A stretch of 41,119 bases of DNA. Origin: a delta proteobacterium MLS_D. GTDB lineage: Bacteria; Desulfobacterota; Syntrophia; Syntrophales; UBA2210. Location of the stretch: assembly GCA_002030015.1 (NCBI GenBank), contig LQBH01000001.1, positions 167,900-209,018 of the forward strand, given 5' to 3'. The notes below the pieces were generated by a model. That model was not told the origin of the DNA, ran no database searches, and saw only the letters and a list, made by a program, of their open reading frames with translations. Shown piece by piece: positions 1-41,119 of the stretch. How positions within the stretch are numbered: position 1 is the stretch's first letter; every line of letters starts with the position of its first letter. The translations under genes and the position numbers were made by a program.

Positions 1-887
1 TTCCTGTCCTTGGCCCGTTCGATGAAAGGCCGGGGGTCGCCGCCGCTGTCTCTGATTTCCTGGAGCATTTCGATAACGGCCTGGTTGGCTCCGCCGTGCA
101 GGGGTCCCCAGAGAGCGCTGATGCCTGCCGAGATGGAAGCGTAGAGATTTACCCGGGCGCTGCCGACATGGCGGACGGCGGATGTGGAACAATTCTGTTC
201 GTGATCCGCTGACGTGATCCAGAACACCTCCAGGGCGCGGACGACGTCATAGTCGATAACATACGGTTTGACGGGCGAATCGAACATCATATTCAGAAAA
301 TTCGCGCAGTACCCCAGTTCATGGGACGGATAAATCACCCGGTGACCCCGGGAAATCCTGTAGGACATGGCGGCCAGCGTCCGCAGTTTCGATAGAAGAC
401 GCGCCACGGTGAGATTGAGCTCTTCTTCCTGGCTCCGTTCCGGTACTTCGGGATAAAATGCCCGCAGGGCGTTCACCATCGAAGAGAGAATGCCCATGGG
501 ATGGGCGCCCCGGGGATAACTCGAAAAGAAGGTTTTCATGTCTTCATGAACCAGGGAGTGATCGTTCAGAAGTCCCGAGAAGGCCGCCAGTTCGTCCGGA
601 GTGGGGAGATTCCCGTTAATCAACAGGTATGATGTTTCAACGAAGGTGGAATGTTCGGCCAGTTCTTCTATGGGAATGCCGCGATATCTGAGGATTCCTT
701 TTTTCCCGTCCATGTACGTGATCGCGCTGATGCAGCTTCCCGTGTTGACGTAACCGGGATCGAACGTGATGTAACCGGTTTCCTTGAGCAGCTTCGATAT
801 GTCGATAGCCTTGTCGCCTTCGGACCCGGTGATGATGGGAAACTCATACGTTTTTCCGTCAAGAATCAATGTCGCTTTTTCGGCCAT
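1..887 (-). CDS. gltA: Citrate synthase (3' end outside window)
   Basis: Condenses oxaloacetate and acetyl-CoA to citrate in the cytoplasm. The translated 295 residues begin MAEKATLILDGKTYEF, which is the N-terminal beta domain of the hexameric (type I, Gram-negative) citrate synthases. They continue through the conserved ITSADHEQNCSTSAVRHVGS stretch and the WGPLHGGANQAV active-site histidine region. The C-terminal third, with the catalytic Asp, lies beyond base 1. The ATG at 887 is chosen because GAGGAG lies about 8 nt upstream on the minus strand. Nothing else of its operon is visible. Family assignment is secure; regulation cannot be judged. Confidence 0.95.
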   Translation of the reverse strand, partial: MAEKATLILDGKTYEFPIITGSEGDKAIDISKLLKETGYITFDPGYVNTGSCISAITYMDGKKGILRYRGIPIEELAEHSTFVETSYLLINGNLPTPDELAAFSGLLNDHSLVHEDMKTFFSSYPRGAHPMGILSSMVNALRAFYPEVPERSQEEELNLTVARLLSKLRTLAAMSYRISRGHRVIYPSHELGYCANFLNMMFDSPVKPYVIDYDVVRALEVFWITSADHEQNCSTSAVRHVGSARVNLYASISAGISALWGPLHGGANQAVIEMLQEIRDSGGDPRPFIERAKDR

Positions 888-1177
888 GACTGTTACTCCT
901 CGAAATGATGAAGAAAAACCATATAACAGAGAGCGGAATCCTTTACCAGTGAAAAGTTAGAAGGATAAAAATTTGACGAAGGCAGCCGCCTGTAGTAGCT
1001 AGAAAACCGCGGAGGACCCGGTTTTCTCAGTACGCACCGAAACATTGGCATATTTTGTTTTTCCGTCTTTCCGTGCTTGACCTGTTTTAATTGCCCACTG
1101 TGTGGGACTGAAACTCAATGGCGGAGGAATCCGGGAACTATGTGTGAAAAGGGTGAGACAGGAAAAACCTGAAACAA

Positions 1178-1268
1178 CTGGATTCCGGCCTCCGCCGGAA
1201 TGACGGAGTTGGCTGGATTCCGGCCTCCGCCGGAATGACGGAGTTGGCTGGATCCCGGCCTCTGCAGG
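1178..1268. repeat. Tandem 35-bp palindromic repeat (two and a half copies)
   Basis: Two identical 35-bp units (1178-1212 and 1213-1247) each carry the palindrome ATTCCGGCCTCCGCCGGAAT followed by GACGGAGTTGG. A third, degenerate and truncated unit starts at 1248. It is a member of the dispersed CCGGAAT repeat family that recurs throughout the window. Confidence 0.85.
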
Positions 1269-1365
1269 TTATGGTGTCTCTTGCAGGGGGGTAACGCCCG
1301 CAGGTACTTATAAAGCGCCCGAAAGGGTGAATCACGGAATGAGAGATTTGTATAATCTTTTGTCC

Positions 1366-1393
1366 GTCATTCCGGGCCTGACCCGGAATCCAG
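1366..1393. repeat. Single palindromic (REP-like) repeat
   Basis: GTCATTCCGGGCCTGACCCG followed by GAATCCAG forms a short hairpin (ATTCCGGG/CCCGGAAT). It has the same consensus ends as the other repeats in this window and lies about 110 bp upstream of the acyl-CoA synthetase start. Confidence 0.75.
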
Positions 1394-1503
1394 AAAGCAT
1401 CTGCAGGGGCGAATAAAAGAATAAATACGGCGTTAACGATTCATGAAGTTCCGCGAAAGTTGTGTGACGCAGACATTACAAAAGCGAGGAGGCTTCTGTT
1501 CAT

Positions 1504-2898
1504 ATGAACCAATTGCCCAGGGAATTTTTTCAACCCCGATCCATCGTTATAGCGGGCGCCTCGAAAAAAGGCGGATTCGGTTCAGGAATACCGAGGGTGC
1601 TCAAACGATCGGGTTACGCCGACCGGCTTTATCTTGTAAACCCCAGGGAACGGGAAATCGAGGGGTTGCCGGTTTACAAGAGGATTACAGACATCGACGA
1701 CGAGATTGACCTGGCCATTGTCGTTGTTCCGAGAAATCACGTCAGGGGCGTGCTGGAGGATTGCGCCGCAAAGAATATACGGGCGGTCATCCTGGAAACG
1801 GCGGGTTTCAGCGAAACCGGTCCGGACGGCGCGCGGCTTGAACGTGAAATCGGTGCGCTGGCGAAAAAGACCGGCATGCGGATCATCGGTCCCAATTGCG
1901 TGGGCCTCATCAATCCCCACGACCGTTTTGCGTCAACGGAAGTAGCCCTGGAAGAGATGAAGCCGGGCAACATAGGCGTCATAGCCCAGAGCGGCGTTTT
2001 CGGCAATATCGTGGCAGACTGGGCCCCGAGCCAGGATTTGAACGTGAGTTCGCTGGTTACTATCGGGAACCGCGTCGACGTGGATGAAACTGATATGTTG
2101 TATCATTTCGCCGCCGATGAACGGACCGACGTGATCGTTCTATACCTGGAAGGCGCGAAGGACGGAGAACGGTTTCGAAAGGCCGCGCGGGAGGCATCCG
2201 CCCGCAAACCAGTGCTGGTTTACAAGAGCGGCCGCACCGAGGCGGGCAAACGCGCTGCCGCGTCCCACACGGGCAGTATGACCGGCGAAGACGGTCTCTA
2301 CGAAGGGTTGCTGCGTCAGTCCGGAGTCATCCGGGCGTCAAGCTTTCAGGAACTTTTTGACCTGGCCCGGGTGTTCGCGGCCCAGCCGCTCATGGAAGGT
2401 CGCGATATCGGTGTCGTAACCTCATCGGGATCACTCGGTGTTATGGCAACCGACGCGGCATTTCAACTGGGACTTCAACTCCCCGAACTGTCGCCGGCTA
2501 CGGTCGATGCCCTGCGCGAGGAGGCGCCCCCCTGGATGAACGTGAAAAACCCCCTGGATCTCGGCCCCTCGCATCTTTTCGGAGCGGGTCTCGAGGCCGC
2601 GCTTCGGGATCCTCGAATCAACGGTGTCATCGCCATACCCGTCATTCCCTATGCCATTATTGAGTCCCTGATGGCGGGAGACATCGGCCCCGAAGTGCTT
2701 TTCGGCGATCCGGAACAGATACGGAAAGCACTTCCCGAGAAGCCCGTGGTGACCTATACCGTCGGAAGCTCGTCCTGGATATCTCTTATTCGAACCATGT
2801 TTGGCCCGCACATGACGCTTGTAAGCTCTGCCGAAACAGCGTCCAGGGCGCTCTGGGCGCTGTACCGGTATCGCCTGTTTCGCGCTTCCCGCGGATGA
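1504..2898 (+). CDS. ADP-forming acyl-CoA synthetase, alpha-subunit type (CoA-binding)
   Basis: It probably interconverts an acyl-CoA plus ADP and phosphate with the free acid, CoA and ATP, as the alpha part of an ADP-forming acetate/acyl-CoA ligase. The 464 residues show a Rossmann CoA-binding domain (about 1-135, with SIVIAGASKKGGFG). A succinyl-CoA-ligase-like domain follows (about 150-300), with the expected phosphohistidine at H255 in AASHTGSMTG, then a third flavodoxin-like domain. The ATP-grasp beta domain is neither fused nor encoded next door, so a partner must lie elsewhere if the enzyme is complete. The start is fixed by AGGAGG at 1487-1492, 11 nt before the ATG. An AMP-forming acyl-CoA ligase follows after 131 bp, suggesting a role in organic-acid activation or energy conservation. 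Substrate is unknown. Confidence 0.88.
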   Translation: MNQLPREFFQPRSIVIAGASKKGGFGSGIPRVLKRSGYADRLYLVNPREREIEGLPVYKRITDIDDEIDLAIVVVPRNHVRGVLEDCAAKNIRAVILETAGFSETGPDGARLEREIGALAKKTGMRIIGPNCVGLINPHDRFASTEVALEEMKPGNIGVIAQSGVFGNIVADWAPSQDLNVSSLVTIGNRVDVDETDMLYHFAADERTDVIVLYLEGAKDGERFRKAAREASARKPVLVYKSGRTEAGKRAAASHTGSMTGEDGLYEGLLRQSGVIRASSFQELFDLARVFAAQPLMEGRDIGVVTSSGSLGVMATDAAFQLGLQLPELSPATVDALREEAPPWMNVKNPLDLGPSHLFGAGLEAALRDPRINGVIAIPVIPYAIIESLMAGDIGPEVLFGDPEQIRKALPEKPVVTYTVGSSSWISLIRTMFGPHMTLVSSAETASRALWALYRYRLFRASRG

Positions 2899-3029
2899 TG
2901 ATTTTTACTGCCGGAGGAGGCCCGGCCTCCCGCCGTTTTCATAGTTGTTGACAGACATGAGGAATCCATCTATAGCTCATGGCGGTTACAGATGGGGGAG
3001 TGTTTAAAATACAAAGGAGGCAAGCCGGA

Positions 3030-4694
3030 ATGCCGATCCAACTGAACATGACCGATTACAGGTCAACCGCGGAATCATTCACCTGGCAGGTACCCGAGTA
3101 TTATAATTTTGTTCTTGACGATTTTGACCGCTGGAGCGGCGACAGAACAAAAATCGCCCTCACTACGGTGTCGCCCGACGGAAAACAGGCGTCGCGGCTC
3201 ACGTTCCGCGACCTGTCAGTTCTTTCCTGTCAATTCGCCAATGTTTTGAAAGAACTCGGTATTCAGCGGGGCGACCGGGTTTTTCTCATGCTGCCCCGAA
3301 GCGAGGAATGGTATATCGCCGTCCTGGGCATGATCAGGGCGGGCGTTGTGGCGATGCCGACGCCCAACATGGTGACGGGTCATGATATCGAGTACCGCTT
3401 CAGCCGGACCGAGGCGGTCATGGCCGTGACGGACGCCGAAGGCGCCGGGAAAATCGACGCCGTCGCCGACAAACTGCCCTGGCTGAAAACAAAAGTAATA
3501 ACCGGCGAAAACCGCAAGGGATGGCTTTCTTTCGATGATTTGCTTGAAAAGGCTCCGCGGCGCTTCGATCCCGGCGACTTCGGAGGCACAACGAAAAGTT
3601 CCGATCCCATGCTTATCTACTTCACGTCGGGCACCACCGGCAACCCGAAAATGGTTCGCCACACGCAGTCCTACGCCATAGCCCATACCGTGACGGCCCG
3701 CTATATACAGAATCTGCGGTCCACCGACATCATATGGGTCCACGCGGACACGGGCTGGGCGAAGACCGCCTACGGGAAACTCTTCGGCCAGTGGATCGAG
3801 GGCGCCACGGTTCTGCAGTGGCAAATGGGCGGCCGTTTCGAACCGAAATATATGCCTGAAATCATCGAGCGTTACGGCGTGTCCGTGATGTGCGCTCCAC
3901 CCACGGCCTACCGCATGCTGGTCGGACACCTCGACCTTTCGAAATATGACTGGAGTGAACTGAAACACGCCCTGTCCGCCGGAGAACCTCTCAACCCCGA
4001 CGTGATACGGGCCTGGAAGGAGCAGACGGGGCTTACCATCTATGATTATTACGGGCAGACGGAGACCATTCCCGTGGTAGCCAATTTCCAGTCAATGCCC
4101 GTCAAGGAGGGAAGCATGGGAGTTCCCACGCCCGGCTACGACGTGGAAGTCGTTGATGACGAGGGGAACGTGCTTTCCCGCGGTACCGAAGGCAATATCG
4201 CCATTCGGGTCAAACCCTTTCATCCCCCGGGCGTTTTTCAGGGATACTGGCGGGATGAGGAGAGCACCCCCTTCGTGGGAGACTGGTATTTTACGGGCGA
4301 CCGGGCGTACCGGGACGAAGGCGGTTATTTCTGGTTCGTGGGACGTGCCGACGACCTGATCAAATCCAGCGGCTACCGCATCGGACCATTCGAAGTGGAA
4401 AGCGCGCTGCAGGAACATCCGGCCGTGCTGGAGAGTGCCGTCATCGGTGTTCCCGATGATCTCCGCGGGCAGCTCGTAAAAGCCTTCGTGGTCCTGGCGC
4501 CCGGCTACGAGGAAAGCCCCGATCTGGTGAAAGAACTTCAGGATCACGTGATGCAGGTTACCGCGCCCTACAAATATCCCCGGATCATAGATTTCGTAAA
4601 AGAACTGCCCAAGACCATAAGCGGCAAGGTCCGCCGTGTCGAGCTTCGGGCACGGGAAAAAGCGAGCGGTGGCCCGGACGTTCACCAGGCGTAA
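3030..4694 (+). CDS. AMP-forming acyl-CoA synthetase (medium-chain/benzoate-CoA ligase type)
   Basis: It activates a carboxylic acid to its acyl-CoA through an acyl-adenylate. The 554-residue product has the ANL-superfamily motifs in order: the P-loop YFTSGTTGNPKMV near 198-210, DYYGQTET, the YFTGDRAYRDEGG hinge region, GRADDLIKSSGYRIGPFEVE, and the C-terminal catalytic lysine (K533) in KTISGKVRR. Overall pattern resembles medium-chain acyl-CoA ligases (ACSM) more than acetyl-CoA synthetase; the substrate cannot be read from sequence. The ATG at 3030 is preferred over the longer frame from 2979 because AAAGGAGG at 3013-3020 sits 9 nt upstream. Probably co-transcribed with the ADP-forming synthetase upstream. 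Two activation routes side by side fit a fatty- or aromatic-acid-degrading anaerobe. Confidence 0.92.
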   Translation: MPIQLNMTDYRSTAESFTWQVPEYYNFVLDDFDRWSGDRTKIALTTVSPDGKQASRLTFRDLSVLSCQFANVLKELGIQRGDRVFLMLPRSEEWYIAVLGMIRAGVVAMPTPNMVTGHDIEYRFSRTEAVMAVTDAEGAGKIDAVADKLPWLKTKVITGENRKGWLSFDDLLEKAPRRFDPGDFGGTTKSSDPMLIYFTSGTTGNPKMVRHTQSYAIAHTVTARYIQNLRSTDIIWVHADTGWAKTAYGKLFGQWIEGATVLQWQMGGRFEPKYMPEIIERYGVSVMCAPPTAYRMLVGHLDLSKYDWSELKHALSAGEPLNPDVIRAWKEQTGLTIYDYYGQTETIPVVANFQSMPVKEGSMGVPTPGYDVEVVDDEGNVLSRGTEGNIAIRVKPFHPPGVFQGYWRDEESTPFVGDWYFTGDRAYRDEGGYFWFVGRADDLIKSSGYRIGPFEVESALQEHPAVLESAVIGVPDDLRGQLVKAFVVLAPGYEESPDLVKELQDHVMQVTAPYKYPRIIDFVKELPKTISGKVRRVELRAREKASGGPDVHQA

Positions 4695-4786
4695 CAGCGT
4701 GATGTGAATACTAAAGAGTGACACCGACCGCCGAAACTATAAAAATATTTTGCGGAAACGCAGACTCGGCCGCGACGGCGCATTTT

Positions 4787-5006
4787 GTCATTCCGGTTTT
4801 ATACCGTCCGTCATTCAGGTTTTATTTCGTCATAACGGCGCAGTGCACGCGGGCTGGAATCCTCCCCACTCCGTCATTCCGGCGCAGTACTCTCAAGGAT
4901 GCGCGGGCCGGAATCCTCCCCACTCCGTCATTCCGGCGTAGTACCCCAGGGGCACGCAGGCCGTAATCCTCCCCACTCCGTCATTCCGGCGCAGGCCGGA
5001 ATCCAG
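4787..5006. repeat. Tandem array of palindromic repeats, period about 54 bp
   Basis: Units start at GTCATTCCGGCG (4873, 4927, 4980), with degenerate members from 4787. Each carries a spacer such as AGTACCCCAGGGGCACGCAGG, then CCGGAATCC(T)CCCCACTCC. The final unit is a minimal GTCATTCCGG...CCGGAATCCAG palindrome. The array fills most of the gap between the acyl-CoA ligase and the M50 protease. Unit sequences differ at several positions and there are no unique spacers, so this is not a CRISPR array. A sister array lies at 6854-7093. Confidence 0.85.
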
Positions 5007-5188
5007 TGGGTTTACGTGTTTCACCCCTTTCACGCTTTTCGTAAATGATTCTCATATGTTGGGTCAAAACCGGAAAGACGGAAAAGAAAAATACCCATCC
5101 CGGGACCTTGACGGTTCAAGCCCGAAATGACAGAAGAGGATACTATGCACATGTCTCAAAAATATTTTTTCAGAACCGGTATGAAACA

Positions 5189-5812
5189 ATGAGTCTGCTG
5201 AACCTTCTTGTCGAATCGCCGGTGGCGTTTTTCCTGACGGCGATTCCCCTTCTTTACGCGGTCATATTTCACGAGATCGCCCATGGTCTCGTGGCCTATC
5301 GCCTGGGCGATCCCACGGCGAAATTTTCGGGGCGCTTGAGTCTCAATCCACTCAAGCACCTTGATCCGATGGGAACCCTGATGCTGCTTCTTATCGGTTT
5401 CGGCTGGGCGCGGCCCGTGCCGGTAAATTTCGCCAATCTGCCCGGCGACAGGAAAACGATCGTCGCTGTTTCGGCGGCGGGAATCGTAACGAACATACTG
5501 CTCGCCTTCGTCGCGCTGTTCCTCCTGCGGTTGATGGAACCAACGACGGGCGGAGCCCTTTCAACGGGGCTTACCTGGTTTGCCTATATCAATATCATAC
5601 TGGCGGCCTTCAACCTGATCCCGATTCCGCCGCTCGACGGTTCGAAAATGCTCATGCCGTTTCTGCCGACGCCGCTTCGGCAGGCCTTCCTGCGCCTGGA
5701 ACCCTTCGGGCTGCTGATCATTATCGGCCTGCTGTTTCTGGGTGTTCTCACCCCGCTCATCCGCGGCATGTTTGCCATTATTTACGGACTCGTCGGCATA
5801 TTTCTGCCGTGA
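5189..5812 (+). CDS. Site-2-protease-like M50 family membrane metallopeptidase
   Basis: A polytopic inner-membrane zinc metalloprotease of the short YwhC/M50B type, expected to cut within or near the membrane. The 207 residues contain HEIAH (HExxH zinc site) in the first hydrophobic region. NLIPIPPLDGSKML supplies the NxxPxxxLDG motif with the third zinc ligand. At least four hydrophobic segments are visible. The length matches the family. The frame is open upstream to 5045, but that extension is hydrophilic and overlaps repeat-proximal DNA. The ATG at 5189 puts a hydrophobic helix directly at the N-terminus, although its ribosome-binding site is poor. Substrate is unknown. No PDZ domain is present. 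Confidence 0.88.
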   Translation: MSLLNLLVESPVAFFLTAIPLLYAVIFHEIAHGLVAYRLGDPTAKFSGRLSLNPLKHLDPMGTLMLLLIGFGWARPVPVNFANLPGDRKTIVAVSAAGIVTNILLAFVALFLLRLMEPTTGGALSTGLTWFAYINIILAAFNLIPIPPLDGSKMLMPFLPTPLRQAFLRLEPFGLLIIIGLLFLGVLTPLIRGMFAIIYGLVGIFLP

Positions 5813-5827
5813 CGCACCTGCCGTGAA

Positions 5828-6727
5828 TCACCGGGCGTGACCGGCAACGGCATCCACGATTTCCCGCCATACCGGAGCGGGAAGGGCATGTCCCATTCCT
5901 TTAATGATGTTCAGTGACGATCCCGGAACGGCGTCTGCCGTATCGATTCCGCACTGGACGGGAAGCAGCGGATCGGCGTCGCCGTGAATGACCAGCAACG
6001 GCGTGTGGAGCGACCGAAGCGACTCGCGCCTGCTTCCGGAAGCATTGATGGCGGCTATCTGCCGGGCGACACCTCCGATGGAAAATCCCCGGTCAAAGCT
6101 CTGTCGCGCGTATTCGGCGACCCGTTCCTCATCGACGGGGAACCGTGGTCCGTTCAATATCCGCCACGTCTCGATAAAATGAGAAACAAAGGCCGTCCGC
6201 TCGGCCGGAGGGGGGACGGTGATGATTGTCAAAGCTTCCGGTGTCGGGGGAGGGAGAGAAGGATCGCCCGTGGTGGAACTCAGCGACGTGAGTGACCTGA
6301 TTCGTTCAGGCTTTTCCAGGGACATGGTTTGTCCGATCATTCCTCCCATGGACATGCCCATCACGTGGGCCGATGCAATTCCCAGATGGTCGAGCAGACC
6401 GAAGGCGTCTTCGGCCATGTCCGTCAGGAGATAGGGCACGGTGACGGACTCGCCGCGGGCGATCGATGCCAGGAGCCCGGCCACGTCGGGAATCCCGGCT
6501 TCGTCCAGCACCGTCGATCGGCCGACGTCCCGGTTGTCGAAGCGTATGACGAAATAACCCCGGTCGGCCAGCAATTCACAAAACTCACGGTCCCACATGA
6601 TCATCTGCCAGCTCAGTCCGTGAATAAGCAGTAAAGGTTCCGTCGATGCATTTCCGAATGTCTCGTAGGCGATCTCGATGCCGCTGGAAAGCGTTGTTTT
6701 CAATTCCCCGCTGTTCAGTATTGCCAT
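5828..6727 (-). CDS. Alpha/beta-fold hydrolase
   Basis: A 299-residue cytoplasmic alpha/beta hydrolase. The oxyanion-hole region is LLLIHGLSW (33-40). The nucleophile elbow GMSMGG puts Ser126 in place. Asp252 in HGDADPL and His280 in GMGHALP complete the triad. It resembles 3-oxoadipate enol-lactonase/haloperoxidase-like hydrolases, but the substrate cannot be assigned. The frame extends upstream to 6796; the ATG at 6727 is chosen because AAGGGGAAGG precedes it and the family homology starts right after it. It is convergent with the M50 protease (15 bp between stops). Repeat arrays lie on both sides of the pair. Confidence 0.87.
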   Translation of the reverse strand: MAILNSGELKTTLSSGIEIAYETFGNASTEPLLLIHGLSWQMIMWDREFCELLADRGYFVIRFDNRDVGRSTVLDEAGIPDVAGLLASIARGESVTVPYLLTDMAEDAFGLLDHLGIASAHVMGMSMGGMIGQTMSLEKPERIRSLTSLSSTTGDPSLPPPTPEALTIITVPPPAERTAFVSHFIETWRILNGPRFPVDEERVAEYARQSFDRGFSIGGVARQIAAINASGSRRESLRSLHTPLLVIHGDADPLLPVQCGIDTADAVPGSSLNIIKGMGHALPAPVWREIVDAVAGHAR

Positions 6728-6853
6728 GATCCTTCCCCTTCGTCTCGTCGATGTGATGGAAAGCAGCATTATTACATTCCGCGGTGGGAAGATCAACAGG
6801 CAGTCGCTCTCCCGGACGTTATGCCGGACTCGACCTGAAATTTACCAGCCGCC

Positions 6854-7093
6854 GTCATTTCGGCGAATACCCTTACGGGAAAACGGGCAGGAATCCTACC
6901 CACTCAGTCATTACGGCGCAGTACTCCCGGGGGCACGCAGGCCGTAATCCATCCCACTCCCTCATTCCGGCGTAGTACCCCAGGGGCACGCAGGCCGGAA
7001 GCCGTCCCACTCCCTCATTCCGGAGTTGTACCCCAGTGGCACGCAGGCCGGAATCCATCCCACGCCGTCATTCCGGCGCAGGCCGGAATCCAG
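6854..7093. repeat. Second tandem palindromic repeat array, period about 54 bp
   Basis: The same unit type as at 4787-5006: GTCATT(C/A)CGG with spacer GTACCCCAGGGGCACGCAGG and CCGGAATCC followed by A(T)CCCACTCC. Successive units start near 6907, 6961, 7014 and 7067. The last is again the minimal GTCATTCCGGCGCAGGCCGG form ending in AATCCAG at 7093. The array occupies the gap upstream of the hydrolase and the cold-shock gene. Several units have drifted to CTCATTCCGG. Confidence 0.85.
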
Positions 7094-7180
7094 TTCTTGT
7101 AAGATATTACCCGCCATTCCCTCATTGAACCCACAGTCTGCGTATGCCTTGCCCGGGATACACGGGTGCCCTCTCGGTCA

Positions 7181-7237
7181 GAACAAAAATTAGCTGAACA
7201 AAAATTAGCTTGACTTTCTTCTGGAAAAGAATAGAGT
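7181..7237 (+). promoter_or_regulatory. Candidate cspA promoter with a 15-bp tandem repeat
   Basis: A perfect 15-bp tandem duplication GAACAAAAATTAGCT (7181-7195 and 7196-7210) runs directly into TTGACT (7210-7215). Sixteen bases downstream is TAGAGT (7232-7237), a plausible if imperfect -10. If used, it gives a leader of roughly 165 nt before the cold-shock gene. Long leaders are usual for cspA-type mRNAs. The promoter assignment is inference. Confidence 0.45.
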
Positions 7238-7410
7238 GCGCAACATTCTATGTGTTTCCGGTGCTTCAGACGGGCGCGGGGGCACGGTAAAGTCTGGATT
7301 GATGCATTTTGAAGTATGTGGTTGAACATGGAAAAATCTAATGTCAGTTCTTTTTTCAGAGATGTGGGCGATCCGACTTTAGGAAAATCTGAAAAAGGAG
7401 GATTGCCATC

Positions 7411-7611
7411 ATGTCAACCGGCGTCGTAAAGTGGTTTAACGAGAGCAAAGGTTTCGGCTTCATCGAGAACGATGAAGGCGGTGATGTCTTTGTGCACTAC
7501 AGTGCCATCCAGGCAGAGGGCTTCAAGGTTCTCCACGAGAACCAGCGTGTGAGCTTTGATGTCGAACAGGGCAAGAAGGGGCCGTCAGCGGCCAACGTGA
7601 AGGTCCTGTAA
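7411..7611 (+). CDS. cspA: Cold-shock protein (CspA family)
   Basis: A 66-residue single cold-shock domain that binds single-stranded RNA/DNA and acts as an RNA chaperone. Both nucleic-acid-binding motifs are visible: KGFGFIE (RNP1) and DVFVHYS (RNP2). The protein begins [14 protein letters not shown] and has the full family length. A strong AAAAGGAGG lies 11 nt before the ATG. The long leader and the strong terminator downstream indicate a monocistronic transcript. Which Csp paralogue it represents cannot be told, so the symbol is used in the family sense. Confidence 0.95.
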
Positions 7612-7630
7612 CATTTCCTTCGAAAAGCTG

Positions 7631-7666
7631 AGCGCCCCCGGTAACCATCGGGGGCGCTTTTTTTTT
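7631..7666 (+). terminator. Rho-independent terminator of the cold-shock gene
   Basis: AGCGCCCCCG (7631-7640) pairs perfectly with CGGGGGCGCT (7649-7658) across an 8-nt loop and is followed by nine T residues. It lies 20 bp after the cspA stop codon. Confidence 0.93.
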
Positions 7667-7886
7667 GCGTTCTCATTCACCGGCGATTCGACGGTACGGC
7701 AGTTCCGAAGCGTGCCGGGCGACGGCAAAAAGATGCTGAAAATGGAAAGAAAAGGGAGTAGAAGAAAAATTCACGCGCGACTGCCGGCGTGGCAGGTAAT
7801 ACCGGAAAGTCCGCGTTGACCAGGATCACGCTGAAAGCCGGCCGGTCTTCGGCGACGGATCGCGATACAAACAAGGAGTAGTTTTA

Positions 7887-9575
7887 ATGGCAACAACCAC
7901 AACCGCTTCTTCCAGTGATTTCATCAGGGACATAATTGACGATGACCTGCGCCGCTGCGCGGTCTCCACTGTCGCCACGCGATTCCCCCCGGAACCGAAC
8001 GGCTATCTTCACATAGGTCACGCCAAGTCGGTATGCCTCAATTTCGGCATCGCCGCCCAGTACAGCGGCGTCTGCAACCTCAGAATGGACGACACGGATC
8101 CCAGCGGCGAATCATTGGAATTCGTCGATTCCATCATGAAGGACATTCGGTGGCTGGGATTCGACTGGCGGGACCGGCTTTTCTACGCATCCGATTACTT
8201 CGAAAAGCTGTATGAGTTCGCTGTCGAGCTGATCAAAAACGGCGACGCGTATGTGTGTGAGCTTAACGCCGACCAGATTCGGGAGTACCGGGGAACGTTC
8301 ACCGAACCCGGCAGGCAAAGCCCCTGGCGGAGCCGCTCCGTCGAGGAGAACCTCGACCTGTTCGCCCGAATGCGCGCGGGCGAGTTCCCCGACGGGTCGC
8401 GGGTGCTGCGGGCTAAAATCGACATGGCTTCTCCCAACATAGTCATGCGCGACCCCGTGATTTATCGCATCAAGCGTCAGCCACACTACCGGACCGGCAT
8501 GGACTGGGTAATTTATCCCATGTACGATTTCGCCCACTGCCTCTCCGACGCCATCGAAGGCATCACCCATTCCATCTGCACCCTCGAATTCGAAAATAAC
8601 CGGCCGCTCTACGACTGGTTCGTCGAGAAACTGATACAGGGCAAACGACCACGCCAGATAGAATTCGCCCGGTTGAACCTCAGTTACACCGTTCTCAGCA
8701 AGCGCGTTCTTATCGAACTGGTGCGGCGGGGTATTGTTTCCGGCTGGGACGATCCGAGAATGCCCACAGTCGCCGGCATGAGGCGGCGGGGCTACACGCC
8801 GGCGGCGATCCGCGCTTTCTGCTCAGTCATCGGCGTGGCCAAGAACGACAACCTGGTGGACGTGTCTGTTCTCGAACACTGCGTCAGGGATGATCTGAAC
8901 GAACACGCCCCGCGGGCGATGGCGGTCCTGCGGCCCCTGAAAGTGATCATCGAGAACTACCCCGAAGACCGCGTCGAAGAATTGGAGGCCCCGAACCACC
9001 CCCGGAACCCGGAGATGGGAACCCGCACGGTTCCTTTTTCGCGCGTTCTGTACGTTGAGTGCGACGATTTCATGGAAGATCCGCCGAAAAAATTTCACCG
9101 CCTGGCGCCCGGCCGCGAGGTCCGCCTGAGAAACGCCTACGTGATACAGTGCCGCGAGGCCGTGAAAGATCCCGCGACCGGCGAGGTCACGGAGCTTCGG
9201 TGCACCTACGATCCCGATACCCTGGAAGGCCCGCCCTCCGACGGCCGTAAAATAAAAGGCGTCATCCACTGGGTTTCCGCCGAGCACGCCGTGGCCGCCG
9301 AGGTGCGCGTCTATGACCGGCTTTTCATGGTGCCCGAACCGCTCGACGGTGACGGCGATTTTACCGGACATCTGAATCCCGATTCACGGAAAATCCTCAA
9401 CCCCTGCTTTCTCGAGCGCAGTCTCGCCGATGCCGCGGCGGGCGACCGCTACCAGTTCGAGCGGCTGGGATATTTCTGCGTCGATGACAGGGATTCGACG
9501 GAAAAACGACCGGTGTTCAACCGGGTCGTGTCGCTCCGTGACTCCTGGGAAAAAATAGCCGCCCGCGGCGATTGA
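7887..9575 (+). CDS. glnS: Glutaminyl-tRNA synthetase
   Basis: It charges tRNA-Gln with glutamine in the cytoplasm. The 562 residues have the class I signatures: [17 protein letters not shown] (HIGH at 42-45), MDDTDPS, and VLSKRVL as the KMSKS equivalent. The C-terminal anticodon-binding beta-barrels follow, and the length is normal for bacterial GlnRS. AAGGAG about 8 nt before the ATG sets the start. A tRNA-Gln(CUG) gene lies downstream at 14485-14558. The last 27 codons and stop are inside a 96-bp segment that is repeated perfectly at 13907-14002. The present C-terminus may therefore have been supplied by an inserted element while keeping the reading frame. Confidence 0.96.
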
Positions 9576-9587
9576 TGAAACACCCCC
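9492..9587. repeat. 96-bp direct repeat, proximal copy (glnS 3' end)
   Basis: Identical over 96 positions to 13907-14002. Divergence starts at 9491 (G versus A) and 9588 (A versus C). It covers the glnS codons from DSTEKRPVF to the stop plus 12 bp beyond it. Inside is an imperfect inverted repeat, ACGACCGG (9506-9513) and CCGGGTCGT (9521-9529), of the kind often found in recombinase core sites. Confidence 0.95.
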
Positions 9588-9795
9588 ACCCGGGTAAAGT
9601 TATCAACGTATCAATCGACGGGGCACGAATCAACGAACGCACGGCAGAGGAAAACTGTTTCTGTCGTGTCCTGCATGTAAAAAGTGGAATACCGCCGAGT
9701 GGCACGGTGGCGGCGGATTTACCCCGTGTCTGTGCCGCACATTTGTGCTGAAACAAGATGAAACTTCGGAGTTACGCCCGACAAGTAATAAAGAG

Positions 9796-9870
9796 CGGGT
9801 GTCCATCCGTGATCGGTGAAAGATATGCTTTCAGGAGGGTCGAAAAGCAGAATCTACGGATGAACACCCG
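9796..9870. repeat. Long inverted repeat, possible structured RNA
   Basis: CGGGTGTCCATCCGT (9796-9810) is complementary to ACGGATGAACACCCG (9856-9870) at 14 of 15 positions, across a 45-nt loop. It lies in the 330-bp gap between glnS and the DUF4168 gene, inside the putative island. No coding region is convincing here. It could be a small RNA, a hairpin shared by convergent transcripts, or a recombination site; the sequence does not decide. Confidence 0.6.
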
Positions 9871-9905
9871 TGTTTGGTGTTATGGTGAAAAAACTACAAC
9901 CTGTT

Positions 9906-10349
9906 TTAATTCGTCATATTCTCCACTTTTTCCAGCAGCTCGGGATTGTTTCTCATTGCCTGAATGATTCCGTTGTATTTGTTTATACTTAAATCATTAC
10001 TCTCTACCGCGGAGATCATTTTTTTGGTGTATTTATCCTGAAGTTCCCGTGCCTTGTCGGGGTCTTCCACGCTCTTCAATTCTTCTGAATATGCGCTCCT
10101 GATTTCATCAATTTCTATTTTTGCTTCGGCGAAGTTTTCCAGAGTATCCTCGCTGAAATCAGCCGGCGGCGGCTGGGCCGGTTGCCGGTTCTGTTGCTGC
10201 TGTGGGTTGTAACCCTCCTGGCCCTGCTGTCCCTGCTGTCCCTGCTGGGCGGACAGTGGGGGAACGATGATCATGAAACAGGCTGCGACGATCAAGCCCA
10301 GAAAAGTTACCTTCAATGGTAGTGTTGTGCGTTTCGTCATTTTTCTCAT
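9906..10349 (-). CDS. Secreted DUF4168 domain protein
   Basis: A 147-residue exported protein of unknown function. The N-terminus is basic, followed by a hydrophobic segment (VTFLGLIVAACFMIIVPP) and a cleavage-like LSAQQ site. Then come a Gln-rich low-complexity stretch (QQGQQGQQGQEG) and Pro/Gln-rich linker, and a helical domain starting DFSEDTLENFAEAKIEIDEI. This closely resembles the DUF4168 pattern: acidic start, then paired helices with NNPEL near the end. The ATG at 10349 is chosen over the longer frame to 10388 because AGGAGG lies 12 nt upstream. It is followed on the same strand by, and probably co-regulated with, the lipoprotein gene upstream of it. Envelope or stress role is a guess. 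Confidence 0.75.
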   Translation of the reverse strand: MRKMTKRTTLPLKVTFLGLIVAACFMIIVPPLSAQQGQQGQQGQEGYNPQQQQNRQPAQPPPADFSEDTLENFAEAKIEIDEIRSAYSEELKSVEDPDKARELQDKYTKKMISAVESNDLSINKYNGIIQAMRNNPELLEKVENMTN

Positions 10350-10458
10350 CACTCTTTTGTGCCTCCTCTCTGCTGCCTCAGGTTTCAAAAGTAATATTGA
10401 ATTTTTACACTTTCATGCGTTAAATTTAATACCTGGTACGCCCTATCTGCCGGCTTAA

Positions 10459-10593
10459 TTAATATTCGCTGCTCTGACCCGGAGCGGTCGGGGGCTTCGG
10501 GGCGTCGCCCGGTCCATCCGCGGGCTGGTCACAACCAGCCGCAAGACCAAGCATGAACAGAACAGCCAGTCCGATCAGGAAATGTCTAAACAT
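10459..10593 (-). CDS. Small lipoprotein (44 aa)
   Basis: A short gene that starts ATG at 10593, with GAGGAGG about 10 nt upstream, and ends TAA at 10459. The product begins MFRHFLIGLAVLFML and has a lipobox LAAGC with Cys21 as the lipidation site. A Pro/Asp/Gly-rich tail of 23 residues follows (DQPADGPGDAPKPP...). The mature peptide is therefore a tiny, flexible, membrane-anchored tail. It reads in the same direction as the DUF4168 gene 109 bp downstream. Both lie divergent to the histidine kinase, so they are possible targets of that system. No family is recognised. Confidence 0.75.
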   Translation of the reverse strand: MFRHFLIGLAVLFMLGLAAGCDQPADGPGDAPKPPTAPGQSSEY

Positions 10594-10794
10594 AATAATG
10601 ATCCTCCTCTCGTGTTTTTGTTTGTCTGTTTATAATATGTGCGGGATGCGATGCACCCTCACATGCTTCGTATAATTATTGCGTTGAATAACTTTTCTTA
10701 TAGTCAGCATCATGCGTGCCAGCAAGGGGACAATGAATTAAATTCGGTATTAACGATATGATTTTAAATAGTTGTAATACATACACGATGTGGT

Positions 10795-10819
10795 TGACAG
10801 ATACTGAAGGTATGTGTCA
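10795..10819. promoter_or_regulatory. Operator-like inverted repeat between divergent genes
   Basis: TGACAGATAC (10795-10804) and GTATGTGTCA (10810-10819) form a near-perfect inverted repeat (9 of 10 pairs, 5-nt centre). It sits 39 bp before the kinase start and overlaps a TTGACA (10794-10799). It lies in the divergent region between the lipoprotein/DUF4168 genes and the two-component operon, so it could be a regulator site for either. Function is inferred only from position and symmetry. Confidence 0.45.
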
Positions 10820-10857
10820 AATAGTCACATGTATACTTTCGTCACGTGAGGCATGAC

Positions 10858-12360
10858 ATGCACGGCAGCATTTTAAACAAACTCAGCCTGAGGTCGGTCC
10901 TGATCGTCAACGTTATTGTTCCTCTGCTTCTTGGCGTGGGTGCCGCCACATATTTCGGCTTGCGGTCAATGGAGTATTTCGTGGAGCAGAGACTTCAAGA
11001 GGATGTTCAGCTCGTAGCCCGGGCGATCCGCCTGCCGGTCAGTTACAGCCTGGAGAAGGATCGATTCGGCAGTGTCAGTCAGGCGTTGCAATCTGTGTTT
11101 CGTATCGGAAGGGTTTATGGGGCATACATCTATGATGCCGATGGCAAGCAAATAGCCGCCGTGGGAGCAGTCGAGCCCCGAAAGCCACAAAAGGATCTTG
11201 TGGAAGTCGTGGAAGGTGGCGAACGGAAAGGGCAGTATGAGAAAATAGAGGGCAGACGAGTCTATTCTTATTTTGTGCCGCTTTTTGACAGTGCGGGGAA
11301 AAGCAGCGGCATTCTTCAAATAACCAGGAAGGAAAGTGACTTTGAAAAATATATTCACGTTCTTCGACTGTGGGCTGCAATCACTCTCGCGGCCGCCGGT
11401 ATTTTCATATCCGCGTTCGTCCTGTTCGGGTTTCATCGGGCGGCTGGCCAGTACTTTACAAAGCTGATCCGGAGCATGGCTCGCGTCAGGCAGGGAGAAC
11501 GGGATCACCGGGCCGATCCTGAAGGACCGAAAGAAATTGCCGATCTTGCCAGGTCATTGAACGAAATGCTCGACAGTGTCAACAGGTATGAACGAGAAGT
11601 CGCAGAACGGCGTAAACAACAGGAAGCCCTCGAAAACAAATTGCGTCAGAGCGAAAAAATGGCCGCGATGGGACAGCTCGCAGCAGGGGTAGCGCACGAA
11701 TTGGGCGCGCCTCTTTCGCTGATAGACGGAAAGGCGCAACGCTGTCTGAGAGATAAAGAAATCAGTGAAGTGCATGAAAAGAATTTTCGGGATATCCGTC
11801 AGCAGGTTCAGCGGATGAGCGAGATTGTACGACAACTCCTGGATTTCGGCAAAGGCGCTATGAGAGAAAAACGCTGGACGAAAGCCGCGCAGGTGGCCGG
11901 CTCCGCCGTTGACATTGTAAAAAAAGAAGTGGGCAATACAATAAAAATAGTCACGGAAGGCCCGGAGCCGGACCCCATGATTTTTGTCGATCCGTTGCGC
12001 TTCGAGCAGGCCCTGATAAACCTGTTGCGTAACGCGGCGCAGGCTGAAAACGTGACCATGGTGCGCCTTGGCTGGCAATCAGGGCCGAACCGGGAAGTTA
12101 TTTTTACCGTCGAGGATAACGGGTCGGGAATCGACCAGGATATCAAGTCAAGAATATTCGAACCCTTTTTCAGCACCCGGAAAAATTCCGCCAACACGGG
12201 AATGGGGCTTTCAGTAGTTCATGGAATAATTCAGGAACATGAGGGCGCCATAGAAGTTGTGGGCACGGAAATGGGCGGCGCCGGGTTCCGTATCGAACTG
12301 CCCCCGCAACAAGCGGGAAAAAATATAAATAAGTCCGTGCAGGGGAAAGAAAATGGTTGA
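10858..12360 (+). CDS. Membrane sensor histidine kinase (NtrB/AtoS-like)
   Basis: An inner-membrane kinase that should autophosphorylate and pass phosphate to the adjacent regulator. In the 500 residues: TM1 about 12-35; a periplasmic sensor of about 130 residues; TM2 about 169-192; a HAMP region; a coiled coil; and an H-box with His280 in GVAHELGAPLS. An HATPase domain follows, with LINLLRNAAQ (N box), VEDNGSGI (G1), FEPFFSTR (F box) and GMGLSVVHGI (G2). The ATG at 10858 has a weak GAGG 6 nt upstream; a GTG at 10846 is an alternative. It overlaps the next gene by 8 bp. The bases used are more AT-rich than in the flanking housekeeping genes. The signal sensed is unknown. Confidence 0.92.
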   Translation: MHGSILNKLSLRSVLIVNVIVPLLLGVGAATYFGLRSMEYFVEQRLQEDVQLVARAIRLPVSYSLEKDRFGSVSQALQSVFRIGRVYGAYIYDADGKQIAAVGAVEPRKPQKDLVEVVEGGERKGQYEKIEGRRVYSYFVPLFDSAGKSSGILQITRKESDFEKYIHVLRLWAAITLAAAGIFISAFVLFGFHRAAGQYFTKLIRSMARVRQGERDHRADPEGPKEIADLARSLNEMLDSVNRYEREVAERRKQQEALENKLRQSEKMAAMGQLAAGVAHELGAPLSLIDGKAQRCLRDKEISEVHEKNFRDIRQQVQRMSEIVRQLLDFGKGAMREKRWTKAAQVAGSAVDIVKKEVGNTIKIVTEGPEPDPMIFVDPLRFEQALINLLRNAAQAENVTMVRLGWQSGPNREVIFTVEDNGSGIDQDIKSRIFEPFFSTRKNSANTGMGLSVVHGIIQEHEGAIEVVGTEMGGAGFRIELPPQQAGKNINKSVQGKENG

Positions 12361-13771
12361 GCCAGCATCATCACCGCTTTCGGAAAAAAAGATGGAAAGA
12401 ATCCTTATCGTTGAAGACGACCGGGAGCTTGGCCGGTTTCTTTGCGAGGAACTTGAGGATGCCGGGTATCACGTAAAAAACGTCGATTCGGCGGAAGAAG
12501 CGGCAGCGGAACTTCACGCCTGGATGCCTGACCTTGTCATCAGCGATCTGAAATTACCCGGTGCGGATGGTATGGCCCTGCTGGAATGGACAAGGGAACT
12601 TCATGCACAGCCCGGTTTTCTTATTATAACAGCTTTCGGTAGCATACCTCAGGCCGTAGAGGCGTTAAAGTCGGGAGCGGACGATTTTCTGGCCAAACCG
12701 CTGGACCTTGAGCATTTAAGGCTTAGCACGGAGCGGATTTTGCGACATCGAAGGCTGAAACAGGAAGTACGTCGATTCAAGGAATTAATGGCCCGGGATG
12801 CTTTCTATGGAATGATCGGCAGGAGCCGGAAAATCCGCGTGATGTTTAATCAATTGCGGGAAATAGCCGCCGCGCAGGGCCCCGCATTAATCCAGGGCGA
12901 AAGCGGCGTGGGCAAGGAATTGGTGGCCAAAGCCCTGCATGATTTGAGCCCCCGTTGCAAGGCGCCGTTTCTTGCCGTCAACTGCGCCGGTATACCGGCA
13001 GAACTGCTGGAGAGCGAGTTTTTCGGCCATGAAGAAGGAGCATTCACCGGCGCCGTCAAAAAACGGCAGGGGCTGTTTCAGCAGACCCATCAGGGCTCGC
13101 TTCTCCTCGACGAAATCGGTGAAATGCCCTATAACCTGCAATCCAAGTTATTACGAGTACTTCAGGACGGCACATTTCGGCCGGTAGGTGGAAACAGGGA
13201 GCAGCAGGTCGATGTCAGGATTATCTGCGCCACCAATCAAAACCTGGAAAACCTCATGAATGCGGGCGCGTTTCGCCAGGATCTCTTTTATCGGCTGGAA
13301 ACGTTCAGTATTCGGGTTCCGCCCCTGCGGGAACGCAAGGACGATATCCCGTTGCTTGCGGCCCATTTTTTAAACCGTTTCTGCCTTCAAATGGGGAAAG
13401 AAATCAAGGGACTGACACCCGAGGCACTGGAACAGCTTACCGACTATTCTTTTCCGGGAAACGTGCGGGAACTGCAAAATATTATTGAACGAGCGGTCAC
13501 GTTCTGTCACGGCTCCCATCTGGACGTGGAACATCTGCCCACCCGCATCCGGAGCTGCGTCAATGCCGATATCGACGAGACTGTTGATGCTTCAGAAAGA
13601 GGAACCCTGGATGACCTGTTGACGGGCCATGAACTGATGCCCTCCCTCGCGGAAATCGAGAAGCAGTATATAACGCGCGTTCTTGAAAGGGTGGGCGGAA
13701 ACAAAAGACGAGCCGCCGCCATACTGGGCGTCAGCAGAAGAACCCTCTACCGGCACCTGATGAATAGTTAA
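12353..13771 (+). CDS. Sigma-54-dependent response regulator (NtrC family)
   Basis: A transcriptional activator of sigma-54 promoters, phosphorylated by the kinase encoded just upstream. The 472 residues contain a receiver domain with phosphoacceptor Asp65 (VISDLKLPG) and an AAA+ domain with Walker A GESGVGKE (182-189). The sigma-54-contacting loop GAFTGA is at 229-234. A C-terminal Fis-type helix-turn-helix follows (GGNKRRAAAILGVSRRTLYRHL). Start at 12353 overlaps the kinase stop; an internal ATG at 12392 directly before MERILIVEDD is possible. Its targets are not visible; I found no clear -24/-12 element upstream of the divergent DUF4168/lipoprotein pair. Confidence 0.93.
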   Translation: MVEPASSPLSEKKMERILIVEDDRELGRFLCEELEDAGYHVKNVDSAEEAAAELHAWMPDLVISDLKLPGADGMALLEWTRELHAQPGFLIITAFGSIPQAVEALKSGADDFLAKPLDLEHLRLSTERILRHRRLKQEVRRFKELMARDAFYGMIGRSRKIRVMFNQLREIAAAQGPALIQGESGVGKELVAKALHDLSPRCKAPFLAVNCAGIPAELLESEFFGHEEGAFTGAVKKRQGLFQQTHQGSLLLDEIGEMPYNLQSKLLRVLQDGTFRPVGGNREQQVDVRIICATNQNLENLMNAGAFRQDLFYRLETFSIRVPPLRERKDDIPLLAAHFLNRFCLQMGKEIKGLTPEALEQLTDYSFPGNVRELQNIIERAVTFCHGSHLDVEHLPTRIRSCVNADIDETVDASERGTLDDLLTGHELMPSLAEIEKQYITRVLERVGGNKRRAAAILGVSRRTLYRHLMNS

Positions 13772-13906
13772 GAATAACTTCTCGAACCCGCGAACCGCGT
13801 GGAAAAAACGACCATGATTTTCCCCCGCGTCGTCCAACCCGTAAGTTCCCCCGCAAAAAAAGGATTTTCTCTCGACGAGGAGATTGGAGAACCTGTTCAT
13901 AAACGA

Positions 13907-14002
13907 GATTCGACGGAAAAACGACCGGTGTTCAACCGGGTCGTGTCGCTCCGTGACTCCTGGGAAAAAATAGCCGCCCGCGGCGATTGATGAAACACCC
14001 CC
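13907..14002. repeat. 96-bp direct repeat, distal copy (orphan glnS 3' end)
   Basis: A perfect copy of 9492-9587. It encodes the last 27 GlnRS residues and stop codon with no glnS body in front. It happens to be in frame with a short open frame from 13799, but that chimera has no ribosome-binding site and is not called as a gene. The sequence after this copy differs from that after the proximal copy and contains a GC-rich hairpin. Confidence 0.95.
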
Positions 14003-14015
14003 CCGTCACGCCATA

Positions 14016-14044
14016 CCCGCGCCGTGTAAAACGCCCGGCGCGGG
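14016..14044 (+). terminator. GC-rich hairpin after the orphan glnS end
   Basis: CCCGCGCCG (14016-14024) pairs perfectly with CGGCGCGGG (14036-14044). No T tract follows, so termination would be weak or factor-dependent. Its position 25 bp after the duplicated glnS stop codon suggests it is the original glnS 3' hairpin. No equivalent exists after the intact glnS gene. Confidence 0.5.
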
Positions 14045-14260
14045 TTGACCGGTGACTCCCATTCAACCCGATTCATTTCCTCAGGATTCGTGCAATGCCC
14101 GGTCTTTTTCGAGTTGACGGAGCCCATTTAAACAGCTATTAATAACAGGATTTCACTGCATCACGACCGACTTCTATTATCCGATCATTGAACATAAGCG
14201 TCAGAAGCATCTGAACACCAATCAATCTCAGCGAGGGCAACATGCGTAATGCATACACAG

Positions 14261-14295
14261 ACCCCGTATCTCGTCACAGAGAGCGGGGTTTTTGT
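14261..14295 (+). terminator. Terminator-like hairpin
   Basis: ACCCCG (14261-14266) pairs with CGGGGT (14284-14289), with extra TCTC/GAGA pairing inside, and is followed by TTTTTG. The 490-bp stretch from 14000 to 14484 has no convincing protein gene, so the transcript ended here may be non-coding or read-through from the response regulator. Confidence 0.55.
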
Positions 14296-14441
14296 TTGGC
14301 AAGATACAAGTCCAACCATTGAAGCATGGATAAAGGCGGGTATGATATAAACGCAGCCGTTCTTGCGGAATAACGCGGGCGGTTTTTTGCCCACAAGTTT
14401 TCAACATCGGTGCGACGGCGGACTGGTAATTAAATACAACG

Positions 14442-14479
14442 AAGGGGATTAACCATTCTCATGGCAATCCCCTTTTTTA
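14442..14479 (+). terminator. Strong terminator hairpin facing tRNA-Gln
   Basis: AAGGGGATT (14442-14450) pairs with AATCCCCTT (14465-14473), with further ACCAT/ATGG pairing in between, and is followed by TTTTTTATT. The T tract serves plus-strand transcription. The hairpin also lies just beyond the 3' end of the convergent tRNA-Gln and may help end that transcript. Confidence 0.7.
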
Positions 14480-14484
14480 TTAAA

Positions 14485-14558
14485 TGGCTGGGGGAAGAGG
14501 ATTCGAACCTCTATTCACGGAGTCAGAGTCCGTTGTCCTGCCGTTGAACGATCCCCCA
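14485..14558 (-). tRNA. tRNA-Gln (anticodon CUG)
   Basis: A complete cloverleaf on the minus strand: acceptor TGGGGGA/TCCCCCA, anticodon loop CTCTGAC (anticodon CTG), T loop TTCGAAT, and an encoded CCA at the 3' end. It resembles E. coli tRNA-Gln closely. It is the substrate class of the GlnRS encoded 4.9 kb away. Confidence 0.95.
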
Positions 14559-14598
14559 TCGGGTATGTGCGTTTCTCGTTCCGTAAAAACGAGGCCTC

Positions 14599-14627
14599 TA
14601 TATAATGATCAGGCGCGGTTCTGTCAA
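14599..14627 (-). promoter_or_regulatory. Sigma-70-type promoter of tRNA-Gln
   Basis: On the minus strand TTGACA (14622-14627) is followed after exactly 17 bp by TATATA (14599-14604). A GC-rich stretch comes just downstream of the -10 box, as often seen at stable-RNA promoters. The tRNA 5' end is 40 bp further on. Confidence 0.8.
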
Positions 14628-14653
14628 TAGGTTTCGGAAAAATTATGGGACCG

Positions 14654-15772
14654 TCAGAGCTGTAGCGGCGATGCCATGTCCTCTCCTTCGAAAAAGCGGA
14701 TGCCGCCTTCTGCGAGCCTGCGCAGAAATGTTGTGTGATCCAGGCAGGACTCGGGTCCCATGACCCCTTGTGCCGAGACGTCACCGTCACCGATCATCTG
14801 TGCCGCGACGGCGCAGGGAAGGCCCGTCAGAAGGTTCATATGGGCGACGGCGCCCAGCGCCCGGTGGCTGTATTTCCCCCGGTATTTTCCCGTGACGTCC
14901 ACGCGGCAGGCCGACGCTGTTTCCCGCGCCGGCGTGATTTTTTCGAGCAGCGGCAGGCAGGCGTTGACGACGCGTCCCACGTCGTCTGTGCGTCCCGCGG
15001 TGGAGGTCAGGCCGGAACGATTGAGCAGCAGCGACAATTCGTTGAGATACTGTTCCTTGAGTCCTCCCTTGAGCGTGACGGCGCGCAGGGGCAGGTTGCG
15101 GGGCAGCGTGACCGGTTCGGGGTGCCCCACGTGATAGACGGTGACGTCGCCCACGGGATCGGGGAAGCGAATCTTTTCTTTGCCTGACCCGGCCGGAATC
15201 CGGCATGTGCGCCCATCCCTGAAGGTGGGTACGAACCCGGTGAATATGTGAATGGTATGCAGGGTGACGGCTTTCCCCACCGTGTCGGCGGCGTGGCATC
15301 CCCAGTAGACGGCGGCGGTGTCTGCCCCTTTGACCGTCTCCATGCCGAGGCGGACGAGCATGTTTGTTATGCCCGGCGTCCAGCCCACGCCCGTGACGGC
15401 GGTAATGCCGGCGCGCTTCGCCTCGTCGTCGAGGGCAAGGGCCTCGGCCGCCGCGTCATAGTCGTCGCAGATGCTGACGTAGTGGACACCCGCCTCGATG
15501 CAGGCCCGGATCATGGCCGCTTCATATTTGTAAAAGGGGCCGATTGTGCTCACCGCCACGTCGAATCCCCGCAGCGCCGCCGTCAGGCCGTCGTGGTCGC
15601 GTGCGTCGATCGCTACCGCCCGGCAGTTTTTCCCCAGTTCGTCCGCCAGGGCTTCCGCCGCGGCCATATTGCCGTCGGCGATGACCAGTTCCTCCACCCG
15701 GGGGCTTGCCGCGAGTTCCCTCACGGACAGGCTGCCCATGGCCCCCGCTCCTCCCAGGGCGATGATCTTCAT
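14654..15772 (-). CDS. Saccharopine dehydrogenase-like NAD(P)-dependent oxidoreductase
   Basis: A 372-residue cytoplasmic enzyme with an N-terminal Rossmann fold (MKIIALGGAGAMGSLSVREL) and conserved VSTIGPFYKY and GVHYVSICDD segments. This is the pattern of saccharopine dehydrogenase/carboxynorspermidine-type reductases. A substrate-binding half with GVGWTPGITNML follows. The actual substrate cannot be assigned; lysine-biosynthetic neighbours are absent. AAGGAGG lies 9 nt before the ATG at 15772, which is why the longer frame to 15796 is not used. It follows the J-domain gene with a 42-bp gap and is probably in its operon. The stop codon is about 95 bp upstream of tRNA-Gln. Confidence 0.82.
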   Translation of the reverse strand: MKIIALGGAGAMGSLSVRELAASPRVEELVIADGNMAAAEALADELGKNCRAVAIDARDHDGLTAALRGFDVAVSTIGPFYKYEAAMIRACIEAGVHYVSICDDYDAAAEALALDDEAKRAGITAVTGVGWTPGITNMLVRLGMETVKGADTAAVYWGCHAADTVGKAVTLHTIHIFTGFVPTFRDGRTCRIPAGSGKEKIRFPDPVGDVTVYHVGHPEPVTLPRNLPLRAVTLKGGLKEQYLNELSLLLNRSGLTSTAGRTDDVGRVVNACLPLLEKITPARETASACRVDVTGKYRGKYSHRALGAVAHMNLLTGLPCAVAAQMIGDGDVSAQGVMGPESCLDHTTFLRRLAEGGIRFFEGEDMASPLQL

Positions 15773-15814
15773 GACGTTGTCCCTCCTTTCAGGCATGCCG
15801 CGCGGCGGAGACTT

Positions 15815-16552
15815 CTATCGTTCGCGAAACCTGCCGGACCACAAGGCGTTATGCCGGCGCTGAGCCTTCACCAGTGTTTCCACCTCGACGGGGGTTAAAA
15901 TGCCCCCGTTTATGAAATACTTGCAGAAGAAACCGGTCTGGAGACGTTGCTTGCCGAGCAGGGCCGCGAGATCGCTTTTTGTCAGGAATCCCTCCCTCAG
16001 GGCGTACTCGCCGAATTTTTCCCCAGCGGCCCTGTGTTTGAGGATGTAGCTGATCTCGTCGTCGTTCAGAAGATTCCAGGAACGGGCGATTCGCCCGATA
16101 AGAGGCCTGTTGCGTCGCTGCAGGACGATGGCGTTTATGAGGTTGCGCCATGATATGAGACCTGAATAGTAGAGAAACTGGCCGATGGGCAGTGGACGGC
16201 GGGGCAGGGCGCCGGTGTAATAACGATCACGGAACTCCGGCTCGGGACCGGGTTTTCGCTCGGGCGTCGCAATGCCGTTCGATGTAAAAAGCCGGTGCTT
16301 ATCGCTGACGGCCGACGACAGCAGCTCGTACGCCTCGTTAATTTTTTTAAAATTATCCGTAAGATCGCGCTCGTCGAGGCCGAGTATTCTCGCCCGGTCG
16401 GGATGGGTTTCAAAGACGCGTTCCCGATAGGCCGTCCTGACGCCGGACGGTTCCAGATACTTCAGAAAATCGATGGAAACATGAATGTCCGGTCCGAAGA
16501 GCCGCGTGCAGGCGCTGAACAGTTCCGGTACTGAAGGAGTGGAAAGGGACAC
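15815..16552 (-). CDS. J-domain (DnaJ-like) protein
   Basis: A 245-residue protein with an N-terminal J domain: helix II basic region YRERVFETHPDRAR with the HPD tripeptide at 50-52, and a later INEAYELL helix. It probably recruits and stimulates an Hsp70 ATPase. The C-terminal part (about 115-240) is predicted helical with repeated LxxGxI/LTxxD patterns (IGQFLYYSGLISWRNLI, FGEYALREGFLTKSDLA). These resemble short repeats seen in Geobacter-like J proteins and type IV pilus/secretion N-domains; this resemblance is weak. Start is GTG at 16552 with AAGGA 8 nt upstream. It lacks zinc-finger and Gly/Phe regions, so it is not DnaJ itself. Confidence 0.78.
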   Translation of the reverse strand: MSLSTPSVPELFSACTRLFGPDIHVSIDFLKYLEPSGVRTAYRERVFETHPDRARILGLDERDLTDNFKKINEAYELLSSAVSDKHRLFTSNGIATPERKPGPEPEFRDRYYTGALPRRPLPIGQFLYYSGLISWRNLINAIVLQRRNRPLIGRIARSWNLLNDDEISYILKHRAAGEKFGEYALREGFLTKSDLAALLGKQRLQTGFFCKYFINGGILTPVEVETLVKAQRRHNALWSGRFRER

Positions 16553-16707
16553 TGTCTTTATCCTTGTTGGAACGGTGCGGGAATCGTGCCGTCGGGCCCG
16601 GTTCCGGCCCTGCTGCCGGGAAGTATACGAAAGAGCGGTCCCCTGGTCAAGGTGAAATGGTTTTTCCTGTTATCATTTTGGACGTGACCCGGAATTTGCC
16701 ACACTTT

Positions 16708-17489
16708 GTCATTCCGGACCTGATCCGGAATCCAGCAGGTATCGTAAAAGGGACTGGATATATCTCGGGGCACTATAGTCGGTACCCGTCCGGCACGACG
16801 AGGGGATTGAACTAATGGAAAGCGCTGGATACCGGCCTTCGCCGGTATGACGGGAAAAATGTTTTATGGCGATACTTTGTCATTCCGGACCTGATCCGGA
16901 ATCCAGCGGGTATCGTAAAAGGGACTGGATATATCTCGGGGCACTATAGTCGGTACTCGTCCGGCACGACGGGGGAATCGAACTAATGGAAAGCGCTGGA
17001 TACCGGCCTTCGCCGGTATGACGGGGAAAGTGTTTTGTGGCGGTTTTATTTCATTTTGTCATTCAGGACGTGACCCGGAATAGGGTGTTCTTCGTCCTTC
17101 CGGATGTGACCCGGAATTTGCCACACTTTGTTATTCCGGAGGTGATCCGGAATCCAGCGGGTATCGTCAAGGGACTGTATATACCCCGGGGCGCTATAGT
17201 CGGTACCCGTCCGGCATGATGGGGGAATCGAACTAATGGAAAGCGCTGGATACCGGCCTTCGCCGGTATGACGGGAAAAATGTTTTATGGCGATTTTATT
17301 TCACTTTGTCATGTAGGACGTGACCCGGAATAGGCCACACCTCGTCATTCCGGACCTGATCCGGAATCCAGCGGGTATCGTCAAGGGACTGTATATACCC
17401 CGGGGCGCTATAGTCGGTACCCGTCCGGCATGACGGAGGAATCGAACTAATGGAAAGCGCTGGATACCGGCCTTCGCCGGTATGACGGG
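16708..17489. repeat. Four copies of a 146-bp composite palindromic repeat
   Basis: Copies lie at 16708-16854, 16879-17024, 17130-17274 and 17344-17489. Each starts with the palindrome ATTCCGGACCTGATCCGGAAT and ends with ATACCGGCCTTCGCCGGTAT. A conserved middle of about 100 bp separates them (TATCGTMAAGGGACTG..., GGGGCRCTATAGTCGGTAC, GAACTAATGGAAAGCGCTGG). Gaps between copies are 24-105 bp and contain additional half-palindromes (GACGTGACCCGGAAT). The copies are nearly identical to each other. They fill the 1-kb gap between the J-domain and ppsR genes; no protein gene is present. Confidence 0.9.
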
Positions 17490-17553
17490 AATTGGCGGAT
17501 GCCGCCCGGGAGGCCGTATCCTATTTTGATTTCGGGGCCCGTGCCACGGTTGT

Positions 17554-18369
17554 TCAGATTTTGCGTTTCAGGTTTGCTTTCTGCATCACCGATGCCGCTA
17601 TTTCCTCGACCGACATGTGTGTGATGTTGAGATAGGGGATTTTTTTTCTTCGAAAAAGATCTTCGGCCGCCCGGAGTTCCTTGCGCACCTGTTTCATGCT
17701 CGCGTAAACACTGTTGGCGCGGCGTTCCTGCCTGATCTGGTACAAACGCTCAGCCCCCACGGTCAGCCCGAAAAGTTTTTCCTTTTCGGACTCGAGTATC
17801 TTCGGTAACTCCCCCCGTTCGAAATCTTCGTCGGTAAGCGGATAATTGGCCGCCTGGACGCCGAACTGCAAGGCCAGGTACAGGCAGGTGGGGGTTTTCC
17901 CAGTACGTGAGACGCCTGTTATGATGATGTCGGCCTTCGAGTAGTCGCTGAAGGCCGAACCGTCGTCGTGCTGCATGGTATAGTGGACGGCGTCGATGCG
18001 TTCCGAGTAATCGCCGGGATCACCCATGCCGTGGGACCGTCCGGTAACCGGCGAGGATGTTACTCCCATGACTTCTTCCATGGGCCCGGTAAAGGTCTCG
18101 AAAAAGTCGAAGACGGAACCCCGGCACATTACGAGGCGTTTGCGCAGGGCCGAGCTCGTGAGTGTTGAAAACACCAGCGGCACCAGTCCCTCCCTGTCGG
18201 CGGTCCGGTTGATGCGCTGGACGGCCCGGTCGATTTTTTCGGGCGTGTTGACGAAGGGAAGGCTGATTGTTTGAAAGGTGACATGCTGAAACTGTGTCAG
18301 CAGGGTGTGTCCCAGCGTTTCAGCCGTGATACCCGTGCCGTCGGAAATACAGAAAACCGTTCGTACCAT
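17554..18369 (-). CDS. ppsR: PEP synthase/PPDK regulatory protein (DUF299)
   Basis: A bifunctional ADP-dependent kinase/Pi-dependent pyrophosphorylase that switches phosphoenolpyruvate synthase or pyruvate phosphate dikinase off and on by phosphorylating a threonine. The 271 residues start FCISDGTGITAETLG, the N-terminal signature of the family. A P-loop GVSRTGKT is at 152-159, followed by the YPLTDEDF-like segment, and the length is typical. The ATG follows the upstream TAA stop directly, so it is translationally linked to the DUF4139 gene. No ppsA or ppdK gene lies in this window. Its presence fits the pyruvate/PEP traffic implied by the por operon. Confidence 0.92.
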   Translation of the reverse strand: MVRTVFCISDGTGITAETLGHTLLTQFQHVTFQTISLPFVNTPEKIDRAVQRINRTADREGLVPLVFSTLTSSALRKRLVMCRGSVFDFFETFTGPMEEVMGVTSSPVTGRSHGMGDPGDYSERIDAVHYTMQHDDGSAFSDYSKADIIITGVSRTGKTPTCLYLALQFGVQAANYPLTDEDFERGELPKILESEKEKLFGLTVGAERLYQIRQERRANSVYASMKQVRKELRAAEDLFRRKKIPYLNITHMSVEEIAASVMQKANLKRKI

Positions 18370-19971
18370 TTATGCCCCCGTTTTTACCGTGTAGCGCAGA
18401 ACAATTGTTTCACCCGGTTTAACGGACAGGTCGAAACGCGCTGTAAAGGCGTTGACGACCGTGAACGGGTGACTGCTTTCCGTGATTTCCCAGTCGCCGG
18501 AAAGTTGTTCCAGGCATTCGACGACAAGGGAATCGTTTTTCCGGTTCGTCACGGTTATTTCCCAGCCCGACTCGGAAACACGTGATGTAATACGTTTGAA
18601 TTCGGTCTGTTTACGCTTCGCCCTAATGTCGAAGGCGCTCCCGGCCTTGATGAAAACATCGGTGTCTTTCGGGGTGTGATCGATGCGGTCTTCTCCTATG
18701 AACCATCGCTGGCCCTCTTCATCGACCTGGTACAGGCGGACCTGTCCAGCGGGGAGCGGCATATCGAGATTGCCGGCTTCGTCGGTGCGGAACGAAAGTG
18801 AAACTTCGACGGGAACTTTCACCTCTTCTTCGGTCAGCTGGTGTGTGTGCCTGCCCGGTCCGGAGACGACACGATAGATTCTTTGCGGGTGAATGGTCCG
18901 GGGTGAAAACAGTTCGATCTGGCGTGACTGGTTGTTTTCGATTGTCACCGGCCGGGTCAGCTCGTAACGATAATATTCAAAGAGCGCCGCTTGTTCAAAC
19001 TGCTCCGGGGCCGGCGCGCTCCGGGCTACCATCATTTGGTCGCCGAATGCCGCTTTCGCCGCGTTTTGACGGCGGTTGACGTCGCCCGCGACAAGCGAAA
19101 CCACGGCGTTTCTGTAGTCGACACCGCTCCGGTTATCGATCGAAACCCAGGCGGACAGTTCCCCCGTTGGGTTTTTATCACTGATCGTAAGCAGATAGTT
19201 CGCCCGCCACTCCACGTTGCCGGTGAGGTACGAGAAGGCGATGTGCCGTTTCCCGGCTTTCTTGTTTTCAAAAAGCCAGGAAAGCGTCGGCTCGGCCGTG
19301 AGATCTTCCGGAACGTCGGGAAGAATCGTGATGCCGGGATGGCCGATGTAAATCTCGTCGCCGATTCGGTAAATCGGGACGTCGCGGTTGCTGAGAAGAG
19401 TAGCCTCCACCACGTCCTTACGGTCCTGCTGCCTGTTGTAGTCCATGAGCTTGACGGTTTTCCCCCGGTACCGCTCCAGGAGGGCCGCCCTGGTGATCAG
19501 GTCGTAGGAAAAGACCTGATCCAGGACACGGAATCCGTCGGGATCATCGAGACAGGAGATGTGAATACTGTCGGGAGTGATCCGGGCGGCCACGTCCGTC
19601 AGAAGCAACTCGCCGCCGCCGGCCGGAAGATCAACGAGCCGGGTGTCGGTGACGAGCGCCCATTGTCCGGAATAAATCGCGAGCCCCAGGGCCGTCCGGT
19701 CATCGGCCGTGCTCGTCGGCGCCGTTTCCTCCGCGTAAACAGAAAAGCAGGTAAAGAGAAGACATGTCGCGATGATGAGGAACCGTTGAATGATACCCTT
19801 TCCTGTGACTTCGGGCGTGACCCGTTGTAATCCCTGATAGTGGGGTGATCCGGAAAGTACTTGATAACACTGGATACCGGCCCGCGTGCCCGTCAGGGTA
19901 TGCGCCGGCATGACGACATTGCCTGTTTTGCGGGGTTCTGCAAAGGTCTCGATAAGTGAATGAATTTTCAT
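18370..19971 (-). CDS. DUF4139 domain-containing exported protein
   Basis: A protein of about 530 residues with a mid-N-terminal signal-like hydrophobic segment (FLIIATCLLFTCFSVYAEE) and a large beta-rich region typical of DUF4139 proteins. Landmarks include LVDLPAGGGELLLTDVA, YLTGNVEWRANYLLTI and VSIDNRSGVDY. The C-terminal half ends with a VKPGETIVLRYTVKTG strand. Function is unknown; outer-envelope localisation is inferred from the signal. The start is doubtful: ATG at 19971 (weak GGGGGA upstream) puts about 60 residues before the signal sequence, many encoded by a palindromic repeat at 19870-19914. No ATG, GTG or TTG lies just in front of the signal peptide. Directly followed by ppsR. Confidence 0.78.
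   Translation of the reverse strand: MKIHSLIETFAEPRKTGNVVMPAHTLTGTRAGIQCYQVLSGSPHYQGLQRVTPEVTGKGIIQRFLIIATCLLFTCFSVYAEETAPTSTADDRTALGLAIYSGQWALVTDTRLVDLPAGGGELLLTDVAARITPDSIHISCLDDPDGFRVLDQVFSYDLITRAALLERYRGKTVKLMDYNRQQDRKDVVEATLLSNRDVPIYRIGDEIYIGHPGITILPDVPEDLTAEPTLSWLFENKKAGKRHIAFSYLTGNVEWRANYLLTISDKNPTGELSAWVSIDNRSGVDYRNAVVSLVAGDVNRRQNAAKAAFGDQMMVARSAPAPEQFEQAALFEYYRYELTRPVTIENNQSRQIELFSPRTIHPQRIYRVVSGPGRHTHQLTEEEVKVPVEVSLSFRTDEAGNLDMPLPAGQVRLYQVDEEGQRWFIGEDRIDHTPKDTDVFIKAGSAFDIRAKRKQTEFKRITSRVSESGWEITVTNRKNDSLVVECLEQLSGDWEITESSHPFTVVNAFTARFDLSVKPGETIVLRYTVKTGA
19870..19914. repeat. Palindromic repeat inside the 5' end of the DUF4139 frame
   Basis: CTGGATACCGGCCCGCGTGC...GCGCCGGCATGAC has the same ends as the second palindrome of the 146-bp repeats (CTGGATACCGG and CCGGTATGAC, here CCGGCATGAC). 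It overlaps codons between two possible starts of the minus-strand gene and keeps them open. Confidence 0.7.
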
Positions 19972-20273
19972 GGCGGCAGTTCCCCCGTGATGATGTATTT
20001 CAGTTCCCGGGTAGTATCGTACCCGAGCGGAATACATTCATCAAGCGCAAAGATTGCGGGGACGGGACACGCCGCGGGCGGGTTTTAAAAATAATAATAG
20101 TAATAATTGATAGCATCATAAAAAGTCGAAAATCGCCCCTCTCCCCTCATTCTTCACACCAGGGGAACATGATTTTTTACGGGATTATCGGTAGTTGAGA
20201 ATTTAAATGGATTTTGGTATTTTCCACCCATTAGTGACTTACTCCTCAACTCCTGCTTAAAAAAACAAGAAAA
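19972..20273. other. AT-rich intergenic stretch
   Basis: About 300 bp between the DUF4139 gene and the broken gene at 20274. The stretch around 20085-20230 is much richer in A and T than the sequence to the left (runs such as AATAATAATAGTAATAATTG). It marks the left edge of a compositionally different block. I see no gene, no clear inverted terminal repeat and no terminator. Confidence 0.5.
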
Positions 20274-21928
20274 TCATGCGGCCATTTTCATAAGTTCTTG
20301 AGTTGACGCGATTAAAAATGCACTCAAGACATTGGCCAGTGTTATCCCTTTGGTCGTTACTTGATATTTATTTTGCCCCGGCAGCTTTTTGATGATGCCG
20401 TGATCGCGCAGCAATCGCAGGTAGCGGCTGGCACGTGCTGATAACTGCTTTTCTGTGCGATCGGAAGCCCAAGGCGTCTTTGTTAGCCCTTCGCGCAACG
20501 ATTTGTTCGTTATCCCGGAGAGTCGAAATTTTGGATCGGCGATCATCTTCAGTAAATCACGATCCTTTCCTGTTGCCCTTCGCGCAACGATTTGTTCGTT
20601 ATCCCGGAGAGTCGAAATTTTGGATCGGCGATCATCTTCAGTAAATCACGATCCTTTCCTGTTGGGTCAAGCGCACGAACACGGCGACCGTCTTGTGTTC
20701 GAGTCCGGGTTATCTTGTCAATAATTTCATGTGCGGGAGTTTGATCACCAAGGGTTGCAATATCCTTCATGAAGCGATCATTGACTTCACTGGACACCTT
20801 AGCCCGAAGGGCAACATCAGCCACGCCCTTTCGCAGAGGAAGCCGTGATTTCTTTTCATCAGGAGATTGACCTTGTTTGTGACGATGCACCCGGAATTTT
20901 TCGGGGCTGTTCATGGTCATTTCAGTTCGGAGCACGTTCTTTTCGTTGTAAACCTTGACGCTGTTGTTACCAACCCAATGCCGTATGCGGACACCATCGT
21001 TGAAACGATTTATCCTCGTGACAACCTCATCCTTGGATCGGAAATCAGGAGAACCATCCGTTTTTATCGGCCGATCCAGATAGCGCAATACCCGTGCACT
21101 TGTCCCGGTCATGTGCGCATGACGAATTAAGGAATCCATGATGGAACTCAAATCTTCCGGAGAATTGAAAATCAGATCGCTTGCCCATTCGCTTTGCCAC
21201 ATTGTCCAATAATACGAAAGATGATCGCCGAGGATGTCCTTCATCATGGGAAACACGGTCGGAAGAAATCCGTTGAGAATATCCGCCCAACGGCTATCCA
21301 ACTGGGCGTTAAGGATTGTCTGGGCTTTTGCGTAATCGTCTATCTGAAAAAATTTGTTCTTGTGGGCGCAAAAACCTATCTTCTCTGATTCAAGCTGGCG
21401 ACGCAACCACTCTCTACCATTGAGATGAACCTGAATGGCGTATGGGAACCATGTCTGCAGTCGAACGTTCATAAACCCGAACTCTTCATGATCAAAATAG
21501 AAATACAGATGCTTGCATCGGGTCTGATAATTTTGCAGTTGAGGATACCCTGTCTTTGCGCAATAGCTCGCACGATACGAAGACCCGCCTTCCTGACACG
21601 ACCACACTCCGATGAGACCCTGTTTGATTCCTTCGTTTTGCTGGCGATCATGAGCCAATTCTTCTTTGCGGATGCGCCATGTGGAAATGGGAATGATTCC
21701 CTGACCACTCTGACTCTTCGCGTATTGATCGGTAAATTCAACGATCTCAGCCGTATTTTTCATCATCCAGGCTTTGTAATCCTTGTTGAGAATGCCTCGT
21801 GTCCTGCAAAAATCCATAGCTCCTTGTGAATACATCAAAGGCAGAAGCATCCCCTTAAACACAATACGATCAAATCCGGAAATATACCCCTTGACTAATT
21901 TCGAGAATCTCTTTATCAATTCGTCCAT
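20274..21928 (-). pseudogene. Gene of unrecognised family, frameshifted by an 89-bp tandem duplication
   Basis: The first 459-residue frame (21928-20549) begins MDELIKRFSKLVKGYISGFD. It ends with LRE-GQQERIVIY after reading into the second copy of an 89-bp tandem repeat. The remaining frame (20546-20274) restarts at MIADPKFRLSGITNKSLREG. It continues into a winged-helix-like end (SARASRYLRLLRDHGIIKKLPGQNKY). Removing one 89-bp copy leaves 1,566 bp, exactly 522 codons, so the ancestral product had 521 residues. I do not firmly recognise the family. The AT-rich setting and lone position suggest a selfish or mobile gene, but terminal inverted repeats are not convincing. The duplication is perfect, so the break is recent. 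Confidence 0.75.
20486..20663. repeat. 89-bp perfect tandem duplication
   Basis: Two identical adjacent units, 20486-20574 and 20575-20663, starting GCCCTTCGCGCAACGATTTG and ending GATCCTTTCCTGTT. Eighty-nine is not divisible by three, so the duplication shifts the minus-strand reading frame that spans it. Confidence 0.95.
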
Positions 21929-22177
21929 GCATCACCTCTTCTGGTTTTTTGGTTTTTGGAAATCTCAATCTATCAGAATGGTGATGCATTTTCATCTTAA
22001 AACATTGGGTTGCGGGCGCAAGCCCGCGTTAGATCATTGTTATTTCGAAATTTCTTGACAAATACAATCTGTGAGGGTAAAGGCCAACAACTAATCCGCA
22101 GAGCCAAATTATACAAGCTAAGCACATGGGTGCTTGGTTTGGTTTGGTGTAACTATTTGATATGGAAAGGAGAAGTT
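21929..22177. other. Intergenic region with two hairpins
   Basis: ATGCATCACC (21927-21936, overlapping the start codon of the minus-strand gene) is perfectly complementary to GGTGATGCAT (21980-21989). Further on, GCGGGC (22012-22017) pairs with GCCCGC (22022-22027) around GCAA, a stable tetraloop hairpin. The region also has to hold the promoter of the downstream Cache/chemoreceptor genes, for which I see no convincing match. No coding region is supported. Confidence 0.55.
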
Positions 22178-22678
22178 ATGAGAAAGAGAAGTTCATTTTT
22201 TGCCATTGCAGTGGGTGCAGCAGCGGTGTTTTGTTTGAGCTTGCCAGCGTTTTCTGCTGAGTTCAAGCACGCCCCCGAGGACAAGGCCAGGGCCGAAAAG
22301 GCCGTCCAGCAAGTCGATAAGGCCATTGAGTTCATTCAAAAAAATGGTCAGGCTGCCGCAGTCAAGGCATTCCACGATCCCAACAGCGGTTTTATCGACG
22401 GCGAGTATTTTATTTTTTATATTAAATTCGATGGCACCTATCTGGCGCATGGCAAGCTCCCCGTAATGGACGGGAAAAACATTCTGAATGTAAAAGATCC
22501 CGACGGGAGATTTCTCATTCAAGATATCGTGGCAATCGTGAAGGGACCTGGCTCCGGATGGTATCGATATAAATGGAACAATCCGGACACGAAGGCAACG
22601 GAGTGGAAAATTTCCTACGCTAAAAGGGTGCCCAACACCGAGACGTTTGTGGGTTGCGGGTATCACAAAAAAATCTGA
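22178..22678 (+). CDS. Secreted single-Cache-domain protein
   Basis: A 166-residue protein with a signal peptide (cleavage after AFSA, about residue 27). The rest is essentially one Cache-type ligand-binding domain: FIDGEYFIFYIKFDGTYLAHGKLP, then NILNVKDPDGRFLIQDIV, then GSGWYRYKWNNPDT and a closing FVGCGYHKK strand. This matches the sCache_2 pattern normally found as the extracellular part of chemoreceptors, but here it stands alone with no transmembrane anchor after the signal. AAAGGAGA lies 7 nt before the ATG at 22178, so the longer frame from 22010 is rejected. A chemoreceptor gene follows, and the product may bind a small organic acid in the periplasm for it. That partnership is inference. 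Confidence 0.85.
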   Translation: MRKRSSFFAIAVGAAAVFCLSLPAFSAEFKHAPEDKARAEKAVQQVDKAIEFIQKNGQAAAVKAFHDPNSGFIDGEYFIFYIKFDGTYLAHGKLPVMDGKNILNVKDPDGRFLIQDIVAIVKGPGSGWYRYKWNNPDTKATEWKISYAKRVPNTETFVGCGYHKKI

Positions 22679-22697
22679 TTTTAGAAGTTTTTTGCAA

Positions 22698-22731
22698 CCT
22701 CTTTGTCGTATGATCGATTACGACAAAGAGG
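22698..22731 (+). terminator. Perfect 13-bp hairpin after the Cache gene
   Basis: CCTCTTTGTCGTA (22698-22710) pairs fully with TACGACAAAGAGG (22719-22731) over an 8-nt loop, 20 bp after the stop. There is no T tract, so it may be an mRNA-stabilising or partially terminating hairpin rather than a full terminator. Confidence 0.6.
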
Positions 22732-22749
22732 CGCATTATTTAAGGTTCA

Positions 22750-22790
22750 AGCTGCTTTTCAGGATGGTTGTCTCCTCTTGAAAAGCAGCT
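22750..22790 (+). terminator. Second perfect hairpin upstream of the chemoreceptor
   Basis: AGCTGCTTTTCA (22750-22761) pairs fully with TGAAAAGCAGCT (22779-22790) over a 17-nt loop, followed by a short T-rich stretch (GGGTTTCTTTT). Together with the preceding hairpin it could uncouple expression of the Cache gene and the chemoreceptor gene. Confidence 0.5.
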
Positions 22791-22831
22791 GACGGGTTTC
22801 TTTTATCCCATATACAAAAAAGGGGGGTATT

Positions 22832-24364
22832 ATGAATATACTCAACCGATTAAGTTTGATGAAGAAACTTCTGGTTGGTCCGGGTGCGGTGGTTATTTTA
22901 GTGCTGGTTATGGCCGCATTGTCCTTTCAGGGGATGGTATCCCAGAAAAACGCCCTTTCAAGAATTTATCAGGTCAATTTCAAAGACTATCAAGCACTTG
23001 CCCAGATACACCAAGAGATGGAAGCTGTGCAGGGCAATATCAACAAAATGATAAACTGGATAACAGTCAATACGGAAAAAACCAAAATTGGCGGGTTGGT
23101 TAAGACACAACAGCAGGTCATGGCAGCCAATATCGAAAAAATCGACAAGATGATAAAGAAATCCGCCGCGGCAGAAGAAACAAAGAAACTGCGCAATCTG
23201 GCAATTCTCCTTAAAGACTATCAAAAAGTAGCCAAAGACGTTATGGATATTTCTGAGGTTGATCCCAACTCCGCTGCAATGATGGCGTCGAGCGATCTCG
23301 AGAACCGATATAATGTTCTGGAGCAGAATCTGAAGGCTGTTTTAGTTGCACAGGATGCAATGGGACAGAATAATTACAAGCAATCGGAGCAATCTTTCAG
23401 CCGTACCATTTTAATTTTTTCGCTTGTTCTGGTGGGGGTGATTCTTTTAGCCGTAGGGCTTAATTTTTATCTGGCCCGTTTGATTTCCGCTCCTGTCAGG
23501 CAAGCCAATTATGCTGTTCAGCAGATTGCTCAAGGGGATCTTACTCGGGAAATAACTGTTGACAGTAGAGATGAGGTTGGCGAGCTGGTTGGAGCTATTA
23601 ATGAGATGCGTTTGAAATTTGGAGAGGCAGTGGGAGAGTCGGTGAATCTGTCTCAGACCCTCGCTGATGGCGCATCCCAACAGGCCGCCTCTATCGAGGA
23701 GACCTCTTCCTCCATGGAGGAGATGTCTTCCATGATCAAGCAGAATGCGGAGAATGCCGGACATGCTGATAATTTGTTTACGGTGACGGACAGCCTGATC
23801 GAAAAAACCCGAGTTTCAATGGCAGATTTGACAGCCTCTATGAAAGAAATTTCCCACGCCAGTGAAGAGACTCAGAAAATAGTCAAAACGATAGATGAAA
23901 TAGCCTTTCAGACCAATCTGTTAGCCCTGAATGCGGCGGTGGAGGCGGCCAGGGCCGGAGAGGCCGGGGCTGGTTTCGCCGTGGTTGCCGACGAGGTGAG
24001 AAATCTTGCATTACGTTCTGCGGAATCAGCCAAAAGTACAGCGAATCTTATAGAGGATACGGTTAAAAGGATTAAGGGCGGCGTGTCTCTGGTTACAACA
24101 ACTAACAATAATTTCAATGAAGTTGCGTCCAATTCCCACAAAGCCAAGGAACTGGTGCAGGAAATAGCCGCAGCCTCAAAAGAGCAGGCCCAAGGCATTG
24201 AACAGATTAATATGGCTATCACGGAAATGAACAGTGTCACGCAAAAAAACGCCTCCGGGGCTGAAAAGCTGGCAGCCAAGATGTCCTCTTTCAAAACGGA
24301 TCCTGCAACTCTCAGCCAAAAGCCAGGCCGCCGTCATTCCCAGAAGCTGCTAACCTCCCCATAG
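22832..24364 (+). CDS. Methyl-accepting chemotaxis protein
   Basis: A 510-residue membrane chemoreceptor. TM1 is about 12-34. The periplasmic part is a helical bundle (about 35-190, 4HB-like with heptad-rich [15 protein letters not shown]). TM2 is about 192-214, then HAMP (about 215-265) and a long signalling coiled coil. The invariant hairpin tip [21 protein letters not shown] and [20 protein letters not shown] follow. No CheR/CheB-docking pentapeptide is at the C-terminus (it ends KLLTSP). A purine-rich AAAAAGGGGGG precedes the ATG. Its own sensor domain is helical, while the gene before it encodes a free Cache domain, so sensing may be indirect. Base composition is more AT-rich than the housekeeping genes. 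Confidence 0.94.
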
Positions 24365-24597
24365 CAATTTTCTGGAAACATGCTGAAATAACACCATTTT
24401 CATGACTATTAGCGACATCACCCTGTGATCGCCAACACAAAAGGTTTTGCAAAACCCACAGGCTGACCTTTTCGGCTCTGCGAGCAGAAAAGGGGACAGA
24501 TTTATTTTCGCTACCCCAACATTTAGAAAAAAATATCTGACGCGACTGTGGGGTGGAACATGCCATTGTCAGGAAAGGTATGATGTCCCCGGTTTTT
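24365..24597. other. Non-coding stretch rich in short palindromes
   Basis: It contains the perfect 14-bp palindrome GGTTTTGCAAAACC (24443-24456). Next comes CCTTTTC...GAAAAGG around CTCTGCGAG (about 24467-24493), then GGGGACAGATTTATTTT. Near the right end is a matching ATGTCCCCGG. The GGGGACAGATTT motif recalls ends of repeats mobilised by IS200-like REP transposases, but no transposase is present. No protein gene is supported. Confidence 0.45.
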
Positions 24598-25002
24598 TTA
24601 AATACTGTGTTGAGAAATATATTCTAACGCTGCGGTTGCGAGCAATCCAGAACGCGTTTCACCTTCACGTTGAGCGTAGGAATCTATTTTTGTCAGTATG
24701 TTTTCGGGGATTGTTACATTTATTCTCCTGACCGCTTTCGATAACTTTGCAAGATCCACATTTACTATTCCCCAGATTATTCCATCTTCCGTTATTTCAT
24801 CTTTTAATTTTTCAATTGAAGAGGGATTAGGAATTGTTTCATTATCGATGAATAGACCTTCGACGTGGGTTAAAATTGCTTCCTGGGCATTCTCCAATGC
24901 TTCTTCAACTGTAGTCCCGGATGAAAAACAACCAGGAAGATCGGGAATTGTCACGCCATAGTCGCTGTCTTTATCTTTCTCAAGAAATACCGGGTATTTC
25001 AT
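24598..25002 (-). CDS. hicB: HicB-family antitoxin (orphan)
   Basis: A 134-residue antitoxin-type protein. The N-terminal partial RNase H-like fold is unmistakable: KYPVFLEKDKDSDYGVTIPD, then LPGCFSSGTTVEEALENAQEAI. A C-terminal ribbon-helix-helix DNA-binding segment follows (RRINVTIPENILTKIDSYAQREGETRSGLLATAAL). Normally it would neutralise the HicA mRNA interferase encoded just upstream and repress the operon. Here only the last 20-odd codons of hicA remain upstream, ending one base before this ATG, so the antitoxin has no visible toxin. It could act in trans on another HicA or simply be decaying. Confidence 0.9.
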   Translation of the reverse strand: MKYPVFLEKDKDSDYGVTIPDLPGCFSSGTTVEEALENAQEAILTHVEGLFIDNETIPNPSSIEKLKDEITEDGIIWGIVNVDLAKLSKAVRRINVTIPENILTKIDSYAQREGETRSGLLATAALEYISQHSI

Positions 25003-25003
25003 G

Positions 25004-25075
25004 TTATTTCTCCCATTCTATGCCGGCCTGCTTGAACATGCTCCTTACCGTTCCTTTTGGCAAGTCGGCCTTTGG
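25004..25075 (-). pseudogene. hicA toxin remnant (C-terminal tail only)
   Basis: Directly upstream of hicB, a minus-strand frame reads DLPKGTVRSMFKQAGIEWEK and stops with TAA one base before the hicB start. The KGT(V/L)RSxxKQAGI pattern is the conserved C-terminal end of HicA mRNA interferases. Going further upstream the frame hits TGA at 25076-25078. The catalytic N-terminal region (double-stranded RNA-binding fold with its His) is missing, having been replaced by the region of the response regulator gene. The toxin is therefore truncated and inactive. Confidence 0.75.
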
Positions 25076-25155
25076 TCACCAGACCGGAGATTCCCGGAAC
25101 AGTTCTCCCGAGGCCGGGTCGGAATTTCGTAAAACAACCGAAGGGGATCGATGAG

Positions 25156-25605
25156 ATGAGGGCTGAGAGGGTGATTTTCCTGGTGGAGGATAATGCGGAC
25201 GATGAACTGCTGGCAATGCGGGCGCTGCGGAAAAACAACGTTGCGGACAGAATCGAGGTGGCCCGTGACGGCGAGGAGGCTTTGTCGTTCCTGTTTAAAA
25301 AAACGCCGAGAGTAGAGCCTTCTTTAATACTCCTCGATCTGAAACTGCCCGTGGTGGACGGCCTGGAGATCTTGCGTCGTATCCGCGCTGACGAGAGGAC
25401 GAAGCTTTTGCCCGTGGTCGTACTTACCACGTCAAGCGAAGAACGCGATATCATCGCCAGTTACAGCCTCGGCGCCAACAGTTACGTGCGTAAACCGGTT
25501 GACTTCGAGCAGTTCAACGAGGCGGTCCGTCAGCTTGGCCTGTACTGGCTGGGAATCAACGAGAAGCCGCCCGTGAGGCGGTTCGAGGAAGAAAGCGCCC
25601 GGTGA
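25156..25605 (+). CDS. Single-domain response regulator (Rcp1/CheY-like)
   Basis: A 149-residue stand-alone receiver: EDNADDELLAMRAL with the acidic pocket, phosphoacceptor Asp61 in LILLDLKLPVVDG, the TTSSEERD switch region, and the conserved Lys in YVRKPVDF. There is no output domain. Such proteins usually relay phosphate from phytochrome- or PAS-type kinases, none of which lies adjacent. The longer frame starts at 25057. ATG 25156 is chosen because AAGGGG lies 9 nt upstream and the receiver begins at once. It sits exactly at the edge of the truncated hicA, so the recombination event that removed the toxin placed this gene here, or the reverse. Confidence 0.92.
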   Translation: MRAERVIFLVEDNADDELLAMRALRKNNVADRIEVARDGEEALSFLFKKTPRVEPSLILLDLKLPVVDGLEILRRIRADERTKLLPVVVLTTSSEERDIIASYSLGANSYVRKPVDFEQFNEAVRQLGLYWLGINEKPPVRRFEEESAR

Positions 25606-25633
25606 TTTTTTCTTGTGGAGCGCCGGCCGTGTT

Positions 25634-25819
25634 TCACCGAATAGTGAGAGCAAACCAGCCGAACCAGACAAGCACCAGTACCGGAAGCGCCCTGCCGACG
25701 GTATAGATTCTCCAGACCTGCCATTTGCTGCGCGCGCCGAGGGCCTTTTCAACCCGATGCGCGGAAACAAACCGGCAGAACAGTGTTGCGCCGAATATAC
25801 CAAATAATAACGAGGACAT
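25634..25819 (-). CDS. Small hydrophobic protein (61 aa)
   Basis: Possible short membrane protein: MSSLLFGIFGATLFCRFVSA is a hydrophobic helix, then a basic linker (KALGARSKWQVW), then a second helix VGRALPVLVLVWFGWFALTI. Codon use is like that of neighbouring genes. No convincing ribosome-binding site precedes the ATG at 25819 and no family is recognised. It is convergent with the response regulator, and the two stop codons are 28 bp apart. Treat as a candidate. Confidence 0.4.
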   Translation of the reverse strand: MSSLLFGIFGATLFCRFVSAHRVEKALGARSKWQVWRIYTVGRALPVLVLVWFGWFALTIR

Positions 25820-25982
25820 TATTTTTTTTAAACAGGTACGTGATGTCAGAAAATTATGTCTTTCATGGTCATTCTGACGGGAATAACGGTCATGGCTGTG
25901 ACCTTTAGACCTTGAACGGGTGCCTGATCTGTTTTATATAAGAGCGAGAGAAGCAGCAACGGTCTCAAAAGGGAGGGGGAGC

Positions 25983-26222
25983 ATGCCGCACGTCATCGTC
26001 AAGCTTTACACCGGGAGAAACGAGGAGCAGAAAAAGGGTCTCGCCGAGGCCGTGGCGGACGCGGTAGTTCATTCTCTCGGCTGCGAAAGAAAGGTTGTGT
26101 CAGTCGCCCTCGAGGAAATTGATCCGGCGGCGTGGCCCGAACAGGTTTATCGTCCCGACATTCTTGAAAAGGGCGACAGGCTGTACCTGAAACCAGGTTA
26201 CGATCCTTTCGCTGAATCGTAG
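25983..26222 (+). CDS. Tautomerase-family protein (4-oxalocrotonate tautomerase-like)
   Basis: A 79-residue protein. After removal of Met it starts with Pro (MPHVIVKLYTGRNEEQKKGL), the catalytic N-terminal proline of the tautomerase superfamily. Helix and strand pattern then follow (LAEAVADAVVHSLGC, VSVALEEIDPAAW), ending slightly longer than the classic 62-residue enzyme. It probably works as an oligomer on enol/keto acids; substrate unknown. GGGAGGGGG precedes the ATG at 25983, so the longer frame from 25920 is rejected. It probably forms a unit with the ferritin-like gene 32 bp downstream. Confidence 0.85.
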   Translation: MPHVIVKLYTGRNEEQKKGLAEAVADAVVHSLGCERKVVSVALEEIDPAAWPEQVYRPDILEKGDRLYLKPGYDPFAES

Positions 26223-26254
26223 CCGCCTACTCTGACACCGGGAAGGAGCGCAAA

Positions 26255-26710
26255 ATGGACGGTAAAGAGGTGCTGTACATGCTGGCCGAACATGAGAAGG
26301 TCATCGGTGATTTTTACCGGGCCCTGTCGCGGTGTTTCCCCGACCGAAGGCAATTCTGGGAAAGGATCGCCGATGAAGAATACGTCCACCGCGACGCGGT
26401 GCTTTCACTGCTGGAACCGCTGGAAAACGGGGCCATTCGATTTACCGGGCGTTTCAACAAAACGGCAATAACCACGTCATTGAACTTCGTCAAAGCGCGG
26501 ACCGCGGCAGCGGAGGCCGGAACCATACAACAGGCGGAAGCATTCGCGACGGCGGCCAGTATTGAAGCCTCTCTTCTGGAAAGAATGGGATTTGACGCGT
26601 TCGCCGGTGACGCCGATGAGCTTCAGCGCGTGAAAGACAAGTTGCTTCGGGAAACGAGGCTTCACCATACCATGATCGTGACCGAAAAAGACCGCGCGAA
26701 TATGAAATGA
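26255..26710 (+). CDS. Ferritin/rubrerythrin-like helical protein
   Basis: A 151-residue, all-helical protein with ferritin-like metal-site spacing: E12 in LAEHEKVIGDFY, ExxH at E42-H45 (EEYVH) in helix 2, E104 in ASIEASLLER in helix 3, and E133-H137 (ETRLHH) in helix 4. This suggests a di-iron four-helix bundle akin to rubrerythrin without the rubredoxin domain. A role in iron or peroxide handling is possible. The spacing of the last motif (ExxxH) is not canonical, so metal binding is uncertain. GGAAGGAG lies upstream of the ATG. Confidence 0.65.
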   Translation: MDGKEVLYMLAEHEKVIGDFYRALSRCFPDRRQFWERIADEEYVHRDAVLSLLEPLENGAIRFTGRFNKTAITTSLNFVKARTAAAEAGTIQQAEAFATAASIEASLLERMGFDAFAGDADELQRVKDKLLRETRLHHTMIVTEKDRANMK

Positions 26711-26809
26711 CCACGGAATCTGTTATGTCACGGTGGAAGTATGTGCTTCCGGGGGAAACGGCACTTCGCGGAAAGTCATTGAGGGTGTTTCCGCGGAGGG
26801 GGAAAGAAA

Positions 26810-28012
26810 ATGACAAAGCAGAGCCGGTCATATTCGGCCTTTCTTGAATCTGATGCTTACCGCCTGCTGGTGGAAAATGCCAACGAGGCTATTTTCGTCG
26901 CCCAGGACGGGTATATCCGCTATGCCAATCCCAAGACCTTTGAGTTGTCCGGTTATTCAGAGGAAGAACTTCTGTCGGAACCATTCGCCGAGAAAATACA
27001 TCCCGAGGACCGCGACATGGTCGTCGACCGCCACATCCGTCGTCTTAAAGGGGAAAAACTTACCGACGTTTATTCCTACCGAATCATAGACAAAAAAGGG
27101 AATGTTATCTGGCTCGAGATGAACGTGGTGATGATCACGTGGTGGGACAAAGCGGCGTCGCTGAATTTCGCCAGCGACATCACCGACCGGAAACGGGCCG
27201 AGGACGCGCTCAGAGAGAGCGAGGAACTCTACCGGACGCTCTTTCATCTGGCCCCTGTTTCGGTGTTCAGTTATGACCGTGAATTCAGGATTCTCGATTG
27301 CAACGAGCAGATGGCCCGGTTACTGGGTACATCGAGGGAGCGGCTCCGTGGATCGAATCTGCGTCTCGTGCGCGACCAGCGGGTTGTTCCCGCCCTGGCA
27401 AAACCCCTTGAGGGAGAAGAAGGATATTATGAGGGAGAATACCGTACCACCTTGAGCGGCGTCATACTCTGGGTTATGGTACGTACTTCGCCGCTCCGCA
27501 ACGGTGACGAGACTATTACTGGCGGGATCGGAATGATTCAGGATATGACGGATTTTTATAACGCCCACAAAGAATTGACTATCAAGTCGCGCTACCTGGA
27601 AGAGGCCAACACGGCTCTCCGCGTCTTTGTCCGCCGCCGGGAGGAAGAGCGGGCGAAGATTCAGAGCGACGTGGTGTCAAACATTCGGACCCTTGTTTTA
27701 CCCTACATCGAGAGAATGAAGACGTCCCGAACCGAAGATGACAGGCAGGTTTTTGTCGAACTTATCGAGAGCAACCTCAGCCGCGTGATATCGCCTTTTC
27801 TCCGTGAGGTGAGTAGTTACCAGATGAACCTGACGCCGCGTGAGATTCAAATCGCGAACCTGATCCGCGATGGCAAGTCAAGTAAGGAAATCGGGTTGAT
27901 CCTGAATATTTCCCCGCGGTCCGTCGAGTTTTACCGGTCGAAAATACGGAAGAAGCTGGGACTGCACGGGTCGAAAGCCAATCTCAGGTCACAGCTGATT
28001 GCGAATACCTGA
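26810..28012 (+). CDS. PAS-PAS-LuxR transcriptional regulator
   Basis: A 400-residue cytoplasmic regulator: PAS domain 1 (about 17-130, ending FASDITDRKRAEDALRES), PAS domain 2 (about 140-255), a coiled linker, and a LuxR/GerE helix-turn-helix. The last reads LTPREIQIANLIRDGKSSKE, then IGLILNISPRSVEFYRSKIR. It has no membrane segment and no receiver domain, so a small ligand or cofactor bound by the PAS domains is the likely signal. GGAGGGGGAAAGAAA precedes the ATG. It lies 74 bp before the HpaB/AbfD-family gene in the same direction and is the obvious candidate to control it. Such PAS-LuxR genes beside acyl-CoA catabolic genes are common in syntrophs, as far as I recall. Confidence 0.9.
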   Translation: MTKQSRSYSAFLESDAYRLLVENANEAIFVAQDGYIRYANPKTFELSGYSEEELLSEPFAEKIHPEDRDMVVDRHIRRLKGEKLTDVYSYRIIDKKGNVIWLEMNVVMITWWDKAASLNFASDITDRKRAEDALRESEELYRTLFHLAPVSVFSYDREFRILDCNEQMARLLGTSRERLRGSNLRLVRDQRVVPALAKPLEGEEGYYEGEYRTTLSGVILWVMVRTSPLRNGDETITGGIGMIQDMTDFYNAHKELTIKSRYLEEANTALRVFVRRREEERAKIQSDVVSNIRTLVLPYIERMKTSRTEDDRQVFVELIESNLSRVISPFLREVSSYQMNLTPREIQIANLIRDGKSSKEIGLILNISPRSVEFYRSKIRKKLGLHGSKANLRSQLIANT

Positions 28013-28086
28013 TGCTTAAAACCGCCGGCACACGTCAAGTCGGCGAACTCAATATGACAGATAACGACATGAAAGGAGTGTAACCG

Positions 28087-29628
28087 ATGATCAGAACAGT
28101 CGATCAGTACCTGGAAAGCCTGGATGACGGCCGCGACGTGTGGTGCATGGGAGAGAAGGTAAAAGACGTCAGGACCCATCCGACCATCAGCGGCATTATC
28201 AAGACGGCGGCGCTGGATTACGTTATGCCCAACAAGCCTGAGTACCGGGATATTTTCGTCACCCGGGACGAAGACGATGAAGAGGTGAATTTCCTGCTCA
28301 CGGCGCCGAAAACATCAGAAGATCTTCTGCGTCGCAGGGAATGTTTCGTGACGGCCATGAGAACAGGCGGCGGCGTCCTGCTACACTGCATGGGCGCCGA
28401 CGCGCTTGCCGCGTTCACCGTTACGGCGGCTGTCATGGACCGGGAACTGGGAACCAATTACAGTGAGCGGGTCGAACAGTACCGGAAAATGCTCATGAAA
28501 CAGGACCTGGGAATCACCGGCGCCATTACGGACGTCAAGGGCGACCGGAGCCTGCATCCCTCACAGCAGAAGCAGCACCAGGATTATTATCTTCGGGTCG
28601 TCGACCGTCAGAAAGACGGAATTATAGTCCGGGGCGCCAAGGTCCACATAAGCGCCTCACCCTGCGCGAACGAACTGCTCTGCTCGCCGTGCCGGACACA
28701 CGGAGAAGCGGACAAGGATTACGCCCTGGCTTTCGCCGTACCCGTTGCGACGCCGGGCGTAAAGCTGCTGGCCGTCGAGCCCGTTTCACGGACCTACGGA
28801 GAAGAAGGCGATTTCGACTATCCGAGGACAAGCGCGTTGCAGCCCACGGAGAGCCTGATCGTGTTCGACGATGTTTTTGTACCGTGGGAGCGGGTGTTCA
28901 TGTGCGGCGAGTGGCAGTTTTCACGAACCCTGGCCTACGCTTTCGCGAGCTACCACCGGCTGTTCGGCACCTGCAAGATGGTGGGAAAACTTGAAGCCAT
29001 GACCGGCGCGGCCGCGCTGGCCGCAGAATATAATGGAATCGAGCATGTTGATCACATACGAAAAAAGCTTGCCTGGATGGCCATGATCACGCACATGGTC
29101 CTTGAATTGGGAAAGGCGGCCTGCCTCGATCCGGAGAAAGAATTCGGCCATGATGTCGCCATGCCCAACCGGATGTCCATCAATTCGGCCAAGTACACCT
29201 TCGCCAGCAATTTTCACCAGATGTGCCAGAATATGCAGGATATAGCAGGGGGGCTCAGCACCACCGCGCCCTGTTACCGGGATTGGCGGAATCCTGAAAT
29301 TCAGCCGTACATCGACAAATACCTGAGTGCCCGGGACGGTGTTTCCACGGAAGACAGGTTGCGGGTCATGAGGCTGATCAAGGACATGACCGGCAGTTAC
29401 TGGCAGATCGATACGATTCACGGCGAGGGATCCATGGCGGCACAGCAGATGTTCCTTTACGGAAGCGCCGACTGGGATCGGCTCAAGGCGGCGGCGAAAC
29501 GGGCCGCTCACATTGACGGATGGCAGGACAATCCGGTTTACGGAAGTCTTGTGTCCGCTGATGACGAAGTCCCCATGCCCGACTACGATGAGTCGTACGC
29601 GAGCATTCCCGTCACGGCCGAAAAATAG
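28087..29628 (+). CDS. HpaB / 4-hydroxybutyryl-CoA dehydratase family flavoprotein
   Basis: A 513-residue member of the 4-hydroxyphenylacetate 3-monooxygenase/4-hydroxybutyryl-CoA dehydratase (AbfD) family. The family signature runs through RTGGGVLLHCMGADALAAF, TDVKGDRSLHPSQQ, GIIVRGAKVHISASPCANE, VFDDVFVPWERVF and FASYHRLFGTCKMVGKLEAM to IHGEGSMAAQQMFLYGSADW. AbfD binds a [4Fe-4S] cluster through C99, C103, H292 and C299 (as I recall for Clostridium aminobutyricum). Here the equivalents appear to be V97, C101, H290 and C296, so one Cys is missing and the His-Cys spacing is shorter. It may therefore be a dehydratase variant or an isomerase without the cluster. Oxygen-dependent hydroxylation is unlikely in an anaerobe. 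AAAGGAG precedes the ATG. Confidence 0.85.
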   Translation: MIRTVDQYLESLDDGRDVWCMGEKVKDVRTHPTISGIIKTAALDYVMPNKPEYRDIFVTRDEDDEEVNFLLTAPKTSEDLLRRRECFVTAMRTGGGVLLHCMGADALAAFTVTAAVMDRELGTNYSERVEQYRKMLMKQDLGITGAITDVKGDRSLHPSQQKQHQDYYLRVVDRQKDGIIVRGAKVHISASPCANELLCSPCRTHGEADKDYALAFAVPVATPGVKLLAVEPVSRTYGEEGDFDYPRTSALQPTESLIVFDDVFVPWERVFMCGEWQFSRTLAYAFASYHRLFGTCKMVGKLEAMTGAAALAAEYNGIEHVDHIRKKLAWMAMITHMVLELGKAACLDPEKEFGHDVAMPNRMSINSAKYTFASNFHQMCQNMQDIAGGLSTTAPCYRDWRNPEIQPYIDKYLSARDGVSTEDRLRVMRLIKDMTGSYWQIDTIHGEGSMAAQQMFLYGSADWDRLKAAAKRAAHIDGWQDNPVYGSLVSADDEVPMPDYDESYASIPVTAEK

Positions 29629-29751
29629 AAAAGAGCGGTCCGCCTTTTTCGGGGGGATGCCCTGAACGGAGTGGTGGTCCGGATGGGGAGAAGGCGGGAG
29701 GGATCGGCAGGGGCTGGTCCGGTCACCGTGACACGAAAAGAGGAGGAGGGA

Positions 29752-30189
29752 ATGTTTAAAAAAATAGTATATCCGACGGATTTCTCCACGGAGGCGGTCC
29801 GCGCGCTCGGGTTCGTCAGGAAGCTGAAAGAGGCCGGGGCGAAGGAAGTCGTGCTGCTGCACATCATTGACCGTCGCGGCCTCAGCGACTTGTCCCGGTT
29901 TGCCACGAAAGACATCGCCGATATCGTGGACGAACTGGAAGTCAAGGCCCGGAAGGAACTGCAGAAAATTGAAAAGGAACTGCACGATCTGGGATTCAAG
30001 GTGACCATAAGGCTCGAGCAGGGAGACCCCTTCAAGGAAATCCTGCGCGTGGAAGAAGAAGAGGATGCGTCCCTGATCGTTATCGGCGCGCGCGGGAAGG
30101 CCGACACCTTTCCCGCCGTGCTGCTCGGGTCCGTGTCCTACAATCTCGTCAGGAAGGCGTCCTGCCCGGTGCTGGTTGTCAAGAGATAA
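29752..30189 (+). CDS. Universal stress protein (UspA family)
   Basis: A 145-residue Usp domain: MFKKIVYPTDFSTEA start, LLHII strand, RLEQGDPFKEIL, and the nucleotide-binding end LIVIGARGKADTFPAVLLGS followed by NLVRKASCPVLVVKR. The G-2x-G-(about 10x)-G-S motif indicates the ATP-binding subtype. GAGGAGGAGGG lies just before the ATG at 29752, so the longer frame from 29671 is rejected. It follows the HpaB/AbfD-like gene by 123 bp on the same strand. Physiological role is not evident. Confidence 0.92.
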   Translation: MFKKIVYPTDFSTEAVRALGFVRKLKEAGAKEVVLLHIIDRRGLSDLSRFATKDIADIVDELEVKARKELQKIEKELHDLGFKVTIRLEQGDPFKEILRVEEEEDASLIVIGARGKADTFPAVLLGSVSYNLVRKASCPVLVVKR

Positions 30190-30301
30190 CGGCGGGTGTT
30201 TTGCGAGGCAGTGGACCCGTTGAACATACATAGTCCAGCGGCCGCGCCGTTTCGGCGGATGCGGCCGCTCAGCCGCCGGTCTGTTGCAAAGACAATCAAT
30301 C

Positions 30302-31225
30302 ATGACGCACCGGGGTACCCTTCCTTCCGGCAGTAGGGGGCTGTTTTTCCGAAGGACGCGTCAGCACGCTGATAGAGGAAACAGTCTTTTGCAGAATTTT
30401 CAAGGATTACAACAACGTCGTTCTGACCATCCCTTTTTCCGCGACCTGCCCGCCGGGGGAAGATGGGTGGCGGCCCATCGGGGCGCCGCGCTCCTGTGGC
30501 CCGAAAACACGTTGCCGGCATTTGAGCGGTCTCTCGACAGGGGCGTTCACATACTGGAGATGGATGCCCGTTTAACGGCGGACGGCATCCCCGTTATCAT
30601 GCACGACGAGACCGTTGACCGGACCACCGACGGGACGGGACGTGTCAGGGAGTATAGTTTTGCGGAACTGCGGCGGCTTAACGCGGGCTGGCGCTGGGAG
30701 AAACCGGACCAGCCGGGTGTTACACCCTGGAGGGGGAAAGGTTGTGTTATTCCGAGTCTGGAGGAAGTATTCCAGGCGTTTCCCGGGGCCCGCATAGTAC
30801 TGGAAATCAAGGAGAAAGATTCCGCGCTTGTTCTTTCCGTTGGTGAACTTGTCCAAAAATACGCGCGTCACAATCTGACCATGGTCGCTTCCTTTTACTC
30901 GCCGGTGCTGAAAATATTCAGATCGCGGTTTTCAGGCGTCGCCACATCCGCCGGGCGGAGCGAGGTGTTCCTGTTCTGGCTGGCGGAAAAACTGCGCCTG
31001 GAAAAGATCATCTCGCCATGCTACGAGGCGCTCCAGGTTCCCGAACGATTCCGGGGAATTCAGGTGGTTACGGCCGGCTTCGTGCGGGCGGCCCTTCGGC
31101 GGGGCCTTTCGGTTCATGTATGGACCGTGAACGATCCTCGCGACATGGCCCGGTTTTTTGACATGGGCGTTGACGCCGTCATCACCGACGCGCCCGACCG
31201 GGCGCCGATGCCGGGACAAAAATAA
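30302..31225 (+). CDS. Glycerophosphodiester phosphodiesterase
   Basis: It hydrolyses glycerophosphodiesters to glycerol-3-phosphate and an alcohol. The catalytic core is clear: VAAHRGAALLWPENTLPAFE, LEMDARLTADGIPVIMHDET, VDRTTDGTGRV, VLEIKEK, and near the end VHVWTVNDPRDMARFFDMGVDAVITD. These give the conserved HRG, ENT, E-D-x-H and final WTVN/TD elements. The N-terminus is uncertain: ATG at 30302 lacks a Shine-Dalgarno sequence. A TTG at 30389 has AGAGGAA upstream and sits closer to the conserved part. I see no signal peptide, so it is probably cytoplasmic. A 9-bp hairpin (AGCGGCCGC, 30237-30245 with 30261-30269) precedes the gene. Confidence 0.87.
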   Translation: MTHRGTLPSGSRGLFFRRTRQHADRGNSLLQNFQGLQQRRSDHPFFRDLPAGGRWVAAHRGAALLWPENTLPAFERSLDRGVHILEMDARLTADGIPVIMHDETVDRTTDGTGRVREYSFAELRRLNAGWRWEKPDQPGVTPWRGKGCVIPSLEEVFQAFPGARIVLEIKEKDSALVLSVGELVQKYARHNLTMVASFYSPVLKIFRSRFSGVATSAGRSEVFLFWLAEKLRLEKIISPCYEALQVPERFRGIQVVTAGFVRAALRRGLSVHVWTVNDPRDMARFFDMGVDAVITDAPDRAPMPGQK

Positions 31226-31278
31226 TAATTATATTATTGAGGCGTTGCCGCGGCAGTCCGTTACGCAAAACGAGATGT

Positions 31279-32523
31279 TCAGGGCTGTTTTTCGTCGTAT
31301 TCGACAGCGGTGTTGGTGACGTCCCTGTCTTTTGAGATTCGGATGAGCACCAGTATAAGCAGCAGAAATACACTGATGATCCCGCCCATGAAAAAATAAA
31401 CCGCCGACAGACTCCAGGCCTGCTGAATCCACCCGGCGAAATACACGGCGACTGAACCCACGCCGAAGGTGAGAATAAATTTAATACCGTATCCCGTACT
31501 TCTCCACCGGGCCGGGGTGAATGCGGCGACCAGGCTGTTTTCGATGGGCTGCATTCCCAGCGCGAAGAAAATATAAATTCCCGCGGCGATGATAAGGGCC
31601 TGCTGGCTCAAAATACCCATAAGAATCACGAAGGGAAGGCTGGCCAGGTGAAAGGCGAAATATAAGAACCGAAGATCGTGCCGGTCGGCGAGTCTTCCTC
31701 CCAGGAGCTGGCCGAACATGCCGACGGTGAAAATAATCGATGCCAGAAAGGTGGCGGCCATGGTCCTGGCTTCCGTAAAAAGCGAGGCGTGAAGCGAGTT
31801 CAGAAAATTCCAGAGAAAGTCGGCCTTGAGTTCCAGGTACGCCGGCAGGACGACCGTGTTCGCCCTATACGCGAGACCTGAGAGGGTCATGATGACGCAG
31901 AGCACCAGGAAATATTTCACCGTGTCGTTCCGGCGGACGCCGTTCGTCGACGACGGCGGGTCACGGTGCACCGACGTTTCGTTGATCGCCGACCTGGCCA
32001 GTACGACGCCCCAGGCAAGTGAAAGCCCGCCCATGATCAGGTAAACCGCCTGCCACCCGGCGATCCAGTTTATGAAACCCGCCATGAAGGGAGCGATGAC
32101 GAATCCAGCGTTTCCCGCGACGCCGTTAATTCCCAGCGCCATGCCGCGCTTTCTGACGCATCCCGATATGAGGCCCATGCCCGCCGGGTGATATATGCTG
32201 GCGAAAAGGCCGATCAGCGCGAGCGACAGGGTCATGGAGCGGGCCGTCGAGGCGAACGCCGTGATGATGGAAGCGACGCCAATACCCAGGAAAAATACCA
32301 CCAGGCTTCGCCTGTTACCGAGTCGATCGGCGACGAATCCCGCGGGAAGGGCCGCGACTCCGTAGAGCAGGTACATGAAAAATCCCAGTTTCAACACGTC
32401 CGGCAGGTCCATCCCGAGGGAAAGTGTCAGCGGAATTGCCAGGGAAGGAAAGGCGATTTCATAAAAGTGGGTCAAAAAGTGAGCCACGCCCGTGTGAAGT
32501 ACGATTTTCGATTCGTTATTCAT
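31279..32523 (-). CDS. Major facilitator superfamily transporter
   Basis: A 414-residue transporter with about twelve hydrophobic segments and an MFS loop motif (GFVADRLGNRRS) between TM2 and TM3. It has a repeat of that loop in the second half (GGRLADRHDLRF). Substrate is not predictable; the family includes fosmidomycin-resistance-like and sugar-phosphate-like antiporters. The start is the ATG at 32523. It overlaps the 3' end of the TonB-like gene by 8 bp (stop codon inside CATGAATAA), so the two are translationally coupled. The longer frame to 32610 only reads the end of the upstream gene in another frame. Confidence 0.9.
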   Translation of the reverse strand: MNNESKIVLHTGVAHFLTHFYEIAFPSLAIPLTLSLGMDLPDVLKLGFFMYLLYGVAALPAGFVADRLGNRRSLVVFFLGIGVASIITAFASTARSMTLSLALIGLFASIYHPAGMGLISGCVRKRGMALGINGVAGNAGFVIAPFMAGFINWIAGWQAVYLIMGGLSLAWGVVLARSAINETSVHRDPPSSTNGVRRNDTVKYFLVLCVIMTLSGLAYRANTVVLPAYLELKADFLWNFLNSLHASLFTEARTMAATFLASIIFTVGMFGQLLGGRLADRHDLRFLYFAFHLASLPFVILMGILSQQALIIAAGIYIFFALGMQPIENSLVAAFTPARWRSTGYGIKFILTFGVGSVAVYFAGWIQQAWSLSAVYFFMGGIISVFLLLILVLIRISKDRDVTNTAVEYDEKQP

Positions 32524-33148
32524 GAGTTTTCGCTTCCAGGTTGTTCTGATAGCTGAATTCGGCGAACACGTTAATCTGTTCCAGCCGGTATTGTTCCGGT
32601 ATCGGTTCAAAGGGGGCCGCTCGCCGGACGGCCTCCAGCGCCATGCCGTCCAGGGTTTCGTTTCTCGATGAGCGGATCACCCGGGGATTTTTACAATGTC
32701 CCCCGGACATGATCGAAAACGCGATCACTGTCGTGCGGGACGATTTTCCGGGAGAAGTTCCGCCCGCATACGGCCAGTGCCGGTCGATGTGTTCACGCAA
32801 CCGGAGCAGGTATGCGCGGTATTCCCCGTCGTCCTGGAGGCCGATATCTCCGTCCGGGACGAAGGCACCCTCGTTCGAGGATCCGGTCGACAAGGGCCTC
32901 GAAGCTGTGTTATGTTCCGCTTCGAGGATATGCGGTGCCGCCTGGCTGTGCGGCGAATCCGCCAGGTGGACGGTTATGACGTCGGGTGGTTCGACGTTGC
33001 CTGTTTTCCCCGCAGGGAACGACCCGGCGAGCCCAAGAATGAGCCCGTGACCGGCAAGCGACAGAACAACGGCTAGTATATACGTTTTTCTGTTTGAATC
33101 CATGGCGGCGCGATCCAGAACCGGATCATAACGAAAGACCGTTTCCAT
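32516..33148 (-). CDS. TonB-family energy-transducer-like protein
   Basis: A protein of up to 210 residues with one N-terminal membrane helix (TYILAVVLSLAGHGLILGLA), a Pro/Ser-rich periplasmic linker and a C-terminal TonB fold. The latter is visible in LLRLREHIDRHWPYA, then TTVIAFSIMSGGHCKNPRVI, then DGMALEAVRRAAPFEPIPEQY. TonB proteins transmit proton-motive force to outer-membrane transporters. No ExbB/ExbD or TonB-dependent receptor is nearby, so its partner is unknown. The start may be the ATG at 33148 or, more typical for TonB, the ATG at 33103 (MDSNRKTY) just before the helix; neither has a good ribosome-binding site. It is coupled to the MFS gene downstream. Confidence 0.82.
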   Translation of the reverse strand: METVFRYDPVLDRAAMDSNRKTYILAVVLSLAGHGLILGLAGSFPAGKTGNVEPPDVITVHLADSPHSQAAPHILEAEHNTASRPLSTGSSNEGAFVPDGDIGLQDDGEYRAYLLRLREHIDRHWPYAGGTSPGKSSRTTVIAFSIMSGGHCKNPRVIRSSRNETLDGMALEAVRRAAPFEPIPEQYRLEQINVFAEFSYQNNLEAKTHE

Positions 33149-33223
33149 GGCAAGGTGATTTCCGGTGGAGTCCGGCGGTTACCTGTCCGGCTGGAGGTCA
33201 ACGGTCGAGAAAAATCGAAAAGA

Positions 33224-33676
33224 ATGAACGACGACGAACGTTTTATGACGATGGCACTGGAGGAAGCCCGGGCGGCTCGCGATCAGGGAGAAGTGCCCGT
33301 CGGCGCCGTGATCGTCCGCGACGGGACCGTGCTCGCCAGGGGGCGGAACAGTTCTATTGCGCTTAACGATCCCACGGCTCACGCCGAAATCTGCGCCATC
33401 CGCCGCGCGGCCTTGAGGGAAGGCAATTACCGGTTGCCGGGAACGACGCTCTACGTTACCATTGAACCCTGCGTTATGTGTGCCGGGGCAATCATACAGG
33501 CCCGGATCAGCCGGGTTGTCTACGGCGCGCCAGACCCGAAAGGCGGCGCTGTGCGTTCGCTTTACCGGTTCTTTGATGACGGGAAGCTTAATCATGCGGC
33601 AGACACGCGGGGCGGCGTCCTTGAGCGTGAATGCGGGGAAATTATGAGTGGATTTTTCCGCCGGAAAAGAGTATGA
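33224..33676 (+). CDS. tadA: tRNA-specific adenosine deaminase
   Basis: It converts A34 to inosine in tRNA-Arg(ACG). The 150 residues carry the zinc-dependent deaminase motifs: H53-A-E55 in PTAHAEICAI (proton shuttle Glu) and P82-C83-V-M-C86 in TIEPCVMCAGA. The typical MALEEARAARDQGEVPVGAVIV N-terminus and ARISRVVYGAPDPKGGA also fit. The start ATG at 33224 gives the standard family N-terminus; the frame continues upstream to 33155, but that part is unlike the family. Only a weak purine-rich GAAAAGA precedes it. It is divergent from the TonB gene and directly upstream of two tRNA-Ser genes. Confidence 0.95.
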   Translation: MNDDERFMTMALEEARAARDQGEVPVGAVIVRDGTVLARGRNSSIALNDPTAHAEICAIRRAALREGNYRLPGTTLYVTIEPCVMCAGAIIQARISRVVYGAPDPKGGAVRSLYRFFDDGKLNHAADTRGGVLERECGEIMSGFFRRKRV

Positions 33677-33696
33677 AACCAAGTTCGATTGTACTC

Positions 33697-33793
<97 letters not shown>

Positions 33794-33858
33794 ATGTTCG
33801 ATTTGCGCCGTCCCGCCGGCATGTGAAAAAGGCCATCCGGCGGGCGCGTAAGTATCAT

Positions 33859-33952
<94 letters not shown>

Positions 33953-33973
33953 TTATTTTCATCTGGCAATGAT

Positions 33974-34069
33974 GGCCGGGTCCCGGGGAACGACGGATCG
34001 TAAACCCCGTCAGATCCGGAAGGAAGCAGCGGTAGCGTTTCCGGCGTTTGCTCCGGGGTCGCCCGGCCG
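33974..34069 (+). ncRNA. ffs: Signal recognition particle RNA, small bacterial type (4.5S)
   Basis: The conserved apical domain GTCAGATCCGGAAGGAAGCA followed by GCGGTAGCG lies at the centre. The ends GGCCGGG (33974-33980) and CCCGGCC (34062-34068) close a long hairpin of about 95 nt. It binds Ffh in the signal recognition particle. The order ffs-dnaX-ybaB-recR is a known conserved arrangement and supports the call. Confidence 0.93.
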
Positions 34070-34101
34070 TCAGTGCATAAGATTACAGGAGCCGTTTTCG
34101 C

Positions 34102-35766
34102 ATGGAATACGTCGTTCTGGCCCGTTCCTGCCGACCGCAGAAATTCGGTGAAGTGGTCGGTCAGGATCACGTGGTGACAACGCTGAGAAACGCTATTCGA
34201 ATGAACAGGACGGCCCACGCGTATCTCTTCAGCGGTCCCCGCGGCACCGGCAAAACGACGGTTGCCAGGATCATGGCGAAGGCTCTCAACTGCAGCGAGC
34301 GGGTGACGGAAGAACCCTGCGACCAGTGTGCCAGTTGCCGTGAAATCCGGGACGGTGTTTCCATCGATGTGCGGGAAATCGACGGCGCTTCGAACCGCGG
34401 CATAGACGAAATCCGCGAACTGAAAGAAAATATAAGGTTTGCCCCGGTTTCATCCCGTTACAAAATCTACATTATCGACGAAGTGCACATGCTCACGAAG
34501 GAGGCATTCAACGCACTCCTGAAGACGCTTGAAGAGCCCCCGCCTCACGTCATTTTCATATTCGCCACGACGGAAATTCACCGGGTTTTGCCCACCATCC
34601 TGTCCAGGTGCCAGCACTTCGATTTCAAACGCATATCCATCCGTCAGATTACTGAAAACCTCACTGCCATCGCCGAAAAGCTGAATATTACCATCAGCCC
34701 CCGGGGACTCGCGCTGATCGCCCAGGGAGGCGCGGGAAGCCTTCGTGACGCCCAGAGTCTCTTCGACCAGGTTATTTCCTACGCCGGAGAAACGATCGAA
34801 GACGGCGACATTGAAACCGTACTCGGCATTACCGACCGCAGGTACGTATCGGACATGTTGCAGGCTGTGCTGGAGGGCAGGGCCGGATCATGCCTTGAAA
34901 TTGTCAACGACATGTACTTCGCGGGCGAGGACATTCGCCGGTTTTATCAGACGTTTACCCGCTCCTTGATGGGTCTCATGACGGCGCACGTGTCGAAGAA
35001 CGACGAACTTCTGGCAGAATTCACCGAAGACGAGCGGGGGGAATTGCGTCGCCGGACCGAAACGGTTTCGGTCGAGGTGGCAGGGCGTCTTCTCGGAATG
35101 CTCCTGGCGGGAGACGAGGACATGCGAAGGGCATCCGATCCACGGCTGTACTTCGAGTATCTTCTTGTGAAAATGGCTACCCTGGAACCGGTCATACCCG
35201 TCGATGAGATGATCAGTCGTCTCGAGGCCCTCGAGTCGCGCCTGCGTTCCGGCAGGAGCCCGGTCGGCACATCGCCCGCGAGTCCTGGAACGCAGGAAAA
35301 AACGTCGATGCCGGAGGAACCGCCTCCGCCGGAAGAAGAACCGGTTGATCGGCAAGGCGACGCGGGAGAGGACCGGTTGTGGAAGCTTTTCCGAAAACGG
35401 TTGAAGCAGGAGAACCCCATTCTTTTTTCCAAAATGTCGGGAGGTGTCTTCCTTGCGGCCGGGGAGGGAATTATAAAAATAGGTTTTCCTCGAGGGTTTG
35501 TCTTTCTGGACAACCTGCGAGAACCCGAAGCGCGTGAGCTCATGAACCGCGTGGCGTCGGAGTGCGCGGGAGGTGACGTCACAGTTCACATAGAAGAAAT
35601 GAACGGCCGGCACGAGGGAAACGGGGCGAACGGCAATGCCGGTGGTAAACGCCCGATTGAAGAACTCAAGAGTGAAGCCCTGCGGCATCCCATGGTGCAG
35701 AAAGTGCTGGATACTTTCGAAGGAGCGGAAGTCCGGGATGTGAGAATCAAGGAAAAACATTCGTAA
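34102..35766 (+). CDS. dnaX: DNA polymerase III subunits gamma/tau
   Basis: Clamp-loader ATPase of the replisome. In the 554 residues: Walker A GPRGTGKT (45-52), a zinc-binding Cys set C64, C73, C76, C79 (EPCDQCASC), the DEVHMLTKEAFNALLKTLEEPP Walker B/sensor region (IYIIDEVHML), and IFATTEIHRVLPTILSRCQ. A third collar domain follows, then a Pro/Glu-rich linker near 395-420, and a C-terminal tau-type domain. AGGAG precedes the ATG at 34102. An A6 run in the linker (35297-35302) sits where other species make the short gamma form, but it is short for a slippage site. First gene of the dnaX-ybaB-recR operon. Confidence 0.95.
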   Translation: MEYVVLARSCRPQKFGEVVGQDHVVTTLRNAIRMNRTAHAYLFSGPRGTGKTTVARIMAKALNCSERVTEEPCDQCASCREIRDGVSIDVREIDGASNRGIDEIRELKENIRFAPVSSRYKIYIIDEVHMLTKEAFNALLKTLEEPPPHVIFIFATTEIHRVLPTILSRCQHFDFKRISIRQITENLTAIAEKLNITISPRGLALIAQGGAGSLRDAQSLFDQVISYAGETIEDGDIETVLGITDRRYVSDMLQAVLEGRAGSCLEIVNDMYFAGEDIRRFYQTFTRSLMGLMTAHVSKNDELLAEFTEDERGELRRRTETVSVEVAGRLLGMLLAGDEDMRRASDPRLYFEYLLVKMATLEPVIPVDEMISRLEALESRLRSGRSPVGTSPASPGTQEKTSMPEEPPPPEEEPVDRQGDAGEDRLWKLFRKRLKQENPILFSKMSGGVFLAAGEGIIKIGFPRGFVFLDNLREPEARELMNRVASECAGGDVTVHIEEMNGRHEGNGANGNAGGKRPIEELKSEALRHPMVQKVLDTFEGAEVRDVRIKEKHS

Positions 35767-35777
35767 GGAGGTGGAGG

Positions 35778-36092
35778 GTGTCACAGAACTTTGGAAAACT
35801 GATGAAACAGGCCCAGCAGATGCAGGCGAAAATGCTTGAGATACAGGAAGAGCTGGAAAAGCGAACAGTGGAAGCGTCGTCCGGAGGCGGCATGGTGACG
35901 GCGGTGGTAAACGGCAAGTTTGAGCTGGAATCGCTGAAGATAGAACGGGACGTGGTTAGTCCCGATGATATCGAAATGCTCCAGGATCTTGTAACAGCCG
36001 CGGTCAACGAAGGTATTCGCAAGGCCCAGGAGATGTCGCGCGAAGAAATGGCGAAGGTCACGGGGGGAATGAATATACCGGGCCTGATGTAG
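35778..36092 (+). CDS. ybaB: YbaB/EbfC nucleoid-associated protein
   Basis: A 104-residue DNA-binding protein forming a dimeric tweezer. Features are the long N-terminal helix (NFGKLMKQAQQMQAKMLEIQ), the central beta sheet (VEASSGGGMVTAVVNGKFEL), and a C-terminal helix ending in MNIPGLM. The length and Gly-rich C-terminus match the family. The start is GTG at 35778, with AAGGAGG ending about 6 nt upstream. It sits 11 bp after dnaX and before recR, the standard order. Confidence 0.95.
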   Translation: MSQNFGKLMKQAQQMQAKMLEIQEELEKRTVEASSGGGMVTAVVNGKFELESLKIERDVVSPDDIEMLQDLVTAAVNEGIRKAQEMSREEMAKVTGGMNIPGLM

Positions 36093-36158
36093 CATCGGTT
36101 GAAAGAACGGTTCGCCCCTGCCGGCCCGTAGCGCCGGTTCGGGAAGAAAGAAGACGAC

Positions 36159-36758
36159 ATGAGCGGGTATCCTCTGCCGATCAGGAGGCTGATCGGCGAA
36201 TTCAGCAAATTTCCGGGTATCGGAGAAAAGACGGCGGCCCGGCTGGCCGCGTACGTGCTGCAATCGTCCGCGCCCGACATGGAACGGCTTGCAGATGCCA
36301 TTCTGGAAGTAAAAAGAAAGATCACCCTGTGCCGCGTCTGCTATAACCTGGCGGAGCAGGATCTCTGCGATGTCTGCCGTGACGAATCGCGGGACCGCGG
36401 TATCATCTGCGTGGTCGAAGACACGGATTCCCTGGTGGCCATCGAGGAGAGCGGAGGTTTTAAAGGAACGTACCACGTGCTTCACGGCGTGCTGTCTCCC
36501 GCCGACGGCATCGGTCCCGAACAACTGCACCTGGCCGACCTGGTACGCCGCGTACGGGAAGACGGCGTGCGGGAAGTACTTGTTGCGACAAATCCAAGCG
36601 TCCAGGGGGAAACGACGGCACTGCTCGTTAAGCGGATTCTCCAGGAAATAAATGTGACGGTGACCAGGATAGCTCTCGGCGTTCCTCTGGGCGGTAATCT
36701 TAAATACATCGATAAAATGACGATGGCGAAGGCCATAGAATTTCGGCGGGGGGTCTAG
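36159..36758 (+). CDS. recR: Recombination protein RecR
   Basis: Works with RecO (and RecF) to load RecA at single-strand gaps. The 199 residues show the helix-hairpin-helix [13 protein letters not shown] and a zinc finger C58, C61, C70, C73 ([16 protein letters not shown]). The Toprim domain follows ([19 protein letters not shown], then [18 protein letters not shown]). Length is typical. The fumarase alpha gene starts 8 bp after its stop, so the operon may run on into carbon metabolism. Confidence 0.96.
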
Positions 36759-36766
36759 GTCCGTTC

Positions 36767-37618
36767 ATGGGTTCTCTGCGTGAAATACCTGTTTCTCTCG
36801 TCGCCGACAGGGTGAGGGAGCTCTTTCTCGAGGCCAACTGGACGCTTGGCGCCGACGTGAGGGCCGTTATCGAAGGCGCCCGGGATGCCGAAGATTCCGA
36901 ACTGGGACGATGGGCCTTCGATCAGATCGTTGAAAATATCGACGCAGCCCGCCGTGAGTTGCTGCCGCTCTGCCAGGATACGGGGCTGGCGGTTGTATTC
37001 ATTGAAATCGGGCAGGATGTGCACCTGGTGGGCGGGCATCTTGTCGACGCTGTCAACGAAGGTGTACGCCGGGCTTACGGGGAAGGATACTTTCGAAAAT
37101 CCGTCTGTGACCCCCTGACGAGGACGAATACCGGTGACAACACCCCGGCCGTGATTCATGTTGAAATCGTGCCGGGCGACCAGTTGCATCTTCTCGTGAT
37201 GCCCAAGGGCGGCGGCAGCGAAAACATGAGTACCGTGGAAATGCTTACCCCCTCAGCAGGCGAGGAAGGAATCAAACGGTATATTGTAGAGACGGTCCGA
37301 CGGGCCGGTCCCAATCCCTGTCCACCGATCATCGTTGGTGTGGGTATCGGGGGCAGCATGGAGGCGGCAGCTCTCCTGGCGAAAAAAACCCTTGCGCGTT
37401 CACCGGGGCGTCCCAATGAAAAGGATCCGCGCCTGGCGACGCTCGAGCGGGAACTCCTGGACGAAATCAACGCGCTCGGCATCGGGGCGCAGGGGTACGG
37501 CGGTACGACCACCGCGCTTGCCGTTCACGTCGACATGATTCCCTGCCACATCGCGTCACTGCCCGTGGCGGTGAACATTCAATGCCACGTGGCACGACAC
37601 CGGGAAACAATTATATAA
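36767..37618 (+). CDS. Class I fumarate hydratase, alpha subunit
   Basis: Fe-S-dependent, oxygen-sensitive fumarase, two-subunit type; the alpha subunit carries the [4Fe-4S] cluster. The 283 residues have LLPLCQDTGLAVVF (Cys69, cluster ligand), RTNTGDNTPAVIH, MPKGGGSENMSTVEMLTPS, GPNPCPPIIVGVGIGG (another Cys) and AQGYGGTTTALAVHV. This pattern also covers L(+)-tartrate dehydratase alpha (TtdA), which cannot be excluded. Given the neighbouring anaerobic pyruvate metabolism, fumarase is more likely. The start ATG at 36767 lacks a strong Shine-Dalgarno but is close behind recR. Confidence 0.9.
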   Translation: MGSLREIPVSLVADRVRELFLEANWTLGADVRAVIEGARDAEDSELGRWAFDQIVENIDAARRELLPLCQDTGLAVVFIEIGQDVHLVGGHLVDAVNEGVRRAYGEGYFRKSVCDPLTRTNTGDNTPAVIHVEIVPGDQLHLLVMPKGGGSENMSTVEMLTPSAGEEGIKRYIVETVRRAGPNPCPPIIVGVGIGGSMEAAALLAKKTLARSPGRPNEKDPRLATLERELLDEINALGIGAQGYGGTTTALAVHVDMIPCHIASLPVAVNIQCHVARHRETII

Positions 37619-37702
37619 ATATATAAAAAAATAAACGCCGGGTGTTGCAAAGCGCCTGAGTCTGCGACGCCGGCGGCGACTTTTTTCACAGAATCGAAGC
37701 CA

Positions 37703-38254
37703 ATGAAACAGCCTGTTATAATTCATACGCCTCTTTACGAACGGGTTCGCCGAACCCTTCGGGCGGGGGACCGCGTTCTGCTCACCGGCACCGTCCTGAC
37801 GGGTCGGGACGTGGCACATAAGAGAATGTACGAGGCGGTGACGGCCGGCCGGGACCTTCCGGTTGATCTTGACAACGCGGTACTCTTCTATGCCGCACCG
37901 ACCCCCGCTCCGCCGGGTCGTGTCATCGGTTCAATCGGCCCGACAACGAGCGGACGCATGGATCGTTACACGCCGATGCTCCTTGAAAGAGGACTCGGGG
38001 CCATGATCGGCAAGGGGAGTCGTTCCCGCGAGGTCCGCGATGCGATGAGTCGGTGTGGCGCCGTGTATTTCGGGGCTCCGGGCGGCGTGGCGGCGCTCCT
38101 GTCGCGGACAGTCCGTTCGGCGCGGATTGTCGCCTGTGAAGACGCGGGTCCCGAGGCAATGATGGAATTGACCGTTGTCGAGTTCCCGCTCGTTGTCATC
38201 AATGACTGCGTGGGCGGGGATCTGTATGAGACAGTCAATCGTGACGCGCCGTAG
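37703..38254 (+). CDS. Class I fumarate hydratase, beta subunit
   Basis: The second half of the Fe-S fumarase, completing the active site with the alpha subunit. The 183 residues start PVIIHTPLYERVRRTLRAGD and contain LLTGTVLTGRDVAHKRM, IGSIGPTTSGRMDRYTP and GMIGKG-like MIGKGSRS. GAVYFGAPGGVAAL and a closing VVEFPLVVINDCVGGD follow, matching the C-terminal part of fumarase A/TtdB in length and order. It lies 84 bp after alpha; the gap is AT-rich and contains GC-rich inverted segments, but I see no certain terminator. Confidence 0.9.
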   Translation: MKQPVIIHTPLYERVRRTLRAGDRVLLTGTVLTGRDVAHKRMYEAVTAGRDLPVDLDNAVLFYAAPTPAPPGRVIGSIGPTTSGRMDRYTPMLLERGLGAMIGKGSRSREVRDAMSRCGAVYFGAPGGVAALLSRTVRSARIVACEDAGPEAMMELTVVEFPLVVINDCVGGDLYETVNRDAP

Positions 38255-38316
38255 TCCGTGCGTGCGTCGATCGCTGATCCCGGACCTTCGCATAACTACA
38301 CAAAACCCCCATTATT

Positions 38317-38406
38317 GTCATTCCGGTGAAAACCGGGATCCAGTATTATCAATCGTTTCCCGTATTCACTCTTACGGGTACTACAGCCGGCCTGTTCCGG
38401 TATGAC
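38317..38406. repeat. Palindromic repeat between fumarase and por operons
   Basis: GTCATTCCGGTGAAAACCGG then GATCCAG on the left and CCGGCCTGTTCCGGTATGAC on the right, separated by about 45 bp that contain CCGTATTCACTCTTACGG. The two-ended architecture (GTCATTCCGG start, CCGGTATGAC end) is a short version of the 146-bp composite repeats at 16708-17489. The remaining gap of 38255-38576 holds only this repeat and the por promoter. Confidence 0.75.
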
Positions 38407-38513
38407 AATTAAAGGGGTTCCGCAAAGCTTTCTGAGCTACGGGTTTTCTGCCGGTTACGCGCGTGCGGGCGCGCTCTGTTGAAGGAACGAGGGTATTTTA
38501 TTAGAAACTTTTG

Positions 38514-38542
38514 TTGACAGGGGTGCCTATATTATTTATATG
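38514..38542 (+). promoter_or_regulatory. Sigma-70-type promoter of the por operon
   Basis: TTGACA (38514-38519), a 17-bp spacer and TATATG (38537-38542), 34 bp upstream of the first por start codon. It is a good match in -35 and spacing. No operator symmetry is evident beside it. Confidence 0.7.
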
Positions 38543-38576
38543 GACTTTTTTAATAAAGCGCAGGGAGATTTTCTGT

Positions 38577-39131
38577 ATGGTTGAAATACGGTGGCACGGA
38601 CGGGGTGGTCAGGGAGCGGTGACATCGGTCGAGATGTTCGCGCTGACGGCTATTGAAGAAGGCAAGTTCGCCCAGGGGTTTCCCAGTTTCGGTCCCGAAA
38701 GGCGGGGAGCGCCGGTAGCGGCCTTCAACCGGATCGACAACAAACGGATCAAGGTCAGGTCGGGTATTTATAAACCGGACGTGGTGGTTGTACTCGATCC
38801 CAGCCTCATGAGCACGGTCAACGTGATCGAGGGACTGAAACCCGACGGCATTCTTATCGTCAACACCGTCGAGAGTCCCGCGGAGGTCGCGAAGAAGACC
38901 GGCTTCAAAGGAACCGTTGCCACGGTTGACGCGGCGCATATCGCCCGCGAAGAACTGGGCGTGCCGATTACCAACACCACCATGCTGGGGGCCCTCATGC
39001 GGGCGACGAAGCTGGTAAAAATAGAATCGGCTGAGACCCCTCTGAAAAACAGGTTCGGCCGCCTGGCCCCGCGGAACATCAAGGCCATGACGAGAGCTTA
39101 TAACGAATTGAAATTTTCGAAAGCAGCGTAA
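38577..39131 (+). CDS. porC: Pyruvate:ferredoxin oxidoreductase, gamma subunit
   Basis: A 184-residue gamma subunit of a four-subunit 2-oxoacid:ferredoxin oxidoreductase. Motifs are EIRWHGRGGQGAVTSVEMFA, QGFPSFGPERRGAPVAAFNR, VLDPSLM, and TNTTMLGALMRATKLV near the end. It helps bind CoA and bridges the thiamine-containing subunits. GGGAG precedes the ATG at 38577; the longer frame from 38511 overlaps the promoter. It is the first gene of the operon. Pyruvate is the inferred substrate because of the alpha subunit; other 2-oxoacids are possible. Confidence 0.92.
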   Translation: MVEIRWHGRGGQGAVTSVEMFALTAIEEGKFAQGFPSFGPERRGAPVAAFNRIDNKRIKVRSGIYKPDVVVVLDPSLMSTVNVIEGLKPDGILIVNTVESPAEVAKKTGFKGTVATVDAAHIAREELGVPITNTTMLGALMRATKLVKIESAETPLKNRFGRLAPRNIKAMTRAYNELKFSKAA

Positions 39132-39153
39132 ACGATTGCAAGGGTGAAATCCA

Positions 39154-39447
39154 ATGGAAAAAAAGAAGAAATGGCCGGAAGGCTGGCAGGACGTTAATCC
39201 CGGCTTAATGGTATTTCGACCGGGAAGCGCCCGGGAATACCAGACCGGTTCCTGGCGGGCTGATCGACCCGTTTTTGACGAGAGCAAGTGCATTCGCTGC
39301 GGCGTCTGTTACATTTTCTGTCCCGAGGGTTGTATTTCCCAGGACGAACGAGGCTATTTTCACGCCGATCTCGATTATTGCAAGGGTTGTGGAATCTGTG
39401 CTCATGAATGCTGGCCCGGCGCTATAACAATGGTCGAGGAGGGATAG
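39154..39447 (+). CDS. porD: Pyruvate:ferredoxin oxidoreductase, delta (ferredoxin) subunit
   Basis: A 97-residue 2x[4Fe-4S] ferredoxin subunit. The two clusters are formed by CIRCGVCYIFCPEGC and CKGCGICAHECWPG, which take electrons from the thiamine site to external ferredoxin. A 45-residue N-terminal extension (WPEGWQDVNPGLMVFRPGSA...) is the normal docking tail of PorD. It lies between gamma and alpha, with only 3 bp before alpha. Confidence 0.94.
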   Translation: MEKKKKWPEGWQDVNPGLMVFRPGSAREYQTGSWRADRPVFDESKCIRCGVCYIFCPEGCISQDERGYFHADLDYCKGCGICAHECWPGAITMVEEG

Positions 39448-39450
39448 CAG

Positions 39451-40629
39451 ATGTCGAAACGAATAGGAATGGAAATAGCGCTCGCCGCCGCCGAAGCGGT
39501 CGCACTGTGCCGTCCCGAGGTAATCGCGGCGTATCCCATAACCCCCAACACCCACATTCCGGAGCATCTTTCCGATATCGTGGCCGACGGGCGGCTGGAT
39601 GCCGAGTTTATCTGCGTGGAGTCGGAACACACGGCTCTGAGCGCCTGTTGCGGCGCTTCCGGGGCCGGCGCAAGGGCTTTCACGGCTACCAGTTCGCAGG
39701 GCCTGGCTTACATGACGGAAATCATACCCATCGCTTCGGCCATGCGGCTTCCCATTGTCATGATCATCGGCAACCGCGCTCTGTCGGGGCCGATCAACAT
39801 ATGGAACGACCAGAGCGACGTCATGTACCAGCGGGACGCGGGCTGGATATCGATGTTCGCCAATAACGGCCAGGAAGTGATCGACATGGCCATCCAGTCT
39901 TTCAAGATCGCCGAGCACCGCGACGTCATGCTGCCGGTGAACCTGAACCTGGATGGATTTCAGCTTACCCACGTTGTCGAGCCCATGGAAATGCCCGACC
40001 AGGCCGAAGTGGACTCATTCCTGCCTTCTTTCAAGCCCCTGGCGACGCTTCATCCCGACAAAGTCGTGTCCATGGGCACTCTGGGGCTTCCGGATATATT
40101 CAACGAGTCGATGAAAGCAAAAGATGAGGTGTTGAAAAACTCCAGGAAGGTCATTCTCGATGTCTGGAAGGAATGGAAACAGCAATTCGGTCGTACCTAC
40201 GAACCCATCGAGTCATGCAGAATGAAAGGCGCGGAAATCGCGCTTGTCAGCATGGGGTCCATGGGAGAGACGGCCGAAGTGGCCGTGGACGAGCTGAGGA
40301 AGCAGGGCGTTCCCGTCGGACTCTTGAAACTGCGCCTCTGGCGACCCTTTCCCTTCCAGGATTTAAAAAAGGCCGTGAAAGGTGTCAAGGTGCTGGTGGT
40401 GCTCGACCGGGCCGTTTCCTTCGGGGGGCCGGGCGGTCCCGCCTTTTCGGAAGTACGGTCCGCGCTGTACAATGAACCCGACAAACCCTTTGTCATGAAC
40501 GAGATCATCGGTCTGGGCGGCAGGGATGTCCGCGTCGAAGATTTCGTAGAAATCATCGGGAAAGCCCAAAAGGCACTGAAGACGAAACCCAAAGAAGATT
40601 ACGAAATATACGGAGTGAGGGGATCATGA
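39451..40629 (+). CDS. porA: Pyruvate:ferredoxin oxidoreductase, alpha subunit
   Basis: A 392-residue alpha subunit. The pyrimidine-binding thiamine domain shows [20 protein letters not shown] and [52 protein letters not shown], a segment typical of PorA rather than KorA, follows, and the C-terminal CoA-related domain begins at about residue 260 ([17 protein letters not shown]). It catalyses oxidative decarboxylation of pyruvate to acetyl-CoA, or the reverse. GAGGAGGG precedes the ATG. Its stop overlaps the beta start (ATGA at 40626-40629). Confidence 0.94.
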
Positions 40630-41119
40630 ATATAGTCGAAAATTTTGATCTGTACGCCCCGAAGCTTACGGACAAAAAAGAATATTTTAGTCCGGGACAC
40701 CGTGCCTGCCAGGGATGCGGCGAAGCGCTGGCCATCCGGCTCATGTGCAAGGCCCTGGGCAAGGACACCATCATTGTCAACGCGACGGGATGTATGGAAG
40801 TCGTCTCGAGCATGTATCCCACGACGGCCTGGGAGCTTCCCTGGATTCACGTTGCCTTTCCCAATTCCGCGTCGGTCGGCGCCGGTATCGAGGCGGCCCT
40901 GAAAGTTCTTCGGCGGAAGGGCAAGATCGATGACCGGGACGTGAAAACTGTCTGCATAGGCGGCGACGGGGGAACCTTCGATATAGGGCTGCAGGCCCTG
41001 TCGGGGACCATGGAGCGAGGGCATGATCTGCTCTATGTCTGCTTCGACAATGAGGCGTACATGAACACGGGCATTCAGCGGTCGGGCGCGACGCCCTTCG
41101 GCGCGTCAACCACGACGAA
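40626..41119 (+). CDS. porB: Pyruvate:ferredoxin oxidoreductase, beta subunit (3' end outside window)
   Basis: The first 164 residues of the thiamine-pyrophosphate-binding beta subunit. The start is [12 protein letters not shown], then a cluster-type Cys pair in [15 protein letters not shown] and [18 protein letters not shown]. The TPP/Mg region follows ([16 protein letters not shown]) and then [20 protein letters not shown]. The frame is open to the window edge. It overlaps porA by 4 bp (ATGA), so translation is coupled. GTGAGGGG precedes the ATG. Confidence 0.94.

Follow-up and report, generated by a model that had tools for sequence, protein, structure and literature searches.

A split gene in a delta proteobacterium looks like the transposase gene of a widespread, apparently undescribed family of bacterial mobile elements

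Elements of the IS200/IS605 group carry a hairpin at the end, lack terminal inverted repeats, use a fixed target that is not faithfully duplicated and give rise to short derivatives moved in trans; their transposase is a small HUH enzyme of the Y1 type. The RAYT proteins are of the same IS200/IS605 HUH type and are usually not mobile themselves. The element described here resembles IS200/IS605 in its end hairpin, in the absence of terminal inverted repeats, in its short fixed target without faithful duplication and in short derivatives that would be moved in trans, but it encodes a 520-aa protein without an HUH motif. It is also reminiscent of the REP/RAYT elements and REPINs, whose short palindromic repeats are believed to depend on a transposase; unlike these, its units have two distinct ends and its full-length copies are mobile. 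IS91 is described as transposing by a rolling-circle-type route without inverted or direct repeats (PMC5714925). Our element shares the lack of inverted repeats with IS91, whereas the enzymes of IS91/ISCR and of the Helitrons are HUH-type (with two conserved tyrosines in IS91) and act on other ends and another target.

The closest likeness on the side of the enzyme is found among replication initiators. In the Rep_trans proteins the metal ligands are D46, D142 and E214 (D9, D116 and E196) and the nucleophile is Y191 (Y179), and their sheet is described as sharing the connectivity of the TATA-binding protein, TBP (Carr et al., PMC4797284). With the Rep_trans initiators (PF02486; RepD/RepDE, RepSTK1) and the MOBT relaxases our element has in common a predicted sheet that may be TBP-like, an N-terminal Asp, x-x-[DE]-x-A-x-D, [RK]-x-Y and R-x-E in the same order, a C-terminal DNA-binding domain of the HTH type and a hairpin at the DNA site. 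It differs from them in showing no Pfam-level similarity, in having Q-x-E for R-x-D and a longer core, and in being housed in a 1.7-kb IS-like unit rather than in a plasmid, phage or ICE. Rep-Arvir, a group of archaeal initiators that includes RepSNJ2, combines a TBP-fold core with a MarR-like winged helix-turn-helix and was recognised by structure, not by sequence; its key residues are, in order, E25, D207, Y283 and E303, it makes use of a DNA hairpin, and it matches the viral TBP model A0A2N9QVX7 (PMC13107129, 2026), which the core studied here also hits, at E 5.7e-3. By analogy, Rep-Arvir may be taken as a close precedent for the enzyme of our element, with the differences that it replicates archaeal viruses and plasmids and has its Tyr in a KHYYM context, the likeness being drawn from its published description (PMC13107129). 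The Rep_trans enzymes are listed for plasmids, phages and conjugative elements in the pertinent parts of PMC5714925, where transposition is treated under IS91 and the helitrons, and PMC13107129 describes them for the same kinds of element. Among the titles and opening lines of abstracts in the open literature searched, none reports a Rep_trans or TBP-fold transposase in an insertion sequence; ISfinder may hold an unclassified entry.

The locus lies in a window of 41,119 nucleotides (contig LQBH01000001.1, positions 167,900 to 209,018) from the delta proteobacterium MLS_D, inside a 209-kb contig of an assembly of 70 contigs (2.51 Mb, 96% complete, 3% contaminated). A preliminary description of the window had claimed that a recent tandem duplication of two perfect 89-bp units (20486-20663) splits one reading frame in two and inactivates a gene of an unrecognised family. 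Indeed, Tandem Repeats Finder (TRF) reports a period of 89 with 2.1 copies and 98% matches at 20481-20664, and comparison of the sequence with itself at a shift of 89 gave 90 consecutive identical bases from 20486 to 20575, which implies two perfect copies (Table 1). Chance is ruled out, since the longest exact run in 28 relatives or pieces was 11 bases at any shift from 12 to 399. The breakpoint shows a short imperfect TGTT match, with TTTGTTA before the first copy and CCTGTT both at the junction of the copies and at the end of the second, as illegitimate recombination or slippage would leave. Both predicted open reading frames were found as claimed, and by arithmetic removal of one copy would leave 1655 - 89 = 1566 bases, that is 522 codons including the stop, in agreement with the 517 to 521 aa of full-length close relatives counted from the aligned start codon. 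The description of the duplication as recent and inactivating is supported. The frame is shifted at the start of the C-terminal winged helix, so that the predicted core is complete in the 459-aa piece, which lacks the DNA-binding domain. The C-terminal 90 aa taken alone resemble winged-helix families, below the curated cut-offs, and the C-terminal domain of the relative L040 is a winged helix as well.

Table 1. Features of the element in the window (positions are those of the whole stretch)
Feature	Position	Strand	Basis
Whole insertion-sequence-like element, 1802 bp including the duplication; left end 22032, right end 20231	20231..22032	-	Ends match those of relatives with unrelated flanks
Left end: CTAAC, hairpin (6-bp stem, 4-base loop), AACCC	22007..22032	-	
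Right end GTAAGTCACTAA, 31 bases past the stop codon	20231..20242	-	
N-terminal piece (459 aa) with the entire predicted catalytic core; its final residues are out of frame	20549..21928	-	
C-terminal piece, 90-aa ORF; winged helix-turn-helix domain	20274..20546	-	HTH_45 E 1.3e-4, below curated cut-off
89-bp unit, copy nearest the 3' end of the gene	20486..20574	-	TRF and direct comparison
89-bp unit, second identical copy	20575..20663	-	TRF and direct comparison
Asp20 codon, invariant; proposed metal ligand	21869..21871	-	15/15 rows of A7; alignment ranges fit D9/D46
Glu247 codon (Q-x-E-x-A-x-D); proposed metal ligand	21188..21190	-	15/15 rows of A7
Tyr327 codon, invariant, motif K-x-Y; proposed nucleophile	20948..20950	-	15/15 rows of A7; at Rep_trans motif III position (hhalign, not significant)
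Glu336 codon, invariant, R-x-E; proposed metal ligand	20921..20923	-	15/15 rows of A7; range fits E196 of 4cij

The gene is enclosed by two dissimilar ends without terminal inverted repeats, and these match the conserved ends of relatives, which sets the limits of the element at 20231 and 22032. The repeated unit whose ends the preliminary description had proposed to define is thereby delimited, its guess at a mobile gene gains substance, and its mention of AT-rich surroundings agrees with a GC content of 44-48% for the element against 55% for the window. Across the family the left end takes the form CYAA, hairpin and AACC upstream of the ORF. In the subfamily of the window it reads CYAA, a stem of GYGGGC with GCCCRC, and AACCCAA, and the right end TAAGnnACTAA stands 31 or 32 bases past the stop codon. 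In the loci L005 and L009 the common block opens just ahead of CCTAAC, hairpin and AACC upstream of the ORF and closes with GACTAA downstream, and the window's subfamily has this layout in other letters. A right end TAAGnnACTAA follows the stop in 12 of 15 loci, a count that stands without a shuffle control and comes from patterns that demand CTAA; wherever there is an ORF, the right end keeps a constant distance from the stop.

The left end was assessed by a stem-agnostic scan, a fairer test than a pattern with a fixed stem, and was found upstream of 14 of 21 loci as against 1 of 420 shuffled sequences. The 21 loci were chosen for a readable start codon, leaving out L009 (near-identical to L005), copies that lack the 5' part (such as L043, L048, L050, L052 and L057) and other fragments. 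Seven gave no left end (L045, L047, L054, L056, L010, L018 and L024), and for the last three the scan gave no right end as well; the left end of L045 lies beyond the 450 bp scanned and was counted as a miss, and L047 has a long bulged hairpin that exceeds the limits of the scan. In this hairpin of L047 (Kiritimatiellae, 3859-3931; -35.7 kcal/mol as DNA) the stem, which is quite unlike the others, extends over about 26 bp, compared with 5 or 6 bp elsewhere, and CCAA and AACCTAA are retained around it. The hairpin of the window element folds at -8.2 kcal/mol as single-stranded DNA (z -2.35), with 4 of 200 shuffles equally good, and is the sole match of the left-end pattern in its own genome. Of 13 sequences, 8 have CG and 5 have UA at one stem pair, without a mismatch; because the initial search for the left ends of this alignment (A9) used a pattern in which most of the stem is fixed, only this freely varying pair counts as covariation. 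Two loci show further end-like sequences: just past the right end of L044, TGTGAGC-TTTA-GCCCACAACCC forms a hairpin like that of a left end with one mismatch, reflecting either two elements end to end or an insertion beside an older end, and L046 has a second identical left end (97 bp, 6241-6337) at the contig edge, which suggests that several copies in that Hydrogenedentes genome broke the assembly.

The protein had no match in Pfam or NCBIfam above the curated cut-offs (the best E-values for the core, 0.14 and 0.02, belong to unrelated families), so the family was rightly called unrecognised. The core had no PHROG match and no sequence match in the PDB, and the family profile retrieved no more than two PDB sequences, both of winged-helix proteins (E 0.055 and 0.92). 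Matches occur in 5 of 60 near genomes and, with the family profile, patchily in 29 of 395 genomes of the phylum, the own genome being included in both counts. A near-full-length match in a stop-free frame of at least 500 aa was seen in 8 of the 29 (G197, G028, G231, G115, G372, G427, G336 and G377); the matches in the others are shorter or interrupted, several of them at contig edges. Of 77 pattern matches in a scan of named genomes, 20 were relatives; they come from groups that include Desulfobacterota, Hydrogenedentes, Kiritimatiellae, Lentisphaerae, Verrucomicrobia and Bacillota. Distant relatives reside on plasmids of Paraburkholderia, Caballeronia, Rhodococcus and Mycobacterium; the window protein as query matched 8 plasmid records and the Paraburkholderia protein matched 12, itself included. 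The Paraburkholderia plasmid gene (WP_063501089.1) is annotated as an ArsR family transcriptional regulator, both element ends are present around it, and a search of plasmids yielded no further copy of its unit. Relatives were found neither in viral contigs, with three different queries, nor in phages.

L005 and L009, which come from different bacterial families, have 1695 bp in common at 96% identity and no flank similarity outside this unit within the loci compared. Thus the family presents discrete units with one transposase ORF at unrelated sites and, for the short copies, empty sites, and we regard its mobility as well supported. In the genome of the window itself, where the preliminary description had suggested looking for an intact copy, the assembly holds none, and a distant decayed relative is located on contig 59. 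Pseudobacteroides cellulosolvens carries a frameshifted copy (L051, 4602-5426) and, at a distance of about 41 kb, another piece of it that lacks the 5' part (L057, 3990-4815), the two being 99% identical over 826 bp.

Several genomes also contain short units of 138-309 bp that have both ends and are too small for a gene, such as L060 (229 bp), L063 (173 bp) and L064 (138 bp). An identical 155-bp unit occupies two sites with unrelated flanks in G197 (L078, L081), and G231, G115 and G254 have several units each, from 138 to 309 bp. Those of the copies that were found by end patterns are thereby selected on these ends, and the right ends of nine were picked by eye. Of five copies compared with empty sites, two gave a clean result. 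At L144 the inserted unit is flanked by CCTAA on each side, and the corresponding empty site in G254 is GATTG-CCTAA-AAATACC; the empty site of L083 shows a single CCTTA. The empty site of L080 is consistent with these, its target having diverged, and L103 and L107 gave no clean site. The findings fit a CCTAA-like target that occurs singly before insertion and is seen at both ends of the unit afterwards; at L144 a plain target duplication would look alike. Against plain target duplication counts the pairing of a left CCAA or TCAA with a right CTAA, seen in every one of the five such copies for which a right end was matched (L014, L044, L045, L046, L064), under a pattern that demands CTAA. The combination of terminal inverted repeats and target-site duplication known from DDE-type elements was not found in the family, although CCTAA on both sides of L144 speaks the other way. 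The left flank of L104 in G115 contains a 34-bp piece that matches more than 30 other places in that genome, a further short dispersed repeat.

A clean empty site for the window element was sought in the same-genus genomes G003 and G004 and rejected, because the matches break off at 20096 in G003 and at 20054 in G004 and start again at 25747 and 25655, respectively, so that a whole block is missing there. The flanks of this AT-rich block (20097-25650) adjoin in both genomes, which makes it an island here or a loss there; we take it to hold, besides the element, sensor-like, chemoreceptor-like and HicB-like genes. Other repeats occur in the window. The ORF at 18370-20037 (minus strand) contains in its 5' part about 169 bp (19783-19951) that are missing from G003 and G004; the core of this stretch has matches at many sites of G000, G003 and G004, which marks another dispersed repeat. 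The tandem arrays at 1178-1262, 4845-4994, 6886-7078 and 16703-17491 have units that share stretches of the CCGGAATCC or CCGGAATGAC type, and by these letters look like one dispersed repeat family of the lineage.

The fold of the core was predicted with AlphaFold2 from residues 1-393 of the window protein and 19 relatives or pieces. The model (pLDDT 89.5, pTM 0.86) has long strands of the antiparallel type; an earlier full-length model of L040, built from 12 sequences, was of low quality (pLDDT 63.8), and the structures matching it were for the most part winged helices. Foldseek gave nothing for the core at E <= 0.001 in the PDB or the viral library; the viral TBP model A0A2N9QVX7 was matched at E 5.7e-3, above that threshold, and HMG-CoA reductases, the top PDB rows, were judged spurious (TM about 0.2, rmsd about 13 A). 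In VIA-align the TATA-binding protein came first (Z 8.5, 176 residues, 3.8 A), and the Rep_trans structures 4cij (Z 6.9, 186 residues, 4.6 A), 4cwe (6.7, 173, 4.7 A) and 4cwc (6.4, 172, 4.8 A) scored under 8, a range that may mean only a common arrangement. The Rep_trans model PF02486 gave no hit at E <= 1 with pieces of the window protein or at E <= 5 with L005, L007 and 12 members of alignment A5. Comparison with three Rep_trans proteins by hhalign was not significant (probability 0.2%); it serves here solely to locate the best local match, the stretch K-x-Y ... R-x-E.

Seven of the 16 columns that are invariant among 15 aligned proteins are D20, Q245, E247, K325, Y327, R334 and E336. The Rep_trans order D, D, Y, E is reproduced by D20, E247, Y327 and E336, each on a predicted strand, with Glu for Asp at the second place; the correspondence is one of order only. 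Q245-x-E247-x-A249-x-D251 would be equivalent to R-x-D-x-A-x-D, K325-x-Y327 to R-x-Y and R334-x-E336 to R-x-E. Motif I thus has Q-x-E as against R-x-D in Rep_trans, and the Lys after the Tyr is Glu in 9 of the 15 rows of A7. In the wider alignment A8, Glu247 is kept in 16 of the 17 rows that reach it, with Gln in the other. The motif order N-I-III-IV was also obtained in 53 of 200000 label permutations of the 16 invariant residues, a figure that serves as a guide only, since the pattern was chosen post hoc. Read without gaps, the alignment range that sets model 10 on chain -1 places D20 on D9, the one that sets model 13 on chain 39 places D20 on D46, and with model 392 on chain 252 E336 falls on E196 of 4cij; at their other end, the ranges of 4cwe and 4cwc gave no gap-free fit to E214. 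No His is present among the 16 invariant columns, hence no His-hydrophobic-His motif; H140 and H317 are nearly invariant only and lie far apart. From the model we infer that the transposase may use the chemistry of a TBP-fold tyrosine nickase.

The preliminary description had left room for a phase-variable off state and for an assembly error. The identical tandem copies could in principle revert by recombination, as a host gene switched by slippage of the 89-bp repeat would require; yet there are two copies only, the gene sits between the ends of an IS-like unit, most of its relatives are fragmentary or otherwise broken, by stops and truncations, and a tandem array is present in 0 of 28 relatives or pieces (exact runs, shifts 12-399). 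One-off decay fits this better, and phase variation has the slightest of chances. It is hardly more credible that the gene is a resident DNA-binding regulator, as the ArsR annotation of the plasmid relative and the C-terminal winged helix would have it, given the conserved ends outside the ORF, in the plasmid copy too, the patchy spread over several phyla and a core of 390 residues without a match above the Pfam or NCBIfam cut-offs. An artefact that hides an intact gene gains some plausibility from the fragmentation of the assembly and nevertheless seems improbable to us, in view of two perfect copies inside a 209-kb contig with microhomology at the breakpoint. Moreover, short-read assemblers collapse such repeats more commonly than they expand them.

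A somewhat more serious rival, though still an unlikely one, keeps the insertion sequence but gives its transposase a different chemistry (of HUH, DDE or unknown fold), the likeness to Rep_trans being convergent or spurious. The missing sequence-level match to the Rep_trans model and the non-significant Foldseek E-values would accord with it, and a TBP-like sheet alone does not imply nicking; it is opposed by the absence of His-x-His from the invariant columns, by the absence of terminal inverted repeats and by the four invariant residues of catalytic type, which follow the Rep_trans order and all lie on predicted strands.

We consider it probable that the locus is an IS-like element with a TBP-fold core, a Rep_trans-like site and a winged helix, killed here by a one-off 89-bp duplication. 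In such an element the C-terminal winged helix and the core would recognise the hairpin end, Asp20, Glu247 and Glu336 would hold the metal, and Tyr327 as nucleophile would cut one strand at CTAA-like sites. A single-strand intermediate might then be joined into a short CTAA-like target without faithful target duplication, and the short copies, being non-autonomous, would be moved in trans. The duplication would have arisen once, at a short microhomology, severing the winged helix from the core, and would then be one more way in which such copies die. On the best reading, the window holds a dead copy of an insertion sequence with a TBP-fold tyrosine nickase as transposase; both ends being intact, an active relative, of which this assembly has none, could still move it.

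Transposases are classed by their chemistry, and on balance we lean towards a new bacterial class: insertion sequences moved by TBP-fold (Rep_trans-type) nickases, a single-strand chemistry beside HUH Y1/Y2 that spans several phyla and feeds miniature repeats with hairpin ends. If this is true, a domain of plasmid replication became a transposase independently of the HUH route, common genes annotated as hypothetical or 'ArsR-like' gain a function, and the intergenic repeats with hairpins that several genomes contain acquire a mover. Its small size makes the element amenable to direct testing in a laboratory strain.
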